From Opitutales bacterium (GTDB lineage: Bacteria; Verrucomicrobiota; Verrucomicrobiia; Opitutales; Oceanipulchritudinaceae), in NCBI GenBank assembly GCA_020831485.1, contig JAFIGG010000001.1, positions 1 through 64,000 on the forward strand: DNA of 64,000 nucleotides. Reading direction: 5' to 3'. Made by a program: the position numbers and the translations under genes. The notes under the pieces were generated by a model. The model was given only the letters and a program-made list of their open reading frames with translations. It did no database searches and was not told the DNA's origin. This document shows, one piece after another, positions 1 to 64,000 of this stretch (the first letter of the stretch is position 1; every line of letters starts with the position of its first letter).

Positions 1-11
1 CCGCGCCCCCG

Positions 12-95
12 CGTCTCTGCGTTTCTGCGTGAGATAAATCCGCCGGGCATGAGCCTCCGTGCTCTCCGTGCCTCCGTGCGAAAATCATGGCCGGG
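12..95. repeat. Dispersed intergenic repeat of 'ctctgcgtttctgcgtgag' type
   Basis: The first 95 bases hold short near-repeats of CTCCGTGC/CTCTGCG words (CTCTGCGTTTCTGCGTGAG, then CTCCGTG three times) ending in GCGAAAATCATGG, and the word CCGGGCAT occurs twice. From memory, similar low-complexity phrases recur between genes in many environmental bacteria; I see only one copy here. No open reading frame is convincing in it. Confidence 0.4.
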
Positions 96-206
96 CATAG
101 GCGTCCAAAACTACGCACTTTGTTTACGCTTTACGTGTTTTCGGTTCCTCGGTCGATTTCGATCTAATCATATTGCAAAAGCTGAATTACGAACTAGACT
201 ACGAAC

Positions 207-404
207 ATGCCTAATAGACCCAAAAATACGACGCTTCCAAAAATTCCCCGTGATCATGAAACTGTCCGTTCAAAGGCAGAAGAGACTCAGAAAAAGCTGA
301 AGGATCCGGCCATTGATGCGAGCGGGCTGACTTCGCGAGTCAAGGGGCACATTTCATCGCGTGGAAAACGCATGCAGGGCAAACGGGATGATGTGAACAA
401 GTGA
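207..404 (+). CDS. Small basic hypothetical protein (65 aa)
   Basis: ATG-started 65-residue ORF, rich in Lys, Arg, Asp and Thr, with no Cys or Trp, no signal peptide and no membrane segment. The C-terminal half (GHISSRGKRMQGKRDD) is strongly basic and could bind nucleic acid, but this is only composition. It stands alone, on the strand opposite the downstream histidine kinase with which it is convergent (stop about 57 bases from the kinase stop). No clear Shine-Dalgarno sequence precedes the ATG. I do not recognise the family; it may be a genuine small protein or a chance ORF. Confidence 0.4.
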   Translation: MPNRPKNTTLPKIPRDHETVRSKAEETQKKLKDPAIDASGLTSRVKGHISSRGKRMQGKRDDVNK

Positions 405-460
405 GGATCTGGCTGCTGACACGGTGTATAGCCGGTCCGCGGTGGCAACGCTTGGGGCCG

Positions 461-3400
461 TCATTCCTGGGAATCCTCCAGAGACGCTAGTCGTTGCTTC
501 AACTCAGACAGAACTGAATCACATTCATCCTTAAGGTCCTCAACCAGCTTCTGGAGTTCTCCTGAATCGCTTTGGGGATTCTCTTCAATTTTTGTAGAAA
601 TCTCAACTAAGCGAGGAAAACGCATAGTTAAGCACATGCCCCTGAAGGCATGGGCAGAGGCGCGGATCTGAATGAGATCTCCCCCTGTTACCGCCCGATC
701 CATAAGTTCAATTCCTGCAGGCAATTCGCGCAGGCATTCTTCCATCATGTCCCGAACGAGGGTTGTTTCCAAGAACACCGCCTCAACAAACTCTTGGTAA
801 TCAAAATGCTTACTTGCCGAAACGGCATCCTGACTCCAGAGGCCAGATTCCACACTATCAATGTTGAGGAACTTATAGAGAGTATGCTCTAAAACCCCTC
901 GTTCAATGGGTTTCGGCATATAATCATCCATGCCAGCCTCAAAGACTTTCTCTCTCTCTTCTTTAAGTGCCCCAGCGGTCAAAGCTATGATCGGAATCCT
1001 TGTCCTTCGACCGGACTGCAGTTCCCAAGCACGAATCTGCCTTGTGGCAGTAAGTCCATCCATACCCGGCATATGGACATCCATCAATACCAGATCCACC
1101 TTCCGTTGTCTCACCACATCAACTGCGGATTCTCCCTCAGAGACTTCCAGAATCGTGACAGCAGGCAAGACACCACCAATAATGGTCTTAACCAAAGTCA
1201 TATTCAACGCCACATCCTCCGCCACAAGAATAACCAAACCCACACCGGTAGAGCCGGATCCGTTCGCCTCTTCGTAAACGCCGGATGGTTGTTGAACCAG
1301 GCTCCCTTCAAAGCTTTGCGTAAGTGGGCCCTGGAGATAACGGCGAAGTACTTCAGCTCGTACTGGCTTGGCAAAACTTGAGCTTATCCCAAGTTTCCCA
1401 CACTCCTCTCTCACTTTCTGGAGGCCAGAGGCGCTATGAAGAAGAATGATTGGCAATCTATCAGGAGAAAGCTTCAAATCATCCCGAATCAGGCGAATAG
1501 TACTCAGGCCATCGAGGTATGGCAGGTGATGATTCACTATAACCAGATCAAAATCTCTTTTTCCAAGCAATCGGATAGCATCGGCACCATTGCTGCAGCC
1601 AGTGAAAGACAGCCCCCAATGCTTAAAGTGAGCACTCATAATTGATCGACTGGATTCGTTGTCATCAATAAGAAGCACACTTTTCACCGACAACTGAACC
1701 AATTCATCTTTGGTTTCGGGCACCACCTCCGCCTCAAAATCAAAGAAAAAAGTACTACCCTTTCCGACTTCGCTATCTACCTTAATCTCACCATCCATCT
1801 TCTGGACCAACAAACTCGATATCGTCAGCCCCAAACCAGTGCCTCCGAACCTTCGGGTCGTTGATGTATCCGCTTGAGAAAAAGCCTCAAAGAGAGTGTT
1901 GATATTGTCCTTGCTGATTCCTATGCCTGTATCCCGCACAGAGCATCGGAAACGCCCTCGGCTGTTATTCTGCGAGAGCAACTCCAACTTCAGTTCAACT
2001 TCGCCCTCTTCAGTAAATTTGACGGCATTGGATAAAAGGTTAATAATCACTTGCTTCAAGCGGACAGGGTCCACTCGGATCAGACGGGGTAAATCTACCG
2101 GCAGGTTCATGAGCAACTCCAGTCCACTGACCCCTGCATGGTATTTGATGATATCAACGGCATCACCAAACAGCTCAAGAATGTCTGTGTCGACCGTTTC
2201 CAAATCCAACTTTCCGGATTCTATTTTTGAGAGATCAAGAATGTCGTTTATCACGCTTAACAGCGATGTGCCCGAATTACGGATGTTACTGCAGTACTCC
2301 ATTTGAACTGCATCCAGATCTGTTTTGGAAAGTAGATCCGTAAAGCCGATCACGCCATTCAAAGGCGTCCGGATTTCATGGCTCATATTGGCCAGGAACT
2401 CAGACTTTACTTTCGCTGCAGACAATGCTTTCTCCCTGGACTCAAGCAATCGCTTCTCTACCTCTTTTTCGGAACTGATATCCTGTATGAATGACCAGAT
2501 CAGCCTCCTTCCCTGCAAATCGCTGACAACGACTCCACTGAGTTGGACCGGGTAGCGCGTCCCATCTTTTCTCACGTATTCCTTTTCGAAATAATCGAAT
2601 TTTCCAGACGCCTCCATCTGTTTCAGAGCATTCATTTCCTTTGGCTCGTATTCCCTGGGCGTTATATCCCAGTAGCTAAGGTTCAGAAACTCTTCTTTTG
2701 CATATCCAGTTGGTTCCAGAAGCTTCCTGTTAACATCCAGAAACCTGCCGGTTTCATAGTCATTCAAAGCAATTCCAATAGGTGAGAGCTCGTACAGTGC
2801 ATCCAGGATATTGTTGTGATACTTGAGATCCTCTTCCTGCCTCTTGGCCTCGGTTATATCCAGATGAGTACCCATCATAATCAAAGGCTGACCATCAGCG
2901 GTCCATTCCATCACCCGCCCACGATCGACAATCCATACCCAGTCACCATTCTTATGCCGCATCCTGACCTGACACTCATAGTAATCAAGCTCTCCACTGA
3001 AGTGAAGTTTAAGCAATTCTTCGCTTCTAGCCAGATCTTCGGGATGCACCAAATTCATCCATGTCTCAATCGAAGCGGGTAAGAACTCCTCCAGGCTATA
3101 GCCAATCATCTCTGCCCAACGCCTGTTGAAATTGGTTTCTCCAGTTTGCACATTCCATTCCCAGGTTCCAGCATTGGTACCCCTTATAATCCCCTCCAGG
3201 CGACTTCGCTCAGCCTCAAGTGCCTCTTCAGCAAGTTTGCGTTCAGTTATGTCGATGTGGCAGCCAATCATGCGCTTTGCTTCGCCAGTCGATGTCCATT
3301 CAATAATTTTCCCTTTACATATCACCCAAACTGTTGAGCCGTCCTTATGCCTGTAACGAATCTCGTTGTAAAAGGGCGTCTCTCCCCTGCTCTTCACATG

Positions 3401-4381
3401 CAGGTCAAACTGTTTTTGAACTTTGGGCCAGTCTTCCTCGAACATCAGCGTCTGCCATGCTTCTGCACGGTTTGCCATTTCATGATCCTCATAGCCAAAC
3501 ATTGATTTAAATGCGGGGCTGAGATACTCATTTCCACTGGGAACATCCCAGTCCCAATAACCGGCCATAGAATACTCAAGAATCTCCTCATAGAGATTCT
3601 TTTGTGCCACCAGCGATTCTTCAGCTTTCTTACGCTCTGTAACGTCGCTGTGCGATCCAGCCATCCTGTAAGGAACTCCGTTTTCATCGCGAAGAGCCTC
3701 TCCTTTGGCCAAAATCCATCGCAGGGAGCCATCCTTATGTCTCATCCGAAACTCGATCTCGTAGGCTCCAATGCCACCCTTCAAATATCGATCCACATAA
3801 TCCAGAACGCGATCTCTGTCTTCGTCAAAAAGCAGGTCATTGAACGTACTGAAAACATTCGGCAGCTCGGATTCAGCATAACCAAGCATCTCTTTCCAGC
3901 GGACAGACAGAAATAGCTTATTACTCAGTATATCCCAATCCCAGATGCCGTCATTCGAACCTGCGATCGCCAACTCAAATTGCTCTTTCAGGCTGAGCAA
4001 ACTGGATTCCTGATCTTTCCAGGCAGAGATGTCGACACACACTGCCGTCCAGCTTTGCCCCTTCCGTTGCGACAAATCAACCTTGTACCACCTGCCCAAA
4101 GCCTCAGAAAAAATTTCGAAACTCCCGGCGCCACCACACGATACAACTTCTTCAAACAGTTTAATCCAGCTCGGGGAAAAGTCACTCCCAGCCTTAGCGG
4201 ACCGGCTCAATAGACTGCCGCTCAGCTCAACCTCCGTCAAACCGGCAATCTGCTGAAACAATTTATTCGCATAAAGAACCCGACAATCAACCAGCCTGCC
4301 CTCACCTCCAACCACGGGTTCAAGAACCGTAAATCCAATGGAACCCAAATCAGATTCCGGGTCAAAACTTAGATGATCCAT
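461..4381 (-). CDS. Five-PAS hybrid sensor histidine kinase with two receiver domains and HPt
   Basis: A 1306-residue cytoplasmic phosphorelay protein with no signal peptide or membrane helix. Order: a divergent PAS (about 16-110), four PAS_3-type PAS/PAC units (about 130-250, 262-382, 390-510, 520-640; each ends in a GxHxDITERK-like PAC tail), HisKA with SHEIRTPLNG (His668), HATPase with an NLLSNAVKF N-box and DTGIGI/GGTGLGL G-boxes (about 765-880), receiver 1 (about 900-1010), receiver 2 (about 1050-1170, Asp1101 in VLMDVHMP) and C-terminal HPt (His1244 in SAHAFRG). Receiver 1 carries Asn950 where the phosphoacceptor Asp belongs (VIVNHHLP), so it probably cannot be phosphorylated. The relay would run H668 to D1101 to H1244. 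The signal is unknown. The gene lies 88 bases 3' of the TonB receptor gene on the same strand; no partner regulator is adjacent. Confidence 0.95.
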   Translation of the reverse strand: MDHLSFDPESDLGSIGFTVLEPVVGGEGRLVDCRVLYANKLFQQIAGLTEVELSGSLLSRSAKAGSDFSPSWIKLFEEVVSCGGAGSFEIFSEALGRWYKVDLSQRKGQSWTAVCVDISAWKDQESSLLSLKEQFELAIAGSNDGIWDWDILSNKLFLSVRWKEMLGYAESELPNVFSTFNDLLFDEDRDRVLDYVDRYLKGGIGAYEIEFRMRHKDGSLRWILAKGEALRDENGVPYRMAGSHSDVTERKKAEESLVAQKNLYEEILEYSMAGYWDWDVPSGNEYLSPAFKSMFGYEDHEMANRAEAWQTLMFEEDWPKVQKQFDLHVKSRGETPFYNEIRYRHKDGSTVWVICKGKIIEWTSTGEAKRMIGCHIDITERKLAEEALEAERSRLEGIIRGTNAGTWEWNVQTGETNFNRRWAEMIGYSLEEFLPASIETWMNLVHPEDLARSEELLKLHFSGELDYYECQVRMRHKNGDWVWIVDRGRVMEWTADGQPLIMMGTHLDITEAKRQEEDLKYHNNILDALYELSPIGIALNDYETGRFLDVNRKLLEPTGYAKEEFLNLSYWDITPREYEPKEMNALKQMEASGKFDYFEKEYVRKDGTRYPVQLSGVVVSDLQGRRLIWSFIQDISSEKEVEKRLLESREKALSAAKVKSEFLANMSHEIRTPLNGVIGFTDLLSKTDLDAVQMEYCSNIRNSGTSLLSVINDILDLSKIESGKLDLETVDTDILELFGDAVDIIKYHAGVSGLELLMNLPVDLPRLIRVDPVRLKQVIINLLSNAVKFTEEGEVELKLELLSQNNSRGRFRCSVRDTGIGISKDNINTLFEAFSQADTSTTRRFGGTGLGLTISSLLVQKMDGEIKVDSEVGKGSTFFFDFEAEVVPETKDELVQLSVKSVLLIDDNESSRSIMSAHFKHWGLSFTGCSNGADAIRLLGKRDFDLVIVNHHLPYLDGLSTIRLIRDDLKLSPDRLPIILLHSASGLQKVREECGKLGISSSFAKPVRAEVLRRYLQGPLTQSFEGSLVQQPSGVYEEANGSGSTGVGLVILVAEDVALNMTLVKTIIGGVLPAVTILEVSEGESAVDVVRQRKVDLVLMDVHMPGMDGLTATRQIRAWELQSGRRTRIPIIALTAGALKEEREKVFEAGMDDYMPKPIERGVLEHTLYKFLNIDSVESGLWSQDAVSASKHFDYQEFVEAVFLETTLVRDMMEECLRELPAGIELMDRAVTGGDLIQIRASAHAFRGMCLTMRFPRLVEISTKIEENPQSDSGELQKLVEDLKDECDSVLSELKQRLASLEDSQE

Positions 4382-4469
4382 GACAAAATCTTAACTTATA
4401 CACTGCGATAATCATCAGGGACTTGTGGGAAGTCGATAAAAAGGACCAAAAAAAGACCGGGAAGGGTAG

Positions 4470-7217
4470 TTAAAACCTTAAGGTATTGCTCAGCATCACC
4501 GTGCGCGGAGCTCTGGATGAATACTCGGAAACAATTGGTGCGCCCATGCCGTCGTCGATGGCGCGGTCGGCATTCCATTGACGGTCATTCAGCAGATTGT
4601 TTACCTGAAGCCGCATCATCCAGACATTACCGTTATCCCATCTATGCACATAGCCCAGCCAGGAATTGAGAGTCAACAAACTGCTCCCATAGTAGGGTTG
4701 GTGCCCATCGAGTCTGCCTTGAGGCAAGCTGGCAAAGCCAATAATCGGCCGCTCCATCCAGCGGGTCATGAATCCCAGACTCAATCCGTTCAACGCCGAC
4801 TGTTGATCAAAACGATAGACTACCGACAGTTGCTTCTGCCATTCTCTATTTCGCAGCAGGCGGGCTCCAATTTGTGCGCGTTCCTGCTCGAAATCGTCAA
4901 TCACCAACTCCACCAGATCGCCAACTGTTTCACCATCCGGATGATTTACCAGCCGGTTGGAATGATTCATCCACTGGCCTAAATAAGTATCCAGGTAGCG
5001 GCGGAAGCTCGGCATAATTTCCGACACGTTGCGCCGATCATAGCCAACATTCCAAGCCACCCGCAAATTGCGGCTGGGATTCGTTACCAGATCGAATTCA
5101 AAGCCGCGGCTTCTGGTGTCCTGCAAATCCACCCAGGCAATTCTATCTTCGCTTCGAGCTGGATCAAGTTCATCCCATATGGAATATACCCAGGAGGCTT
5201 TCGAACCCCGCAAAGCTCCATTCGACTCGTTGGTTCGGGTTATCTCATAAAAAGATAAATTCGCCGCCAAGCGCCGACTGCCTGACATGAACGCTGTCCC
5301 GCCCTCATATCCCCGGACTTCCTGAGGCGCGATTCTCTCTCCAAACACGTCGCGCTGAGAATTACCCGGCGGTAAAAAGCTATCGGCCTGATTATAGTAG
5401 AGAGTCCAGTTTTCATTCCAGGCAAAGGCCACTCCCGAGGATCGGCGAATCTTATTAAAGCGGTGCAATTCTTTCTCTGAAAACTCTTTCGACGATGGCC
5501 AGAGTCCGCTCTCATCCCGTTCAAAAAGTCCTTCTTTCACTTCGACACTGTCATTGCCAAATGCATGAAATACCGAAAGACGGTCTTGAAAATAGAAGCC
5601 TTTCGCGTAGCTCAACCACGAGCGTAATTGTGACTCCTCGTATTGCGGAGAATTTCCTGAAGCCACGAAGGCAGACCTTACCCCATCCTGCTCTATACTG
5701 GCAAAGGTTGATGAAAAAACCGGGGAACCTTCCAATTCCGGTTCGAGATAAAAACGTCGGCGAATTCTGTTTGCCGGATGATTTATGCCTTCCGGAAATC
5801 CGTCCAATGGAGTGAGGTTCGTTTCGTGATGCCACTCATTCCTTCTTTGCAGATTCCAAAATGATATTAAGCCCCCCAATTCATATCGCCCAAAGGCAGG
5901 ATTGTAGTCTTCCAGGGCCAGATCCATGGTGGTCAAAAGTCGACCTTGAGTGCTTTCCCAATTGTAGAATTGTTGCAGCGATTGCGAGGTGGTTTCCAAG
6001 AAAGGTCTACCGGCATTTGGATTGGGGGATCCATCCGGCAAATGACGATTGGCATCCACCTGCAGCGCATGATCTACCGGCCGCATTCCCTGAAAATTAT
6101 CCCGGCTCCCACTCTCATGGTGTGCCGCAAGCTCTACGGAGAGCCATTGGTTCCAGAGTGACTCCCAGAATCCGGAGTAAAGCTGATAATCGCGATTCAA
6201 TCGGTTACTGCGGCCAGTCAATGAGTGGTACGCAGACAATCCACCCGGCAATTCGCCCGGACCAAAGCTGAAGCGCCTTTCAGGCAGGCCATTGATTTCA
6301 GGAGGAGAGCCTCTGGCCATGCGTCGCCAATCCATCACTGGAATCTCAGAATTCTCTATATAGACCAGATAGGCTCCACCGGCCATCCACTCCAAACCTT
6401 CCCTACCCCCTAGCCCGGCCCTCGGCTGATCGACCAACGGACGTCCTGCCTCAACCCAGGGTGTGTAGCGGTCAAACAAAATAGCACCGGCAGGCTGAAT
6501 GTTGACGAGTTGCCCCCATTCGGCAGAAAACCTGACTTGATGCTGATCGTTGATTTGCCAGTTAAAATTCCCATAGATCGATTCGCGCTGCGTCTTGGAA
6601 GGCATACGAAAATGTGAGCCGTCCTCGTGCAGTCCGATAATCCTGACAGCCATTTCCCTCTGCTTTAAAACCTGATTGAAGTCCACAACCAGACGATGGG
6701 ATCCATCATCAACGATCCGGCTTGAAATCGATTTAACGGATCGATTTAGCAAGGCTCGCTTACCGACCCTATGACTGAAACCGACCGGCGTGCCGGTGCC
6801 AAATAAAATAGGCAATGGTCCTTCGATGAAACCAGCCCGATCAACATTGTAACCGTCACCAGGAACTTCTGTGCGAAAAAAATCCCTCGTTGATACGCCC
6901 CGGTAAAACTCGTTCGTGAAAATCTCTGGGCTAAAGCGCATCGATACCCAGCGACGATCCATCGTGGAACTGATCAAGTTCGCCTGGTTGCTGAGTAAAG
7001 AGGTTAAATTACTCAGAACCCGTCGAGGAAAGTCTCGTCCAAATTCATTCTTGCGCGTAAGATCAGCAGCCTCCAAATGGTCCAATTGCCTCTCATAAAC
7101 ACCAACCCTGGAGGGGATTTCATAATCCAGAGGAGCGGCATAAACGGAAAAAGCGCCCCCACACAACAGGGAGAAGAGGCAGCTAAAGCGAATCCCTATC
7201 AGCGCGAATCTTAGCAT
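4470..7217 (-). CDS. TonB-dependent receptor-like outer membrane protein
   Basis: 915 residues. The N-terminus has a signal peptide (IRFSCLFSLLCGGAFSVYAA, cleavage near 28). Residues about 60-170 resemble a plug domain of the verrucomicrobial receptor type (FYRGVSTRDFFRTEVPGDGYN, then GPLPILFGTGTP), and the rest is alternating aromatic-rich beta strands ending in NTLRF with a terminal Phe, as outer-membrane barrels do. No TonB box or carboxypeptidase-like extension is seen before the plug, which begins soon after the leader. The ligand is unknown; the setting (pectin-active genes further along, kinase just downstream) suggests oligosaccharide uptake or sensing, but that is inference. It is transcribed toward the kinase gene. 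Confidence 0.85.
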   Translation of the reverse strand: MLRFALIGIRFSCLFSLLCGGAFSVYAAPLDYEIPSRVGVYERQLDHLEAADLTRKNEFGRDFPRRVLSNLTSLLSNQANLISSTMDRRWVSMRFSPEIFTNEFYRGVSTRDFFRTEVPGDGYNVDRAGFIEGPLPILFGTGTPVGFSHRVGKRALLNRSVKSISSRIVDDGSHRLVVDFNQVLKQREMAVRIIGLHEDGSHFRMPSKTQRESIYGNFNWQINDQHQVRFSAEWGQLVNIQPAGAILFDRYTPWVEAGRPLVDQPRAGLGGREGLEWMAGGAYLVYIENSEIPVMDWRRMARGSPPEINGLPERRFSFGPGELPGGLSAYHSLTGRSNRLNRDYQLYSGFWESLWNQWLSVELAAHHESGSRDNFQGMRPVDHALQVDANRHLPDGSPNPNAGRPFLETTSQSLQQFYNWESTQGRLLTTMDLALEDYNPAFGRYELGGLISFWNLQRRNEWHHETNLTPLDGFPEGINHPANRIRRRFYLEPELEGSPVFSSTFASIEQDGVRSAFVASGNSPQYEESQLRSWLSYAKGFYFQDRLSVFHAFGNDSVEVKEGLFERDESGLWPSSKEFSEKELHRFNKIRRSSGVAFAWNENWTLYYNQADSFLPPGNSQRDVFGERIAPQEVRGYEGGTAFMSGSRRLAANLSFYEITRTNESNGALRGSKASWVYSIWDELDPARSEDRIAWVDLQDTRSRGFEFDLVTNPSRNLRVAWNVGYDRRNVSEIMPSFRRYLDTYLGQWMNHSNRLVNHPDGETVGDLVELVIDDFEQERAQIGARLLRNREWQKQLSVVYRFDQQSALNGLSLGFMTRWMERPIIGFASLPQGRLDGHQPYYGSSLLTLNSWLGYVHRWDNGNVWMMRLQVNNLLNDRQWNADRAIDDGMGAPIVSEYSSRAPRTVMLSNTLRF

Positions 7218-7380
7218 AAGCTTGACTGTAAAATGATTGGATCAATCCCTTAATGACAAGGAATAACGGAACCGAATCGTAGAATCTTTAACTTATATTC
7301 GCTCAGCCACAGTTTCATATGATTCCGGAAAACAAGGGGACCACCACTTAAAATACAGTCGATATCCCCCTCGCATCGCC

Positions 7381-7418
7381 AAAAAAAGGCCCGGTCGCCG
7401 ATAGGGCGCCGGGCCTTG
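7381..7418 (-). terminator. Rho-independent terminator of the outer-membrane barrel gene
   Basis: Read on the minus strand this is AAGGCCCGG, a loop of about 14 bases that can pair further (GCGCC/GGCGA), then CCGGGCCTT running into seven T residues. It begins about 36 bases 3' of the stop of the 186-residue barrel protein. Confidence 0.9.
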
Positions 7419-7453
7419 GATGCCAAATTGGGCGGATGTGCTGTCAGCTAGAG

Positions 7454-8014
7454 TTAGAAGTTCAGTCCCATGCCGAAGGCGTAGCCCCAGCGGCCACGAT
7501 CCCAGGCATCTTCGACGTCGCTGACGCTGTCAAATGTGTAGCTGTATTCTGCGCGGCCGAAGAGGAAGGCTCCGCCGTGGACATAATACTTCATTCCGGT
7601 CTGCACGCCAGCTGCGAAACTATCGCCGACACTGCGTCCGCCATAGCGGAAGCCGGTATTGGCTCCGATAAATGGGCGCCAGGGGCCGTCGAGGAAGTGA
7701 TAGTCCGCCGCCACGATCGTGGAGCCCGACCAGTTACGGCTGTTCCCCAGATTGTTGACCGTCTGCCGCAGCGAAATGAGCCAGCGGTCAGTCGTGTACC
7801 AGCCGTAGGAACCCTCCAATGACAGGCTGCCATTGTCGAATTTGCGGTCGCTTTCACCACTGCCGGCGAAGGTTACCTCACGGCTTCCCTCGCGAGGCAT
7901 ATCACCGGACTGTGCCGCCCCTGGGAAAGTCGTACGCGCCTGTTGCCCAAAGGCAAATGACGCCAGGAAAAGCGTCGCGGACAGAATGAGTCCTGTTCTC
8001 TTAATAATGTTCAT
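7454..8014 (-). CDS. Small outer-membrane beta-barrel protein
   Basis: 186 residues with a clear signal peptide (MNIIKRTGLILSATLFLASFAFG, then Q). The mature part alternates polar and aromatic residues in short strands (GSLSLEGSYGWYTTDRWLISLRQ; GNTGFRYGG; FLFGRAEYSYTF) and ends in GMGLNF with a terminal Phe, the C-terminal signature of Bam-assembled barrels. This fits an 8-stranded OmpW/OmpX-like porin-type protein (outer membrane protein beta-barrel families). It has its own strong terminator and a leader of more than 100 bases, so it is probably monocistronic and well expressed. Ligand or role unknown. Confidence 0.85.
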   Translation of the reverse strand: MNIIKRTGLILSATLFLASFAFGQQARTTFPGAAQSGDMPREGSREVTFAGSGESDRKFDNGSLSLEGSYGWYTTDRWLISLRQTVNNLGNSRNWSGSTIVAADYHFLDGPWRPFIGANTGFRYGGRSVGDSFAAGVQTGMKYYVHGGAFLFGRAEYSYTFDSVSDVEDAWDRGRWGYAFGMGLNF

Positions 8015-8321
8015 GGTTATACTTGGTTTTTGTGTTTGCTTTCTCCGGTTGTCGCATTTTCAGACGTCCCGGAAGAAATTCCAGGGTACAGCCGATCCGT
8101 CCGCTGTCGTGAAATTCCAGACAGCCGAAGGCTTTACGGCAGAAGCACCACTAAGGGCATACTACTATGCACCATTCACATTATGACAGAAACCAGAGAC
8201 AACAACATGGGGTGTATCCCACCTGTGGGGGCGGGACCGCTGGTTGACGGAACGATGGTTCGTTAATGAATTCGCGGCGCTCTCGGCGAGAGCGCCCTAG
8301 CTGTGGCGTTGAGATGGACAA
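8015..8321. other. Gene-free interval: barrel-gene leader plus a palindromic repeat
   Basis: This holds the minus-strand promoter/leader of the barrel protein and one palindromic repeat near the PHP gene. Within the leader (minus sense) GCTGTC and GACAGC flank 'tggaatttcac', and CCC and GGG flank 'tggaatttcttcc'; the core CTGGAATTTC thus occurs twice, about 40 bases apart, each in a possible hairpin. No ORF longer than about 80 codons with coding character is seen. Confidence 0.5.
8276..8299. repeat. Palindromic repeat, 9-bp arms with 3-base loop (family A)
   Basis: GGCGCTCTC-GGC-GAGAGCGCC followed by CTA. The arms are perfect complements. It sits 22 bases 3' of the stop of the PHP-domain gene (minus strand). 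The same core recurs exactly near 9667 and, with changed arms, near 18690, 20070, 20126, 21998 and 39597. There is no T tract, so it is not a standard terminator. Confidence 0.85.
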
Positions 8322-9554
8322 TCAATGTCCGGATCCGATTCCGAATGGATTGGTAAAAACCCTGAAATCGCGTCCGCCTTCGGTAGTGGTCAGCTCAGCC
8401 CGCACATAGTTGCCCACACCCGGGGTTTCGCGGAAGTTCAAGGTCCTGCCTTCGTGAACGACTCGACCCAGAGCCCAGGGCTCGTGGCTGGTCTTGTAGT
8501 CGGCAAGCGGCTCAAGGGTTTCCGGAACCGATATCCACTTAATGCTGTCGTAATCGGAGGCGGAAATAGTGATGACACCTTTATCATTGTCTACCCGAAT
8601 GCTGTGGATTACCGGAAAGGGTCCGCGGCCGTCGCGCAGGTCGATGCGTCCGGATGCCCAGCGGAAGTAGAACTGGCCGTTCAGCATCGCTTCGCGTACC
8701 GCCTCGGAAGAAAGCTCCTCGAGCACGAAAATGCTGTCGGTCTCGCGGGTATTGTCGAGCTGGTGCATGTCGTCGGCACCAAAGCCCCAGACCGGGCGTT
8801 CCGGCATGAGCCGCGCCAGCAATTGGTCCCACAGGCCTTCGTCATACTTGATCCGGTCTTCGTCTGCGTTGGTGACCTCGATTCCCACCAGGTAATCGGG
8901 TGAATGCTTCTGAAAGCGTTCGACATACCATTCCACCGGTCGCCGGGTCCACCAGTCCGCGTATACAGCAGGATGGTCCATGTATGCCAGGCCTCCAGTT
9001 TTCTTAACCTGGTAAAGCTGTTCATCCTCTGTCAGGTCTTCATCGGGGTGGACCCCATAGGACGTGAAATACGAGTTTATATGGTGCTTGGATGTCAGCT
9101 CGTTGGCTTCAATGCCAACCATGCCGAGTTTCTCCGGAGAAAGTGCTCCATAGTCGCTCCAGGGCCAGGTGGTATTGGCCGGAAAATTATCGGGCTTCGG
9201 ATCGCCAGGAAAATCGGTGCCCTGCCCTTCCTCAAGCTGGCCCCATTCGATCCGCGTGTTGGGTCCAAATAGGTCGTGATCGGTGATCGCGAGAATGTCG
9301 AAGCCCATTTCACGGTAGGTGCGCGTCACCTCATCGACTGAATGCCACCCATCGCTCTGCAGCGTGTGCACATGCAGGGCTGCCTTGTATTGACCGAACT
9401 TCTCCCAATCAACCCGTTCGTATGGATTGAGGACCACAACGGTTTCAGCCATCACTGGAGTGGTGACGAACATCACTCCCAGAACGGGAATAAAGTAAGA
9501 AAGCTTGCGGGATAGTTTCCGGGAATTCCGGCAAAATAAGGAGTATATATTCAT
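8322..9554 (-). CDS. Secreted PHP-domain metal-dependent hydrolase-like protein
   Basis: 410 residues from the ATG at 9554; an upstream ATG would add 13 residues before the leader. The N-terminus (RNSRKLSRKLSYFIPVLGVMFVTTPVMA) is a signal peptide. Residues about 57-95 carry the PHP metal-site signature: HVHTLQSDG, then 'ITDHD', the usual first and second histidine/aspartate clusters; later histidines (SKHH, DHPAVY, ADDMH) fit further metal ligands. PHP proteins are phosphoesterases or related hydrolases; a periplasmic or surface version may act on phosphorylated sugars, but the substrate is not evident. It stands alone between palindromic repeats, on the same strand as the operon upstream. 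Confidence 0.85.
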   Translation of the reverse strand: MNIYSLFCRNSRKLSRKLSYFIPVLGVMFVTTPVMAETVVVLNPYERVDWEKFGQYKAALHVHTLQSDGWHSVDEVTRTYREMGFDILAITDHDLFGPNTRIEWGQLEEGQGTDFPGDPKPDNFPANTTWPWSDYGALSPEKLGMVGIEANELTSKHHINSYFTSYGVHPDEDLTEDEQLYQVKKTGGLAYMDHPAVYADWWTRRPVEWYVERFQKHSPDYLVGIEVTNADEDRIKYDEGLWDQLLARLMPERPVWGFGADDMHQLDNTRETDSIFVLEELSSEAVREAMLNGQFYFRWASGRIDLRDGRGPFPVIHSIRVDNDKGVITISASDYDSIKWISVPETLEPLADYKTSHEPWALGRVVHEGRTLNFRETPGVGNYVRAELTTTEGGRDFRVFTNPFGIGSGH

Positions 9555-9666
9555 GACTCGGATGAAGATAGGTAAAACCCAAGCTGCTGGCATTTCTCCA
9601 GCAGACTTATCGAAAAGCAGGCCCGACCTGCCCAGAACTTAATCACAAAATCATTCGGTGGTTCGC

Positions 9667-9690
9667 GGCGCTCTCGGCGAGAGCGCCCTA
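9667..9690. repeat. Palindromic repeat supplying a stop codon (family A)
   Basis: GGCGCTCTC-GGC-GAGAGCGCC plus CTA, identical to the copy at 8276. The trailing CTA (9688-9690) is read on the minus strand as TAG and is the stop codon of the phosphotriesterase-like gene, so the repeat begins exactly at the gene's end. Confidence 0.85.
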
Positions 9691-10668
9691 CCTTGGGATT
9701 GTTGTATATGCGCGGGCAGGGTTTCTCACGAAAAGACTGTCGAAAGCGGAGGGACTTAAGCCGGCGGCTTTGAGTTGGGGCCAGAAGGTTTCTAGCAGGT
9801 AACTGAGGCCGGGCTTGCCGCCGTGGCTGCGCCAGTAGGAGCGGCGGGCGGCGTCCATGCCGAGCATGATTTGCTCGCCGTAGCCTTCTTCAAACAGGCT
9901 GAGAATGAGGTCGCGGGTGGGGTTGCCTTTTTCTTTGGGCCAGCGGAAGGCGGAGTCGTATTCGACGAAGACGCCGGTCGAGAGGATTTCACGGTGGTAG
10001 GACAGCTCTGGCAGGCGGTCGGTGTGGGAAAGCACGATGGAGCTGGCGGACACGCCGAGTTTGCCAAGCCATTCGACCTGTTCTAGGGCAGCGGTGCCTT
10101 GTTCGGTGTGGGTCAGGATGGGTACGCCGGTTTTCTTGTGGGCACGGGCAGCGGCGGCGAAGACTTTCTTCTCGTGGGAGTTGAGCTGGTCGCGGCCGGA
10201 GGCGACCTTGATCAAACCGGCTCTGGCTGCATCGCGTTCAACCGGAGCACCATTGTAGTCGTTGCGGTCCACGCCCTGCTCGATGTCATCGATAAAACGC
10301 AGGGCGATTTCGTATTCCGATTCGGTATCGCTCCAATGGCTGGGTGGATAGTATTTGCGCAGGTGAATACCGGTTGGGCAGACTATGTGAACCTTGGCTC
10401 CCCTGGAGACCTGGACCAGCTTGCGGATGTTGCGACCACAATCACAGGGCATTGAATCAACCATTGCCCGGCCGCCGGCGGCACGAAAGTCAATCAGCTC
10501 GTCGATCGCCCGGGGCACATCGGCGAGCAGGTAATCCGGGTACTGCTCTGTCACATAACTCTCATCGATGATGATGTGCTCGTGGGCATAGCAGACGCCA
10601 AACAGCGTCGGATCGATGTCCCCAAGCACGGTTCGGATAAAAGGCTTTGGAGCGGATGGCGGACTCAT
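9688..10668 (-). CDS. Phosphotriesterase-family (amidohydrolase) protein
   Basis: 326 residues of the PTE/parathion-hydrolase-like family, with every metal ligand position visible: H29 and H31 (AHEHIIID), carbamylatable K154 (LIKVASG), H187 (LTHTEQG), H215 (LSHTDR) and D272 (LGMDAAR). Members of this family in sugar operons act as lactonases or esterases, so a sugar-lactone or phosphosugar-lactone substrate is the likeliest guess. No signal peptide, hence cytoplasmic. It is the last gene of the operon: its ATG overlaps the TGA of the ROK kinase gene by four bases, and its own TAG stop lies in the adjoining palindromic repeat. Confidence 0.88.
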   Translation of the reverse strand: MSPPSAPKPFIRTVLGDIDPTLFGVCYAHEHIIIDESYVTEQYPDYLLADVPRAIDELIDFRAAGGRAMVDSMPCDCGRNIRKLVQVSRGAKVHIVCPTGIHLRKYYPPSHWSDTESEYEIALRFIDDIEQGVDRNDYNGAPVERDAARAGLIKVASGRDQLNSHEKKVFAAAARAHKKTGVPILTHTEQGTAALEQVEWLGKLGVSASSIVLSHTDRLPELSYHREILSTGVFVEYDSAFRWPKEKGNPTRDLILSLFEEGYGEQIMLGMDAARRSYWRSHGGKPGLSYLLETFWPQLKAAGLSPSAFDSLFVRNPARAYTTIPR

Positions 10669-11630
10669 GATGAATGGGATTCAAAGGCACAGACAGCGCT
10701 GCCGAGGATGCCGGCATCTTCGATTAAATCGGAGGCCTCGATGGCAACCGGAGGACTCTGCGGCGAACGGAACAGATGACGCGGAACGCGGTCGCGGAGA
10801 TAGTCGAGGTAATGCGCGCTGGCATGGGCTCCGCCGCCACCGATAACAATGCGCTCCGGGGCATAGGCGTGCACAGCGTTGACGAGTATCCACACCAGTC
10901 TCCGCCGCCATTGCTTGAAGGCGTGCACACAGAGGCGGTCGGCGGCTTCATAGCCTTCGATCACCGCGCTGAAATCGATTGATTGGGGATCCTTGAAATA
11001 GCGCTCCGCAAGGCAGGAATCGATGCCGCGCTGAAGGCCGTCCCGAACAGCCATGGCGAGGGCTGTCGCCGAGCAGAGCGATTCCCCGGTGCCTTCGGCA
11101 TTGCTAAGGCAGAGTTTGCCGCCATCGCCCTGGATGACCAGATGTCCCAATTGCGTGCCGAACTGTAACTGGGGGTCCCGCAAAATGCGTCCGTCCAGCA
11201 ACACGGCCGAGCCAAATCCGGTTCCGATGGTGAGCGAGACCGCCCAGCGACAACCTTGGATTTTGCCGAAGCGCATCTCCGCCATCAGCACAGCACGCGC
11301 GTCGTTCTCGGCGACGGCAGGGAATCCCGTCGCCGCTGCAAGCTTTGGCACCAGCGGATAGTGCTCGAGGTCCTTAAATTTTCCGGGCAGATAAACCGAG
11401 CCCTTTTTCGGCTCGACCGCGCCGGACAGGCCTAAGCCGATCCCCACGGGATCCTGTGGCATACGCTGACGAATCGCGCGCACTTCTTCAACCAGCGTCG
11501 CCAGCAGGGCCTCAGGGCCCTCCTGTGCCGGACAGCTGCGGATGCGTGCCTCGCCAACCAACCCTTCCGCGGTTACGGCACCGCTTTTGATCCGGCTGCC
11601 GCCGACATCCAGTCCGATGGCATAGTTCAT
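10665..11630 (-). CDS. ROK-family sugar kinase-like protein
   Basis: 321 residues with the ASKHA fold of ROK kinases: N-terminal phosphate loop GLDVGGSRIKSG, LSGAVEP, catalytic-region AENDARA (D110), IGTGFG phosphate-2 loop and C-terminal IGGGG. The usual ROK zinc/substrate motif (E-x-GH then CxCGxxGCxE) is degenerate: it reads QLGHLVI and later CLSNAEGTGES, with one Cys (C174) only and Gln in place of the substrate-binding Glu. That suggests a kinase without structural zinc and with an altered sugar preference. Coupled by ATGA overlaps to genes on both sides. Confidence 0.85.
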   Translation of the reverse strand: MNYAIGLDVGGSRIKSGAVTAEGLVGEARIRSCPAQEGPEALLATLVEEVRAIRQRMPQDPVGIGLGLSGAVEPKKGSVYLPGKFKDLEHYPLVPKLAAATGFPAVAENDARAVLMAEMRFGKIQGCRWAVSLTIGTGFGSAVLLDGRILRDPQLQFGTQLGHLVIQGDGGKLCLSNAEGTGESLCSATALAMAVRDGLQRGIDSCLAERYFKDPQSIDFSAVIEGYEAADRLCVHAFKQWRRRLVWILVNAVHAYAPERIVIGGGGAHASAHYLDYLRDRVPRHLFRSPQSPPVAIEASDLIEDAGILGSAVCAFESHSS

Positions 11631-12937
11631 GACGGGGTCTCCAGTATCGCCCCCAGTTGACGCAGGCGCGCCTGCAGATTACCGGGTTCAAGTTCCCTTG
11701 GCAGTTGATTCGCAGCAGACGCCAGGGCGGCCGCGGTCCCCGCGGCCTGGCCCATGGCCATGCACTGGCCCATGGAGCGCACACTTGCATGGGCGTCGTG
11801 AGTGGCGGAAAAACAGCGTCCGGCCACCAGCAGGTTGACGGCTTCCTGCGGCAGCAGGCAGCGGTAAGGGATGCCAACGCATTCGCCCTCGGGCAGGTAT
11901 TGCCACTTGGTGTCCGAGCCGGGATGGTGGTCTTCAATCGGTGCCCCGCAGAGGCCAATCTGGTCGTCAAACTGACGCGCCCCGAGCACATCGTCGCGAT
12001 CAAGTCGATACAGGCCATGCACACGCCGCGTCTCGCGAATGCCGATTTGTGAGCCGAAGCCGATCAATTCCGCCTTCTCGTAGCCGGGCACTTTGTCCTT
12101 GAGAAAACGCACATACTCAAGCGCCTGCCGGCGCCCTTCCATTTCGGCTTCACTGAGAAACTCCGGATCCGTCGCGTTGACGATCTTCCCCGCACGGCGC
12201 TCAAAAGAGCGGATCCGCGTCATAACGGTTGCAATGACTCCGTCCACCGGGGTCGGGTGATCGCTGCCTTCCTTGCGCGGCAGCTGATAGTCGCCGCTGT
12301 CGGCGGCTTCAGCCATAAGTTCGTGAAAGCGCTTTTTGCTGACCTGCTTGCGGCGCGCGAGGTCGACGTTGCACATTTTGAAAGTCGTGGTCAGGGTTTG
12401 CGCCGGTTCCTGCTCTCCCGCCAGTTCATAGGACAGTCCTGCATAGTGACAGAGGTCTGCATCGCCCGAGGCGTCGACGAATACTTTCGCGGAGATCCTG
12501 CGCAGTCCCGCCTTGGTTGCGACGACCACTCCGGCGAGGAGTCCTGATTCCATGACCACATCCTGAACCCAGGCATAGAGCAGTATCCGCGCACCCGCTT
12601 CGCGTACCCGTTTTTCCCAGACGACTTTGAGATACTCCGGATTGTAGGTGATGCCGGTGCCCGCGCCGTAGGTGTTTGGGCGTTCGAAACACATACCATA
12701 GTCGCGGAGCCCCGAGACAATGCTGTCCGGGATGCCGCCCACCACTTTTTTCGAGCGCTCGCCCGGAGTATAGAATCCGTAGAAGGTATCCAGAACAGCA
12801 GTGCTGGTGCCACCGAGAAAGCCGTAGCGATCGATCAACAGGGTATCCGCTCCGGCCCGTGCGGCAGCGATTGCGGCCGTGGCTCCGGCGGAGCCCGAGC
12901 CGACGACAAGGACGTCACACTGTAAGTCCGCCTTCAT
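11627..12937 (-). CDS. FAD-dependent oxidoreductase (FAD_oxidored family)
   Basis: 436 residues. Start at 12937 is chosen because it gives an ATGA overlap with the SDR stop; an upstream start would add five residues. N-terminal dinucleotide-binding motif VVGSGSAGATAAIAAARAG then DRYGFLGGTST, a pattern typical of the large FAD-dependent oxidoreductase family found beside sugar-degradation genes in planctomycetes and Verrucomicrobia. A second FAD segment is VDASGDADL. C-terminal GRCFSATHDAHASVRSMGQCMAMGQAAG fits the family. No signal peptide is present, though relatives are often exported. Substrate unknown; within this operon a sugar alcohol or aldose oxidation is plausible. Confidence 0.88.
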   Translation of the reverse strand: MKADLQCDVLVVGSGSAGATAAIAAARAGADTLLIDRYGFLGGTSTAVLDTFYGFYTPGERSKKVVGGIPDSIVSGLRDYGMCFERPNTYGAGTGITYNPEYLKVVWEKRVREAGARILLYAWVQDVVMESGLLAGVVVATKAGLRRISAKVFVDASGDADLCHYAGLSYELAGEQEPAQTLTTTFKMCNVDLARRKQVSKKRFHELMAEAADSGDYQLPRKEGSDHPTPVDGVIATVMTRIRSFERRAGKIVNATDPEFLSEAEMEGRRQALEYVRFLKDKVPGYEKAELIGFGSQIGIRETRRVHGLYRLDRDDVLGARQFDDQIGLCGAPIEDHHPGSDTKWQYLPEGECVGIPYRCLLPQEAVNLLVAGRCFSATHDAHASVRSMGQCMAMGQAAGTAAALASAANQLPRELEPGNLQARLRQLGAILETPS

Positions 12938-13722
12938 CCGCTGACACACCAACCGCCGTCAACCGTCAAAACATCCCCGGTGACCATGCGTGAGTCCGGG
13001 TTGAGTAGAAACAGGGAAGCGCGGGCGACGTCATCGGCATCGATCAAGTCGCCGGCAAGGGGTTGCTTGCTTTTCATGAGTTTGAGAATATCCGGGTTTT
13101 CCTGGGCCCGCGCGCTCATGGGGGTTCGGATCAAAGCCGGCGCAATCACATTGGCGCGGATCTTGTGGGGGGCGTAGCAGGCGGCCATGGATTTGGTCAT
13201 GCCAATGATGGCCCCTTTGCTGGCCGCGTAGGCATGGGTTGCAAAATATTCCGGCGAAGGGGAAAATCCCAAAACGCTGGCCATGTTGAGGATCACCCCA
13301 CGCTGGCCATTTTCGTCGAGGTCCTGATCCAGCATCCGCCGGATCGCCGCCCGGCACATGAAGAACAGACTCTTGAGGTTGGTATCGAGCGTAATTTCCC
13401 ATCCGGCATCCGTGCATTCATGCACCGGGCCGTCGCCGAATTTACGTCCACTGATACCCGCCACATTGTAGAGCGCATCGATGCGCCCGTAGGCACTCAC
13501 GGTTTGCTCAACAATGGCCTCGGCACTCGCAGGCAGGGTCAGGTCGGCGGCCAGCCATTCACACTGCCCTCCCCCAGCGCGAATCGACTCCGCGAGCTTG
13601 CGGCAATTGGCTTCGGTGCGACTGGCCACCATCAGCCGATAGCCCTTTGCGGCGGCCAGACGGGCGGTGCTGGCGGCAATGCCCGTCGACCCCGTTATTA
13701 CCCATACCGCTGCCTCATTCAT
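12934..13722 (-). CDS. Short-chain dehydrogenase/reductase
   Basis: 262 residues of classical SDR type: cofactor motif ITGSTGIAAST (the last Gly of the usual GxxxGxG is Ala), a basic 'ASRTEAN' segment after beta-2 that favours NADP(H), NVAG at 86-89, and catalytic S149, Y165 and K169 (YAASK). C-terminal TGDVLTVDGGW is characteristic. It should oxidise or reduce a sugar or sugar acid carbonyl in the cytoplasm. It overlaps the SIS gene by eight bases upstream and the FAD oxidoreductase by four downstream, so all are probably translated from one mRNA. Confidence 0.92.
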   Translation of the reverse strand: MNEAAVWVITGSTGIAASTARLAAAKGYRLMVASRTEANCRKLAESIRAGGGQCEWLAADLTLPASAEAIVEQTVSAYGRIDALYNVAGISGRKFGDGPVHECTDAGWEITLDTNLKSLFFMCRAAIRRMLDQDLDENGQRGVILNMASVLGFSPSPEYFATHAYAASKGAIIGMTKSMAACYAPHKIRANVIAPALIRTPMSARAQENPDILKLMKSKQPLAGDLIDADDVARASLFLLNPDSRMVTGDVLTVDGGWCVSG

Positions 13723-14485
13723 AAAGGTGCCTCAAGCTTTTGCGGTAGGCCTCGTAGAAGGCCTCGAGTTGATCCTCCGCCGGTGTGTCCCCGACAAACT
13801 GATGACTCGGCAGCATGACGGGCTTCTGGCCCTTTTGCAAAAGCCGCTCGGCGACACCGCAGCGCAGCATATTGATCAACATGCCGCCGGTGAGGGTTGA
13901 AACCGGACCCGTGCGCCATTCCAGCCCCTCCAACTCCAGCACGCAATCTCCGGGAGGTGCGTGGTTGTCGAGCACGATGTCGGCGACATCGATCAGTTTT
14001 TTGCCCGAAGAGTGGTTGGCTTTGGAATTTTCGCAGTGCTCACGGGACACCACTGCGATTACTGGTAACCCCCGCTTCTGCGCGCCCATGGCCATTTCGA
14101 CGATGACCGGACGGATCCCGCTGGTGGAGATGATGATAAAGGCATCGTTGGGGCCGAATTTATAACTTTTGAGGATCTCCTCTGCGTAGCCTTCGTATTT
14201 TTCGAGGTGCAGGGGCGGACGCAGGCCGTTGCTGCCGATGATGTTGGCGTGGTTCGAAAGTGCCAGTTCCACCAGCGCGACAAAGCCGACAAAACAACCC
14301 TGACGTGGAGTCATCTCCTCGCACATCATGCGCGAGTGTCCATTGCCGAAAAGAAAGACCAGGCCCCCTTTCGCGATGCGCTCCGCGCACAGTTCGGCGG
14401 CTTCCTCGACCGCGTTTAACTCCGCTTCACCGAGCTTTGCGAGAATGGATTGGCTGGATTCAAAATAAGCTTTTGCTGCATTCAT
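13715..14485 (-). CDS. SIS-domain sugar-phosphate isomerase-like protein
   Basis: 256 residues with one SIS domain: GGLVFLFGNGHSRMMCEEM near 40-58, then FIIISTSGIRPVIVEMA (phosphosugar-binding Ser/Thr loop) and PVIAVVSREHC. It resembles the UPF0309 / SIS_2 group, which binds phosphosugars such as aldose or aminosugar phosphates. It may isomerise the sugar phosphate made by the ROK kinase encoded downstream. The start ATG at 14485 is followed 5' by an AT-rich leader; the heparinase-like stop is 36 bases upstream. Exact reaction unknown. Confidence 0.85.
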   Translation of the reverse strand: MNAAKAYFESSQSILAKLGEAELNAVEEAAELCAERIAKGGLVFLFGNGHSRMMCEEMTPRQGCFVGFVALVELALSNHANIIGSNGLRPPLHLEKYEGYAEEILKSYKFGPNDAFIIISTSGIRPVIVEMAMGAQKRGLPVIAVVSREHCENSKANHSSGKKLIDVADIVLDNHAPPGDCVLELEGLEWRTGPVSTLTGGMLINMLRCGVAERLLQKGQKPVMLPSHQFVGDTPAEDQLEAFYEAYRKSLRHLYE

Positions 14486-14521
14486 AATTTGTAGAAATAA
14501 AAATTTTGCGGGTGTAGGACC

Positions 14522-16438
14522 TCAGCCCACCAGGATTCTGGGATAGCGCCGGGAGGTCAGAATGCTTGCCCGCAGGCGGCCGACCTCAACCTTCCAGGTA
14601 TCTGCTTGCTTTTCGACTCGACTGGCCGGCGGATCTTTCTGGTCCTGACTGCGGGCGCAGAGGACGGTCAGGATTTCGTGATCCAGTGCCTTCGGCGTTC
14701 CGACCTCAATGCAGGGGAAGTGACCCACCTTGCGCGGCACCTCCAGCTCAGACAGGCGCACTTCCGGCTCAGTATGGGCGAAGACCTGACCGTGCAGGCG
14801 GGCCTTCGGGCGGCGAATGGTGAAACGGTTGTTCTCCTGCAGTTCGAACTCAGCGGCTCCATCCCGGTTTTCCGGGAAGAAGCGCAGATCCACCTGTTGC
14901 GGACGGTAGCGCAGGCGAACCTGATCAAAGACCACAATGATATCCGGTTTGAAGTAGATAAGGCTGCGAACCACTTTAAAGATGTGGTAGTTGTCGATTC
15001 GGTACGCTGCGGTGGCGTCACTGGTCCACCAGACTTCGGCACCCTGATCCTGGTAATGGACTGTATTGGCAAAGGACAAACCATCGTTGGTGCCTTCTTC
15101 GCCCTGGTGGTATTGCTGCCCCTTGCGTCCAACCAGGACAGAATTGTGCCCCTCCGTCAGTCGCAGCAAAAACCCGGGATCGCGGTAATGGTAAGCGGCA
15201 CCAAAATGATCCGTCAGCAGGCGCTCGCCATGGATCTTAAATAGAAAATGGTTACGGTCGGCATGCTCATGTGCCGACGGCCCTCCGCCGCGAAAAGCGA
15301 GCACCGCATCCTCCGGTTCCCAGCCCGTGCGGCAAAAGATCCATTCCAGCCGGGTGCGCAGGTTCATCAGCGATGGAGGAGGCGCTTTACTTGGGAGGTC
15401 CGGATCATACCAGAGCATATCACGGAAGGACCGGGGCTGTGAGGCCTTTTCCGCGAGGTACTGAGCCACTGGATTATTTGTGTGTTTGGAAATCCATCCC
15501 GGCACACAGGGAAACACATTGGCCCCGGAGTCGCCGAAGTTGACCGGCTCCGGCGAGCCATCCGGGCGCAGGCCTGCCTGCATCCCGAGCAGGAACCGGA
15601 CAGTTCCGTCGAGGTTGCTTTTGGCCACCCAGTCAATGTCGCCCACGGCGCGCATGTGGGCGTCGAAAAAGTTCAACAGGGTGCGCAAAGTGTAGTTCGT
15701 GTAGCCGACTCCCTCAAAGAAGCTGCCATCTTCCTTGAACAGGGCGAGCACCCGAAAACTGCTGGAGATTGCCTTCTCAAGCCACTGCTCAGCGCGGTCA
15801 TCGTGCTCAGACAGTGCCAGGGCCGCGATGCCCAGACTCGCCGTCGGCACAGCCCGCAGGTTATTGCCCCCCAGAATCATTGGCCAGCGACTCATGTCGA
15901 GCCCGGCCAGGTGCGGATAGCCATCCGCGACCCGCCAGCCAATCACTTCGTCTGGGTTGTCCATGCCATGGATTGTCCGGTGCAGGGGAACACATGCTTT
16001 CTCCGCAATGTAATCCAGCACCTTTCGGTTCAGATCCTCGCTCCAGTCATCGCCCAGGACTTCACGTAAGAAGAGCAGGGTATCAGAGATCAGAGAAGCA
16101 CGCTGAACGCCAATCACATAGGGTCCATCCATCAAAAAGTCCCATTCCGGCAGCCTCAGTAAAACGTCGATGCATGTCAGGATTGCTTCCTTCAGGTCAT
16201 CTCTGGGTTCGACGATTTGTACTATTCCGGCTTCCCGCAAGCGGCTGCAGCCTTCCCTCACCCCCACATGCAGGTCTTCGCTTTCGCGCAAGTCCTCAAA
16301 CTCCGCAATCAGCTCATCAGCAGGCCGCGCCTCCCAATCGGCAAAAACCGACCCAAGCAATGGACTTCGAGCGCTTCTGCGGATGCGTTCAACCTCTTTC
16401 GGTTCAAAAAAAAGGGCGGCTTCGGCTTTAATATTCAT
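14522..16438 (-). CDS. Heparinase II/III-like polysaccharide lyase family protein
   Basis: 638 residues from ATG 16438. The frame stays open further 5', but that part runs into an intergenic repeat, so I reject it. Residues up to about 350 are an alpha-helical (alpha/alpha toroid) region; the C-terminal beta-sandwich has the heparinase II/III core AFRGGGPSAHEHADRNHF, where the HEHAD histidines are expected at the active site and metal site, then LLTDHFGAAYHYRDPG and TEGHNSVLVGRKGQ. No signal peptide is present, so it would act on imported oligosaccharides, like oligo-lyases of PL12/15/17/21. Substrate unclear. First gene of the coupled block, followed by the SIS isomerase. Confidence 0.85.
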   Translation of the reverse strand: MNIKAEAALFFEPKEVERIRRSARSPLLGSVFADWEARPADELIAEFEDLRESEDLHVGVREGCSRLREAGIVQIVEPRDDLKEAILTCIDVLLRLPEWDFLMDGPYVIGVQRASLISDTLLFLREVLGDDWSEDLNRKVLDYIAEKACVPLHRTIHGMDNPDEVIGWRVADGYPHLAGLDMSRWPMILGGNNLRAVPTASLGIAALALSEHDDRAEQWLEKAISSSFRVLALFKEDGSFFEGVGYTNYTLRTLLNFFDAHMRAVGDIDWVAKSNLDGTVRFLLGMQAGLRPDGSPEPVNFGDSGANVFPCVPGWISKHTNNPVAQYLAEKASQPRSFRDMLWYDPDLPSKAPPPSLMNLRTRLEWIFCRTGWEPEDAVLAFRGGGPSAHEHADRNHFLFKIHGERLLTDHFGAAYHYRDPGFLLRLTEGHNSVLVGRKGQQYHQGEEGTNDGLSFANTVHYQDQGAEVWWTSDATAAYRIDNYHIFKVVRSLIYFKPDIIVVFDQVRLRYRPQQVDLRFFPENRDGAAEFELQENNRFTIRRPKARLHGQVFAHTEPEVRLSELEVPRKVGHFPCIEVGTPKALDHEILTVLCARSQDQKDPPASRVEKQADTWKVEVGRLRASILTSRRYPRILVG

Positions 16439-16550
16439 GAGGCAGGCTGCTGGACAAAGAGGGTTTAGCGGTCGCAATTCCAGCCTCTTTTTACAATCGT
16501 CAGTCAAGCATGAGGATAGCCGACGGGGTTTACGGTAAATTTTTAGGCAG

Positions 16551-16647
16551 GGCCGAGGCCGGCCCTCCAATCGGGCTCTACGTTGGAGGGCCCCGCTTTG
16601 TCGGGGCTCGATCCGGGACACAGCCGGCACGGAGGCCGGCCCTCCAA
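16551..16647. repeat. Dispersed inverted-repeat element (family B), copy 1
   Basis: Contains GGCCCTCCAA and TTGGAGGGCC, perfect 10-bp arms 12 bases apart, then CCCCG/CGGGG around a six-base loop, then CTCGATCC and a second GAGGCCGGCCCTCCAA. Copy 2 near 61089 has the same order and orientation. It lies between the rhamnose mutarotase stop and the heparinase-like start. Confidence 0.85.
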
Positions 16648-16655
16648 CACCTCCC

Positions 16656-16970
16656 CTACTCCATATGAAACACCTCGTTCAGCCCCGTTGCGACGGGGCT
16701 GTTGTCGGGGTTTGATGGCATGACGTCGGCCATGTGGGCCCACCACTTTCTGCAGATGTCGGTGTTGGCGACTTCGGCCCAGCGGGCTTCATCCTCAATT
16801 TCGAGGCAGGCGAAGAGCTGGTTGGTTTCCGGGTGGTGGAAGATGGAATAATTGTGTCCACCATGGGCCTTGAGGGTCTCCTCGAGTTCCTTCCAGATGG
16901 GCTGGTGGCGGCGCGTGTATTCGTCCACCTTGTCGGGGCGGACACTCATAACAAATGCTTTGCGTATCAT
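16656..16970 (-). CDS. rhaM: L-rhamnose mutarotase
   Basis: 104 residues from ATG 16970, exactly the usual RhaM length; the preceding in-frame ATG is dismissed. Dimeric alpha/beta-barrel family interconverting alpha- and beta-L-rhamnose. Hallmarks seen: [35 protein letters not shown] and [15 protein letters not shown] with its conserved Tyr, Asp, His and double Trp. Divergent from the aldose isomerase gene with 135 bases between them that must hold both promoters. Downstream, a 217-base interval with a dispersed repeat separates it from the lyase operon, so co-transcription is possible but not certain. Confidence 0.93.
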
Positions 16971-17105
16971 GGCATTCACTTTGGGGCAAAAGCACAGCAT
17001 TTACAATCCAGGAAAACCGTTCCCGCACGCCACACTTCATGCAGATTGAACCATGCGGGTAGAAATGCCATTGCGCTGAGTGCGGAAGCCCTTAGAAAGT
17101 TTCGC

Positions 17106-18542
17106 ATGTCGACTAAAAAAGCTACTCCCCTTAAAGTTGGATTGTTTGGCATCGGACTGGATACCTATTGGGACCAATTCGATGGATTGAAAGAGCGCCT
17201 GCTGGGCTATCAGGCCCGGGTCAAGGCGGGCATTGAAGAGAACGGAGCCGAGGTCGTGGATCTGGGCCTTATCGACAACCCGCTGAAATCCAGTGCGGCT
17301 GCGTCCACCTTCCGGCGCGAGGAAGTGGAGCTCATTTTCCTTTTCATTACGACCTACGCGCTGTCGTCGACGGTTCTTCCAATTGTGCAAAAGGCCAATG
17401 TGCCGGTGATTGTGTTGAACCTGCAGCCGGTTGCCCAGCTGGACTATGAAAAGTTCAATGCCCTCGGCGACCGCGGCAAGATGACCGGAGCCTGGCTGGA
17501 GAATTGCCAAGCCTGCTGCGCGCCGGAAATCGCCAGCGTATTCAACCGCTGCGGCATTGATTTTCATCTGGTCACGGGCTTTCTCGACGACAAAGTTGCC
17601 TGGGCTGAAATCCGCGACTGGATCCGCGCGGCCAATGTGAAGCAGGCCATGTCACAGAACCGGGTCGGCGTGCTGGGCCACTACTACTGCGGCATGCTCG
17701 ATGTTTACAGCGACATGACCCAGCAGACGGCGGTCTTCGGCAACCATTTTGAACTGCTTGAAATGTGTGAACTGGTCGACGCCCGCGAGGCGGCCAGCGA
17801 AGAGCAGATTAAGGCGAAGATCGCTGAATTCAGCGATGCCTTTGAGGTTTCCCCGGACTGTGAAAGCAGTGAAATCGAACGCGCCGCCCGAACCTCCGTG
17901 GCCCTCGACGCGCTGGTGCGCAACAATCAGCTCGGTTCGCTCGCCTATTATTACGAAGGCAGTTCCGGCAATGCCTACGAAAACATCGTTACCTCCGTCA
18001 TCGCCGGCAACACCCTGCTCACCGGCCGCAATGTTCCCGTCGCCGGCGAATGCGAAATCAAGAACGTGCAGGCCATGAAGATCATGGACCTGCTTGGCTG
18101 TGGCGGATCCTTTTCCGAACTCTACCTCGGTGATTTCAAGGACGACGTTGTCTACCTCGGCCACGACGGCCCCGCCCACTTTGCCATCGCCCAGGGTAAA
18201 GTCGGTCTGGTTCCCCTCCCTGTCTACCACGGTAAACCCGGCAAGGGCCTGTCGATCCAGATGACCGTCGCCCACGGCCCCGCGACCCTGCTGTCCGTTG
18301 TCCAGAAAGGCGACGGCAGCCTCAACTTCCTCATCGCCGAGGCCGAATCCGTCGAAGGCCCCATCCTACAAATCGGCAACACCAATTCCCGCTACAAGTT
18401 CAACATCAGCGCCCGCGACTTCCTCCAGCAATGGTCCGAAGCCGGCCCCGCCCACCACTGCGCCATCGGCACCGGCCACCAGGCTGGGGTCCTTAAGAAG
18501 CTGGCCAAGCTACTCAAGATCGACTGCGTGCAGGTGGGGTAA
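17106..18542 (+). CDS. L-arabinose/L-fucose isomerase-family protein
   Basis: 478 residues from ATG 17106; the frame is open far upstream but that part overlaps the mutarotase. The sequence fits the AraA/FucI superfamily branch common in Bacteroidota and Planctomycetota: YYYEGSSGNAYE, VPVAGECEIKNVQAMKIMDLLGCGGSFSELY, YLGHDGPAH and IGNTNSRYKF, with Glu and His residues that are candidates for the Mn-binding site (E in AGECE and SFSE, H in GHDG, H in GPAHH). It should interconvert an aldose and ketose; beside rhamnose mutarotase, L-rhamnose, L-fucose or L-arabinose are all candidates. It is followed by repeats, not by another gene of the same strand. Confidence 0.88.
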   Translation: MSTKKATPLKVGLFGIGLDTYWDQFDGLKERLLGYQARVKAGIEENGAEVVDLGLIDNPLKSSAAASTFRREEVELIFLFITTYALSSTVLPIVQKANVPVIVLNLQPVAQLDYEKFNALGDRGKMTGAWLENCQACCAPEIASVFNRCGIDFHLVTGFLDDKVAWAEIRDWIRAANVKQAMSQNRVGVLGHYYCGMLDVYSDMTQQTAVFGNHFELLEMCELVDAREAASEEQIKAKIAEFSDAFEVSPDCESSEIERAARTSVALDALVRNNQLGSLAYYYEGSSGNAYENIVTSVIAGNTLLTGRNVPVAGECEIKNVQAMKIMDLLGCGGSFSELYLGDFKDDVVYLGHDGPAHFAIAQGKVGLVPLPVYHGKPGKGLSIQMTVAHGPATLLSVVQKGDGSLNFLIAEAESVEGPILQIGNTNSRYKFNISARDFLQQWSEAGPAHHCAIGTGHQAGVLKKLAKLLKIDCVQVG

Positions 18543-18570
18543 GGTAGATGCTTGGAATGGTGGAGTGGTG

Positions 18571-18594
18571 GGCTGAGGGGCTGAGGGGCTGAGG
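18571..18594. repeat. Short tandem repeat, GGCTGAGG x3
   Basis: Three perfect 8-bp units, preceded by a GGAATGGTGGAGTGGTGG stretch. Lies 28 bases after the isomerase stop. Similar in style to the GCTGTGG tandem at 35978 and, on the other strand, the TTCCATCA/CCACCG stretch at 36261. Confidence 0.8.
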
Positions 18595-18628
18595 GGGGAC
18601 CTGACCGTGTTTGATCTGACAAGCCAAA

Positions 18629-18715
18629 GGTGGGGAGGTTTCGCCGAAACCGCCGGTGATTAGTCTGTGGTTCCCGCCTTCGGCCAGCGGCCGTCTCGGC
18701 GAGACGGGCCCTACC
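18629..18715. repeat. Composite palindromic repeat, copy 1 (inverted)
   Basis: Two palindromes (around AGGTTTCGCCGAAACC and around GTCTCGGCGAGAC) joined by GGTGATTAGTCTGTGG and CCCGCCTTCGGCCAGCGG. The reverse complement of this arrangement is found at 20065-20150 and 21940-22021. It lies on the other side of the DUF3095 gene from copy 2, so the gene is bracketed by an inverted pair. Confidence 0.85.
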
Positions 18716-18719
18716 TCGT

Positions 18720-18812
18720 CACGGCGAAGTGAAACGGAGACGGGCCTTGCCACGGCGTAGTGCAACGAAGACGGGCCTTGCCACGGCGTAGTGCAACGAA
18801 GACGGGCCCTAC
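18720..18812. repeat. Three tandem 31-bp repeats
   Basis: Units at 18720-18750, 18751-18781 and 18782-18812 start with CACGGCG(A/T)AGTG and end with AGACGGGCC(T/C)T; units 2 and 3 differ only near the last bases. The unit end (ACGGGCCCTAC) repeats the end of the adjacent palindromic element, which suggests the array grew from it. Located between that element and the DUF3095 stop. Confidence 0.9.
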
Positions 18813-18823
18813 CAACCGCCACC

Positions 18824-19978
18824 TCAGAAAGCTGAAGAACTTATTTTTCGCTTCAATTCAACTGCGGCTGCGGCGTAGCCGCCTGCTTCGGCATCGACGA
18901 AGTGAAAGTGCTGGCCCTGGCCAAGGCCGTCGACGAAGCAGGTCATGAGGGCGGTGTCGGACCCGTGCAGGCCGTAGTGGATTTCACCGTCTGCTGAGAA
19001 TTCATCCAGAGCTCGGCGCACGGCTTCGACCTGATCCGGGTGGCAGTCGAGGGTCATGCGCAAAGTGCCGTCAAACTTGCGAAAGTCGTTGTGGCTGGAA
19101 AGGGACTGCGCATAGGCCCTGGGGCTGAAAAAGAATACGGGCTTCCAATACCGGAAAGCCCAGACAGCGATCAGGATCTCCATGAAGCGCAGGAAAAATG
19201 GACCGCAAAAACTGCTGGCATGGTAGCGTTTTTCGTCGCGATAGCATTCGCCTACAGTCTTGTAGGCCATGTGACCCCAATCGATGGGATTGTGTTTATC
19301 GATCCCCTCTGGAAAGACCTCCCTCAAGGTTGCTAACAGGCGATCGAGGGTGTCCTTGCGTTGGTTGCGCGACAACGCAATCAGGGAAACAATGCGCCCA
19401 CGTTTGGCCCTAACGGCCTGCCAGCGACAGGAAAGTCCGCCCAGATTTGCGTTCGATTTGGATCCAGGCGTTTCGGTGCAGGCGTATTCCGCTGACCTAT
19501 TTTTGACCCAGTCTTCGGCCGCCGTGAAGCCGCTCCCTTGAAACACGGCAAAGCACAACTCTTTCGTCACCTGGTATTTGCCTAACTTGACATCATGCCC
19601 GGCCGCATGCAACTGCGCAACGGGCACCGCCCCCACCCTCAGGCCAAGGCCAAACTGTTCGGAGGCCAACTGGCGCAAAGCCATCAGCTGCTCCAGCACG
19701 GCAGAAAAGTGCTCCGGCGGCAAAAGCATTAATGCGCCATCACCGCCAAAAACAAACGGAAAGTCCACCCGGTTTATTGCGTTTTTCGCTACGACAATAG
19801 AAGCCGCCCCAACTGTATTCACATCCCGGTATCGTCCTGCTGAAATCGCTTTCGTCGAGCCGACTACATCGGTAACAACCAGACTCCAATCCTCTGGAAC
19901 GGATTGGTAGTGAGCATCCTCAACCAACTCTTCAAAAACCTCAAAGGCTTCCAATTCGTGATAGAAACTAAGAGACAT
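18824..19978 (-). CDS. DUF3095 protein, class III nucleotide-cyclase-like
   Basis: 384 residues matching the DUF3095 pattern: PEDWSLVVTDVVGSTKAISAGRYRDVN and FPFVFGGDGALMLLPPEH. The two acidic motifs DVVGST (D37) and GGDGA (D84) correspond in spacing and surroundings to the two metal-binding Asp of class III adenylate/guanylate cyclases, so a cyclase-type fold is likely; activity is not proven. Residues about 255-285 (FFLRFMEILIAVWAFRYWKPVFFF) could be a membrane-associated hydrophobic stretch. No signal peptide. The gene stands alone, bracketed by inverted copies of a composite palindromic repeat, which hints that gene plus repeats might have moved or been remodelled together. Confidence 0.82.
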   Translation of the reverse strand: MSLSFYHELEAFEVFEELVEDAHYQSVPEDWSLVVTDVVGSTKAISAGRYRDVNTVGAASIVVAKNAINRVDFPFVFGGDGALMLLPPEHFSAVLEQLMALRQLASEQFGLGLRVGAVPVAQLHAAGHDVKLGKYQVTKELCFAVFQGSGFTAAEDWVKNRSAEYACTETPGSKSNANLGGLSCRWQAVRAKRGRIVSLIALSRNQRKDTLDRLLATLREVFPEGIDKHNPIDWGHMAYKTVGECYRDEKRYHASSFCGPFFLRFMEILIAVWAFRYWKPVFFFSPRAYAQSLSSHNDFRKFDGTLRMTLDCHPDQVEAVRRALDEFSADGEIHYGLHGSDTALMTCFVDGLGQGQHFHFVDAEAGGYAAAAVELKRKISSSAF

Positions 19979-19996
19979 TCAGCAAGCCTTTGACCA

Positions 19997-20149
19997 TCCT
20001 ATCCATCCCAAGCAAAACATGCCGGAGGCTAAAACATCATTTGTGAGAAAAGCAATGCCGAAAGTGGTAGGGCAGTCTCGCCGAGACGGCCGCTGGCCGA
20101 AGGCGGGTATCACTGACTAATCCGCGGCGGTTTCGGCGAAACCGCCCTA
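19997..20149. repeat. Composite palindromic repeat, copy 2
   Basis: From TCCTATCCATCCC beside the DUF3095 start to the second palindrome GGCGGTTTC-GGC-GAAACCGCC-CTA. Elements in order: CCTATCCATCCC, AAACATGCCG, a variable middle, palindrome 1 (GTCTC-GCC-GAGAC), GGCCGCTGGCCGAAGGCGGG, CACTGACTAATC, palindrome 2. Copy 3 at 21866 has the same order. The final CTA (20147-20149) is the TAG stop of the beta-helix gene, while the first end supplies the AGGA-like ribosome-binding region of the DUF3095 gene on the minus strand. Confidence 0.88.
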
Positions 20150-21853
20150 CCATTTTTCGGGGTCGATGCTACGCTGCAACTGATCCAGATAGAGTGACTG
20201 CGGCTCCAAGGTCTCGCCTTTGCCGACGCCTTCGACGTGGTCAATCGGATCGGTTTGGGGAAGGTTGCCAAGGGTGTAGACGTTATAGACCTCGCCGCTG
20301 GTGCCGATTGCATAGCCATAGCGGGCTTGTTGGGTGCGGATGATGTCCGTGTATTTACTCCCCTTGCCGCGGATGTTCCAGAAGACGCTGTGGGCGGCGC
20401 TGATGTTGTGACGGGGGATGCTGCCATAGGGGCGGTAACGGGCGTCAAAGAAGCTGTTTTCGACGGTGCTTTGATCGACGAGGTTTGAATGACTGAAGCG
20501 CATGTGGTGATCGCTGCCCGAACTGTCGGCAGTGCCTGAAGCTGCAATGCCGCTTTGCCGGTCAAGGCTGCGGTGGATGACATTTCCGGTGGTGGCCATG
20601 TGGGAAAAGACGAAGCCGTGCCGGTTGTAGGCAGCCAGCGACTCGATGATCAAATTATCTGCCGAATCCTGAATCCGGTAGGTGTAGCCATTTCCGCCCC
20701 AACCGCCGTACTGGACGCGCTGCATCTCGACATTGCTCAAGGTGATGAAGCGACTGTGGTGGAGGAAAATTCCATTGCTCAAGGTGTGAACCGCCAGACT
20801 GTTGCTTTCCGGTCGAAACGATGAAACACGGTCAACCCAGCAATTTTCCGCACCATCGAAGGCAATAAGGAAGGCGTGGTGCACATCGTAGGCGGCTTTG
20901 TCGGGATCGGTATAATCCGGATTCTCCCATCCCTCACCGGGGTGTTGCACGTTGCCGATCGAAAAGTGCTCCAGGCCGACTTCCATCACGGCGTCGACCG
21001 CCAGATGGACGCGGGCATTGTCGCGGGTTTTCATGGCGTAGCGAATCGGCACATCCACCTCCAGCCGCCGAGCCTCTTCGTCGATCGCCACCACGCGCCG
21101 CGGGTAAGCCAATCCGGACATCAGCTGGGTATGGCCACTCCAGTCGGGTTCATTGTGCTCGGCAACCCATTCCTCGGTGGTGTCGGTGCGCAGCACCACC
21201 CGATCACCAACAGAAAAGGCTGCCGTGTCGACGACCGGAATCGACCGCGTCGGCCCCATGAGGTCCCGGCGAATCGGCACGGTCGGCTCGCGATCCACAA
21301 AAAAGCTCTCCTGCTCAGGACCTTCCACCCGAATCACTTCCCGCGAACGCATCTGATAAGATGTATTCACAATGAAAGTCTGATCCCTGCCAGCACCACG
21401 CAGCACCACTCCTGAATCCCGAATAGTCAGAGCTGCCCGCTGCCCTTCCTGTGGAGCGACCCGATAGGTTCCAGCCGGAAGGTAGATCACCCCACCCCCC
21501 GCCGAAGCCGCAGCATCAATCGCCGCTTGAATGGCAGTGGTGCTGTCCTCTTCACCGCCCACATCGGCTCGAAAGGGAGCATCCGTGACTTGAAAGACCG
21601 GTCCCTCAATAGAAGGAATCATCCGCAATCCTCCCCGATAACCTGAACGGGAAAAATCCTGAATGATTTTATCCTCATAAAAGTTCAGTTCCTCACCTGG
21701 CGGTGTCCAGTCCATCGGATAGAGCTCACTGCGCCAACCTTCTGCTTCGGATCCAGTCCCTCCTTCCCCGCTGACCAAAGCCGGCATCGCCGCGAACATC
21801 AATCCACAGAGCAAATACCAGCGCGTTTCCAACTTCACAGGCCTTTTTGACAT
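20147..21853 (-). CDS. Secreted right-handed beta-helix protein, pectate-lyase superfamily
   Basis: 568 residues from ATG 21853; a further upstream start would add 12 residues ahead of the leader. Signal peptide RWYLLCGLMFAAMPALVSG. After about residue 95, DSTTAIQAAIDAAASAGGGVIYLPAGTYRV is the typical opening of the Pectate_lyase_3 beta-helix, and later rungs (NSLAVHTLSNGIFLHHSRFITLSNVEMQR; NLIIESLAAYNRHGFVFSH) continue the solenoid. Probable extracellular or periplasmic glycan hydrolase or lyase; catalytic residues cannot be assigned safely. Both ends touch repeats: its stop codon is part of copy 2, and copy 3 lies immediately upstream, carrying the GGGATGGATAGGA sequence that precedes the start. 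It is divergent from the AraC gene, so the two may share control. Confidence 0.85.
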   Translation of the reverse strand: MSKRPVKLETRWYLLCGLMFAAMPALVSGEGGTGSEAEGWRSELYPMDWTPPGEELNFYEDKIIQDFSRSGYRGGLRMIPSIEGPVFQVTDAPFRADVGGEEDSTTAIQAAIDAAASAGGGVIYLPAGTYRVAPQEGQRAALTIRDSGVVLRGAGRDQTFIVNTSYQMRSREVIRVEGPEQESFFVDREPTVPIRRDLMGPTRSIPVVDTAAFSVGDRVVLRTDTTEEWVAEHNEPDWSGHTQLMSGLAYPRRVVAIDEEARRLEVDVPIRYAMKTRDNARVHLAVDAVMEVGLEHFSIGNVQHPGEGWENPDYTDPDKAAYDVHHAFLIAFDGAENCWVDRVSSFRPESNSLAVHTLSNGIFLHHSRFITLSNVEMQRVQYGGWGGNGYTYRIQDSADNLIIESLAAYNRHGFVFSHMATTGNVIHRSLDRQSGIAASGTADSSGSDHHMRFSHSNLVDQSTVENSFFDARYRPYGSIPRHNISAAHSVFWNIRGKGSKYTDIIRTQQARYGYAIGTSGEVYNVYTLGNLPQTDPIDHVEGVGKGETLEPQSLYLDQLQRSIDPEKW

Positions 21854-21865
21854 TAGACCCACTCG

Positions 21866-22021
21866 TCCTATCCATCCCGAGCGAAACATGCCGAAGTCTA
21901 GAGCAACAAGTATGGGAGATGCAATTCCGAAAGGGACCGGTGGGGCCGTCTCGCCGAGACAGCCGCTGGCCGAAGACGGGATCCACTGACTAATCGCGGC
22001 GCCCTCGGCGAGAGCGCCCTA
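21866..22021. repeat. Composite palindromic repeat, copy 3
   Basis: Same order and orientation as copy 2: TCCTATCCATCCC, GAAACATGCCGAAG, variable middle, palindrome 1 (GTCTC-GCC-GAGAC), GCCGCTGGCCGAAGACGGG, CACTGACTAATC and palindrome 2 (GGCGCCCTC-GGC-GAGAGCGCC, one mismatch, then CTA). The whole intergenic stretch from 21854 to 22178 therefore consists of this element and then the inverted repeat described next; no gene is seen there. Confidence 0.88.
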
Positions 22022-22104
22022 CCCATGATCGAATATTAGGTAGTCCCGAGGCCCATCCGCGGCTTGCACGGAAATTCGATAAATTACGGGTGCAAATTCA
22101 ACTA

Positions 22105-22153
22105 GAATATATGCAATTACAACCATATCTCATGAATGGAATTGCATATATTC
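22105..22153. promoter_or_regulatory. Perfect 14-bp inverted repeat upstream of the AraC gene
   Basis: GAATATATGCAATT at 22105-22118 and its exact complement AATTGCATATATTC at 22140-22153, 21 bases apart (centres 35 bases apart). The right arm ends 25 bases before the AraC ATG. TGCAAATT at 22091 is a third, related word. Being AT-rich and in the divergent promoter zone of the beta-helix and AraC genes, it could be an operator pair for a looping dimer, or an RNA hairpin in the leader. Confidence 0.75.
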
Positions 22154-22178
22154 AAACCCTCAGCATACTACCTGAACA

Positions 22179-23087
22179 ATGCTCCGATACTCACGCTCTG
22201 GACACGTTACCCGCAATTTCCTCACCAACTCAATCCCCACCAAACGCCTCAACTGGGAATTCTACGCAGTCATCAAAGGCAAGTGTGCACCGACTCACAG
22301 CCTTGGAGAAAAGCCCCAACTGAGAGAACGAACGCTGTGGATCATGTCGCCTGCAACCAACTACGGCTGGACGGGTGAAGATGCAGGCTGGGAGCGCATT
22401 CTGTTTCACTTCGCCTTCATCCCCGACACGCTGAGGTCGCAGATCGATCCGAACGGACGTCTGGAAGTTCCATTGTCCGATGAGGATGTGGAGACCCTCA
22501 GCCGGATCGAAAAGGAGGTTCAGGAACACATGTTGAATCCAAATCAACTGAGCAATCTGATCTTCCACCGCGCATTGATTAACTTGTCATTGATTGCATT
22601 GCGGGACCGCCCGATGGAAACCATCGCAACACTGGAAGACGTCGCCTACCAGCGCGTAGAAGATGCGATTGGCTGGTATCTTGAAAACATGCGCAAGGCA
22701 CCCACGATTGAAACCGTGGCTTCGGCAGTCAACATATCCACGAGCCACCTTCGGCGACACTTTCATCAGATCAAGCACTGCAGCCCAAACGATTACTTTC
22801 AAAGGCTGCGCATGGAGCGTGCCTGCAAGCTACTCAACCAGACAACCGACACTCTCGACGAAATCGCCCGCCGCTGTGGCTTTCCCAATTCAAGTGATTT
22901 CTGCCGCGCTTTTAAGAGAACCTTCGCCACAACACCCCATACCTGGAGGCGTCGGATAACCGCAAAAAACCCCTTCATCAATGGAATCAAGATTTCCAAT
23001 TTTGACCCTGGAGACCGTCGTCAAGACGGACACTTCACATCGAAATCATCCCCTCGAAGGCAACGACAAGCGGGCACTAAAAACTGA
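22179..23087 (+). CDS. AraC-family transcriptional regulator
   Basis: 302 residues. The N-terminal part (about 1-150) is a cupin-like sensing region (WEFYAVIKGKC, RTLWIMSPATNYGW); residues about 170-265 form the two helix-turn-helix AraC domain (APTIETVASAVNISTSHLRRHFHQI, then TDTLDEIARRCGFPNSSDFCRAFKRTF). It has a long basic C-terminal tail. It probably senses a sugar and controls the adjacent rhamnogalacturonan genes: its stop is 43 bases before the lyase start, and the beta-helix gene is divergent. The strong inverted repeat before it may be its own or another regulator's site. Confidence 0.9.
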   Translation: MLRYSRSGHVTRNFLTNSIPTKRLNWEFYAVIKGKCAPTHSLGEKPQLRERTLWIMSPATNYGWTGEDAGWERILFHFAFIPDTLRSQIDPNGRLEVPLSDEDVETLSRIEKEVQEHMLNPNQLSNLIFHRALINLSLIALRDRPMETIATLEDVAYQRVEDAIGWYLENMRKAPTIETVASAVNISTSHLRRHFHQIKHCSPNDYFQRLRMERACKLLNQTTDTLDEIARRCGFPNSSDFCRAFKRTFATTPHTWRRRITAKNPFINGIKISNFDPGDRRQDGHFTSKSSPRRQRQAGTKN

Positions 23088-23130
23088 ATCTATTAGCTGC
23101 CGGTATAACCGCCCTCTCTTTCGTTGCCTG

Positions 23131-26100
23131 ATGTTCGGCGCAATGGCTTGGGCGACGCTCGTCGTCTCGGCAGCTGGAGTTAAGTCCGGTTTCTCACTTG
23201 AACCGATGGGGACACAGGTATCGGTCGAGGGCCCCTTCGATCGCGCATCAACCATCGACAGAAGCCCTGAATGGAAACTAAGCATTCAAGACCGCGGGGG
23301 CTCGCTCGAAACTGCGGCTGCTGTTGATGTGGTCTTTGACGAGCCAGTCGACCTTGCTAAAGTTGAAGCAATCCAATTCCAATTATACGTGCCGGAAGAG
23401 CTGACGGGTTACTTTTTCGGTCGCAATGATGTCCGCCTGGTGGTCAATGGCGACAATCCCCGATGGCAAAAGCCCGCAATTGAAGCCGGATGGAATACGA
23501 TCCATTGGGAACTGAAAAACCTCTACACGTTCCCGTCAATGAAGTCTCTGCGCATTCACCTCGGACACTTCATGCCGGGCTTTGACAAGGGAGCGGTCCA
23601 CCTCAGCGAATTTGAATTGAAGCCCATGGAGAAGCTCGAAGCAAAAAACCGGGAAGCACTCGAAGCCAGCGCTGCAAACGCGAACCTGGCATGGACCCGA
23701 CGGTTTCAGGCAATCGAACAACTTCAGCGGATCGGAACTATGGATTCCATACAGCCTCTCCTTGAAGCCATAGCCGACGGTGCCGCAAGGGAGGGCTTCA
23801 ACCCGCGGGCAATCGATGAAAACGACGCCTATATCAACCCGCCTAGCGAGGGTTCTGAAGCTGTCCGCAGTGCAGCCCGGCAAGCATTGACAGCGATTTC
23901 GGGTCGTGTTGAGCCGGATGAGCTGGCCACACTGCATGCCATATTGGAAACAGCACTGCGTGCCGAGGATCCGCGCAAGCGCCTGGCAGTCGTTCACGTT
24001 GTTGCAGGTCTGAAGATTGAGCAGCAACGCGGTTGGATCCAGAATGTATTCGAGCAAGCCTTGTTGGACGACCTCTACTATGTTCGCGAACAAGCACTCT
24101 CCGGTCTTGCCCGGCTCGACCGGAGCCCTGCGGAGGTGGCAGCCCACCTGGCGCAAGAATTGAGAAATGCCCCGAATGACGCCCACCGACAAGCGGTTTT
24201 AAGGTGCCTGAGCGAAATGGGTCCCTCTGCGCGCAGGGCCCTTCCCGAAACCCTGATAGTGCTCCGGGATACTTCCGCAGACACCCGACTCCGAGCCTCG
24301 GCGCTGCGGGCGGTCTGGTGGACGGACGAAAGCGTACTGGCCCCCGAAGACTGGGTGATCGCCCTCGACCTGCAAGCGGGTGAAATTCACCGCCACTTAC
24401 TGAACCGCGCCATGGACCGGCTTGAGCAGGCAGGCCCGACAGCCGTTCCGGCTTTGCGCCGAACACTGCAATCCAACAACCCACAGGCCCGCAGTCGGGC
24501 AGCGGTGCTCCTGCGCAAGCTGGGGCCGGATGGAGCCGATGCTCTTGCAAAGCTTGGCCCCGATGAACCCTGGTATGTGCGCGCAGCAGCAGGCCACAGC
24601 TCTGCTCCACCTCGGCCAGTGGTCGGCGATGACGCGCTGCGGGTCGAACGACAGGGCTCTGAATTGAGGCTGAGTAACGGTTTGATCGAGCTTGTTTTCG
24701 ACACCGAAGGACAAGACCCCGGCCCAAAGGATGTCCGCTTCCCCGGTGGCGAAAACCTTTTGGACTCTGAATGGCTCTACAAGGTGTTTTCGTTTCGATA
24801 CACTCAAGCCCGAAACATCATTGAGCGCGTCTGGTTCCAGAAAATCCGCGGCTCTGCATTGAATAAAAACCTCGAATGGGAAATGGGCGACGTCGACGAC
24901 GATCATGCCGAAGTTATTTTTCGCTATCCCGGCGGCGGCGACTATCCATTGGAATGGCAACTGCATTACGTGCTACGCCGTGGAGACAGTGGATTCTACG
25001 TCTATTTCACCGCCCGTAACACAACCGGACGTTTACTCGAAGGCAGCACTGCAACCAACAGCGAAGACTCGACCGGCATGATTCGCCTGCTGGTGGCGCC
25101 GACCTGGGGCATGTTCGACACCGTCGTGCTGCATGATCAACTCAAAGGACCGGTGCGATTCACCGATGAGCCCAACTTCTCGGGCTACCCTGACATCTAT
25201 CAGGCTTCTTACCGGATGCCCGATGGCGAGGTGGATGCCAAACATGAGTGGACCAATTACGATCTCGAAAGCTCCGTCTTCGGTATGACCGGAGATGAGG
25301 GCGGCGTCTGGCTGATACTCCCAAGCATGGAGTTTTTCGGAGGTGCCATGCCAAATATCCGCAACACCAGCGTCAACCACAACATGTTTGTGATGAACCT
25401 TGAAGACAAATACTACAATCCGGTAGCCCCCAGGATAACAGCGGATTGGGAAAAAATATATGGCCCAATGTTCCTCTACTTTAATCAGGGAGACAACACG
25501 GAGGCCATGTGGGAAGACGCCAAACATCAAGCAGCGATTGAGGAGAAAAGATGGCCTTATGAATGGATCAATCGCAAGGATTTCCATATGCGCGGAGAGG
25601 TCAAAGGTCAGGTTCAAATCAGCGATGGAACCGATCCGGAAGGTGCGTGGGTAATCCTCGCCCAGCCCCACGAGGAAATCCCCGCAGGTATCGAATTCGG
25701 CGAGTGGTATCGGGATGTCGGAAAGTATCACTACTCCACCAGGGTCGCAGAAGATGGCAGCTTTCATATACCTGATGTTTACGCCGACACCTACAGCCTC
25801 TTTGTGTGGAAAGAAGGTGTTTATGGCGAATTTCGCAAAGATGAGCTGACCGTAACCGCAGGCAACGTCCTGGAGCTGCAGAACTGCATACTCGAGCCAC
25901 GCTCACACGGCCGCCTTGTCTGGCAACTGGGAACGGCGGACCGAACCGTACGCGAATACTATAATGGGAATAATTTTCACCAATGGGACACCTATCTGCG
26001 CTACCGGGATGCCTTCCCCTTCGACGTCAACTTCGACATTGGCCGCAGCGATCCAGCACGAGACTGGAACTACCTGCAACCAGCGAGCGTGCAGGGAGAG

Positions 26101-26457
26101 AATATCCCGACAACATGGACAATTGCCTTCGACCTAAAAGAACGACCCTCCGGCGAAATGGTCTTAACGATTGTCTGCGGAGGCCGCAGCGCGCACCTGG
26201 ACCTGCGCATGAACGGGCAACTGATTGGCGAATTGATTACCGGCAATATCGGTCTGCAACACATTCGGACCGCCGCCTATGGAGAATTGCTGGTACGCGA
26301 ATTTTCTTTCGATGCCGCCATTCTCAAACAGGGCCGTAATCAACTGAGCCTGAGTTTTGACCGGGAAGCCGACATCGGAACGGATGCCCACAACCACCCC
26401 GGCAACTGGCCTCGCTATATCGCCTACGATTTCATACGCTTGGAAGCAAAACAATGA
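23131..26457 (+). CDS. HEAT-repeat and rhamnogalacturonan lyase (PL4-like) fusion protein
   Basis: About 1108 residues. I use ATG 23131 because earlier in-frame starts overlap the AraC gene by over 80 bases; the hydrophobic MFGAMAWATLVVSAAG would then be a leader with little positive charge, so the start is uncertain. Parts: a beta-sandwich-like N-terminal module (about 20-160), HEAT/armadillo-type helical repeats (about 170-480; IQPLLEAIADGA, VREQALSGLARLDR, PALRRTLQSNNPQARSRAAVLLRKLG), then a PL4-like lyase barrel (LSNGLIELVFD, FYVYFTARN, MIRLLVAP, HMRGEVKG) with following FnIII-like and C-terminal carbohydrate-binding-like domains (LVWQLGTADRTVREYYNGNNFHQWDTYLRY, as in rhamnogalacturonan lyases). 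It should cleave the Rha-GalA backbone of pectin by beta-elimination. Its TGA overlaps the next ATG. Confidence 0.85.
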   Translation: MFGAMAWATLVVSAAGVKSGFSLEPMGTQVSVEGPFDRASTIDRSPEWKLSIQDRGGSLETAAAVDVVFDEPVDLAKVEAIQFQLYVPEELTGYFFGRNDVRLVVNGDNPRWQKPAIEAGWNTIHWELKNLYTFPSMKSLRIHLGHFMPGFDKGAVHLSEFELKPMEKLEAKNREALEASAANANLAWTRRFQAIEQLQRIGTMDSIQPLLEAIADGAAREGFNPRAIDENDAYINPPSEGSEAVRSAARQALTAISGRVEPDELATLHAILETALRAEDPRKRLAVVHVVAGLKIEQQRGWIQNVFEQALLDDLYYVREQALSGLARLDRSPAEVAAHLAQELRNAPNDAHRQAVLRCLSEMGPSARRALPETLIVLRDTSADTRLRASALRAVWWTDESVLAPEDWVIALDLQAGEIHRHLLNRAMDRLEQAGPTAVPALRRTLQSNNPQARSRAAVLLRKLGPDGADALAKLGPDEPWYVRAAAGHSSAPPRPVVGDDALRVERQGSELRLSNGLIELVFDTEGQDPGPKDVRFPGGENLLDSEWLYKVFSFRYTQARNIIERVWFQKIRGSALNKNLEWEMGDVDDDHAEVIFRYPGGGDYPLEWQLHYVLRRGDSGFYVYFTARNTTGRLLEGSTATNSEDSTGMIRLLVAPTWGMFDTVVLHDQLKGPVRFTDEPNFSGYPDIYQASYRMPDGEVDAKHEWTNYDLESSVFGMTGDEGGVWLILPSMEFFGGAMPNIRNTSVNHNMFVMNLEDKYYNPVAPRITADWEKIYGPMFLYFNQGDNTEAMWEDAKHQAAIEEKRWPYEWINRKDFHMRGEVKGQVQISDGTDPEGAWVILAQPHEEIPAGIEFGEWYRDVGKYHYSTRVAEDGSFHIPDVYADTYSLFVWKEGVYGEFRKDELTVTAGNVLELQNCILEPRSHGRLVWQLGTADRTVREYYNGNNFHQWDTYLRYRDAFPFDVNFDIGRSDPARDWNYLQPASVQGENIPTTWTIAFDLKERPSGEMVLTIVCGGRSAHLDLRMNGQLIGELITGNIGLQHIRTAAYGELLVREFSFDAAILKQGRNQLSLSFDREADIGTDAHNHPGNWPRYIAYDFIRLEAKQ

Positions 26458-28244
26458 ATACCCCGTCCCCAACAACGCGAATCATCGCTCTTAACCCGAC
26501 AGATGCCGAAGACTTTGAGCAGGCAGCCGAACGGGCAAAATCCATCGGCGCCAGCCATGTGCTGATCACCGAAGACCTGCCGAAATCTTTCTGGCAGATG
26601 GAACAAAGCAACGATCCCTACCCAGCCTGGTTCATTCACCAGCCGGGACTTTTAAAAATCTTTCCACCGAAGCTGCTGCAGGCCTATGTCGATCTCGACT
26701 ATGCCGAACGCATCGCTCAAATCCTTGAAGATCGATGTACAGTGCTGCAACGCCTGGGGATGAAGGCATACTACTTCTGCAACGAGCCACAGGTGCTGCC
26801 GGAGCCCTTCTTCCGCAGCCATCCCCACCTGCGCGGACCACGCGTCGATCAAAGCAACCGCTCCCGCCAGCCGCATTTTTCACCCTGTACGGACCGACCT
26901 GAGGTCCTGCAGATGTATAGGGAGTCGATTCAAGCATTGCTCAAGCGCTGCCCGGAAGTGGAACTCTTTTCCTTTGTGACAACCGATTCCGGTGCCGGCT
27001 TCTGCTGGTCACCCGCGCTCTACCCGGGCCGCAACGGTCCGGCTCATTGCGAGCATAGAGACATGAGCGAGCGGGTTGCAGGCTTCCTCATTAATTTGCA
27101 AACGGCCGCGCAGGAACGGGGCCGGACGATAGAAATCAATATCGTTGAAATCCCTGCCCGACGCTGGATGCGGCCAACCTTTTTAGACGCCAAAGCCATC
27201 GCCCGAAAACTCCCTCCAGGCTTATCGGTCAACAATCATGAAGGCCCCGAAGGCAAGGCTTTTATGAACGGTACTGGGATGGAAAACCTGTGGAGCAATT
27301 GTTTCTATCCCGTGCTCGGAATTCCACGTCCCATGGCCTTTTTGCGCACGCTCGTTCAAGCAACCAAACACCCGGGCCGACGCAAGGTTCTTGCCTTCAA
27401 CGATGCAGTCAACAATGAGCTGAATTTCACCATTGCCGAGGCCTTTGACCGCCTGACTCCGCGAGACCGGATTGCACAATTACAGCTGCTGCGGGAAGTT
27501 GCGCTCCAACAGGTTGGTGAAGCGCAGGCCGACAAGCTACTCGAACTGTGGCACATTGTTGACGAGGTCGAAGTGCTGCTCGAGCCGCTCGACTTCGGCC
27601 CAGTTCTCCGTATGGGCTGTATTCTCGCCCGCTGGATCAACCGTCCCTTCGTGCCTTTCCCGGAAGAGCTGTCAGAGGCTGACAGTTACTATTGGCGAAA
27701 CTTCCTGTTCCAGGCAAAGGGCGACGAACAGGCATTGAACCTGATCGACATCCAGGCCATGCGCATGTTCGAGGGCTGGGGCGCACGCATGCTGGTCGAA
27801 CAGACGGTGGAACAAATCTTCCTCCGCCTTAGGGAAGCCCTGGCCCTCGCCGCTGAGACGGGCCAAAAAGAACTGGAGCGACGGTTAAAGATCCTTCGCT
27901 GCCTGTTGATCAACACGCGCAATGCCGTTTCCTACCAAGCCCAATTGGAGCGCGTCAAAAACGCTGGCATCCTGCCCGATCCGAACCCGGTGCTCGGTAC
28001 CCGCAGCAGTTGGGACCGAGACGACCTCCTGCGCATTGCCCGCGAAGAGATCGACAATTGCGTTGAGCTGATAGACTTGCTGAAAACCGGCGAAGGCCGC
28101 GCCCTCGACACGGCGCAGCACTCCGACGAAGAGGCCATCACTCAATTAGGACCAGACCTCGTGCAGCAGCTACAGCACAAAATCACGACCATGAATGCGC
28201 ACTGGTGCGATTATGGACGCTTGCTCACCGAGCCCAATCCATAG
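26454..28244 (+). CDS. Protein of unknown family, possibly a TIM-barrel glycosidase
   Basis: 596 residues with no signal peptide and no membrane helix, so cytoplasmic. The ATG overlaps the rhamnogalacturonan lyase stop (ATGA), so it is translationally coupled to it. Residues about 25-340 alternate hydrophobic beta segments with helices, in the manner of a glycoside-hydrolase TIM barrel (SHVLITED, MKAYYFCNEPQV, EVELFSFVTTDSGAGFCWSP, IEINIVEIPARRW). Acidic residues in CNEP and TTDSG are candidates for catalysis, and the layout recalls GH20/GH67/GH115-type barrels, but I cannot place it in a family. The C-terminal part (about 350-590) is helical. Its linkage implies a role on oligosaccharides released by the lyase. 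Confidence 0.6.
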   Translation: MNTPSPTTRIIALNPTDAEDFEQAAERAKSIGASHVLITEDLPKSFWQMEQSNDPYPAWFIHQPGLLKIFPPKLLQAYVDLDYAERIAQILEDRCTVLQRLGMKAYYFCNEPQVLPEPFFRSHPHLRGPRVDQSNRSRQPHFSPCTDRPEVLQMYRESIQALLKRCPEVELFSFVTTDSGAGFCWSPALYPGRNGPAHCEHRDMSERVAGFLINLQTAAQERGRTIEINIVEIPARRWMRPTFLDAKAIARKLPPGLSVNNHEGPEGKAFMNGTGMENLWSNCFYPVLGIPRPMAFLRTLVQATKHPGRRKVLAFNDAVNNELNFTIAEAFDRLTPRDRIAQLQLLREVALQQVGEAQADKLLELWHIVDEVEVLLEPLDFGPVLRMGCILARWINRPFVPFPEELSEADSYYWRNFLFQAKGDEQALNLIDIQAMRMFEGWGARMLVEQTVEQIFLRLREALALAAETGQKELERRLKILRCLLINTRNAVSYQAQLERVKNAGILPDPNPVLGTRSSWDRDDLLRIAREEIDNCVELIDLLKTGEGRALDTAQHSDEEAITQLGPDLVQQLQHKITTMNAHWCDYGRLLTEPNP

Positions 28245-28268
28245 AGTGCAGGCCTTCGCCAAGCTTAT

Positions 28269-29222
28269 TCAACGACCCCACAATTTATCCAGCGAATACG
28301 GCGAGCCGGACATGCCCCATACGTCGCCGCCGATGTATCGATGGTGCTCGCGGACCTCAGACAGGAGGGTCATTTCCTGATCTGAAAGTTCAATCTCCGC
28401 GGCTTGCAGGTTCTGCCACAGCCGGTCCTTATTGGTCGACTTGGGAATCGCGCTGACGCCGCGGTTGACGTGCCAGGCGAGCAGAATCTGCGCCGGGCTT
28501 TTGCCATGGGCTTCGGCGATTTCCCGAACGGCTTCCAGCTCAAACAGATTCGGCTCGCTGTCCTTGCGGGAGCCCCGGTCGCGGGAGCCCAACGGTGAAT
28601 ACGCGGTCAGTAGAATGCTTTCCGACTGACAGAATTTCACCAGCTCCTTCTGCGGCAGATAGGGGTGCAGCTCAATCTGATTAACCTCCGGGCGGATGCG
28701 ACAGCCCCGCAGCAGAGACTCAATCGAGGACTGATTAAAATTGGATACGCCGATGTGACGGCATTTGCCTTCATCGACCAGCTTCTCCATGGCCTGCCAG
28801 GTCGACGCAATGGGCGCCTCATCCGGACTCAGAAAATCCTCCGGTTTCTCTGGGAAATCCAAACCAATTTCCGGCCGCAGAGCCACAGGCCAGTGCATGA
28901 GGTAAAGGTCCAGATAATCCAGCTGCAGATCCTTCAGTGTCCGCTCACAGGACGGAGCCACATCTTCCGGCAGGTGGGCACTGTTCCACAGTTTGGAGGT
29001 AATGAAGAGCTCTTCCCGTTGCACAATTCCCGCCTTGAAAGCCTGTCTTAAGGCCATGCCGATTTCCTTTTCATTCTTATAGATGGCAGCGCAGTCGATG
29101 TGCCGGTAACCCAGCTCCAAAGCTTCGAGCAGGGCCTCCCCAACTTCGCCTGGCTTGGCCTTCCAAGTGCCGAGTCCAATTACCGGAAGTGCATCTCCAT
29201 TTTTAAAGCTCAATGATTTCAT
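28269..29222 (-). CDS. Aldo/keto reductase
   Basis: 317 residues from ATG 29222; a 12-residue longer start is less likely. Typical AKR barrel: ALPVIGLGTWKAKPGEV, the active-site tetrad in GYRHIDCAAIYKNE (Asp and Tyr), TSKLWN (Lys) and YLMHWPV (His), then GKCRHIGVSNFN and IPKSTNKDRLWQNL for NADP(H) binding. It most resembles the AKR3/AKR2-type aldehyde and aldose reductases acting on sugar aldehydes. Convergent with the unknown coupled gene (24 bases between stops). It has no obvious operon partner. Confidence 0.93.
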   Translation of the reverse strand: MKSLSFKNGDALPVIGLGTWKAKPGEVGEALLEALELGYRHIDCAAIYKNEKEIGMALRQAFKAGIVQREELFITSKLWNSAHLPEDVAPSCERTLKDLQLDYLDLYLMHWPVALRPEIGLDFPEKPEDFLSPDEAPIASTWQAMEKLVDEGKCRHIGVSNFNQSSIESLLRGCRIRPEVNQIELHPYLPQKELVKFCQSESILLTAYSPLGSRDRGSRKDSEPNLFELEAVREIAEAHGKSPAQILLAWHVNRGVSAIPKSTNKDRLWQNLQAAEIELSDQEMTLLSEVREHHRYIGGDVWGMSGSPYSLDKLWGR

Positions 29223-29289
29223 AAGCCGCAAGTTAGGGGAGAATGCCTGCAGGTTCAAATTCTTTGGTGAATCGGTGGGGCTACTTTAC

Positions 29290-29994
29290 TCAAAACGGAG
29301 CCGGGGCTTCGGCGCTGAATTGAATACGCCGGCCCTGCCATTCGACTTCAAAGGCGACGTGTTCGCTGTGGAGGTAGAGGCGCTTGTTGCCGGTGCTGCG
29401 GGCCCAGCTGCGGTTGAAGCGGAAATCGCCGTAGGTGGCGTCGCCGACGATTGGGGTGCGGCGCTCTGCGGCCTGGACTCGCAGCTGGTGGGTGCGGCCG
29501 GTTTTCGGGCGGAGGGCAACGTGGCTGGCGTAGGGAGCGGATTCGGAGTATCGATCCAGGACCATTTCGGTGACTGCCGGATCGCCGTCGCTGGAAACCA
29601 TAGTGCGCAGGCCCTGGGGGGTGCGGCGGGTGCGCAGGCGGTCGCGCCAGGTTTCCTTTGGTCGGCGCACACGGCCGCGCAGCAGGGCTCGGTATAGTTT
29701 GTCCACCTTGCGATCCTGAAAGCACTTTTTCACCACTGCGGCGAGGCCCGGATCCGCCACAAGAACCAGAACGCCCGAAGTCGGAGCGTCCAGGCGATTG
29801 CACAAATACCAGCGCTGTCCCTCGCCGGAGAAGCACTCCAGATCGTAGTCGTAGGGCACCTGCAGCAAAGCCCCCTCATCCGCATGCTTCCGGTTCGGGT
29901 GTGACCGAATGCCTGAAGGCTTATCGACGGCAATAATGCCGCTGGAGTGTTGCTCGAGCAGGGCTACGGATTCGTGCAACGGGGGCTGAAACAT
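29290..29994 (-). CDS. RluA-like RNA pseudouridine synthase
   Basis: 234 residues of the RsuA/RluA pseudouridylate synthase family with catalytic D69 in NRLDAPTSG (the usual HRLD has Asn here), the fold motif GRTHQLRVQAAERRTPIVGDATYG and an N-terminal AVDKPSGI segment. No S4 domain. The target RNA (tRNA or rRNA) cannot be told from sequence. Transcribed away from the dUTPase-like gene stop with 11 bases between them, on the same strand, so the two may share an mRNA. Confidence 0.92.
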   Translation of the reverse strand: MFQPPLHESVALLEQHSSGIIAVDKPSGIRSHPNRKHADEGALLQVPYDYDLECFSGEGQRWYLCNRLDAPTSGVLVLVADPGLAAVVKKCFQDRKVDKLYRALLRGRVRRPKETWRDRLRTRRTPQGLRTMVSSDGDPAVTEMVLDRYSESAPYASHVALRPKTGRTHQLRVQAAERRTPIVGDATYGDFRFNRSWARSTGNKRLYLHSEHVAFEVEWQGRRIQFSAEAPAPF

Positions 29995-30005
29995 GGGGGC
30001 TCTCC

Positions 30006-30377
30006 TTAGATGTGGCGGCTGTCCGCCTCGTCTTTTTTGGCGTAGCCGGACTCCTGCCGTTTGTGGTTCACTTCGTTCTTTTTCAGGTAGGCCTGATAAA
30101 CATCGTCCGGCGTCATGCCTAGAACCTGGGCCAGGGAGACCAGGAAGTGGAATAGGTCCACCACTTCAACCTTGGCATTCTGCTCGTCGAAATTCTGATA
30201 CTTCGCCCACCACTTCCAGGGAACGGAATCGATCAATTCAGCCATTTCCTGCTGCATCGCACGACTGTAATTCAGCACCCACTTGGTTTTCTCCTCCTCC
30301 GAGAGGTCGTCAAGGCGAACACCGATGCGTTCATTGAGTGCATTCTGCAGGCGAAAAATCTCCTCAAGCTTATCCAT
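30006..30377 (-). CDS. dUTPase-like all-alpha NTP pyrophosphatase
   Basis: 123 residues from ATG 30377; a GTG two codons upstream is the alternative. All-alpha NTP pyrophosphatase fold with the metal-binding motif in two parts: QQEMAELIDSVPWKWW and AKVEVVDLFHFLVSLAQ (EXXE-like and EXXD). This matches the dimeric dUTPase_2/MazG-related group, so removal of dUTP or another noncanonical NTP is probable. It is divergent from the basic disordered protein gene. Confidence 0.82.
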   Translation of the reverse strand: MDKLEEIFRLQNALNERIGVRLDDLSEEEKTKWVLNYSRAMQQEMAELIDSVPWKWWAKYQNFDEQNAKVEVVDLFHFLVSLAQVLGMTPDDVYQAYLKKNEVNHKRQESGYAKKDEADSRHI

Positions 30378-30479
30378 GATCACCAGTTACGGCCTCGCCA
30401 ATTCCAAGGCAATCATAAATATCCTTGCTGCGCTGCTGAATTGGACCCTAGATCAAGAAGAACCGACCCTCTTTGCGCC

Positions 30480-31208
30480 ATGCCTGAATTCGAAAACCTT
30501 GAGAACTACCAATCCCGCCATCCGGACGGTTCCGTCCGCATGAGCCCGATCGCTCCGCACTCCCTGCAACCGGTCGAATACACACCCAACAGTGCGCGCC
30601 GAACCCGCACTGCCACCACCAAGGTTCCCAAGGTCCCGAAAACCGATATCGAGCCGGTGGACATCCGCCAGATGGAGAAGGAGTTCAAGCAGGCCGACCG
30701 CGAAAACCGCCCGCCGCTTGGAAGCCGGATAAAACGCGCACTGGAGCGCTTCAAACGCAAACTCAGCCAATGGTTCAAATCCTCCAAACCCAAACGCGGC
30801 AAGGCGGATCGGGGCAAACGCAACGATCAGGGACCCGGTAACAATAACCGTCGGCGCGGCAAGGACGGCAAAGCAACACCGGCCAAGTCCCAGGCTGCCC
30901 AAGCCGAAAAAGGCCAGGGATCCGGGCAGCGCAAACGCCGCCGCCGCCGGTCTAAAGGCGACAACGGCCCGAACAACAACGGTGGCGGTGGAGCGCCACA
31001 GGGCGAACAGCAGTCCGGCGACAAAGGCAACAACCGTAACCGGCCCCGCAAACGCTCCCGCTCGGACAAAGACAACGCTCCGCAAAACGCCGCAAACCCG
31101 GAGAACAAGGACAACAACAAGAGTCCAGACGCATCTGCCAACCGTCCCCCGCGCAAGCGCCGAAACCGCCGAAACCGCGGCCAATCCAACCCGGAAAATC
31201 CTTCCTGA
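30480..31208 (+). CDS. Highly basic disordered protein, hypothetical
   Basis: 242 residues from ATG 30480. Residues about 1-100 have ordinary composition with VDIRQMEKEFKQADREN; from about 75 the sequence becomes Lys/Arg/Asn/Gly/Gln-rich and nearly free of hydrophobic residues, with blocks such as RKRRRRRSKGDN, GQRKRRRR and RPRKRSRSDKDN and an RKRRNRRNR end. Such tails are typical of nucleic-acid or ribosome-binding disordered proteins. The next gene, murA, starts three bases after its stop, so co-transcription with cell-wall synthesis is likely. No family recognised. Confidence 0.75.
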   Translation: MPEFENLENYQSRHPDGSVRMSPIAPHSLQPVEYTPNSARRTRTATTKVPKVPKTDIEPVDIRQMEKEFKQADRENRPPLGSRIKRALERFKRKLSQWFKSSKPKRGKADRGKRNDQGPGNNNRRRGKDGKATPAKSQAAQAEKGQGSGQRKRRRRRSKGDNGPNNNGGGGAPQGEQQSGDKGNNRNRPRKRSRSDKDNAPQNAANPENKDNNKSPDASANRPPRKRRNRRNRGQSNPENPS

Positions 31209-31211
31209 TCC

Positions 31212-32507
31212 ATGGATGTCATTCGAATTCAAGGAGGCCAGCCGCTCTCCGGAACCGTAAGGGTTAGCGGCGCCAAAAACGCCGCCCTGCCCATTTTAGC
31301 CGCAACCCTGCTCACTGACGAAGCCTGCACCATTGAAAACGTTCCGGACCTGTCCGATGTCCGTTTCATGGCGGAAATCCTTCGCTACATGGGCGCCAGC
31401 GTCGAGCAACTGGACGCGCATACATGGCGCATCGAAGCCAAGTCCATCGACTCCACCGCCCCCTACGAGCTGGTGCGCAAAATGCGGGCCTCAATCTGCC
31501 TGCTGGGACCGCTGGTGGGGCGTCTGCGGGAAGCCCATATCTCGCTGCCCGGAGGCTGTGTGATCGGGCCCCGTCCAATCGACCTGCACCTGAAAGGCGT
31601 CGAACAGCTGGGCGCAAAGGTCGAAGTCAGCAAGGGCTACGTCCATGTCGATGCCAGCGGCCTCAAGGGAAACTACCTTTACCTCGGCGGACGCCAGGGC
31701 TCAACGGTCACCGGAACAGCCAACATGATCATGGCGGCTGTGCTGGCCCCGGGCATCACCCGCATTGAGAGCGCAGCCTGTGAACCCGAAATCGTCGACC
31801 TCTGCCACATGCTCGAGCGCATGGGCGCACGGATCAAGGGCATTGGCAGCCACTATTTAAAAATCGAAGGCGTCGACCGCTTGCATGGTTGCAAACACTC
31901 CGTGCCGCCGGACCGCATTGAGGCAGGCACGCTCATGCTGGCGGCGGTGATCACCGATAGCGAGGTCACGGTTGAGGGAGTTGTCCCGGGCCATATCCGC
32001 GCCCTGCTGGCGAAGATGGAAGAGGCCCGGATGCCTTGCACCATTGAGCCGGACCAGCGCCGGATAACGGTCCACCCGGCACCCGACCGCAAACCCGTCG
32101 AAGTCATCACCCTGCCCCACCCGGGCTTTCCCACCGACCTGCAGGCACAGATGCTGGCGGTGATGACCCTGACGCCCGGCCTGAGCATTTTGACCGAGCG
32201 CATCTACCCAAATCGATTCATGCACGTTCCGGAATTGCTGCGCATGGGCGCCCAGATTGCGATGGAGGGGCCAAGTGCAGTAGTCAACGGCACCAACCGA
32301 CTTTCGGGGGCACCGGTCATGGCCTCCGATCTGCGCGCCAGCGCGGCTCTGGTGTTGGCTGGACTCGCCGCCGAGGGTGAAACATGGATTCAGCGTATTT
32401 ACCACCTGGATCGCGGCTATGAAAAGCTGGAAGAAAAGTTGCAGAGCCTCGGCGCACAGATCGAACGCCTGCCGGACTCCGCCCTGCCCAGTGATTTGTT
32501 GGAATAA
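31212..32507 (+). CDS. murA: UDP-N-acetylglucosamine 1-carboxyvinyltransferase
   Basis: 431 residues, full length. Transfers enolpyruvate from phosphoenolpyruvate to UDP-GlcNAc, the first committed step of peptidoglycan synthesis, in the cytoplasm. Conserved features: [17 protein letters not shown] (K22 of the PEP site), [18 protein letters not shown] with catalytic C116 (the fosfomycin target), and [10 protein letters not shown]-type and TDLQAQMLA segments. Starts three bases after the basic protein and is followed 23 bases later by ruvB on the same strand. Confidence 0.97.
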
Positions 32508-32530
32508 GGGAACCTTCAGCTGAACCTGCG

Positions 32531-33562
32531 ATGGAAAACACCGGCAACGAATACCTTCAGGAAGCCTTGCACCGCGACGAAAAGGTCGATGCCCAGCTGC
32601 GGCCTCTGGATTTCAGAGATTTCACCGGACAACCGCGCACGATCGAACGACTGCAGGTCATGACCGGTGCCGCGCGCAAGCGCGGGGATGTGCTCAACCA
32701 CGTGCTACTCAGCGGCCCTCCAGGCCTCGGCAAGACGACTCTGGCGCACATCCTTGGCAATGCCATGGAAACCAACGTGCGGGTCACCTCCGGCCCCGTG
32801 ATCGAGCGGCCTGGAGACCTGGCCGGCATGCTGACCAACCTGGAGCGGGGCGATATTCTATTTATCGATGAGATCCACCGGATCCCAAAAACGGTTGAGG
32901 AATACCTGTACAGTGCGATGGAGGACTTCCACATCGACATCCTGCTCGACCAGGGCCCCAACGCACGCAGTGTGCGGCTCGAGATTCAACGTTTCACCCT
33001 GGTCGGGGCAACAACCCGCACCGGCTTGCTGACCGCACCCTTGCGCAGTCGATTCACCCTGCAAACCCGCCTGGATTACTATCAGCGCGAGGACCTGGTC
33101 TCCATTATTCAGCGCAGCTGCAAACTGTTGAGCGTCGAAATCGACCTCAGCGGCGCACGCGAAATTGCAGGCCGTGCCCGCGGCACCCCGCGCATCGCCA
33201 ACAACCTGATTCTTTTTGTCCGCGACTACGCGGAGCAGCGTGCCGACGGTCGCATCAACAAAAAAGTCGCCGCCGATGCCCTGGAACTGCTCGCCATCGA
33301 CGCCAACGGCCTCGACGAGATGGACAAACGCATTCTGCGCATTGTTGCCGAGAATTACCGTGGCGGTCCCGTCGGGCTCAGCACCATTGCCGTCGCCGTA
33401 GGTGAAGAGCAGCACACTCTGGAGGAAGTTCACGAGCCTTTCCTGATCCAGGAAGGCTACATCCAACGCACCCCCCAGGGTCGTGTGCTGACGCCCAAAG
33501 CCTACGGCGTCATAGGTCTGACAGATCCCCGCTCACAGGCGGACCAGACGCGCTGGATCTAA
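32531..33562 (+). CDS. ruvB: Holliday junction branch-migration ATPase RuvB
   Basis: 343 residues, the standard length. Hexameric AAA+ motor that with RuvA migrates Holliday junctions. Walker A is GPPGLGKTT, Walker [11 protein letters not shown], sensor 1 GATTRTGLL, the arginine-finger region LRSRF, and a C-terminal winged helix ([26 protein letters not shown]). No ruvA or ruvC is adjacent in this window. It is convergent with the hybrid kinase gene, with only 15 bases between the stops. Confidence 0.97.
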
Positions 33563-33577
33563 CAGCGGCCAGCGCCT

Positions 33578-35866
33578 CTACAAATCCAACACCCGCGCCA
33601 CCACGCTCAGGAGTTCCTGTGTTGAACAGGGTTTGCTGACGAAGTTCCGAATCCCCAGCTGGGTCGCTTTCAAATAGCGTCCATTCGCCTCCAAACCGCT
33701 GGCAGCGATGATCGGCAATTCCGGATCGATGCGCTGAATGGCTGCAATCAGCGTTGGCCCGTCCATATTGGGCATCATCAGGTCCGTAATGACCAGGTCA
33801 ATAGAGCCCATCGATTTCGCATACACAGCCAAGGCTTCGATGCCATCAGCGGCCGTAATCACTTTGTAGCCAAAGGCCTCTAAGGTCATCGCAGTGGTAT
33901 TCAGGATGCCCTCTTCATCGTCGACCACGAGAATGCATTGGCCACTGCCACGGACAACAGACTCCTCGGAGACTGAAGCCCCTACATCTTCGGTCACATC
34001 ATCCGGGCCGGCAAAAAGCGGAAAATATACTTGAAACTCGGACCCTTTCCCAGGCTCGCTGTAAACCGTAATGAAACCATCATGACTCCGGACTATTCCG
34101 ATCGCTGTCGATAGGCCAAGCCCTGTCCCTTCACCAAAGGCTTTGGTTGTGTAGAACGGTTCGAAGACCCGCGCTTTGACCGCCTTTGACATTCCCTCGC
34201 CCGTGTCGCAGACATCGATCCGAACATACTCGCCCTCTTTTGCTTCTGGATTACCGGCGACATACAAGGCATCCACACTGCGCAGTGAAAAACGTATCGT
34301 CAGCTCACCACCCTGCCGCATCGCATCCCTCGCATTAACACAGAGGTTGATCAAGACTTGGTGAATCTGAGTCGCATCCCCGGTAATCTCAGGAATGTCT
34401 TCCAGGCCCTCTACGACGAACTCAATATCTTTGGGGAAGGTGCTGGCAATGATCAATCGAAGGTCCTGAACCAGAATGTGAAGCGAGACCTTATTGCGTG
34501 CGCCTGAGGTCCCTCTGGCAAATGTCAGCACCTGCTTAACCAGATCCGAAGAGCGTCGGATATTGCGTTCGATCTCGCTCAGGATCTGAGCCGCCTGCGG
34601 ATTGGGATTCAACTCCTTTAACAAGCCAGTGCCCATCATGATTGGAGCCATCAGATTGTTCAGGTCATGCGCAATGCCACCGGCCAAAGTCCCGATGCTT
34701 TGCATGCGCTGCGCCCGCAGCTCAAACTCTTCGCGACGCTTGTCTGCTGTCAGGTCGCGTTTAATCGCAAAAAAATGACGGATGACGCCATCCTCGTCCC
34801 GGATCGGAGTGATCGTATTGAACTCCGGATAGAGGGATCCGTCCTTCCGCCGGTTGATGAATTCGCCCTGCCAGATTTGGCCCGCCCTGATGTGGTCCCA
34901 GACCGCCTGATGGAAGGCCTCGTCGTGTTCACCGGCATCAAGCAATTCGATGGGCGTGCGTCCCAGAGATTCCGCTTCCGGATAGCCCGTCAACTCAGTG
35001 AAAGCCAGATTTATCCAGATGATCTCTCCATTGACGTTTGTCATCATCACTGGGTCGGCTGCAGAATTCAGCGCCTCAGCCAGCAGCTTTAACTGCACAC
35101 GTTCGAGGCGTTGCCTGGTAATATCCTGAATGGCCCCATTGATGCGAATGACCTCTCCATCGTCATTTTTCACCGCATCGGCGATAACCCGCACCCAAAT
35201 CAACGCACCATCGGGACGACGCATCTGAAACTCTTCTTCGAAGCCCCTGCCTGTTTGCCCCACTGCGGTGAAGACCCGCCGCACCTTTTCGCGCTGCTCC
35301 GGCACATAGAATTCAATCAGCGTCTCCAGATCCGGCTGAAAATCAGGACCGACTCCGTGAATCTCCCGTGCTTCATCCGTCCATTGGTGTTTGACCTGAG
35401 GCAGATCAACCGCCCAGGCGCCAATCCGCCCCAGTCTGGAAGCTACTTCCAAAAGCGACTGTTGAGCTTGAAGCCGCAGGCGAGACTCTACCTGCCCGGT
35501 GCGGTCAATGGCTACCACCAACTCACTGCGTCTACCCTCAAAATCAATCACCTCGGATACAATTTCAGCATGCCGAATGCGGCCATCCTTGCACAGGTGC
35601 CGCCAGATTCCCGCCTTATCAATGCCCTCCGTTACAGCGCTCACATTGGCCTCCAAAGCCGGCAGGTCCTCCGGGAAATGCAGGTCCGAAATCGTCAACT
35701 CCAGCAACTCCGCCTCCGTATAGCCATAATCCCTGACCATGGCCTCATTCACCGCAAGCAGCCGCAAAGAATCCAGATCATACACCAACATAGGATGCGG
35801 ATGCTTATCAAAAAGCAGTGAACTGTTCAGCGACGCCATTCCAATAAACGATAACAACGGCAGCAT
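33578..35866 (-). CDS. PAS hybrid histidine kinase with C-terminal receiver
   Basis: 762 residues with no membrane helix. Three PAS/PAC units (about 20-135, 140-255, 262-380), a HisKA domain with GGIAHDLNNLM (H400, the HisKA type of PAS hybrid kinases), an HATPase with NLCVNARDAM N-box, DTGEGM and GTGLGLS boxes, and a receiver (about 640-762) with VITDLMMP, phosphoacceptor D695, and a later KP (Lys) motif. Because the receiver is part of the same chain, output passes to an unknown HPt or regulator. A start at 35839 (MASLNSS) is also possible. Signal unknown. Confidence 0.93.
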   Translation of the reverse strand: MLPLLSFIGMASLNSSLLFDKHPHPMLVYDLDSLRLLAVNEAMVRDYGYTEAELLELTISDLHFPEDLPALEANVSAVTEGIDKAGIWRHLCKDGRIRHAEIVSEVIDFEGRRSELVVAIDRTGQVESRLRLQAQQSLLEVASRLGRIGAWAVDLPQVKHQWTDEAREIHGVGPDFQPDLETLIEFYVPEQREKVRRVFTAVGQTGRGFEEEFQMRRPDGALIWVRVIADAVKNDDGEVIRINGAIQDITRQRLERVQLKLLAEALNSAADPVMMTNVNGEIIWINLAFTELTGYPEAESLGRTPIELLDAGEHDEAFHQAVWDHIRAGQIWQGEFINRRKDGSLYPEFNTITPIRDEDGVIRHFFAIKRDLTADKRREEFELRAQRMQSIGTLAGGIAHDLNNLMAPIMMGTGLLKELNPNPQAAQILSEIERNIRRSSDLVKQVLTFARGTSGARNKVSLHILVQDLRLIIASTFPKDIEFVVEGLEDIPEITGDATQIHQVLINLCVNARDAMRQGGELTIRFSLRSVDALYVAGNPEAKEGEYVRIDVCDTGEGMSKAVKARVFEPFYTTKAFGEGTGLGLSTAIGIVRSHDGFITVYSEPGKGSEFQVYFPLFAGPDDVTEDVGASVSEESVVRGSGQCILVVDDEEGILNTTAMTLEAFGYKVITAADGIEALAVYAKSMGSIDLVITDLMMPNMDGPTLIAAIQRIDPELPIIAASGLEANGRYLKATQLGIRNFVSKPCSTQELLSVVARVLDL

Positions 35867-35977
35867 TTGATAAAACTAAACCTTTGTCTCGCACTATAAG
35901 ATAGGGTCTTTCCTGCAATTACTGAAGCTAAAACCGCTTAAAGGGAGTAAATATTTCATTAAGAGAGGAGCTTGGGA

Positions 35978-36005
35978 GCTGTGGGCTGTGGGCTGTGGGC
36001 TGTGG
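35978..36005. repeat. Tandem repeat GCTGTGG x4
   Basis: Four perfect 7-bp units, preceded by GGAGCTTGGGA. No gene within 100 bases. Confidence 0.85.
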
Positions 36006-36260
36006 GAGCGCAAGCTTTTAGCTTGGAAGGCCACGCATCGGCGGAAGAGCGGCAGCTCAGGCCCGGCAGTTCGGCCTAAAGGGCCTGTTGATTTATTGCG
36101 TTTTCAACGATAAGGAGAAATAGCAACAAACACTTGAAGCCGCACGTTCGCGCAGGTGGGCTTTTTGCGGGCCGACAGGAGTGTCAGTATACCCTTGATA
36201 TCATTGCAGACAGCCGAAGCTGCGAATTTATCGACAAGCCCTAAAGGCCGGGCTCCAACG

Positions 36261-36313
36261 TTCCATCATTCCATCATTCCACCATTCCACCGTCCACCGC
36301 CCACCGCCCACCG
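36261..36313. repeat. Degenerate minisatellite-like TTCCATCA / CCACCG repeat
   Basis: TTCCATCA-TTCCATCA-TTCCACCA-TTCCACC-GTCCACC-GCCCACC-GCCCACC. It lies about 60 bases 3' of the initiator tRNA on the minus strand. Confidence 0.8.
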
Positions 36314-36370
36314 AATACCGGCCCACCGTACATGGCGAGGGCCCGAGTCCTTGCGGAATCGAGCCCTCAT

Positions 36371-36447
<77 letters not shown>

Positions 36448-36652
36448 ACTAAGAAATTTGGTTCATCGATGAACGATGAAGGTGGGGATAGTGGGAATTG
36501 GAGCATTAGAATCAAGTCTTTTCTGGAAAAAATTATTTTGCGGGCTTTCGTCAAAAAACTCTTGCCAGAGGGAACTGCCTTTGCCTTTATGTCGCACTTC
36601 TTTCAGGAATTTATTTCTGAAACGATAAAACTTTCCTTCTTCTATTTGGAAT

Positions 36653-36729
36653 GCGCGGCTAGCTCAATTGGATAGAGCACCTGACTACGGATCAGGAGGT
36701 TAGGGGTTCGACTCCCTTGCCGCGTGCCA
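36653..36729 (+). tRNA. tRNA-Arg (ACG)
   Basis: 77 bases with encoded CCA: acceptor GCGCGGC/GCCGCGT (first pair G:U), D stem GCTC/GAGC, anticodon stem CCTGA/TCAGG with loop CTACGGA (anticodon ACG, A34 to be converted to inosine), variable AGGTT, T loop TTCGACT, discriminator G73. Followed directly by a terminator. Confidence 0.95.
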
Positions 36730-36733
36730 CTTT

Positions 36734-36767
36734 AAAAACCCGATTCCCCTGCGGAATCGGGTTTTTT
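36734..36767 (+). terminator. Rho-independent terminator after tRNA-Arg
   Basis: AACCCGATTCC and GGAATCGGGTT form an 11-bp stem around a short loop, followed by a run of T residues; A residues lead the 5' side, so it may work in both directions. Confidence 0.93.
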
Positions 36768-36808
36768 ATTTTGCGGAATACATAGGGAGTCATAAAACTC
36801 ATCCCTTG

Positions 36809-39529
36809 ATGAAGCGACTCCTCCCTACCCTGTTGTGCTGCGCTTTGGCAGCTTTTGTTTTCAACGCTCCGGTACCCTTGGCGGCGGCCGACAATGAAGT
36901 CCCGGTCCGCTGGATCGACGATGCCCCTCCGAGCCAGGCGACTGGCATCAGCTGGGGCGTTCCCTGGCCCCGTGGCGAGGTTCAGCCGGATGAATCCTTC
37001 AGCCTGCAGAGTGCGTCGGGCGAAAGCCTGCCGCTGCAAAGCTGGCCAATGGCCTACTGGCCGGATGGAACCCTCAAATGGACCGGATTCGCCACCGTTG
37101 CCGGGCCCGATGCGGGTGAAGAGTTGAAAATTTCCCGCGGCGAAGTAGCCGAGGCCAGCGACCGCGAGGTCCGGGTTCAGCGGAGCGAAACGACTTTCAT
37201 GGTCGACACCGGTGCCCTGCAGGCACGCATCCACAAATGGGGCGGCCCACTGATCGATACGCTCAGCATTAATGGCCGCACCATTGGCCGCAATGGGCGC
37301 CTGGTCGCCGTCTCCGAGCACGGCGTGCCGGGTGAGGTGTGGGAAAGCCGCTCGCGCTCCAAATACCTGAGCAAGGTGGAATCCGTCGAGCTGGAGCAAT
37401 CCGGTCCGGTGCGGGCGGTCTTCAAGGTCGAAGGGGTTCACCGCGACACCCGCGGCAGCCGCGAATGGCTGCCCTTTACCGTGCGGCTCTATTTCTATGC
37501 GGGCGAAAGCTCGGTCAATGTCGTGCACACCTTTATTTACGACGGCGACGAGTCCGAGGACTTCGTTCGCGGCCTCGGCATCACCTTCGACGTTCCGATG
37601 CGTGAGCAGGTTCACAACCGCCATGTGCGCTTTTCCGGTGAAGACAAAGGGCTCTGGGCTGAACCGGTGCAACCGATGGTGGGCCGCGGCGGACGCTTCG
37701 CCGTGCGTCCTGGAACAGAAAACGAAGATGTCTTCCCTGATCAGGTCGAGGGCATCCGCGTACCGGACTTTGAGGACTACGATTTGCAGAGCCAGGGCTT
37801 CCTCACGGACTGGGCGGAATGGAATGATTTCAAACTGGTCCAGCCCAACGCTGATGGCTTCACCATCACCAAACGGACCAACGATCAAAGCGCCTGGATT
37901 CCAGCCGGTGCGGGTCGTCGCTCTTCAGGGCTGGCCTTTGTAGGCGATGTCAGTGGCGGCCTGGCCGTCAGCCTGAAAAATTTCTGGCAGTCCTACCCCG
38001 CATCGCTGGAAGTCCGCAATGCCACCAGGGATGCGGCGCAACTGACGGTATGGTTCTGGTCACCGGACGGTCCGGAAATGGACATGCGCCACTACGACAC
38101 CCGTCCACACGGCCTCCAGGCAGCCTACGAGGACATCCAGCCCGGTTTCGACACACCCCTGGGTGTAGCCCGCACGAGTGAGCTGATGCTCTTTGTCAGC
38201 GATTCCGTGCCCTCCAAGCAGCAACTGGCTGAGAAGGCCCAAATCGGTGCCATGCGGCCGCTCTTGAGCGCCACCCCCGAATACCTGCATGCAGCCGGCG
38301 CCTTTGGCGTCTGGAGCCTGCCCAGCCGTGACACGCCCTTCAAGGAAGCCATCGAGAACCGCCTCGATTCCCTGCTCGACTTTTACCAGACCACGGTCGA
38401 GGAACACCGCTGGTATGGGTTCTGGGACTACGGCGACTTCATGCACTCTTTTGACTTTGGCCGCAATGTCTGGCGTTACGACCTCGGCGGCATGGCCTGG
38501 GCCAACTCCGAACTCGCTCCTGACCTCTGGCTCTGGTATTCCTTTCTGCGCAGCGGCCGCGGCGATATCTTCCGTATGGCCGAAGCCATGACCCGTCACA
38601 CGGCTGAGGTGGACACCTATCACGCTGGACCTTTTGCGCTGCTGGGCACCCGCCACAACGTGCGCCACTGGGGCGATGGTGCCAAGGAGGTACGCGTCAG
38701 CACCTCGGGCCTGAGGCGCTATTACTACTATTTGACGACCGACGAGCGCACCGGCGACATAATGCGCAATATGACCAATGCACATGAAGCGATTGCCGAG
38801 TTGGATCCGATGCGCCTGGCGCAGCCGATCACCGAGCGCGAACTCGACATCGCCCCGGCCCGGGTGCGCATCGGTCCGGACTGGTTCTCACTGGTTGCCA
38901 ACTGGATGACCGAATGGGAACGCACCGGCGATGATAAATGGCGCGATAAGATTCTTGCCGGGGTTCACTGTCTGGCCGAGATGCCCTATGGCCTGCGCAC
39001 CGGACGCAACCTGCTGGTCGGCTACGACCCGGAAACCCACAAGCTCTATCAACTCGACGACCGCATCGGCAGCTACAACCTCGCCACCATAATGGGCGGT
39101 GCCGAGTTCATCTTCGAACTCAACCAGATGCTCGACGATGAAAAATGGCACGAACTCTGGCTGCGCTACTGCCGACTCTACCGCGCTCCAGCTGACGTAG
39201 TCGCCCGCGACAAGGAAACCAACAGCGAGGGTGAAGACGCCCGTTACGGCCGCGGCGACCGCTTGAATGCCTATGTCTACTACAAGACCGGAAACGAAGC
39301 CTACGCCGACGCTGCCATCGCCTACCTCGTCCGTCGCGCCGGCGGCGACCACAGCGGCGGCCCCGGCCGTGTGCAAACCCAACGCATTGAAGGCCCCGAC
39401 GTCCTCAACCCAATCGACATTGCCCGCGGAGTGAACACCAACGGCAGCGCCCAGTATTCCCTGATTGCAATCCAGGCCCTGGAGATGCTCAAGGACCTGC
39501 TGCCGGAGGAGTTGCCGAAGAGGGAGTGA
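36809..39529 (+). CDS. PcRGLX/YetA-type exo-rhamnogalacturonan lyase family protein
   Basis: 906 residues from ATG 36809. Signal peptide MKRLLPTLLCCALAAFVFNAPVPLAAA. The following WIDDAPPSQATGISWGVPWPRGEVQPDESFSL and QSWPMAYWPDGTLKWTGF match the N-terminal domain of PcRGLX (Penicillium exo-rhamnogalacturonan lyase, PL26) and of Bacillus YetA, whose genes lie in rhamnogalacturonan clusters. The later WYGFWDYGDFMHSFD and RYYYYLTTDERTGD segments belong to the alpha-helical toroid. It should release unsaturated galacturonyl-rhamnose from the chain end, in the periplasm or outside. Downstream it faces the universal stress gene. Its partner lyase (PL4 fusion) is at 23131; a GH105/GH88 hydrolase is absent in this window. 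Confidence 0.85.
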   Translation: MKRLLPTLLCCALAAFVFNAPVPLAAADNEVPVRWIDDAPPSQATGISWGVPWPRGEVQPDESFSLQSASGESLPLQSWPMAYWPDGTLKWTGFATVAGPDAGEELKISRGEVAEASDREVRVQRSETTFMVDTGALQARIHKWGGPLIDTLSINGRTIGRNGRLVAVSEHGVPGEVWESRSRSKYLSKVESVELEQSGPVRAVFKVEGVHRDTRGSREWLPFTVRLYFYAGESSVNVVHTFIYDGDESEDFVRGLGITFDVPMREQVHNRHVRFSGEDKGLWAEPVQPMVGRGGRFAVRPGTENEDVFPDQVEGIRVPDFEDYDLQSQGFLTDWAEWNDFKLVQPNADGFTITKRTNDQSAWIPAGAGRRSSGLAFVGDVSGGLAVSLKNFWQSYPASLEVRNATRDAAQLTVWFWSPDGPEMDMRHYDTRPHGLQAAYEDIQPGFDTPLGVARTSELMLFVSDSVPSKQQLAEKAQIGAMRPLLSATPEYLHAAGAFGVWSLPSRDTPFKEAIENRLDSLLDFYQTTVEEHRWYGFWDYGDFMHSFDFGRNVWRYDLGGMAWANSELAPDLWLWYSFLRSGRGDIFRMAEAMTRHTAEVDTYHAGPFALLGTRHNVRHWGDGAKEVRVSTSGLRRYYYYLTTDERTGDIMRNMTNAHEAIAELDPMRLAQPITERELDIAPARVRIGPDWFSLVANWMTEWERTGDDKWRDKILAGVHCLAEMPYGLRTGRNLLVGYDPETHKLYQLDDRIGSYNLATIMGGAEFIFELNQMLDDEKWHELWLRYCRLYRAPADVVARDKETNSEGEDARYGRGDRLNAYVYYKTGNEAYADAAIAYLVRRAGGDHSGGPGRVQTQRIEGPDVLNPIDIARGVNTNGSAQYSLIAIQALEMLKDLLPEELPKRE

Positions 39530-39596
39530 ATAGGGAGCGTAGCCGCGCTCGTCCCGAGGGCGGAATCCGACCCAACGCACTTTCCTGTTCCGCGGC

Positions 39597-39620
39597 GTGC
39601 AGTGGGGACCGCTGCACCTA
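39597..39620. repeat. Palindromic repeat of family A type
   Basis: GTGCAGTGG-GGA-CCGCTGCAC-CTA: 9-bp arms, 3-base loop and terminal CTA, as in the other family members, although the arm sequence differs; GCGG precedes it as in the other copies. It lies between the convergent lyase and stress-protein genes, eight bases from the latter's stop. Confidence 0.7.
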
Positions 39621-39628
39621 CGGCCCAA

Positions 39629-40483
39629 TCACGTAAACATGATCACCGGGATCTTGCAGGTCCGGACCATGGTCGTCGTCGTGCTGCCGACAAAGAGTTG
39701 GCGGATGCGCGAGTGGCCGTAGGCGCCCATAATCAGCAGGTTGATTTGATGGCGCTCGACTGTTTCGGCGATGGCCTTTTCCGGGCTTCCGGGGACGGTT
39801 TCGCTTTCCACCTCATATCCGGCGGCCCGGAGCTTGTCTGCAGCCTCGCCTAAATACCATTCTGCTTTAGAGTCGATGGTTCCGGCGCGGACGAGAAAAA
39901 GCTTAACGCCTTTAAGCAAGGGTTCCTGCTGTAAAAAGCTGATAGCCTTTTCCACGCTCGGGCCTCCGTCGTAAGCGATCAGGCAGCGCTCAATGGGTTC
40001 AAACTGACGGGCGGTCACTAGAACTGGCTTTTTCGTGCCGCGGATCACCCGCTCCAGATTTGAACCCAGATGTCCCTTGGCAAAATCGGCGGCTTTGCCG
40101 CGTTTACCTATCACGACCAGATCGTAATCCCGTTCGATTTCGGTGACGGTTTCGACCAGCGCCCCGTGCTGCTGCTCAGCGGTTGGAGCATCGACGCCAA
40201 CCGATTTCAAGTATTCCTTCGCCCCTTTGAGGATCAACTTCCCTTCCTCGCGGGCCAGGCGGTTTTTGGTCTCTTCGAGCTCAACCATCTCCAGGAGCAA
40301 ATCCTCGCCCGCGTTGGGCCCGAGGTTTCCAGTGAAGCTGCTGAACTCCGCGCGTTCCCGATGCGGGTTGAGCATGTGCAGGACATGAACCGAAGCGCCC
40401 GTCTGCTTGGACGCCCAGGCACTGTGATCGTAGACACTCTGCGCGTAAATGGAGCCGTCGGTGCAAGTAAGAATCTTTTTCAT
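39629..40483 (-). CDS. Universal stress protein, tandem UspA domains
   Basis: 284 residues made of two UspA domains (about 1-150 and 155-284), each with a nucleotide-binding signature: GKRGKAADFAKGHLGS and GAYGHSRIRQLFVGST (G-2x-G-9x-G-S/T). The protein should bind ATP and may regulate its neighbour. It follows the SulP gene by 15 bases on the same strand, and SulP-UspA pairs are common in marine bacteria, so it likely modulates anion transport or is co-regulated with it. Confidence 0.9.
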   Translation of the reverse strand: MKKILTCTDGSIYAQSVYDHSAWASKQTGASVHVLHMLNPHRERAEFSSFTGNLGPNAGEDLLLEMVELEETKNRLAREEGKLILKGAKEYLKSVGVDAPTAEQQHGALVETVTEIERDYDLVVIGKRGKAADFAKGHLGSNLERVIRGTKKPVLVTARQFEPIERCLIAYDGGPSVEKAISFLQQEPLLKGVKLFLVRAGTIDSKAEWYLGEAADKLRAAGYEVESETVPGSPEKAIAETVERHQINLLIMGAYGHSRIRQLFVGSTTTTMVRTCKIPVIMFT

Positions 40484-40498
40484 GGGAAAGCTTTCGTA

Positions 40499-41977
40499 TT
40501 AGTGAAGGGGCATGCTATCGGACGCTCCGGGCTTGTCATAAACGCCAACGCGCTGGACGAGGGTGGCACTGGCTTCATTCAAACCATTGACCTCAACCTC
40601 GGCGCCATCGCGACGGAATTTAAGCACAACTCTATCCAAAGCGGTAACTGAACTAATATCCCAGAAATGGGCTCTTGTCACATCAATAGTCACCTTGGAA
40701 ACGACTTCGCGGTAATTGAAGGCCTTGGCAAAAGTTCCTGCCGAGACAAAGAACAAATTCCCCTCAACGGTGTAGATCCGCTCATCCGCTTCGGCATCCA
40801 GTCGGGTACCAACGCGCACCAGTGCGGCAGCCTTGCGGGCAAAGGAGAACACACTCATCAAAACACCGATCGCCACTCCGATCGCCAGATTGTGCGTGAG
40901 CACGACCGTCACGACCGTCACGATCATGATCGCGCTGGACATCCTCGGGTGCGTGCGCAGGTCTTTGATGGACTTCCAGCTAAAGGTACCGATCGAGACC
41001 ATGACCATTACCGCAACCAGCGCCGCCATGGGAATCATTGCAACCATGTCCCCCAGAACAACGATCATCGCTATCAGGTAAATGCCCGCCGCAAAGGTCG
41101 AAAGGCGTCCCCGACCACCGGACTTCACATTAATCACGGTCTGGCCAATCATCGCACAACCGGCCATGCCGCCGAAGAAACCAGTCACGGTATTGGCAAT
41201 CCCCTGCCCCACACATTCGCGGTTTTTATTGCTGTCTGTATCCGTAAGGTCGTCGACAATCTGCGCCGTCATCAAGGACTCCAACAAGCCGACAACCGTC
41301 AAGGGAATGGCATAGGGAAGAATGATCCACAGGGTTTCCAGATTCAGCGGGATGTCCGGGATAAGGAACATCGGCAAGGTCGAAGGCAATTGCCCCATGT
41401 CGCCCACCGTGCGCAGGTCCATGCCCGCAAAGATGGAAACAGCAGTCAGAACAACAATGCAGACCAGCGGCGAAGGAATGACTTTCACGAAGCGCGGCAG
41501 AATGTAGATAATCCCCAGGCCGGCCGCAACCATGGCATACATAGTCAGGCCCTGCCCTTCAAACTCCGGCAACTGGGCGAGGAATATCAGAATAGCCAAG
41601 GCGTTGACAAAACCCGTCATCACCGATTTCGACACAAATTTCAGTGCCTCTCCGAGGCGCAGAACTCCGCACAGCATCTGCAGGAGCCCCGTCAGAACCG
41701 TCGCCGCCAGCAGGTATTCAAGCCCATGCTCCCGCACCAGCGTGAGCATCAACAGGGCCATGGCCCCGGTCGCGGCGGAAATCATTCCCGGTCGGCCGCC
41801 GGCAATAGCTATCACAACGGCCATTGAAAAGGAGGCATACAAGCCAACCTGGGGATCCACCCCGGCAATAATCGAAAACGCAATTGCTTCAGGAATCAGC
41901 GCCAGGGCAACCACCAAGCCGGCGATCAGGTCTCTGGGCACATTCGAGAACCATTCTTTGTAGATATTTTTAAACAT
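40499..41977 (-). CDS. SulP-family inorganic anion transporter with STAS domain
   Basis: 492 residues. N-terminal about 390 residues hold 10 to 12 hydrophobic helices ([21 protein letters not shown] is the SulP opening helix; GPTGAMAL-like [11 protein letters not shown] and [11 protein letters not shown] are core motifs), then a C-terminal STAS domain (about 400-480, [30 protein letters not shown]). Transports sulfate, bicarbonate or similar anions across the inner membrane. In operon with the universal stress protein. Substrate cannot be assigned. Confidence 0.92.
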
Positions 41978-42242
41978 GACAAAATTTATTGAATAAAGGC
42001 AAATCCGGGGCCCGGAGCTCTTTGAGACAGGGCATTAGTAGGCACGGGGGGCATCCGTCGCCTCAGGGTAACAAGGAGAATTCGCACAAATGCAGTCCGC
42101 CCGAAACCTACGGCGGGGTCAGGCTACACGGGCCTGCTGAACAAACTGCTTCAATAAATTGCACGCAATGGGTCTGGCGGCAGATCAAAAAAAGACAACC
42201 CTTTAATCCTTATTCCAGAAATAAAGGTAACTTATCCCACCA
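41978..42242. other. 265-base interval before the SulP operon
   Basis: Between the SulP start and the GH43 stop. It contains the SulP promoter and leader; on the minus strand CCGCC and GGGCGG flank GTAGGTTTC, a possible hairpin. I see no gene, no clear riboswitch class and no terminator with a T run. Confidence 0.4.
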
Positions 42243-43646
42243 CTACCGACGCACAACAAAGGTCGCCCGATAGCGGTCAGCGCGCATCACGCGGCCGTGC
42301 ATCAAAGCGCCCGTCTCCGTTACCAGAAGATAATTCTGCCGCTCACCCGGCACCATAAATGAGGTGGCTTCGCGACTGGATAAACCGCGTACCTTGGCGA
42401 AGGTTGCCGCTTCTGCGAAGTCCTCAGACCCGTCATGCTTGGCCAGACGAATACCGCCTCTCTCCGATCGCAGCAGATAAAATCCGGGCATATTTTCAGA
42501 CTGAATGGAAACACCATCTTCGACCGAATCCTCCAGACCGTCCACTAAATGCCACTTAAAGTCGTAGGCCTCACCTGCATCCCAGGAAGACACAACCGCT
42601 TGCCGATCTTGATGGCGGAGGAAGTTGCCATCACTGTCGAATAAACCGATTAGATAAGGCTCAAACGCCAGACCGGAAGCCGTTGAAACCAGCTGATCTA
42701 TCGATCCATCCGGGTTGTGTTCAAAGCGCTCGATGGCCACCGATCGGCGGTAATTGCCACCCCCTGGCAATGCGGCTGTGTGGTGGATGAAATACCACTC
42801 GCCCTCAAACTCCAGAAATGCCTGATGACTGGTTCCGGTATCCGGCAGGACGTCCAGGATCAGCCCTCCATAACTCCAGGGACCTACTGGAGTGTCACTG
42901 GTCGCATAGGCAATCTTCTCCGGGTAATCCATGGCAAAGGACAGGTAATAGGTGTTGCCATGCTGGTGCAGCCACGGGGCCTCGGTAAAGGTTCCGGGCA
43001 TGCCCTCGATCTCGACCTGGTGGATTTCTCCATCCAGTTCAATCATGTTGTCCTTCAGCTTTGAATAATACAGGTGCGTGTTGCCCCAGTAAAGGTAGGC
43101 CTGTCCGTCGTCATCAATGAATACAGTCGGGTCGATATTGTCCCAGCTCGGCCGCCCGCCTTCGATCATGAACTCAGGCGGCGTGGTCATGTCACTGCGC
43201 ACCAGGGGTTCACCCAGTGCATCCTTGAACGGCCCTGTCGGACTGTTTGCAAACGCAACACCGATCCCGAAGCCAGCCTTGGCCGGATCCGGATCGTCGT
43301 TCAGCACCGTCACGTACCAGAAGAATTTACCGTCCCGCTCAATGGCCTGGGCCGCCCAGGCTGTAGGTCGACGGCCCCACTCGAATTCCGAGCGTGGCAG
43401 GGAGGCCTTCAATTCCCAGTCGATCATATTGTCCGATGAAAAAATCAGCCATTCATTGAGCACGAAAAACCCGTCCTCAGGGGTCGCTTCGTCATGCCCC
43501 ACATAGAGGTAAACCTTGCCATCATGGACCAGAGCCGCCGGATCCGCCGTGAAGCGATCCTTGATGACGGGATTACCAGCCTGCGAAGACACGGCAAAGC
43601 AAAGCGCGGCCAGGAGGCTCAGAACGGGGTATTTTAATGGAAGCAT
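42243..43646 (-). CDS. GH43 glycoside hydrolase with AbfB-like C-terminal domain
   Basis: 467 residues. Signal peptide KYPVLSLLAALCFAVSSQAG. Five-bladed propeller with the three GH43 catalytic acids: D35 (RFTADPAALV), D172 (NIDPTVFIDDDG) and E222 (TFTEAPWL). The C-terminal part (about 350-467: FYLLRSERGGIRLAKHDG, FAEAATFAKVRGL, YLLVTETGALMHGRV) resembles an AbfB/CBM42 arabinose-binding domain. Probable alpha-L-arabinofuranosidase or beta-xylosidase, removing arabinan side chains from pectin or xylan. It lies 42 bases 3' of the metF-like gene on the same strand; the functional link is unclear. Confidence 0.9.
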   Translation of the reverse strand: MLPLKYPVLSLLAALCFAVSSQAGNPVIKDRFTADPAALVHDGKVYLYVGHDEATPEDGFFVLNEWLIFSSDNMIDWELKASLPRSEFEWGRRPTAWAAQAIERDGKFFWYVTVLNDDPDPAKAGFGIGVAFANSPTGPFKDALGEPLVRSDMTTPPEFMIEGGRPSWDNIDPTVFIDDDGQAYLYWGNTHLYYSKLKDNMIELDGEIHQVEIEGMPGTFTEAPWLHQHGNTYYLSFAMDYPEKIAYATSDTPVGPWSYGGLILDVLPDTGTSHQAFLEFEGEWYFIHHTAALPGGGNYRRSVAIERFEHNPDGSIDQLVSTASGLAFEPYLIGLFDSDGNFLRHQDRQAVVSSWDAGEAYDFKWHLVDGLEDSVEDGVSIQSENMPGFYLLRSERGGIRLAKHDGSEDFAEAATFAKVRGLSSREATSFMVPGERQNYLLVTETGALMHGRVMRADRYRATFVVRR

Positions 43647-43688
43647 GCCCGCGGGTTTAGCGCCGGGCTGGCTTTAGGACAAGTTTAT

Positions 43689-44495
43689 TCAGGCAACCAC
43701 AGCGGCTTCATCCTGAAGCCACTTAGCGCACTTTTCCAAACCGCCAAAAGGATACAGGTGAAAACATTCCGTCCCCTGAACCCGCTCAACAAACCGCCTC
43801 GGATCATTCGACATGAGCAGCCGACCAAAACTGAAGCCCTGCTTTTTCAAAACATCCTTGGCTGCTGTGACCCCGCAGATCTGCGCGTATTTGAGGAGGG
43901 TTTTAAGCGATGCAGGGCCCGCAACACCCACCCGCACCGGTGCCGAAATACCCTCGTCCCGCAGGGACTGGATGTATTCCGAAACCTTGTCCGGAGAGAA
44001 GCTCCATTGGGTGACAACTTCACAGGACAATCCCGCTTCCTGCAAATACTTCCACTTCTTCACCAAACTGCCTGCGGCGTCCGCGTCGACAGGGTTTCCT
44101 TCCGGGTGCCCTGCAAGGGCAACGACCTCTACGCCACTGCGCTGAAAAGCTTCCGATTGCAAAAGCTTTAAACTGTTGTCGAAGGGACCGGCTTCCTTGC
44201 CCTGCCCCCCAGCAAGCACCAGAGTCTTGCGAATACCATGCTCCCTGAGCGCATCGCAGAGATAGGCCAGGTCCTTGTCGCTGGCAAATGCCCTCGCCGC
44301 CACGTGCGGAACCGGATCAAAGCCTGCGGCCTGCAGCGGTGCAAACGAGCTAACGGTGTCGCGCGGATCTGTCCCCGGGATCATGGTCACGAAAATCTCT
44401 TTGACCAGACCGGTAAAGACATCGGCACGCTCAGCGTGCGCCGGTACAATCTCGAGGGTCCATTCGCGGGCATAACTGGTGGTTTGCTGGATCAT
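43689..44495 (-). CDS. Methylenetetrahydrofolate reductase family protein (MetF-like)
   Basis: 268 residues from ATG 44495; earlier starts overlap purU. MetF-type TIM barrel: EIVPAHAERAD near the start, VPHVAARAFA, LVLAGGQGKEAGPFDNSLKLL and VVALAGHPEGNP match the folate- and FAD-binding segments. It is about 30 residues shorter than typical MetF. Methylenetetrahydrofolate reductases oxidise 5-methyl-THF when the methyl group is to be burned; here it would follow the O-demethylase. It begins 10 bases after the purU stop in the operon order demethylase, purU, metF. Confidence 0.85.
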   Translation of the reverse strand: MIQQTTSYAREWTLEIVPAHAERADVFTGLVKEIFVTMIPGTDPRDTVSSFAPLQAAGFDPVPHVAARAFASDKDLAYLCDALREHGIRKTLVLAGGQGKEAGPFDNSLKLLQSEAFQRSGVEVVALAGHPEGNPVDADAAGSLVKKWKYLQEAGLSCEVVTQWSFSPDKVSEYIQSLRDEGISAPVRVGVAGPASLKTLLKYAQICGVTAAKDVLKKQGFSFGRLLMSNDPRRFVERVQGTECFHLYPFGGLEKCAKWLQDEAAVVA

Positions 44496-44505
44496 AATCT
44501 TGGTT

Positions 44506-45378
44506 TTAGCGATTGAAGAGGATGGTTTTATTGCCGTGAACAATCACCCGGTCCTCCAGGTGGTAGCGCAGTCCTCGGGCCAGCACGGTGTTCTCCACGT
44601 CCTTGCCCAGGCGCATCATATCTTCGATGGTATCGCTGTGGCGGATCCGGGCGACATCCTGCTCGATAATCGGCCCCTGATCAAGGTCCTCCGTCACGTA
44701 GTGACAGGTGGCCCCAATCAGCTTCACACCACGCTCCTCAGCCTGATGGTAAGGCTTGGCACCAATGAAGGACGGCAGGAAGCTGTGGTGGATATTGATG
44801 ACCCGGTAACGGTATTTCTCGCACAACCAGGGCGGAAAAATCTGCATGTAGCGGGCAAGCACTATTGTGTCAGGTTCCGCAGCATCAATCAGATCCGCTG
44901 TCTTTTCAAACGCAGCCTGCTTCGCATCAGGCCCCTTGGGCACAGGCACATAGTGATAGGGAATACCATACCATTCGACCAGCTCGCGGAGGGTGTCGTG
45001 ATTTGAAATAACACAGGGGATATCAATCTTGAGATCTCCCACCTTCCAGCGGTGCAGCAAGTAGGCCAGACAATGGTCAAACTTACTGACCAGCAAGACA
45101 ACGCGCTGCCGATAGGCAACGTTGCGCACCCGCCAATCCATTTCGAACTCACGGGCAACGGTTTCGAAGTCCTTTTTGAAGGCGTCCAATGCGGATTCAG
45201 GACCCGGCAACACAAAGCCATAGCGCATGAAGAAATTCCGGCTACGGACGTCTTCATACTGGTTGGCTTCGGTGATGTTACCGCCCATACCAGCGATGAA
45301 GGTCGCCACCCGGGCCAGGATACCAACCCGGTCCGGGCAGCTGGCAATCAATCGCAGCTGTTGTTGCTCAGTCTTCAT
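44506..45378 (-). CDS. purU: Formyltetrahydrofolate deformylase
   Basis: 290 residues from ATG 45378, chosen because it overlaps the demethylase stop by 11 bases; a longer start would extend into that gene. N-terminal ACT domain (LIASCPDRVGILARVATFIAG), then a formyltransferase fold with PurU-type residues in INIHHSFLPSF and YVTEDLDQGPIIEQD (Asn, His, Asp of the catalytic site). Hydrolyses 10-formyl-THF to formate and THF. In this operon it would regenerate THF for the O-demethylase. Confidence 0.94.
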   Translation of the reverse strand: MKTEQQQLRLIASCPDRVGILARVATFIAGMGGNITEANQYEDVRSRNFFMRYGFVLPGPESALDAFKKDFETVAREFEMDWRVRNVAYRQRVVLLVSKFDHCLAYLLHRWKVGDLKIDIPCVISNHDTLRELVEWYGIPYHYVPVPKGPDAKQAAFEKTADLIDAAEPDTIVLARYMQIFPPWLCEKYRYRVINIHHSFLPSFIGAKPYHQAEERGVKLIGATCHYVTEDLDQGPIIEQDVARIRHSDTIEDMMRLGKDVENTVLARGLRYHLEDRVIVHGNKTILFNR

Positions 45379-46717
45379 TGAGTCGGTTGTAGGATACTGT
45401 TGCACGGATGGGTGTCTGCACATGCCGCTCGACGACAGGCTTACGCGAACCACCGTCTTCCTCGCCCCAGATCACCTTGACTTCAGATCCATCCGCAACG
45501 TCTTCGTCCAGCATTGCCAGCGAGAACCAGCCTCCAACATTGGAGGTGTAAACGGTGTAAGTGGACAGGCCCACCATACGGTCACCAAGCATTACCCGGT
45601 CAAACGGAAGGATGGAGTAATAGGCATTGGGTACCTCCATGTATTTGAAACGGTCACCGTGCCCCAGCTGACTTGCAAACACCTTGAGTACATCCTCGTT
45701 GCTCCAGCGCAGCCACAGTTTGCGGCGATGCGGCTGGTCTGCCATCTTTTCGAGGGCTTCGCGGCCAATGAAGTCGTGGTCAAACTTAATGTGCTTGCCG
45801 TAACCGAGGTCCCAGGGAGTCTGGTAATAGTCCTCGATTTTGTCCGAATAATAGCTTCCGCCCAGGGATGCCTTGGCTTCAAAACCATCGCCCCGCAGCC
45901 ACTCACGGTAGGGCTTCATCTTTTCACCGGAGTAGATAGCCGGCATTGGTGAAGGGATCCATCCGCTTTCGGGCGAGACGGTTGAATAGGCGCGGCTACC
46001 GCCCTGAACCAGACCGAACTTCGGACCGGCCTTGAGAATGGCTTCCAGGACCACTTCGCGGTCTTCGACCGGGCCGTGCAGTTCGAGACCACCCATGCGG
46101 GACATGTTGTGATTCAGCGCGCGGACCTTTTTGCCCGCGATCTTCAGATCGCCAAGATTGAAAAACTTGATTTCAGGAAACTCACCCTCGTGCACGCTCT
46201 TTATCAGCTCCAGTGCGTTGGGACCCTGAATCTGGAAGCGGTAGATCAGGCGTGATCCGTCATTGCTGACCGTGCGCTCATCGCGGGTAACTTTGACATC
46301 GTAGCCGCCGGTCTCGGCATGAAAATGCACCCAGTTCGGAACCGAAGGACGCCCAACCACACTGACCTTGGTATCGGTGTGACCGAAGAGAATGGCGTCG
46401 CCGATTACATAACCGTCGTAATTGCAGGCAACGATCTGCTTGGCCTTATTGGCTCCGAAGTTCTTCAGGCTGTTGACTCCGACATCAGACAGCAAACGCA
46501 TCACGTCCGGCCCTTCGAAGTAGACGTCGGTCATGTGGAAGGACTGGTCGAAGATCACCACACTCTTCTGCCAGGCTTCCTGCTCTTCCCGCCAGTTGGT
46601 GTACTGCCCCGGGAAGGGGAATTCATAGCCGCCGGTCGGCGAATGGCGCAGCATTTCTACTGGGCTGGCGTGGTCTTGCAATTTAGCTTCGAGATTCTTG
46701 TATTTTACGGAATTCAT
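45368..46717 (-). CDS. LigM/DesA-type tetrahydrofolate-dependent O-demethylase family protein
   Basis: 449 residues of the GcvT/aminomethyltransferase fold. It shares with the vanillate/3-O-methylgallate demethylase LigM the order TNWREEQEAWQ..VVIFDQSFHM, LLSDVGVNS, NKAKQ, VVGRPSVPNWVHFHAETGGYDV, RFQIQGPNALELI, LKFFN-like IKFFNLG, HNMSRMGGLE, GSRAYST, ESGWIPSP-P-AIY and KFDHDFIGREALE. It should move a methyl group from a methoxy-aromatic or related methoxyl donor to THF. The next genes, purU and metF-like, are what such a methyl transfer needs. No ring-cleavage genes are in the window, so the aromatic substrate is inference. Confidence 0.88.
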   Translation of the reverse strand: MNSVKYKNLEAKLQDHASPVEMLRHSPTGGYEFPFPGQYTNWREEQEAWQKSVVIFDQSFHMTDVYFEGPDVMRLLSDVGVNSLKNFGANKAKQIVACNYDGYVIGDAILFGHTDTKVSVVGRPSVPNWVHFHAETGGYDVKVTRDERTVSNDGSRLIYRFQIQGPNALELIKSVHEGEFPEIKFFNLGDLKIAGKKVRALNHNMSRMGGLELHGPVEDREVVLEAILKAGPKFGLVQGGSRAYSTVSPESGWIPSPMPAIYSGEKMKPYREWLRGDGFEAKASLGGSYYSDKIEDYYQTPWDLGYGKHIKFDHDFIGREALEKMADQPHRRKLWLRWSNEDVLKVFASQLGHGDRFKYMEVPNAYYSILPFDRVMLGDRMVGLSTYTVYTSNVGGWFSLAMLDEDVADGSEVKVIWGEEDGGSRKPVVERHVQTPIRATVSYNRLNED

Positions 46718-46845
46718 GAGTTTGTCCTCCAGAGGGGTTTTAATGATCGATCAATAACTGAGTGAGAAACAGTCGGCCTTCAGTATCGCAGATATTCTGG
46801 ATTTGTCTTGGATAATCCGGCCTCTCTTGATTGTATTATCTGGCA

Positions 46846-47715
46846 ATGGAGATACATCCGGACAGTTTCGGGCGGCGCAAGGAGCCTGCCAGTGTGCAAC
46901 TTCCGAAGGGACAGGTGCGGGTGATCGAGAGCCACCATGCGGCAGACTTTGAGATGGATTTCGGACAATGGCCCTTTCACAAGATCTGCTGGGTAGCAGT
47001 GGGCCGGGGTCGGCTGGAAAGCCCCGACGGAGCGGTTAACCTCGAGCAAGACCATTTCCTCCTGCTACCGGCCAACTGGGTGCACCGCTTCGCCGACGAT
47101 CCAAAGCAACCACTGACACTGGTCATCCTCTGCGTATCCGAAGCCTTTTTCGCCAGCACCGAAAACCGTCAGTTGGATGCTCTGTGGGAGGCTGCCCGTG
47201 CCAAAGCCCCTGTTTCCCATGCCAGCCAGGCCCGCACTTCCTTTCACCGCAGCAGCCTGATCGAAAACTTCCGCCTGGCCCTGCGTGAGCAAGGCAACCA
47301 GCGCATGGGCTGGGAAACCGCGCTGCGGTTGGTGGCAGCGCGGATCCTCATCAGTTTCAGCCGCGACTACATCGTGCCATCGCAGCAGCCCGCCCAGTCT
47401 TCCCGTCACGCCGTCGAGGGCGCGATCGAATACATCGATACCCATGTCTACGAAGCCCTTCAGATAGACGACCTAGCCACCCGCTGCGACCTTTCTCCCC
47501 GTCGCTTCACCGACCTCTTCAAGCAAGAAACCGGCAAAACCTTCAGCGATTACCTCAACCAGAAACGCATCGAATACGCCTGCCAGCGCCTGAAAGAAGC
47601 CAGACACATCCAATACGCCTGCCACGAGTCCGGCTTTAACGACCTCGCCTACTTCTACCGGGTATTCAAAAAAGTCATGCACATGACCCCAGGAGAATAC
47701 CTGAAACAAAGGTAG
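46846..47715 (+). CDS. AraC-family transcriptional regulator, divergent from the demethylase operon
   Basis: 289 residues from ATG 46846; a TTG five codons upstream is an alternative. An N-terminal cupin sensing domain (GRLESPDGAVNLEQDHFLLLPANWVHRF, about 10-110) precedes two C-terminal helix-turn-helix units (YEALQIDDLATRCDLSPRRFTDLFKQETG; then IQYACHESGFNDLAYFYRVFKKV). It is transcribed away from the O-demethylase gene, whose start is 128 bases away, so it is the obvious candidate regulator of that operon. Effector unknown, plausibly the aromatic substrate or methyl-THF supply. Confidence 0.9.
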   Translation: MEIHPDSFGRRKEPASVQLPKGQVRVIESHHAADFEMDFGQWPFHKICWVAVGRGRLESPDGAVNLEQDHFLLLPANWVHRFADDPKQPLTLVILCVSEAFFASTENRQLDALWEAARAKAPVSHASQARTSFHRSSLIENFRLALREQGNQRMGWETALRLVAARILISFSRDYIVPSQQPAQSSRHAVEGAIEYIDTHVYEALQIDDLATRCDLSPRRFTDLFKQETGKTFSDYLNQKRIEYACQRLKEARHIQYACHESGFNDLAYFYRVFKKVMHMTPGEYLKQR

Positions 47716-47793
47716 CCTCTGCATTGGCGGTTCAACAAATCATCGCAACACTCTTGAGTTCAGCTGCCCTCCGGCTGTATTCTACAACATTCT

Positions 47794-50700
47794 ATGAAAA
47801 AATTCCTCAAATGGGCTTCGCTGGGTTTGGTTCTGCTTGTCATCGCGGCCGTTGTCTTGCCCATCGCTTTCTTTTATGCGCCTGCAGGATTGCAGACCGG
47901 TATCGTGCGAACGGTTGCGGGAACCAGTCTGGATGGGGAATTCAAGCTCGAATCGATCCGCATCCGCCCTGGGGGCGTTCAGCTGCAGGGTCTGAGGCTG
48001 GACCTTGATGGACAAGTATTGGCTCTGGAATCAGCAACCCTCGACGCAGGTTTGCCCGGGCTGCTGTCGGCTGTATTGCGCAACCGTACGCTCCAAATTG
48101 AAAGTCTGCAGGCTAAGGATTTGTATATTCAGTTGCAGTTGGAGGACACGGAGCCGGTAGAAACGGAACCTTTTTCACTGCCGCAAATCGGTGTTCCGGA
48201 GCTGCCCTACTCTATTTGGATTGGCAAAATCGAAGTGGACGGTCGCTTCGAACTGAAAGAGGGGCCTAAAGCCCGTTTTGAATTCGAACTGGCCGATTTC
48301 CAAACCGACGGTCGGGCGACGGGACGTCTGGACCTGGTAGCCAGCTTGGATGCGGACCGAGTTGAACTAAAAAGCGCCATCGATATTGAGTTTGCCCGGC
48401 GCAATTTTGAAAGCTTCAGCTGGAGTCCAAACCTCGTCTGGCTCGGCGGCGACGGCAGTCGCAGTGAAATCAGCGGGGTCAGCCTGAGGGCCGAACAATC
48501 CGCCGAAAGCCTGATGGCCGGTGTCTGGTTCGGCTCCGGAGACCAGTCGGCCAACATTCAAATGCAGTTACCCGAAGACCATCCCCTGATGGATGAGCTG
48601 GATTTGGAGTTGGACTACGAATTGGAAGGACAGGTCGTCCTGAACGCTGGATACGAAGGCATCGAAATCCCGGCTTTTCTCATCGAGGCGATTAGCCCCG
48701 ATGGCCACCGCTTCAGCCTAGAATCGCTTCAGCGCTTTGTTTGGAAGCTGGATGGAAATGGTGTGCCGGTTTTCAACTGGCCACAGGGCGACTGGATCAC
48801 TTTTACCCTGGATGCGTTCCGCGTCCCACATCCGGAATGGGATGCAAGAGTGGATGGACGAGTGGTGATTTCACTGGAGGACGATTTGATTCGTCTATCA
48901 ACCGATCAACCCATTGAGGTCCGTCCCCATTTCAGCCTTCCATTGGTTCAACTGCATCGCCTGCAGTTGGAATTCGATGCGACTGCGGGTCGGGATGGGA
49001 TGCCTAAGGAGCTGCGGCTCTACATGGACAGCGAAATCGACAGCATGGGAGGCGATCCCGACCCATTCACGATTCGCATGAACGCGAACCTGAACCCTCA
49101 GGCGGATCAATCGCTGCGCTGGGACTTTGCCCTCTACGAACGCAGCGCCTTTGAAGAGCCCTCGCTGCACGTCCAGGCGGAGGGCCGTATGTCGCCCGAG
49201 CAGGATCTGGAGACACAGCTTGAATACAGGATTGTGCCCGAACGCTGGTTGCGTCGACTTGAGCTCGACGCCCAACCGATCCAGGAGCTTTCCGGGCATC
49301 TGGACATCACCGCCGAGATGAACGACGGCATTCGCACGCGTTTTCATTTGGATTCCCGTGCCCTGCCCGATCCTGTTGTCTGGCCGGAGGCTCTGCACCT
49401 TACAGTTCATGGCAGCAGCCGAATCCAGGATGAGCTGGTCAGCGTCGAGGCCCTGCAAACGCAACTGCACAGCGGCGACAGTGAACTGCTGGCAAACATC
49501 GAGGTCGACGGCATCGAACTGGACCTCGCCACTGTTGGAGAGAATATACCCAGTATCAGCGGTCGAGGCCAGCTGACCCACGCTCTTTTCAAACTATTGG
49601 AACCCCAGCTGCCCGGTTTGGCGAAAAACTATCGCCGCCTGGAAATACAGTTCAATGCTGCCATGGACAGCGGCGAACTCGGATTGCATTTAATGCCCTT
49701 TGACGAAGCTTCGGCCGCCGTCGATCTGCGAGCCAAGCTGGAATACCAGTATTTCGAAGATGCCGGGGAACCCGGCTCGGAGAAGCTGCGCGCCAAAGCC
49801 CAGATCCAGATCCAGATGAATGAAGATCCCATTGAGGCGACCCTGAGCTACAAGCTTGGCGAGCGGCGGGACCGCATTGAAAACTTCGTCAGCTGGATTG
49901 AACTGGATTCCCTGATTGCTCTGCAGGAGTCTGTGCTGCCCGCCGATGCGCAACCGACATCAGCTCCGACTGAACCGGACGTCGGTGACGAACCTATTGA
50001 AATGCTTGCAGGTGCATTCTGGCAGGCCTGGATACTCACCGAAGCCGAAGAGTTGGAAATCCTTACACGCCTGGAAGGTGTTCGCTCCAGTGGTCAGGTC
50101 ATTGTCGATAATTTCGAGAGCCAGATTGTCATTACGCCTGACCGCTTCGTGCTTGAGCCGACGCAATTTCGTCTGGTCGAAGCCCCAACCCACCTCGAGG
50201 GGTCGATTCGCTATGAAGCCGAACAATCGGATGTCTATCGGGCCCATTTTGAATTTTCAAGCGAGGGCCTGGACACCGCAAAACTTGCCCGCGCCGCCCA
50301 GGCCCGCTCCGACCGCTATCTGGAAACCAAGCTCAATCTGAACGGCAGTTTCGTTTCCGAGGCCGAATCTTTGGCCGATCTTTTCTGGCAAGGAGAAGCG
50401 TCCTTCGCCCTCGACTCCGGTTCCGGCATTATCCGCCTGATAAACCCCGATCAACCCAGTCCCGCACAGGACATCGCCGGAGCCGTAGGCCGCCTGGTTC
50501 TGGGCCGTATATCCCCACAGTTGGCTGTCATTCCTGACATCTACGACCAGCTCAACAACCTGAACTTTGATTCCCTCACCCTCCGCGCCAGCAGCAGCCC
50601 CGGCGGCAATATTTCATTCGACCGGATCGAACTCAATTCACCTCAGCTGCGCATGGCAGGCGGCGGACAAATCCGTCTCGATCCGGACAAAGGATTCCAG

Positions 50701-50898
50701 ATTATGCAACAGCCGCTAAACCTCAACTTCCAGCTCGGTGCAAAAGGACGCCTCGGCGATCTTTTTAATACAATCGGAATTCTCCGGGGCACCGCCGATG
50801 GCGACGGCTTCCGAGCCCTTAACCGTGACATTCAAGTTGGCGGCACCCTCGCCCAACCCGACATGAGCGACCTCTGGAACATGGTTCTGCGGCGTTAG
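47794..50898 (+). CDS. AsmA/TamB-like intermembrane protein
   Basis: 1034 residues. An N-terminal transmembrane anchor (FLKWASLGLVLLVIAAVVLPIAFFYA) is followed by TSLDGEFKLESIRIRPGGVQLQGLRLDLDG and a long run of alternating beta-strand segments, the pattern of AsmA-like/repeating beta-groove proteins. The final 150 residues (RASSSPGGNISFDRIELNSPQLRMAGGGQIRLDP, then GTLAQPDMSDLWNMVLRR) match the AsmA/DUF3971 C-terminus. Such proteins span the periplasm and are linked to lipid transport to the outer membrane. It is convergent with the SET gene (4-base overlap). Confidence 0.75.
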   Translation: MKKFLKWASLGLVLLVIAAVVLPIAFFYAPAGLQTGIVRTVAGTSLDGEFKLESIRIRPGGVQLQGLRLDLDGQVLALESATLDAGLPGLLSAVLRNRTLQIESLQAKDLYIQLQLEDTEPVETEPFSLPQIGVPELPYSIWIGKIEVDGRFELKEGPKARFEFELADFQTDGRATGRLDLVASLDADRVELKSAIDIEFARRNFESFSWSPNLVWLGGDGSRSEISGVSLRAEQSAESLMAGVWFGSGDQSANIQMQLPEDHPLMDELDLELDYELEGQVVLNAGYEGIEIPAFLIEAISPDGHRFSLESLQRFVWKLDGNGVPVFNWPQGDWITFTLDAFRVPHPEWDARVDGRVVISLEDDLIRLSTDQPIEVRPHFSLPLVQLHRLQLEFDATAGRDGMPKELRLYMDSEIDSMGGDPDPFTIRMNANLNPQADQSLRWDFALYERSAFEEPSLHVQAEGRMSPEQDLETQLEYRIVPERWLRRLELDAQPIQELSGHLDITAEMNDGIRTRFHLDSRALPDPVVWPEALHLTVHGSSRIQDELVSVEALQTQLHSGDSELLANIEVDGIELDLATVGENIPSISGRGQLTHALFKLLEPQLPGLAKNYRRLEIQFNAAMDSGELGLHLMPFDEASAAVDLRAKLEYQYFEDAGEPGSEKLRAKAQIQIQMNEDPIEATLSYKLGERRDRIENFVSWIELDSLIALQESVLPADAQPTSAPTEPDVGDEPIEMLAGAFWQAWILTEAEELEILTRLEGVRSSGQVIVDNFESQIVITPDRFVLEPTQFRLVEAPTHLEGSIRYEAEQSDVYRAHFEFSSEGLDTAKLARAAQARSDRYLETKLNLNGSFVSEAESLADLFWQGEASFALDSGSGIIRLINPDQPSPAQDIAGAVGRLVLGRISPQLAVIPDIYDQLNNLNFDSLTLRASSSPGGNISFDRIELNSPQLRMAGGGQIRLDPDKGFQIMQQPLNLNFQLGAKGRLGDLFNTIGILRGTADGDGFRALNRDIQVGGTLAQPDMSDLWNMVLRR

Positions 50899-51263
50899 AA
50901 GAAACACTCACCGTAATCAAAAAAGACTTCATCCCCCGGATGAATCTCGCGAATCGCCTCGAAGCGCGCAGTCTTCCAACGCGTTGAGGTAACCAGAAAG
51001 GCATTGGCCTGCTCGGAGTGATTGATGTAGCGGGTGTAATTCGCCTTTGGCCCTTCCCCAACGAGGATGTGATTGCGGGTTACGTAGAGCAGGTACTCCG
51101 ACTTCGCAAACCTTCCCGCATTAAGATCCCCGGCGCTGACCACCTCGCCTGTGTAATAGCCGATAGTGTCGCCCACCGCAATGCGCTGCAGGGCGAACAA
51201 GCCCTTGCCCGCGCCGGGAATAGTGGATGGGCCGACCCGGAAAGCCTCAGCACTCCATTGCAT
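50895..51263 (-). CDS. SET-domain protein
   Basis: 122 residues. SET-type lysine methyltransferase motifs in order: GAGKGLFALQRIAVGDTIGYYTGEV, a middle Tyr region (YLLYVTRNH), ANYTRYINHSEQANAF with the NHS motif for S-adenosylmethionine, and GDEVFFDYGE. It is a minimal SET domain without pre-SET. Bacterial examples are few, and the target lysine protein is unknown. The gene starts six bases after the kinase-RDD stop, on the same strand, suggesting one mRNA, and its 3' end overlaps the AsmA-like stop by four bases. Confidence 0.88.
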   Translation of the reverse strand: MQWSAEAFRVGPSTIPGAGKGLFALQRIAVGDTIGYYTGEVVSAGDLNAGRFAKSEYLLYVTRNHILVGEGPKANYTRYINHSEQANAFLVTSTRWKTARFEAIREIHPGDEVFFDYGECFF

Positions 51264-51269
51264 TGCAAG

Positions 51270-53114
51270 TCACCGTCGGCGCACCTGACAACCGGAAATG
51301 GTGTCGTGCAATCCTTCGCGTTGCGGATGGTAAAGAATCCGCAAGTAACCCCAGAGGAGCAATATCGCAGAAATAAACTTGCTGAAGTAACGCCCCAGCG
51401 CCCGCAGGAAGGAGATGCGTTCACCGTCCCGGTCCGTAACTTTCAATCCAAGCAGGCGCTTACCGAGGGTCGCCTGCATCGCGGATGATTCCAGCACAGT
51501 GAAATAGAGGATCGCCAAGAGCCCCATACCCAGAATCAGCGGAAAGAGTGCTGGATGAGGTGCTGATTCATCCATGAAGCCAGGCACCATAAGGATAAGC
51601 CCAAAGGCCAACACATTTAACCCCACATTGATTATCACCACATCCGTCACAGCAGCGAACAACCTCCGCCAGGGACCGCCAAATACGGCATCCCGACTCT
51701 GGGCATTTTCATCCATCATCGGAAGATCGCTACGGGCATAGGGCGGCGAAGGGGGAGCTGACGACGCTACTGCAAACTCGGCTGGAACCTCATAGTCTCT
51801 CAAGGCCACGAACAATTCACCTGGATGTTGAAATGCCGATATCTTGATAAAAGGGATGCGCAGCAAGGTATAGAGGTTTGCAACGATATTTAACAACGCG
51901 ACGGCCAACAAACCCCACAGGAACAAGCCCTCATCTAAAATGACGGCTACCAGGGCTATCGCAGCAATCCAGAGAAGGATCTTACCGCAGACCCAGACGG
52001 CTCCCCAAAAGCGCGCTCCAAGCAAAGCTTTTCGCACCCTCCGGATAGCCTCATTAGCCTGAGTCGCTCCGTGACCGGCATACATGAGGCTGTCGCAGGC
52101 AACAGCGACATTCCCCTGTTCTTTCAGCGCATAGAATGCTGCCGCCAATACCTCTTTATCTGATGAGGCTTCCGGCTGCGCAGCAGGTTTCGGCTGGGAC
52201 GCGGCTGCCTGACTCATTAAAATTGGATTGGCGACTCCAGGCAGCGTATGATAGGCAAAATCGGCCCCCTCCATTCGGTCCTCAGGATCCGCCTCCAGCA
52301 TCATATTCAACCACCCATCCCAATCCGGATGCAGATCGGGCCGAATCTGAGTCGCATCCTTGTAGCGACCCACCGGACGTTTTCCAGTCAGCCACTCATA
52401 GGCCATGACCCCCACTGCATATAGATCACTGCGGCCATCGGCCTCCTGCCCTTCCATCACTTCCGGGGCCATGTATTTTAAAGTGCCCACATAACTGGAA
52501 CCCGTGCCCGTTGCCTGACTGCCGCCGGCCTGACGTTGGCTCAAAGCGATCGTCTCCTGGACCAAAGTTTTCATGTAGTCATCACCCACAACCCGAGCCA
52601 CACCAAAATCCGCAATTTTAACTGTCGGCACTACCTGCCCCTGCGACATGCGCGCCTGTAGCAAGTTGGAAGGTTTCAGGTCCCGGTGAAAAATGCCTTT
52701 GTTGTGGGCATAGCTCAAGCCCTTCAAAATCTGAGCCAGAATATGGCTGACCACCTCCGGATCCGACGAAGCCCGAAACGGCTCCAGCTGCTCCATCACG
52801 AGAAAAAAGTGTCCTGAGGCATGGCCCGCATTGTGCACCGTGACAATATTGGGATGGTCCAGCGAAGCCAGTGTCCGCGCCTCTTGCTGAAAGCGCGCGG
52901 CAAACTGAGCATCCCCGCTCAACGAATCGGGCAAGACCTTGACCGCATACCTGCGCCCCAGGTGCACCTGCTCCGCCTCGTAGACTTCCCCCATCGCCCC
53001 GCTACCCAGAGACTTGCCAATCCGGTAATCCCCCAATACCGAGCCTTCAGCCAAAGTCTGCGGTGAATCCTCTCCCCCATCCCCCAAAATGGTTTTTTCA
53101 TCATTGAGTGCCAT
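51270..53114 (-). CDS. Serine/threonine protein kinase with membrane and RDD domains
   Basis: 614 residues from ATG 53114. Hanks-type kinase domain (about 30-290): LGSGAMGEVYEAE, invariant K59 (YAVKVL), HRDLKPSN with D145, ADFGVARV and YMAPEVMEGQ. After a linker come four hydrophobic stretches (about 370-420 and 480-560) in two blocks; the last block, with RRLFAAVTDVVIINVGLN, LGKRLLGLKVTDRDG and REGLHDTISGCQVRRR, is an RDD domain. The kinase is thus cytoplasmic and membrane-anchored; the RDD may transport or sense. It forms an operon with the downstream SET gene. Confidence 0.93.
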   Translation of the reverse strand: MALNDEKTILGDGGEDSPQTLAEGSVLGDYRIGKSLGSGAMGEVYEAEQVHLGRRYAVKVLPDSLSGDAQFAARFQQEARTLASLDHPNIVTVHNAGHASGHFFLVMEQLEPFRASSDPEVVSHILAQILKGLSYAHNKGIFHRDLKPSNLLQARMSQGQVVPTVKIADFGVARVVGDDYMKTLVQETIALSQRQAGGSQATGTGSSYVGTLKYMAPEVMEGQEADGRSDLYAVGVMAYEWLTGKRPVGRYKDATQIRPDLHPDWDGWLNMMLEADPEDRMEGADFAYHTLPGVANPILMSQAAASQPKPAAQPEASSDKEVLAAAFYALKEQGNVAVACDSLMYAGHGATQANEAIRRVRKALLGARFWGAVWVCGKILLWIAAIALVAVILDEGLFLWGLLAVALLNIVANLYTLLRIPFIKISAFQHPGELFVALRDYEVPAEFAVASSAPPSPPYARSDLPMMDENAQSRDAVFGGPWRRLFAAVTDVVIINVGLNVLAFGLILMVPGFMDESAPHPALFPLILGMGLLAILYFTVLESSAMQATLGKRLLGLKVTDRDGERISFLRALGRYFSKFISAILLLWGYLRILYHPQREGLHDTISGCQVRRR

Positions 53115-53192
53115 TACAGCCAATTAAGCAGACTTCTCCACCAGCGAAAAGCGAAAATTATCAGTGCTATAAGCAATCACCTATCCACACTC

Positions 53193-53242
53193 AGGTGGCC
53201 GAGGCGGCCACCTCCCCGGGGGTGGGTGCGCCCCCGCGCCCA
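53193..53242 (+). promoter_or_regulatory. Two GC-rich hairpins before the TonB receptor gene
   Basis: AGGTGGCC-GAGGC-GGCCACCT (53193-53213) and TGGGTGCG-CCCC-CGCGCCCA (53223-53242) are separated by CCCCGGG. They fall just before the start at 53253 and could mask or control translation. No T run follows, so not a terminator. No known riboswitch consensus could be matched; a B12-box search would be needed. Confidence 0.5.
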
Positions 53243-53252
53243 CAAAAACCTC

Positions 53253-55376
53253 ATGCCCTTGCAGATACAGGCAGTGCAGCTAGAGTCTTTTGCAGTGAAA
53301 CTGAAACCCACCTTGACTCTCTTTTTACTGCCGCTGCTCAGCTCGCTGGCGGATGAACCCGTGTTTGACCTGGAGCCCCTGGTGGTCCGCGGCGATCCGC
53401 GCGCACAGGTGGTGGGCATCAGCGGCGAGCGACCGGGCGATGCAAGCTGGACCACAGTTGAGCTGGACCAGACGGCTTTTGCGTCCTGGGAGGCGCTCTG
53501 GCGGCAACAGGCCTCCTTTGACACCTTTCGCCGCAGCGACAGCCGCAGCGCACACCCGACGACCCAGGGCATGAGGCTGCGCCCAGTGGGAACCAACGCG
53601 GCATCCCGCAGCCTGGTGTTGATGGACGGTTTGCCTCTTAATGACCCTTTTGGAGGCTGGGTCTACACCCAGCACCTGCCGCGTCACGGCTGGCAAAGTC
53701 AAAGTCTGGCAAGCGGCGGCCGCGCGGCGGCCTGGGGTTCTCCTGGATACGGCGGAATCATGCTGCTGCAAAGGGTCCATCCTTCGGGACTCGATTCCGT
53801 ATGGATGAGCGAATACGGCAGCCAGGGGCGCTGGGCCACGGAGGCTGGTACGGCCTTCGGCATCGGCGACCAGAGCACCCTGGCGGTTCAGGCCGCCTGG
53901 TCCGAGGATCCCGGCTTTCATGTGCTGCACGCCCCCGACCGTGGAGCCATAGACACCCGGTCGGGGGTTGATCTGCTCAGCGGCAGCATCCGCTGGGCGG
54001 GAGACCAGACGGACGGAGTCGATTGGGAAATTGGCTGGCATGGCTGGCGCGAGGACCGCATCAACGGGACATCGCTGTCGACCAACCAAAAGGATGCGCA
54101 CGACCTCTATGTGCAGGGCAACCAGAGCCTGGGTTCCGGTGAATTGCACCTCTCGCTGTTCCGCCAGTGGCGGAATTTCCGCAACCTTTTCAGCTCAGCA
54201 GCAACGGATCGAAACAGCGAAATACCCGCCCTGGAGCAGTTTTCCGTTCCGGCCTTTTCATCTGGCGGAGCGCTGGTCTGGGAAAACGAAACCAACAGCG
54301 GACACCGATACCAGCTTGGCACTGATTTCAGGGAGAACCGCGCGACCGTGCGCGAGCGCTTCTTTTACGTCAACGGGGCCCTCACCCGCCAGCGTGAAGC
54401 CGGCGGAGTTCAACGCATGGCCGGTGCCTTCTGGCAGCCTCAGTGGCGGCCCGAAGATTCCAACTGGGAGTGGCATGGCCTCATCCGCCTCGACCGCTAT
54501 CAATTCAGGGACGGCTTTCGACGGGAAACCGAGCCCGCGACCGACACTACCCTGCGCGACGAAACTGCAACACGTCGGTCCGGGACCGAGCTGTCCGCCT
54601 ACCTCGAAGCCCGCTGGCAACCCGTGCCCGAGGCACAACTCAACGCTGGCATGCACCGCGGGCACCGGCTTCCCACCCTCAACGAACTTTATCGCCCCTA
54701 CCGCGTGCGCAATGACATCGTCGAAGCCAACCCCGACCTCGGTCCCGAGCGCGTCTGGGGCGTTGACTTCGGCGGCTGGTGGCAGATTGCGCCACAGCTC
54801 CGCCTCTCCACCCAGATCTGGCACCAGTGGCTCGACCACATGGTCACAAACGTGCTGGTCGTCGAAGGCCCCTCTTCGGATCCTTTGTTCGGATTTGTTC
54901 CCGCAAACGGCAGCGGCTCCCAGCGTCAGGCGGTCTCCGGAAACCGGGCCTATGGCAGCGAGTGGACCCTGTCCGGCAGTCTGAACACCCAGCTCGACTG
55001 GTATCTCAGTGCCGCCTGGAACCGCACTCGTTTCGGCGCTTCTGAAACCGATCCCAGCCTCGAGGGTCGACCCTTTCCCCTGTCAGCCGGGCGCAACCTT
55101 CGCCTTGGCGGGCTATGGAGCCTCAACGAGCAGCTCCAGCTCGGTCTGCAGAGCCGCTGGCAGGGTCGGGCCGATGAGGACTCCGGACGCGGGAGCCTGC
55201 CCGCCTACGGCCTCGTCGATGTGCAGCTGAACTGGCAAATGCAGCCTTCAGTGGAGCTGCAGGTTCAGCTCGAAAACCTTTTCGATACAACCGTTGTCAC
55301 CGCCGTCTCATCCGACGGACTCGAGTCTGTCGGCGCCCCCCGCAACCTGAATCTAAGCCTGCGCTACAGGTTCTAA
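53253..55376 (+). CDS. TonB-dependent outer-membrane receptor
   Basis: 707 residues from ATG 53253; GTG 53295 is also possible and would place a short n-region directly before the signal peptide (KLKPTLTLFLLPLLSSLA). Plug domain (about 20-150: FDLEPLVVRG, SLVLMDGLPLNDPFGGWVYTQHLP, GGIMLLQR), then a barrel with a TonB-receptor typical strand LNELYRPYRVRNDIVEANPDLGPERVWGVDFGGWW and C-terminal VQLENLFDTTVVTAVSSDG-L-NLSLRYRF. It resembles BtuB/FecA-type siderophore or cobalamin receptors more than the 915-residue receptor at 4470. Ligand unknown. Stands alone, divergent from the kinase gene. Confidence 0.92.
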   Translation: MPLQIQAVQLESFAVKLKPTLTLFLLPLLSSLADEPVFDLEPLVVRGDPRAQVVGISGERPGDASWTTVELDQTAFASWEALWRQQASFDTFRRSDSRSAHPTTQGMRLRPVGTNAASRSLVLMDGLPLNDPFGGWVYTQHLPRHGWQSQSLASGGRAAAWGSPGYGGIMLLQRVHPSGLDSVWMSEYGSQGRWATEAGTAFGIGDQSTLAVQAAWSEDPGFHVLHAPDRGAIDTRSGVDLLSGSIRWAGDQTDGVDWEIGWHGWREDRINGTSLSTNQKDAHDLYVQGNQSLGSGELHLSLFRQWRNFRNLFSSAATDRNSEIPALEQFSVPAFSSGGALVWENETNSGHRYQLGTDFRENRATVRERFFYVNGALTRQREAGGVQRMAGAFWQPQWRPEDSNWEWHGLIRLDRYQFRDGFRRETEPATDTTLRDETATRRSGTELSAYLEARWQPVPEAQLNAGMHRGHRLPTLNELYRPYRVRNDIVEANPDLGPERVWGVDFGGWWQIAPQLRLSTQIWHQWLDHMVTNVLVVEGPSSDPLFGFVPANGSGSQRQAVSGNRAYGSEWTLSGSLNTQLDWYLSAAWNRTRFGASETDPSLEGRPFPLSAGRNLRLGGLWSLNEQLQLGLQSRWQGRADEDSGRGSLPAYGLVDVQLNWQMQPSVELQVQLENLFDTTVVTAVSSDGLESVGAPRNLNLSLRYRF

Positions 55377-55406
55377 AAAAATCTCTCACTTTTAGCCAAA
55401 ACATTG

Positions 55407-55435
55407 TTGACATACAGAACGGCTTCAACAGGGTT
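55407..55435 (+). promoter_or_regulatory. Possible promoter of tRNA-Gly
   Basis: TTGACA at 55407-55412, then 17 bases, then AGGGTT at 55430-55435, a weak -10. The tRNA begins 17 bases later. The -35 is perfect; the -10 is poor. Confidence 0.4.
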
Positions 55436-55451
55436 CTGAATCTTCTTTTGG

Positions 55452-55527
<76 letters not shown>

Positions 55528-55591
55528 TTTTTTTGTACGGATTCAGCCTTTTTCCTTTTCTCATGCGGCTGGATACCCACAATCCGGCGGC

Positions 55592-57025
55592 ATGAGTGGA
55601 AGTCACACCGATTTACGCCAAGCGTTCGAACAGGCCGGCCAGGGCCATGTGTTCCGATTCTGGGATCAACTGGACGAGAGCCAGCAGAGCAACCTGTTGA
55701 GCGAGGCCGCCGAGATCGACCTTGAGGAGATCAATCGACTCAGTGATACCCTGGTCATGGGTGGTCAGGAAGAAAGCTTCGACAGCGACGGTCTTGAGCC
55801 CGCACCCTACCGGGCGCACCCCTCCAACGGCGGCGACGCTGCCCTCTGGCAGAGGGCCCGGGAGGTCGGCGAAGAAGCGCTCAGAGGTGGCAAGGTGGCG
55901 GCTTTTGTAGTCGCGGGCGGACAGGGCACGCGACTGGGCTATAACGCTCCCAAGGGAACTTTCCCAGTGACCCCCGTTTCGCAGAAGTCTCTGTTTCAGG
56001 TCTTCGCCGAAAAAATCCGTGCGGCGGAGATCCGTTACGAAACGCAAATTCCCTGGCTGATCATGACCAGTAACGCCAACTATGAAGCGACGGTCGAAGC
56101 CTTCGAACAAGCAGACTATTTTGGCCTCAAGAAAGAGAATGTGAGATTTTTCCGCCAGGGCCGCCTGCCTGCGGTTGACGGTAAGGGCAAGATTCTGCTG
56201 GAGGACAAGGATTCGATCGCAATGAGCCCCGATGGACACGGTGGATCCCTGCGGGCCCTGGTTCGCAGTGGAGCGATTGCCGAAATGAAAAAACGCGGAG
56301 TCAGCACCATCAGCTATTTTCAGGTCGACAACCCGCTGGTGCATTGCATCGACCCAACTTTTGTTGGCTTCCACCTGATGGAAGGTTCAGCCGAAATGTC
56401 CAGTAAGATGATCCCCAAGGCCTATTCCACCGAGAAGGTCGGGCACTTCTGCACCCAGAATGGTCAAACCAAAGTCATCGAATACAGCGACATGCCCGAG
56501 TCCCTGCAGGAAGCCAAGGATGCCGAGGGCAAACTCCGCTTTATTGCCGGAAGCATTGCAATCCATGTGATTTCGGTCGACTTCGTCGAAAAGATGGGCG
56601 GCGACAACAGCGACCTCAACCTGCCATTCCACCTCGCGCACAAAAAGATCAATCATGTGGACGAAGCGGGCAAAAGCGTCAGCCCACAAAAGCCAAACGG
56701 CTATAAGTTCGAGATGTTTGTGTTCGACGCCCTTCCTTTCGCCTCAGATCCGGTCATCATAGAGACGCGCCGCGAAGATGAATTCAGTCCGGTGAAAAAT
56801 GCCGAGGGTCTGGATTCGCCAAAGACCTGCAGCGAAGATCAACTGCGCCAGTTCACCCGCTGGACCCTGGCCGCCGGGCTTGACCTCGCAACGGACGTGA
56901 CCGGACTTCCCGCAATCCGCTTTGAAGTAAGCCCACTGTTTGCAGACAGCGAAGCCGCCTTCGTCGAAAAGTGGAACAGCCTTGAGGTAAAACCTGAAAT
57001 CACGGACGGAACCGTTCTTTCCTGA
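55592..57025 (+). CDS. UDP-sugar pyrophosphorylase (UDPGP/UAP1 family)
   Basis: 477 residues from ATG 55592; the frame is open back through tRNA-Gly but that part is not coding. The eukaryote-like UDPGP fold has AAFVVAGGQGTRLGYNAPKGTFPV (106-125) for nucleotide binding, PWLIMTSNANYEATVEAFE, FRQGRLPAVDGKGKI, SPDGHGGSLRAL and DNPLVHCIDPTFVGFHL, and KFEMFVFDALPFA. It makes UDP-GlcNAc or UDP-glucose from UTP and the sugar-1-phosphate. It is followed 38 bases later by a phosphosugar mutase that could supply the substrate. Confidence 0.93.
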   Translation: MSGSHTDLRQAFEQAGQGHVFRFWDQLDESQQSNLLSEAAEIDLEEINRLSDTLVMGGQEESFDSDGLEPAPYRAHPSNGGDAALWQRAREVGEEALRGGKVAAFVVAGGQGTRLGYNAPKGTFPVTPVSQKSLFQVFAEKIRAAEIRYETQIPWLIMTSNANYEATVEAFEQADYFGLKKENVRFFRQGRLPAVDGKGKILLEDKDSIAMSPDGHGGSLRALVRSGAIAEMKKRGVSTISYFQVDNPLVHCIDPTFVGFHLMEGSAEMSSKMIPKAYSTEKVGHFCTQNGQTKVIEYSDMPESLQEAKDAEGKLRFIAGSIAIHVISVDFVEKMGGDNSDLNLPFHLAHKKINHVDEAGKSVSPQKPNGYKFEMFVFDALPFASDPVIIETRREDEFSPVKNAEGLDSPKTCSEDQLRQFTRWTLAAGLDLATDVTGLPAIRFEVSPLFADSEAAFVEKWNSLEVKPEITDGTVLS

Positions 57026-57063
57026 AACCATTTTCCCATTTCCACCTCTAACAGAGAGCAACT

Positions 57064-59031
57064 ATGAGTATTCGCTCAAGCATCGAACAGGCTGGCCGCG
57101 ACGGCAAGCTACTGGAATCCAGCGTCAAAAACCTTTTGGATTGGGTCGAAGGAGGCTTCCTCCCCAATTGGGCCAAGCACAGCATTGAAGAGCTGGTTGA
57201 TCAATCCGCCTGGGACGAGCTCAACGACCGATTCTACCAGTTCCTGGCCTTCGGCACCGGCGGCATGCGCAATCGCACGATCGGCAACATCGTAACCGCT
57301 GCCGAACGCGGCGATACGAAAACACCGGCGACCCCTGCCCACGCAGCGGTAGGAACCGCAGTCCTGAACGACTTCAACATCGTCCGGGCTACCATTGGCC
57401 TCTACAAATACTGCGAGCGTCACCTTCGGGAGAAAACCGGGCGCCGGGAAATCCCGCGGCTGGTCATTGCGCACGATGTCCGCCACTTTTCCCGTCACTT
57501 CTGCGAACTGACCGCATCGACCTGGACCCGACTGGGAGGCTACGCAATGATTTTCGAAGGCCCCCGCTCGACCCCACAGCTCTCCTTTACTGTGCGGGAA
57601 ACCGGAGCAACCGCCGGCATTGTCATCACCGCCAGCCACAACCCCTCGCACGACAACGGTTACAAGGTCTATTTTGAAGACGGCGCCCAGGTTGTATTTC
57701 CACATGCAGAGGGCATCATTCACGAAGTCTATCAAGTGCAGATGGCGGAGACCGTGCCCTTCCTCGACATCGACATGGGCCAAACTGTGGTGCTGCCGGA
57801 ATCGATGGACACGGCTTACCTGAACATTGTTGGAGAAAGCCCGCTGCTGCCCGACCTGTTCAAGGAAACAGACCTGAAACTTGTGTTCTCCCCGATCCAC
57901 GGCACCGGAGCAATCAGCGCCGTCCCCGCATTGAAACTTCTGGGACTCGAGGTCGAAACCGTCGCCGAACAGATGGTCCAGGATGGCAATTTCCCTTCGG
58001 TCAAATCTCCCAACCCGGAGAACGCAGAAGCCTTGGCAATGGCACTCAAACAAGCCGACGAAACGCAGGCGGACCTAGTCATGGCAACCGATCCGGATGC
58101 CGACCGACTGGGTGCTGCTGTGCGCGACCGCGATGGCAAGCTGATGCTCCTGAACGGAAATACGATCGGCTCCCTGCTCGCAGCTTACAGAGTCGACCGC
58201 CTCAAGGAAATGGGATTGATCCCGGAGAATGGCAGCCAGCGCGCCGCTGTGATCAAGACCTTTGTCACGACCCCGCTGCAGGCATCGATCGCCGAAAAGA
58301 ATGGACTCAAACTGATCGACACCCTGACTGGCTTCAAGTGGATCGGTGAAAAATTGCGCATTTACGAAGAGGAGCTGGTTCAGGCCTACTACAAAGACAC
58401 CGGTATCTGGCTCGACTACAACCGCTGCTCATCAGCGAAGCGTCGCGAACTCCTGCTCAAATACAGCACCTATTACGTCTTTGGCGGTGAGGAAAGCTAC
58501 GGTTACCTGGCCAATGATCGGGTCCGCGACAAGGATGCCAATGCCGCGGTCGTGATGTTTGTCGAACTGGCCGCCTGGTTGAAAAAACAGGGCAAAAGCT
58601 TCCCGGACTACCTCGATGACATGTACCTGCGCTACGGCTATTATGCCGAAGACGTGATCAACATTTACTATGAGGGCGCGGCCGGCGCCTCAAAAATCCG
58701 TAAAATTCTTGAATCCTACCGCGCCGAAGCCCCCAAGGCGATCGGCGAATACGAAGTCACGGCTTTCCGTGATTTCGGAGTGCAGGACCTCGAGGATGCA
58801 GATGGAAAATCCATTCCCAAGCAGGATTTCTACTTCATCGAGCTCGACAACGATTACAGCTTCGCAGTCCGCGGCAGCGGCACCGAACCAAAGATTAAGT
58901 TCTACCTGTTCGCACGCGAGGACGTTGCCCAGCCGCTGGATCTGGAACCTGCCCGTAAACGCGCCAAAGCCACCATCGCGGAACTGAAGAAAGCAGTGGA
59001 GGCCGATGCCCGAAAACGCGCAGAAAATTGA
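57064..59031 (+). CDS. Phosphosugar mutase (PGM/PMM family)
   Basis: 655 residues, of the long PGM2-like type. Phosphoserine S191 in TASHNPSHDNGYKVY, metal-binding DPDADR loop (D343-R348), sugar-binding GGEESYGYLANDRVRDKDA and phosphate-binding RGSGTEPKIKFY are all present. Interconverts the 1- and 6-phosphates of glucose, GlcN or mannose. With the UDPGP gene just upstream it gives a complete route from hexose-6-phosphate to UDP-sugar. Its TGA overlaps the next ATG by one base. Confidence 0.96.
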   Translation: MSIRSSIEQAGRDGKLLESSVKNLLDWVEGGFLPNWAKHSIEELVDQSAWDELNDRFYQFLAFGTGGMRNRTIGNIVTAAERGDTKTPATPAHAAVGTAVLNDFNIVRATIGLYKYCERHLREKTGRREIPRLVIAHDVRHFSRHFCELTASTWTRLGGYAMIFEGPRSTPQLSFTVRETGATAGIVITASHNPSHDNGYKVYFEDGAQVVFPHAEGIIHEVYQVQMAETVPFLDIDMGQTVVLPESMDTAYLNIVGESPLLPDLFKETDLKLVFSPIHGTGAISAVPALKLLGLEVETVAEQMVQDGNFPSVKSPNPENAEALAMALKQADETQADLVMATDPDADRLGAAVRDRDGKLMLLNGNTIGSLLAAYRVDRLKEMGLIPENGSQRAAVIKTFVTTPLQASIAEKNGLKLIDTLTGFKWIGEKLRIYEEELVQAYYKDTGIWLDYNRCSSAKRRELLLKYSTYYVFGGEESYGYLANDRVRDKDANAAVVMFVELAAWLKKQGKSFPDYLDDMYLRYGYYAEDVINIYYEGAAGASKIRKILESYRAEAPKAIGEYEVTAFRDFGVQDLEDADGKSIPKQDFYFIELDNDYSFAVRGSGTEPKIKFYLFAREDVAQPLDLEPARKRAKATIAELKKAVEADARKRAEN

Positions 59032-59369
59032 TGTCTGAACAAAGCTACGCTCTACCACTTTTCGCCCTGATCGACCGCAGTAAGGTCGATCCATCTAAAC
59101 CAATCCCGGATGAACTGGCAGATCACCTCCATGCCTACCTCGAAAAGGCTTTTGGCATCCGTGCTTTATCCGCCAAAATCATACTCCTTCAGGAGAAGGC
59201 CCTGCTGGTGCTCCAGGCATTGGATGACAGCACTCTGCCGGCACTTCTGGCCCTGGCAGATGTGCAAAAGTCCGAACTCTTTCGCTATGAACGCGAGGCG
59301 GATGACACGGTAATCCTAACACCCATCGGTATCGATCCCGGCGCGGCAGACCAACTGCCCAGGAACTGA
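59031..59369 (+). CDS. Hypothetical protein (112 aa), probably soluble
   Basis: 112 residues from ATG 59031, sharing its A with the mutase stop (TGATG). Mixed alpha/beta character: helices in PIPDELADHLHAYLEKAFGIRALSAKIILLQEKALLVLQALDDSTLPALLALADVQKSELFRY, with no membrane helix, signal or metal motif. The gene sits in the operon-like run mutase, this protein, maf, with the maf start three bases after its stop, so a role in nucleotide or sugar metabolism is possible. Family not recognised. Confidence 0.75.
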   Translation: MSEQSYALPLFALIDRSKVDPSKPIPDELADHLHAYLEKAFGIRALSAKIILLQEKALLVLQALDDSTLPALLALADVQKSELFRYEREADDTVILTPIGIDPGAADQLPRN

Positions 59370-59372
59370 GCA

Positions 59373-59957
59373 ATGGCTGAACCTATCCATTGGATTCTCG
59401 CTTCGGCCTCTCCCCGGCGGCAACAACTCCTGGCAGAGCTGGGCATCGCCTTCGACGTGGTTACCGCCGACGTCGACGAATGGGAGGCCAGCGATGCCGA
59501 TCCTGAGGCGCTCGTCAGCCACAACGCCCGCTTAAAGGCGGAAAAAATCAGCAACGCGCACCCTCGTTCCCGGGTGATCGGATCCGATACCACGGTCGCC
59601 CTCGAAGGGCATGTGCTGAATAAGCCGGCAGACCTTAACGAAGCCCGCTCCATGCTTGGCCGCCTGAGCGGACGAACACACGAAGTCTTTACGGCCGTCT
59701 GCATCCTGCAAAAGCAGCCTGCCTATGCCGTCAGTTTTGTCGAACGCAGCCAGGTCACCTTCAACGACCTGGACGAGGGCCTTATCGAGCGCTATTTTAA
59801 ATTGGTCAACCCGCTCGACAAAGCCGGTGCCTACGGTATTCAGGAGCACCGCAAAATCATCATCGCGGGCTGGGAAGGGTCACTTTCCAATGTCATGGGC
59901 TTGCCGATTGAGCGTCTTGCCGCTAAATTGAGTCTACCTCTATCGATACTCCCCTGA
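59373..59957 (+). CDS. maf: Maf-family nucleotide pyrophosphatase
   Basis: 194 residues. Maf/YceF family: LASASPRRQQLLAELGIAFDVV at the start, VIGSDTTVALEGHVLNKP, and GRTHEVFTAVCIL, which carry the acidic and basic residues of the dTTP/UTP or modified-nucleotide pyrophosphatase site; NPLDKAGAYGIQEH is the C-terminal signature. Removes noncanonical or excess nucleotides. Three bases after the unknown 112-residue gene. Confidence 0.95.
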   Translation: MAEPIHWILASASPRRQQLLAELGIAFDVVTADVDEWEASDADPEALVSHNARLKAEKISNAHPRSRVIGSDTTVALEGHVLNKPADLNEARSMLGRLSGRTHEVFTAVCILQKQPAYAVSFVERSQVTFNDLDEGLIERYFKLVNPLDKAGAYGIQEHRKIIIAGWEGSLSNVMGLPIERLAAKLSLPLSILP

Positions 59958-59971
59958 AGGGGTTTCTCTGC

Positions 59972-61063
59972 ATGAGTCGATCCACCACCAAATCCCGGAC
60001 TGACCGCGACGCGCTTTTCGCTGCCGCTGCGTTCACCCTGCTGATCCACCTGCTGATCTGGTGGGGCGCTCCGCGCTCGGTGGCAATGCCCAGTCCAATG
60101 AAGGAGGAGGACGATTTTCAGGTGGAGTATATGATCGAGCCCATCCCGGAAGAGGAGGAACTCCAGGAGCAGTATGTGCGGGCGACTCCGGATGTGCCCG
60201 ATGAAACGCCGGAAGAGACGCAGAATATTTCCGACCGCAACCAGCTCGCCGCGCAGGAGGAGGAAGTGATTCACGATCCCGACAATATGCCCTACGTTGA
60301 GGGCGATATGGAGGAGTCCAACCGCCTGGTGCAGGGAGACCCCTTCCAGCAACCAACACCACCGGCACCACCCGAAGCCGGCGAAGAAGCTGCGGAAGAG
60401 AATCCAATGGCTCAGCAAGAGCCCGCTCCGGCCGATCAACCTTCCGTAGCAGCACCCGATGCCGTCGAATGGGATGAGCCCATAGATGAGGACGAAGGCA
60501 TGCGCTTTGAACTCGAGATCGCGATGGAGCAGGAGACCCGCGACGAGCCTGTTGACACTCAGGACAGCCCAACCGTGGATGAAACCAGCCCCGACGATGG
60601 CAGCGGCGACGCTCAGGTCCGCACGCCTCCTCAACAGGAAGCCCAGACCGAAGCCCAGCAACCGCGTCCACGCATGCGCGTGGAACGCGACACTTCCTAT
60701 GGCCCCATTCGCGACAACCGCCAGGGTGCGGTGCGCATTGGGCGTCTGGCCTTCGATGCGCAGTATTCCGAATTCGGCGAATACTGGCGCCGCGTCGCCG
60801 AAATCATTGAGCGCCGCTGGCGCAACCTGCTCTACAACAGCCGTTCCATCTCATTTTCAGGAAACCGCGTAGTGGTCGACTTCGAGATCACTCGCGACGG
60901 CCGCGTCACCAACGTCCAGATCCGCGACTCCAGCGCCGGCCGCCTGGCCGAAAGCATCTCCACCGATGCCATTGTCGGCGAAGCACCCTTCTTTAACTGG
61001 TCTCCCGACATGATCCTGAAAATGGGCGAATCGACACAGGCCACGATTCATTTCTTTTATTGA
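59972..61063 (+). CDS. TonB/TolA-like energy-transducing protein
   Basis: 363 residues: a short cytoplasmic N-terminus, one transmembrane helix (about 15-35, LFAAAAFTLLIHLLIWWGAP), then a long Pro/Glu/Asp/Gln-rich periplasmic linker (about 45-235) and a C-terminal TonB-type domain (about 250-363: EYWRRVAEIIERRWRNLL, VVVDFEITRDGRVTNVQIRDSSAGR, ATIHFFY). The linker is strongly acidic, unlike the Pro-Lys linker of classical TonB. It should couple the proton motive force to receptors such as those at 4470 and 53253; ExbB and ExbD are not in the window. Begins 14 bases after maf. Confidence 0.82.
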   Translation: MSRSTTKSRTDRDALFAAAAFTLLIHLLIWWGAPRSVAMPSPMKEEDDFQVEYMIEPIPEEEELQEQYVRATPDVPDETPEETQNISDRNQLAAQEEEVIHDPDNMPYVEGDMEESNRLVQGDPFQQPTPPAPPEAGEEAAEENPMAQQEPAPADQPSVAAPDAVEWDEPIDEDEGMRFELEIAMEQETRDEPVDTQDSPTVDETSPDDGSGDAQVRTPPQQEAQTEAQQPRPRMRVERDTSYGPIRDNRQGAVRIGRLAFDAQYSEFGEYWRRVAEIIERRWRNLLYNSRSISFSGNRVVVDFEITRDGRVTNVQIRDSSAGRLAESISTDAIVGEAPFFNWSPDMILKMGESTQATIHFFY

Positions 61064-61088
61064 GAAGGAAGCCGTAGGAAAGCCCATC

Positions 61089-61190
61089 GGCCGGCACGGA
61101 GGCCGGCCCTCCAATGGAATCCACGATGGAGGGCCCCGCTCCGTCGGGGCTCGATCCAGGGCACAAGTCGGCACAGAGGCCGGCCCTCCA
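61089..61190. repeat. Dispersed inverted-repeat element (family B), copy 2
   Basis: Same order as copy 1 at 16551: GGAGGCCGGCCCTCCA, then TGGAGGGCCCCG, CGGGGCTCGATCC, and a final GAGGCCGGCCCTCCA. It lies between the convergent TonB-like and SurA-like genes. Confidence 0.85.
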
Positions 61191-61248
61191 GCTATCCATT
61201 AGGAATTACGAATTAAGAACTAGCAATTCCGAGCGAGGCGAGGACACA

Positions 61249-62232
61249 TCAATAATACCGGATATACGCGTCGCGGCGGAGGCGCTCCAGCCACTGGTCC
61301 TGTGCTTGGCGGGCGAGTTGGCTGGCAAGGATGTCTTCGATGCGATCGCGGACTTCATTCAAGGGCTGAATGCCCTCGTCGCGCTTGTCTTCGACAAAGA
61401 GGAAAAAAGTCTGGTTGCCCATGCGAATCGGTTCGCTGTATTCACCCACATTCAGGCGAAAGGCGGCGACGCTGAGTTCATCGCGCAGGTCAGAGCGCTT
61501 GATCCAGCCCCAGTCGCCTCCGCGGTTGCGGCGCGAGTCCTGGCTGTATTGTCGCGCTACGGCCTCAAAATCACGCCCTGAAGCCAGCTCTTCCTGGACC
61601 TTTTCGATGTTCTGACGCATGAGGTCTTCGCTCTCGTCAGCCAGCGGCCGCAGCATGATAATGCGCAGGCGCACCGCTTCTTCTTCGTAGAAATTGATAT
61701 TGTTCTCAGCGTAAAAGCGTTCAATGCGCTCAGGGCTGATCTGGGAAGCCGAACGGGTCTTCTCACCACGCATAATACTGACGATGATGCGTTCACGCAG
61801 ATCGCGGCGAAACTCCCGGGTGTTTTTGCCAATACTCTCCAGATACTGCAGAAACGCAGCACGGTCGTTCTCAAAATCTTCGATCAGAATCCGGTCGAAT
61901 TCGTTCTCAACAAAGGTCTGAGGCAACTGAAACTCGCGTTCTGCAAATTCCCTGACAATCAAAACACGATCGATCAGGCTTTGCAGCACCTCGAAATACA
62001 GCTCTTCCATCCGCCGATTGAACTCCGCACGGGAGCGGGAAGCCTCACGGATCTGCGGAATCAGTGACGACATTTCGCGCCGGATCTCCTCAAAAGTAAT
62101 GATCTGGTTTTCAACTTCGGCCGCAATCCCCTGGCGAAAAGGTGGATCCCATATGTTGTGGGCGACCTGCGCCTGAACGGTGGCCGGTACGGCGACCGCA
62201 AAAAGAAAGAGAATAGAAAAAATGCGTTTCAT
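61249..62232 (-). CDS. SurA-like periplasmic peptidyl-prolyl isomerase
   Basis: 327 residues with signal peptide MKRIFSILFLFAVAVPATVQAQ. N-terminal SurA-type helical region (about 35-150, AAEVENQIITFEEI, FNRRMEELYFEVLQSLIDRVLIVREF) and one parvulin domain (about 180-290: RLRIIMLRP, FEAVARQYSQDSRRNRGGDWGWIKRSDL, SVAAFRLNVGEYSEPIRMGNQTFFLFVED). SurA proteins chaperone unfolded outer-membrane barrels, consistent with the many barrel genes here. mfd lies 53 bases upstream on the same strand. Confidence 0.9.
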   Translation of the reverse strand: MKRIFSILFLFAVAVPATVQAQVAHNIWDPPFRQGIAAEVENQIITFEEIRREMSSLIPQIREASRSRAEFNRRMEELYFEVLQSLIDRVLIVREFAEREFQLPQTFVENEFDRILIEDFENDRAAFLQYLESIGKNTREFRRDLRERIIVSIMRGEKTRSASQISPERIERFYAENNINFYEEEAVRLRIIMLRPLADESEDLMRQNIEKVQEELASGRDFEAVARQYSQDSRRNRGGDWGWIKRSDLRDELSVAAFRLNVGEYSEPIRMGNQTFFLFVEDKRDEGIQPLNEVRDRIEDILASQLARQAQDQWLERLRRDAYIRYY

Positions 62233-62285
62233 AATCGAATGCTACATCAGGGGAGAAGGGTCCCTTGAAAACGGAGAACCCTATG

Positions 62286-64000
62286 CTACCGACAGTGGCG
62301 GGCAAGAAAATGTTCAATCTCGCGCAACCTTAGATCAGGAGTCTTACGGGTCAAGCGGGGAAATCGATTGCCGATTTTGATATAATCGTCACGCCGACTC
62401 CCTGCACGCAGGCATTTTAAGCGGCTTCCTTCGGTCGTCACCTGCTGAACACCTGCCTTCTCAGCCAGCACCCGAATACGGGTAATCACCAAAAGGCGGT
62501 CGGTCTCCTTCGGAATCGGACCGAAACGATCTTTCAGGGTTTCCGCCAGAGCCTCAAGCCCCGCCTCATTCGAGGCCATTGCCAATTGACGGTAAAAATC
62601 GATCCGCAGCCTGGCCTCCGCAACGTAGTCAGCCGGAATGCAGGCGACAACCGGATCCACGCCGTCATCAAACTCTTCATCGTTCAACAAATGGAAACGC
62701 TTTTGCGCCTCGCGGTTCTCCGGAGCCGGCCGATCGAGGATAAAATCAATCGAAACACTGGCGCGAATACGCGCGGCTTCCGGATCGCCCTTAAGGCGCT
62801 GGATGCTCTGGCGTAAAAGCTGACAATAAAGGTCAAAACCGACGCCTGCGATGTGGCCGCTCTGCTGAGCACCGAGCAAATTGCCGGCCCCCCGCAACTC
62901 CAGATCCCGCATGGCGATGCGAAAACCGGCGCCCAACTGGTTGTGCTGGCGCAGCGCGTTCAAGCGCTCACGCGCCTGATCCAGAATGCGTGCATGCCTG
63001 CGCAGCAACAAATAGGCATAGGCCTGGCGCTTAAAGCGCCCCACCCGACCCCGCAGTTGATACAACTGGGACAAGCCGAAGCGGTCGGCGCCTTCAATGA
63101 TCAGGGTGTTGCAGTTCGGAATGTCCAAGCCGTTTTCAATAATGGTGGTGCAGACCAGCACATCCAGCTCTCCGGCAGCAAAGCGGGTCATTACCTTTTC
63201 CAGGCTGTGCTCGGTCATTTGCCCGTGCCCAACACCGATTTTTGCCTGGGGAAACCAATCCTGGAGATTTTTTGCTACGCCTTCGATGGACTGGACCCGG
63301 TTGTGCAGGTAAAAAATCTGGCCGCCGCGGTCCAGTTCGCGCCGGATCGCCCGCTTTACCAATTCCGGCTCGTAGCCACGCACCACCGTCTCGATCGGCA
63401 GTCGATCGGCCGGTGGTGTTTCAATCACACTTAAATCCCGCGCACCCATCAGGGCCATGTAGAGGGTGCGCGGAATCGGGGTTGCGCTCATGGTCAATAC
63501 ATCGACATCGCCCTTGAGCTGTTTCAGGCGTTCCTTGTGGCGCACGCCAAACCGGTGCTCCTCATCGATCACAACCAAACCCAGGCGGACCGGCTTCACG
63601 TCCGGACTCAAGACCCGGTGGGTGCCTATCAGAATGTCGACCCGTCCGGCCTCAAACTGGCGGGCAATCTCCTTCTGCTGGGCGGCGCTGCGAAAGCGGC
63701 TGAGCATTTCGGTGGTCACCGGATAGGCCGCCATGCGCTCGCGGAAGGTGTTGAGGTGCTGCTGGGCGAGAATCGTCGTTGGACACAACACCACCACCTG
63801 CTTTCCGTCCATGACCGCTTTGAAGGCTGCCCGTATGGCAATTTCCGTTTTCCCGAAACCAACGTCGCCACACAGCAAGCGATCCATCGGGCGGGGTAAT
63901 TCCATATCCGCCTTGGCTTCTTCAATCGCACGCAGTTGATCGGGTGTCTCGGTGAATGGAAAACTGCTCTCGAAGGCCAGCTGCCATTCACTGTCGGGCT
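62286..64000 (-). CDS. mfd: Transcription-repair coupling factor (3' part, truncated by the window edge)
   Basis: The minus-strand frame runs off the window at 64000, so the N-terminal part is missing. From that edge the sequence is [20 protein letters not shown], then [16 protein letters not shown] (Walker A), [41 protein letters not shown], and [15 protein letters not shown]: the full SF2 helicase module of Mfd. C-terminal [17 protein letters not shown] and the terminal TRCF domain follow. Mfd displaces stalled RNA polymerase and recruits UvrA for repair. About 570 residues are visible of roughly 1150 usual. Confidence 0.97.

Follow-up and report, generated by a model that had tools for sequence, protein, structure and literature searches.

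The two similar segments that flank a beta-helix gene in the window, the stretch of 64,000 nucleotides analysed here, are made of two parts with different histories, an 86-base core and a 68-base leader. The core is very probably a miniature element of the REPIN type, a head-to-head dimer of GTAG-tagged REPs, and the leader a separate local sequence beside it. The preliminary description had reported two composite copies at these places, and they do align end to end: comparison of 19997-20151 with 21866-22023 gives a local score of 160, against a best of 37 among about 300 random window pairs. The gapped local alignment starts at TCCTATCC (19997 and 21866) and ends at CCCTACC (20151 and 22023) with nothing beyond, and it divides into the leader, which is gapless and 79% identical, and the core, which is about 85% identical. 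Chance is excluded for the core because its matches on other contigs reach E-values down to 6e-32, and for the leader because its match has an E-value of 1.6e-10 within the genome.

The locus reads in direct order REPIN-leader-gene A-REPIN-leader-gene B. REPIN 1 (20066-20151, plus strand) is bounded by GGTAGGG and CCCTACC and consists of a left REP hairpin (20071-20091), a spacer and a right REP hairpin (20126-20146). REPIN 2 (21939-22023, plus strand) lies in the same orientation and is more diverged, with compensatory changes in its stems. Leader 1 (19997-20064, minus strand) is situated between REPIN 1 and gene B, and leader 2 (21866-21933, minus strand) between REPIN 2 and gene A. Gene A (20147-21853, minus strand) encodes a 568-residue pectate-lyase-like beta-helix protein (PF12708, E 1.2e-10) whose nearest named relatives come from Verrucomicrobiales and Opitutales MAGs, and gene B (18824-19978, minus strand), which encodes a DUF3095 protein (PF11294, E 5e-111), is found between leader 1 and REPIN 3 (18629-18715, minus strand). 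The third, inverted copy of the preliminary description is REPIN 3; it is present, but as the 86-base core only, with no leader. REPIN 3 adjoins a tandem array of 2.9 units of the 31-base sequence CACGGCGTAGTGCAACGAAGACGGGCCTTGC (18720-18808), and in about one third of the full REPIN copies the same unit also abuts the GGTAGGG (left) end; it may therefore be a second repeat associated with the REPIN. Gene B lies between two inverted REPIN copies (18626-20154) that form 85-base arms with 88% complementarity, and is present in only three of 55 related genomes, its own genome counted; it may have been acquired or moved together with these inverted copies. On the other side of the locus, an AraC-type regulator gene (22179-23087) has a palindrome a short distance upstream, at 22105-22153 (GAATATATGCAATTACAACCAT and ATGAATGGAATTGCATATATTC, 86% complementary), which is possibly an operator. 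The wider region at 14522-28244 encodes L-rhamnose mutarotase, isomerase-like, heparinase-like and polysaccharide-lyase-4-type domains together with the AraC regulator, which suggests a gene cluster for rhamnogalacturonan use.

In the genome from which the window comes (3.86 Mb in 142 contigs), a search found 20 near-full-length copies of the core at identities of at least 83%, six at 76-79% and about 20 partial ones; REPIN 3 is among these, and some copies are the left half only. When the copies are aligned, nearly all full ones have GGTAGGG or GGTGGGG as their first bases and CCCTACC or CCCCACC as their last, and carry a GTAG or GTGG tetranucleotide outside each hairpin. The spacer GCTGGCCGAAGGCGGGAACCACTGACTAATC is conserved among the full copies too, so the similarity extends beyond the palindromes. 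The flanks of the copies are unrelated, other repeats excepted, and the ends and the spacer are what the aligned copies have in common. Structurally, the core is a pair of inverted hairpins of the form GGTRGGG...CCCTACC, each with 9 pairs and a 3-base loop. Among 15 copies, 95.2% of the stem cells are paired and eight double changes are seen, versus 1.7 in shuffles, and this covariation signal is abolished by sliding the hairpin partners. As single-stranded DNA, the core folds far better than shuffled sequences (z about -4). The target-site duplications that had been proposed as something to look for were not found at the core copies, with a 2-base match at one of 19 against a shuffled mean of 1.7. 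None of the relatives looked at carries the locus, so that they offered no empty site for comparison, and the surroundings of the examined relatives of gene A (45-59% identical) lack all the genes that neighbour it in the window.

The core has the structure that defines both a REPIN (PMC3116915) and a GTAG head-to-head dimer (PMC3733652). GTAG repeats, their head-to-head dimers and their supply of TAG stops have been published for Opitutus terrae (Verrucomicrobia), in which they are abundant, and for other bacteria (PMC3733652). The element described here is like these dimers in its GTAG/GTGG tag, the placement of the tags outside, the short hairpins, the spacer of 20-100 bases and the provision of a TAG stop to neighbouring genes; O. 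terrae belongs to the phylum, Verrucomicrobiota, of which the host bacterium is probably a member, and the comparison covers these described features. The REPINs of Pseudomonas fluorescens SBW25 (PMC3116915) are similar in being dispersed inverted REP pairs that fold with their spacer into a hairpin, in a genome with genes for REP-associated tyrosine transposases (RAYTs). They differ in number, since the copy number here is modest compared with that of classic REPINs, with tens of copies rather than hundreds, and in that no RAYT or other transposase gene flanked by copies of the 86-base element was found in the 142-contig assembly. As far as could be checked, the family is new in sequence, and it is an ordinary example of a kind already known.

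RAYT genes, which the preliminary description had suggested looking for elsewhere in the genome, are present. The Pfam Y1_Tnp profile identifies four candidate genes, and with the NCBIfam model for REP-associated tyrosine transposases (cut-off 80 bits) the gene on contig C16 scores 89, the one on C81 79.8 and the one on C5 more weakly. The C16 gene is flanked by two direct 130-base GGTAGGG...CCCTACC elements (2609-3411 in L081) and together with them is a complete REPtron. These 130-base elements, directly linked to a RAYT gene, are longer relatives of the core and have its termini and two hairpins with similar loops. They differ from it in their longer spacer and in their stems, and the genome holds about seven full copies. 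The C81 gene is flanked by repeats ending in GTAGCCC and GGGCTAC, and the RAYTs on C81 and C5 are of other types with other flanking repeats. Four further genomes of the order, each with Y1_Tnp genes, contain hairpin arms of the same style. We infer that the core has been mobilised by a transposase: a REP-associated tyrosine transposase would recognise the hairpins with their GTAG or GTGG in single-stranded DNA and would copy or move the hairpin pair without making a target-site duplication. The earlier proposal of a non-autonomous mobile element is supported for the core, which is dispersed, of REP type and apparently non-autonomous, but the element is the 86-base REPIN and not the 155-base composite.

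REPIN 1 also forms the end of gene A. The outer end of REPIN 1 contains the TAG stop of gene A (20147-20149), which lies at +2 of the element, and the hairpin starts directly after this stop. Elsewhere in the genome, three more frames end at the TAG of the element, namely an M20-peptidase-like gene, a gene resembling ArsR and a further long frame; these family names were given by eye, and the M20-peptidase-like gene is the clear one. The termini of GTAG repeats often supply a TAG stop to flanking ORFs (PMC3733652). The homologues of gene A share a conserved end at which some stop and others run on into extra domains, and because they reach this same end, the core domain of gene A is complete. 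The hairpin that follows the stop supplied by REPIN 1 probably affects the stability or translation of the gene A mRNA. In E. coli, REPs at most 15 bases from a stop codon can reduce translation (PMC12306157), and by analogy REPIN 1 may lower the translation of gene A. It had been suggested that the element carries both start and stop signals, and of these the stop is confirmed, since the TAG of gene A comes from the GTAG, but the supposed start signal is in the leader, outside the element.

What is unusual at this locus is only the duplication of the leader, a small unexplained residue. Since it was found only at the two window sites and was absent from the other genomes of the order that were searched, the leader does not belong to the dispersed element. 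Within its own genome it gave only short chance matches besides these two sites (up to E 10), among 273 genomes of the order there was nothing but one 18-base match, and none of the other core copies, REPIN 3 included, has it. The composite is therefore not dispersed as a whole: the core has other copies, whereas the leader, with two sites in the genome and no full counterpart in any of the other genomes searched, is local. The AGGA (minus sense) that had been taken for a ribosome-binding site is present, but it lies 12 bases before the ATG of gene A and 18 before that of gene B; these distances, and a nearer AAAGG at gene B, make such a role weak. Several other identities for the leader were considered and rejected. 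As coding sequence, it has nine of its 14 mismatches at one codon position, yet one copy has a stop in that frame. Rfam has no match in the region, and neither leader contains a sigma-70-type promoter match.

The leader was probably copied through a local event involving the REPINs, by recombination or by aberrant transposition. The REPINs begin 1 and 5 bases after the AAAG of the leader, and since they thus lie only 1-5 bases from one and the same position of the leader, their independent insertion is unlikely. This proximity argues against the leaders being a common promoter or translation-start region whose similarity selection has maintained, with REPINs inserted beside each independently, as do the lack of a similar leader elsewhere in the genome and the missing sigma-70-type match. 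Selection would be consistent with the distribution of the leader mismatches, which number 2 in the 28 gene-nearest bases versus 12 in the other 40 (Fisher p 0.03) and hint at constraint on the start region, and with the absence of derived changes common to REPINs 1 and 2; on balance we regard this explanation as quite improbable. It is also unlikely that the 155-base composite moved as one unit, for example if a transposition had paired one REP end with a site past the opposite end and so carried the leader along. Such a move would account for the fact that at both sites the similarity breaks off precisely where the REPIN ends on the outside and at an identical base of the leader, and for the leader having diverged (14/68) to a similar degree as the REPIN pair (13/86), but the leader is missing from every other copy and its gene-proximal boundary has, by eye, no REP feature. 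The direct order of the locus could likewise come from tandem duplication of a REPIN-leader-gene unit followed by replacement of one gene by an unrelated one; we consider this very unlikely, as genes A and B are from unrelated families and no remnant of a duplicated gene was seen beside either leader.

The leader is best explained by a duplication soon after REPIN insertion, or by a conversion between the REPINs that reached into the leader. A single local event with its anchor in the REPINs would have set a copy of one gene's leader before the other gene, and the simplest route would be recombination or gene conversion between the direct REPIN copies that flank gene A; to conversion as the route we would assign an even chance. 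Aberrant transposition carrying the leader along is possible. The 13 differences between REPINs 1 and 2 are made up of four and nine departures from the consensus, respectively. Common descent as a pair is not evident for the two REPINs, because they have no derived change in common and several copies on other contigs resemble REPIN 1 more closely than REPIN 2 does.

These results add a REPIN family to a phylum in which such elements have received little study, together with a genome where several RAYT-REP systems coexist, and they provide another instance of REPIN-type repeats shaping gene ends. The duplicated leader is a concrete case for the question of whether REPINs move adjacent regulatory DNA. 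It is in our estimate improbable that the REPINs here, by offering portable homology or aberrant ends for transposition, copy the start region of a neighbouring gene before another gene; if true, it would mean that stop and start signals alike are spread by a miniature repeat.
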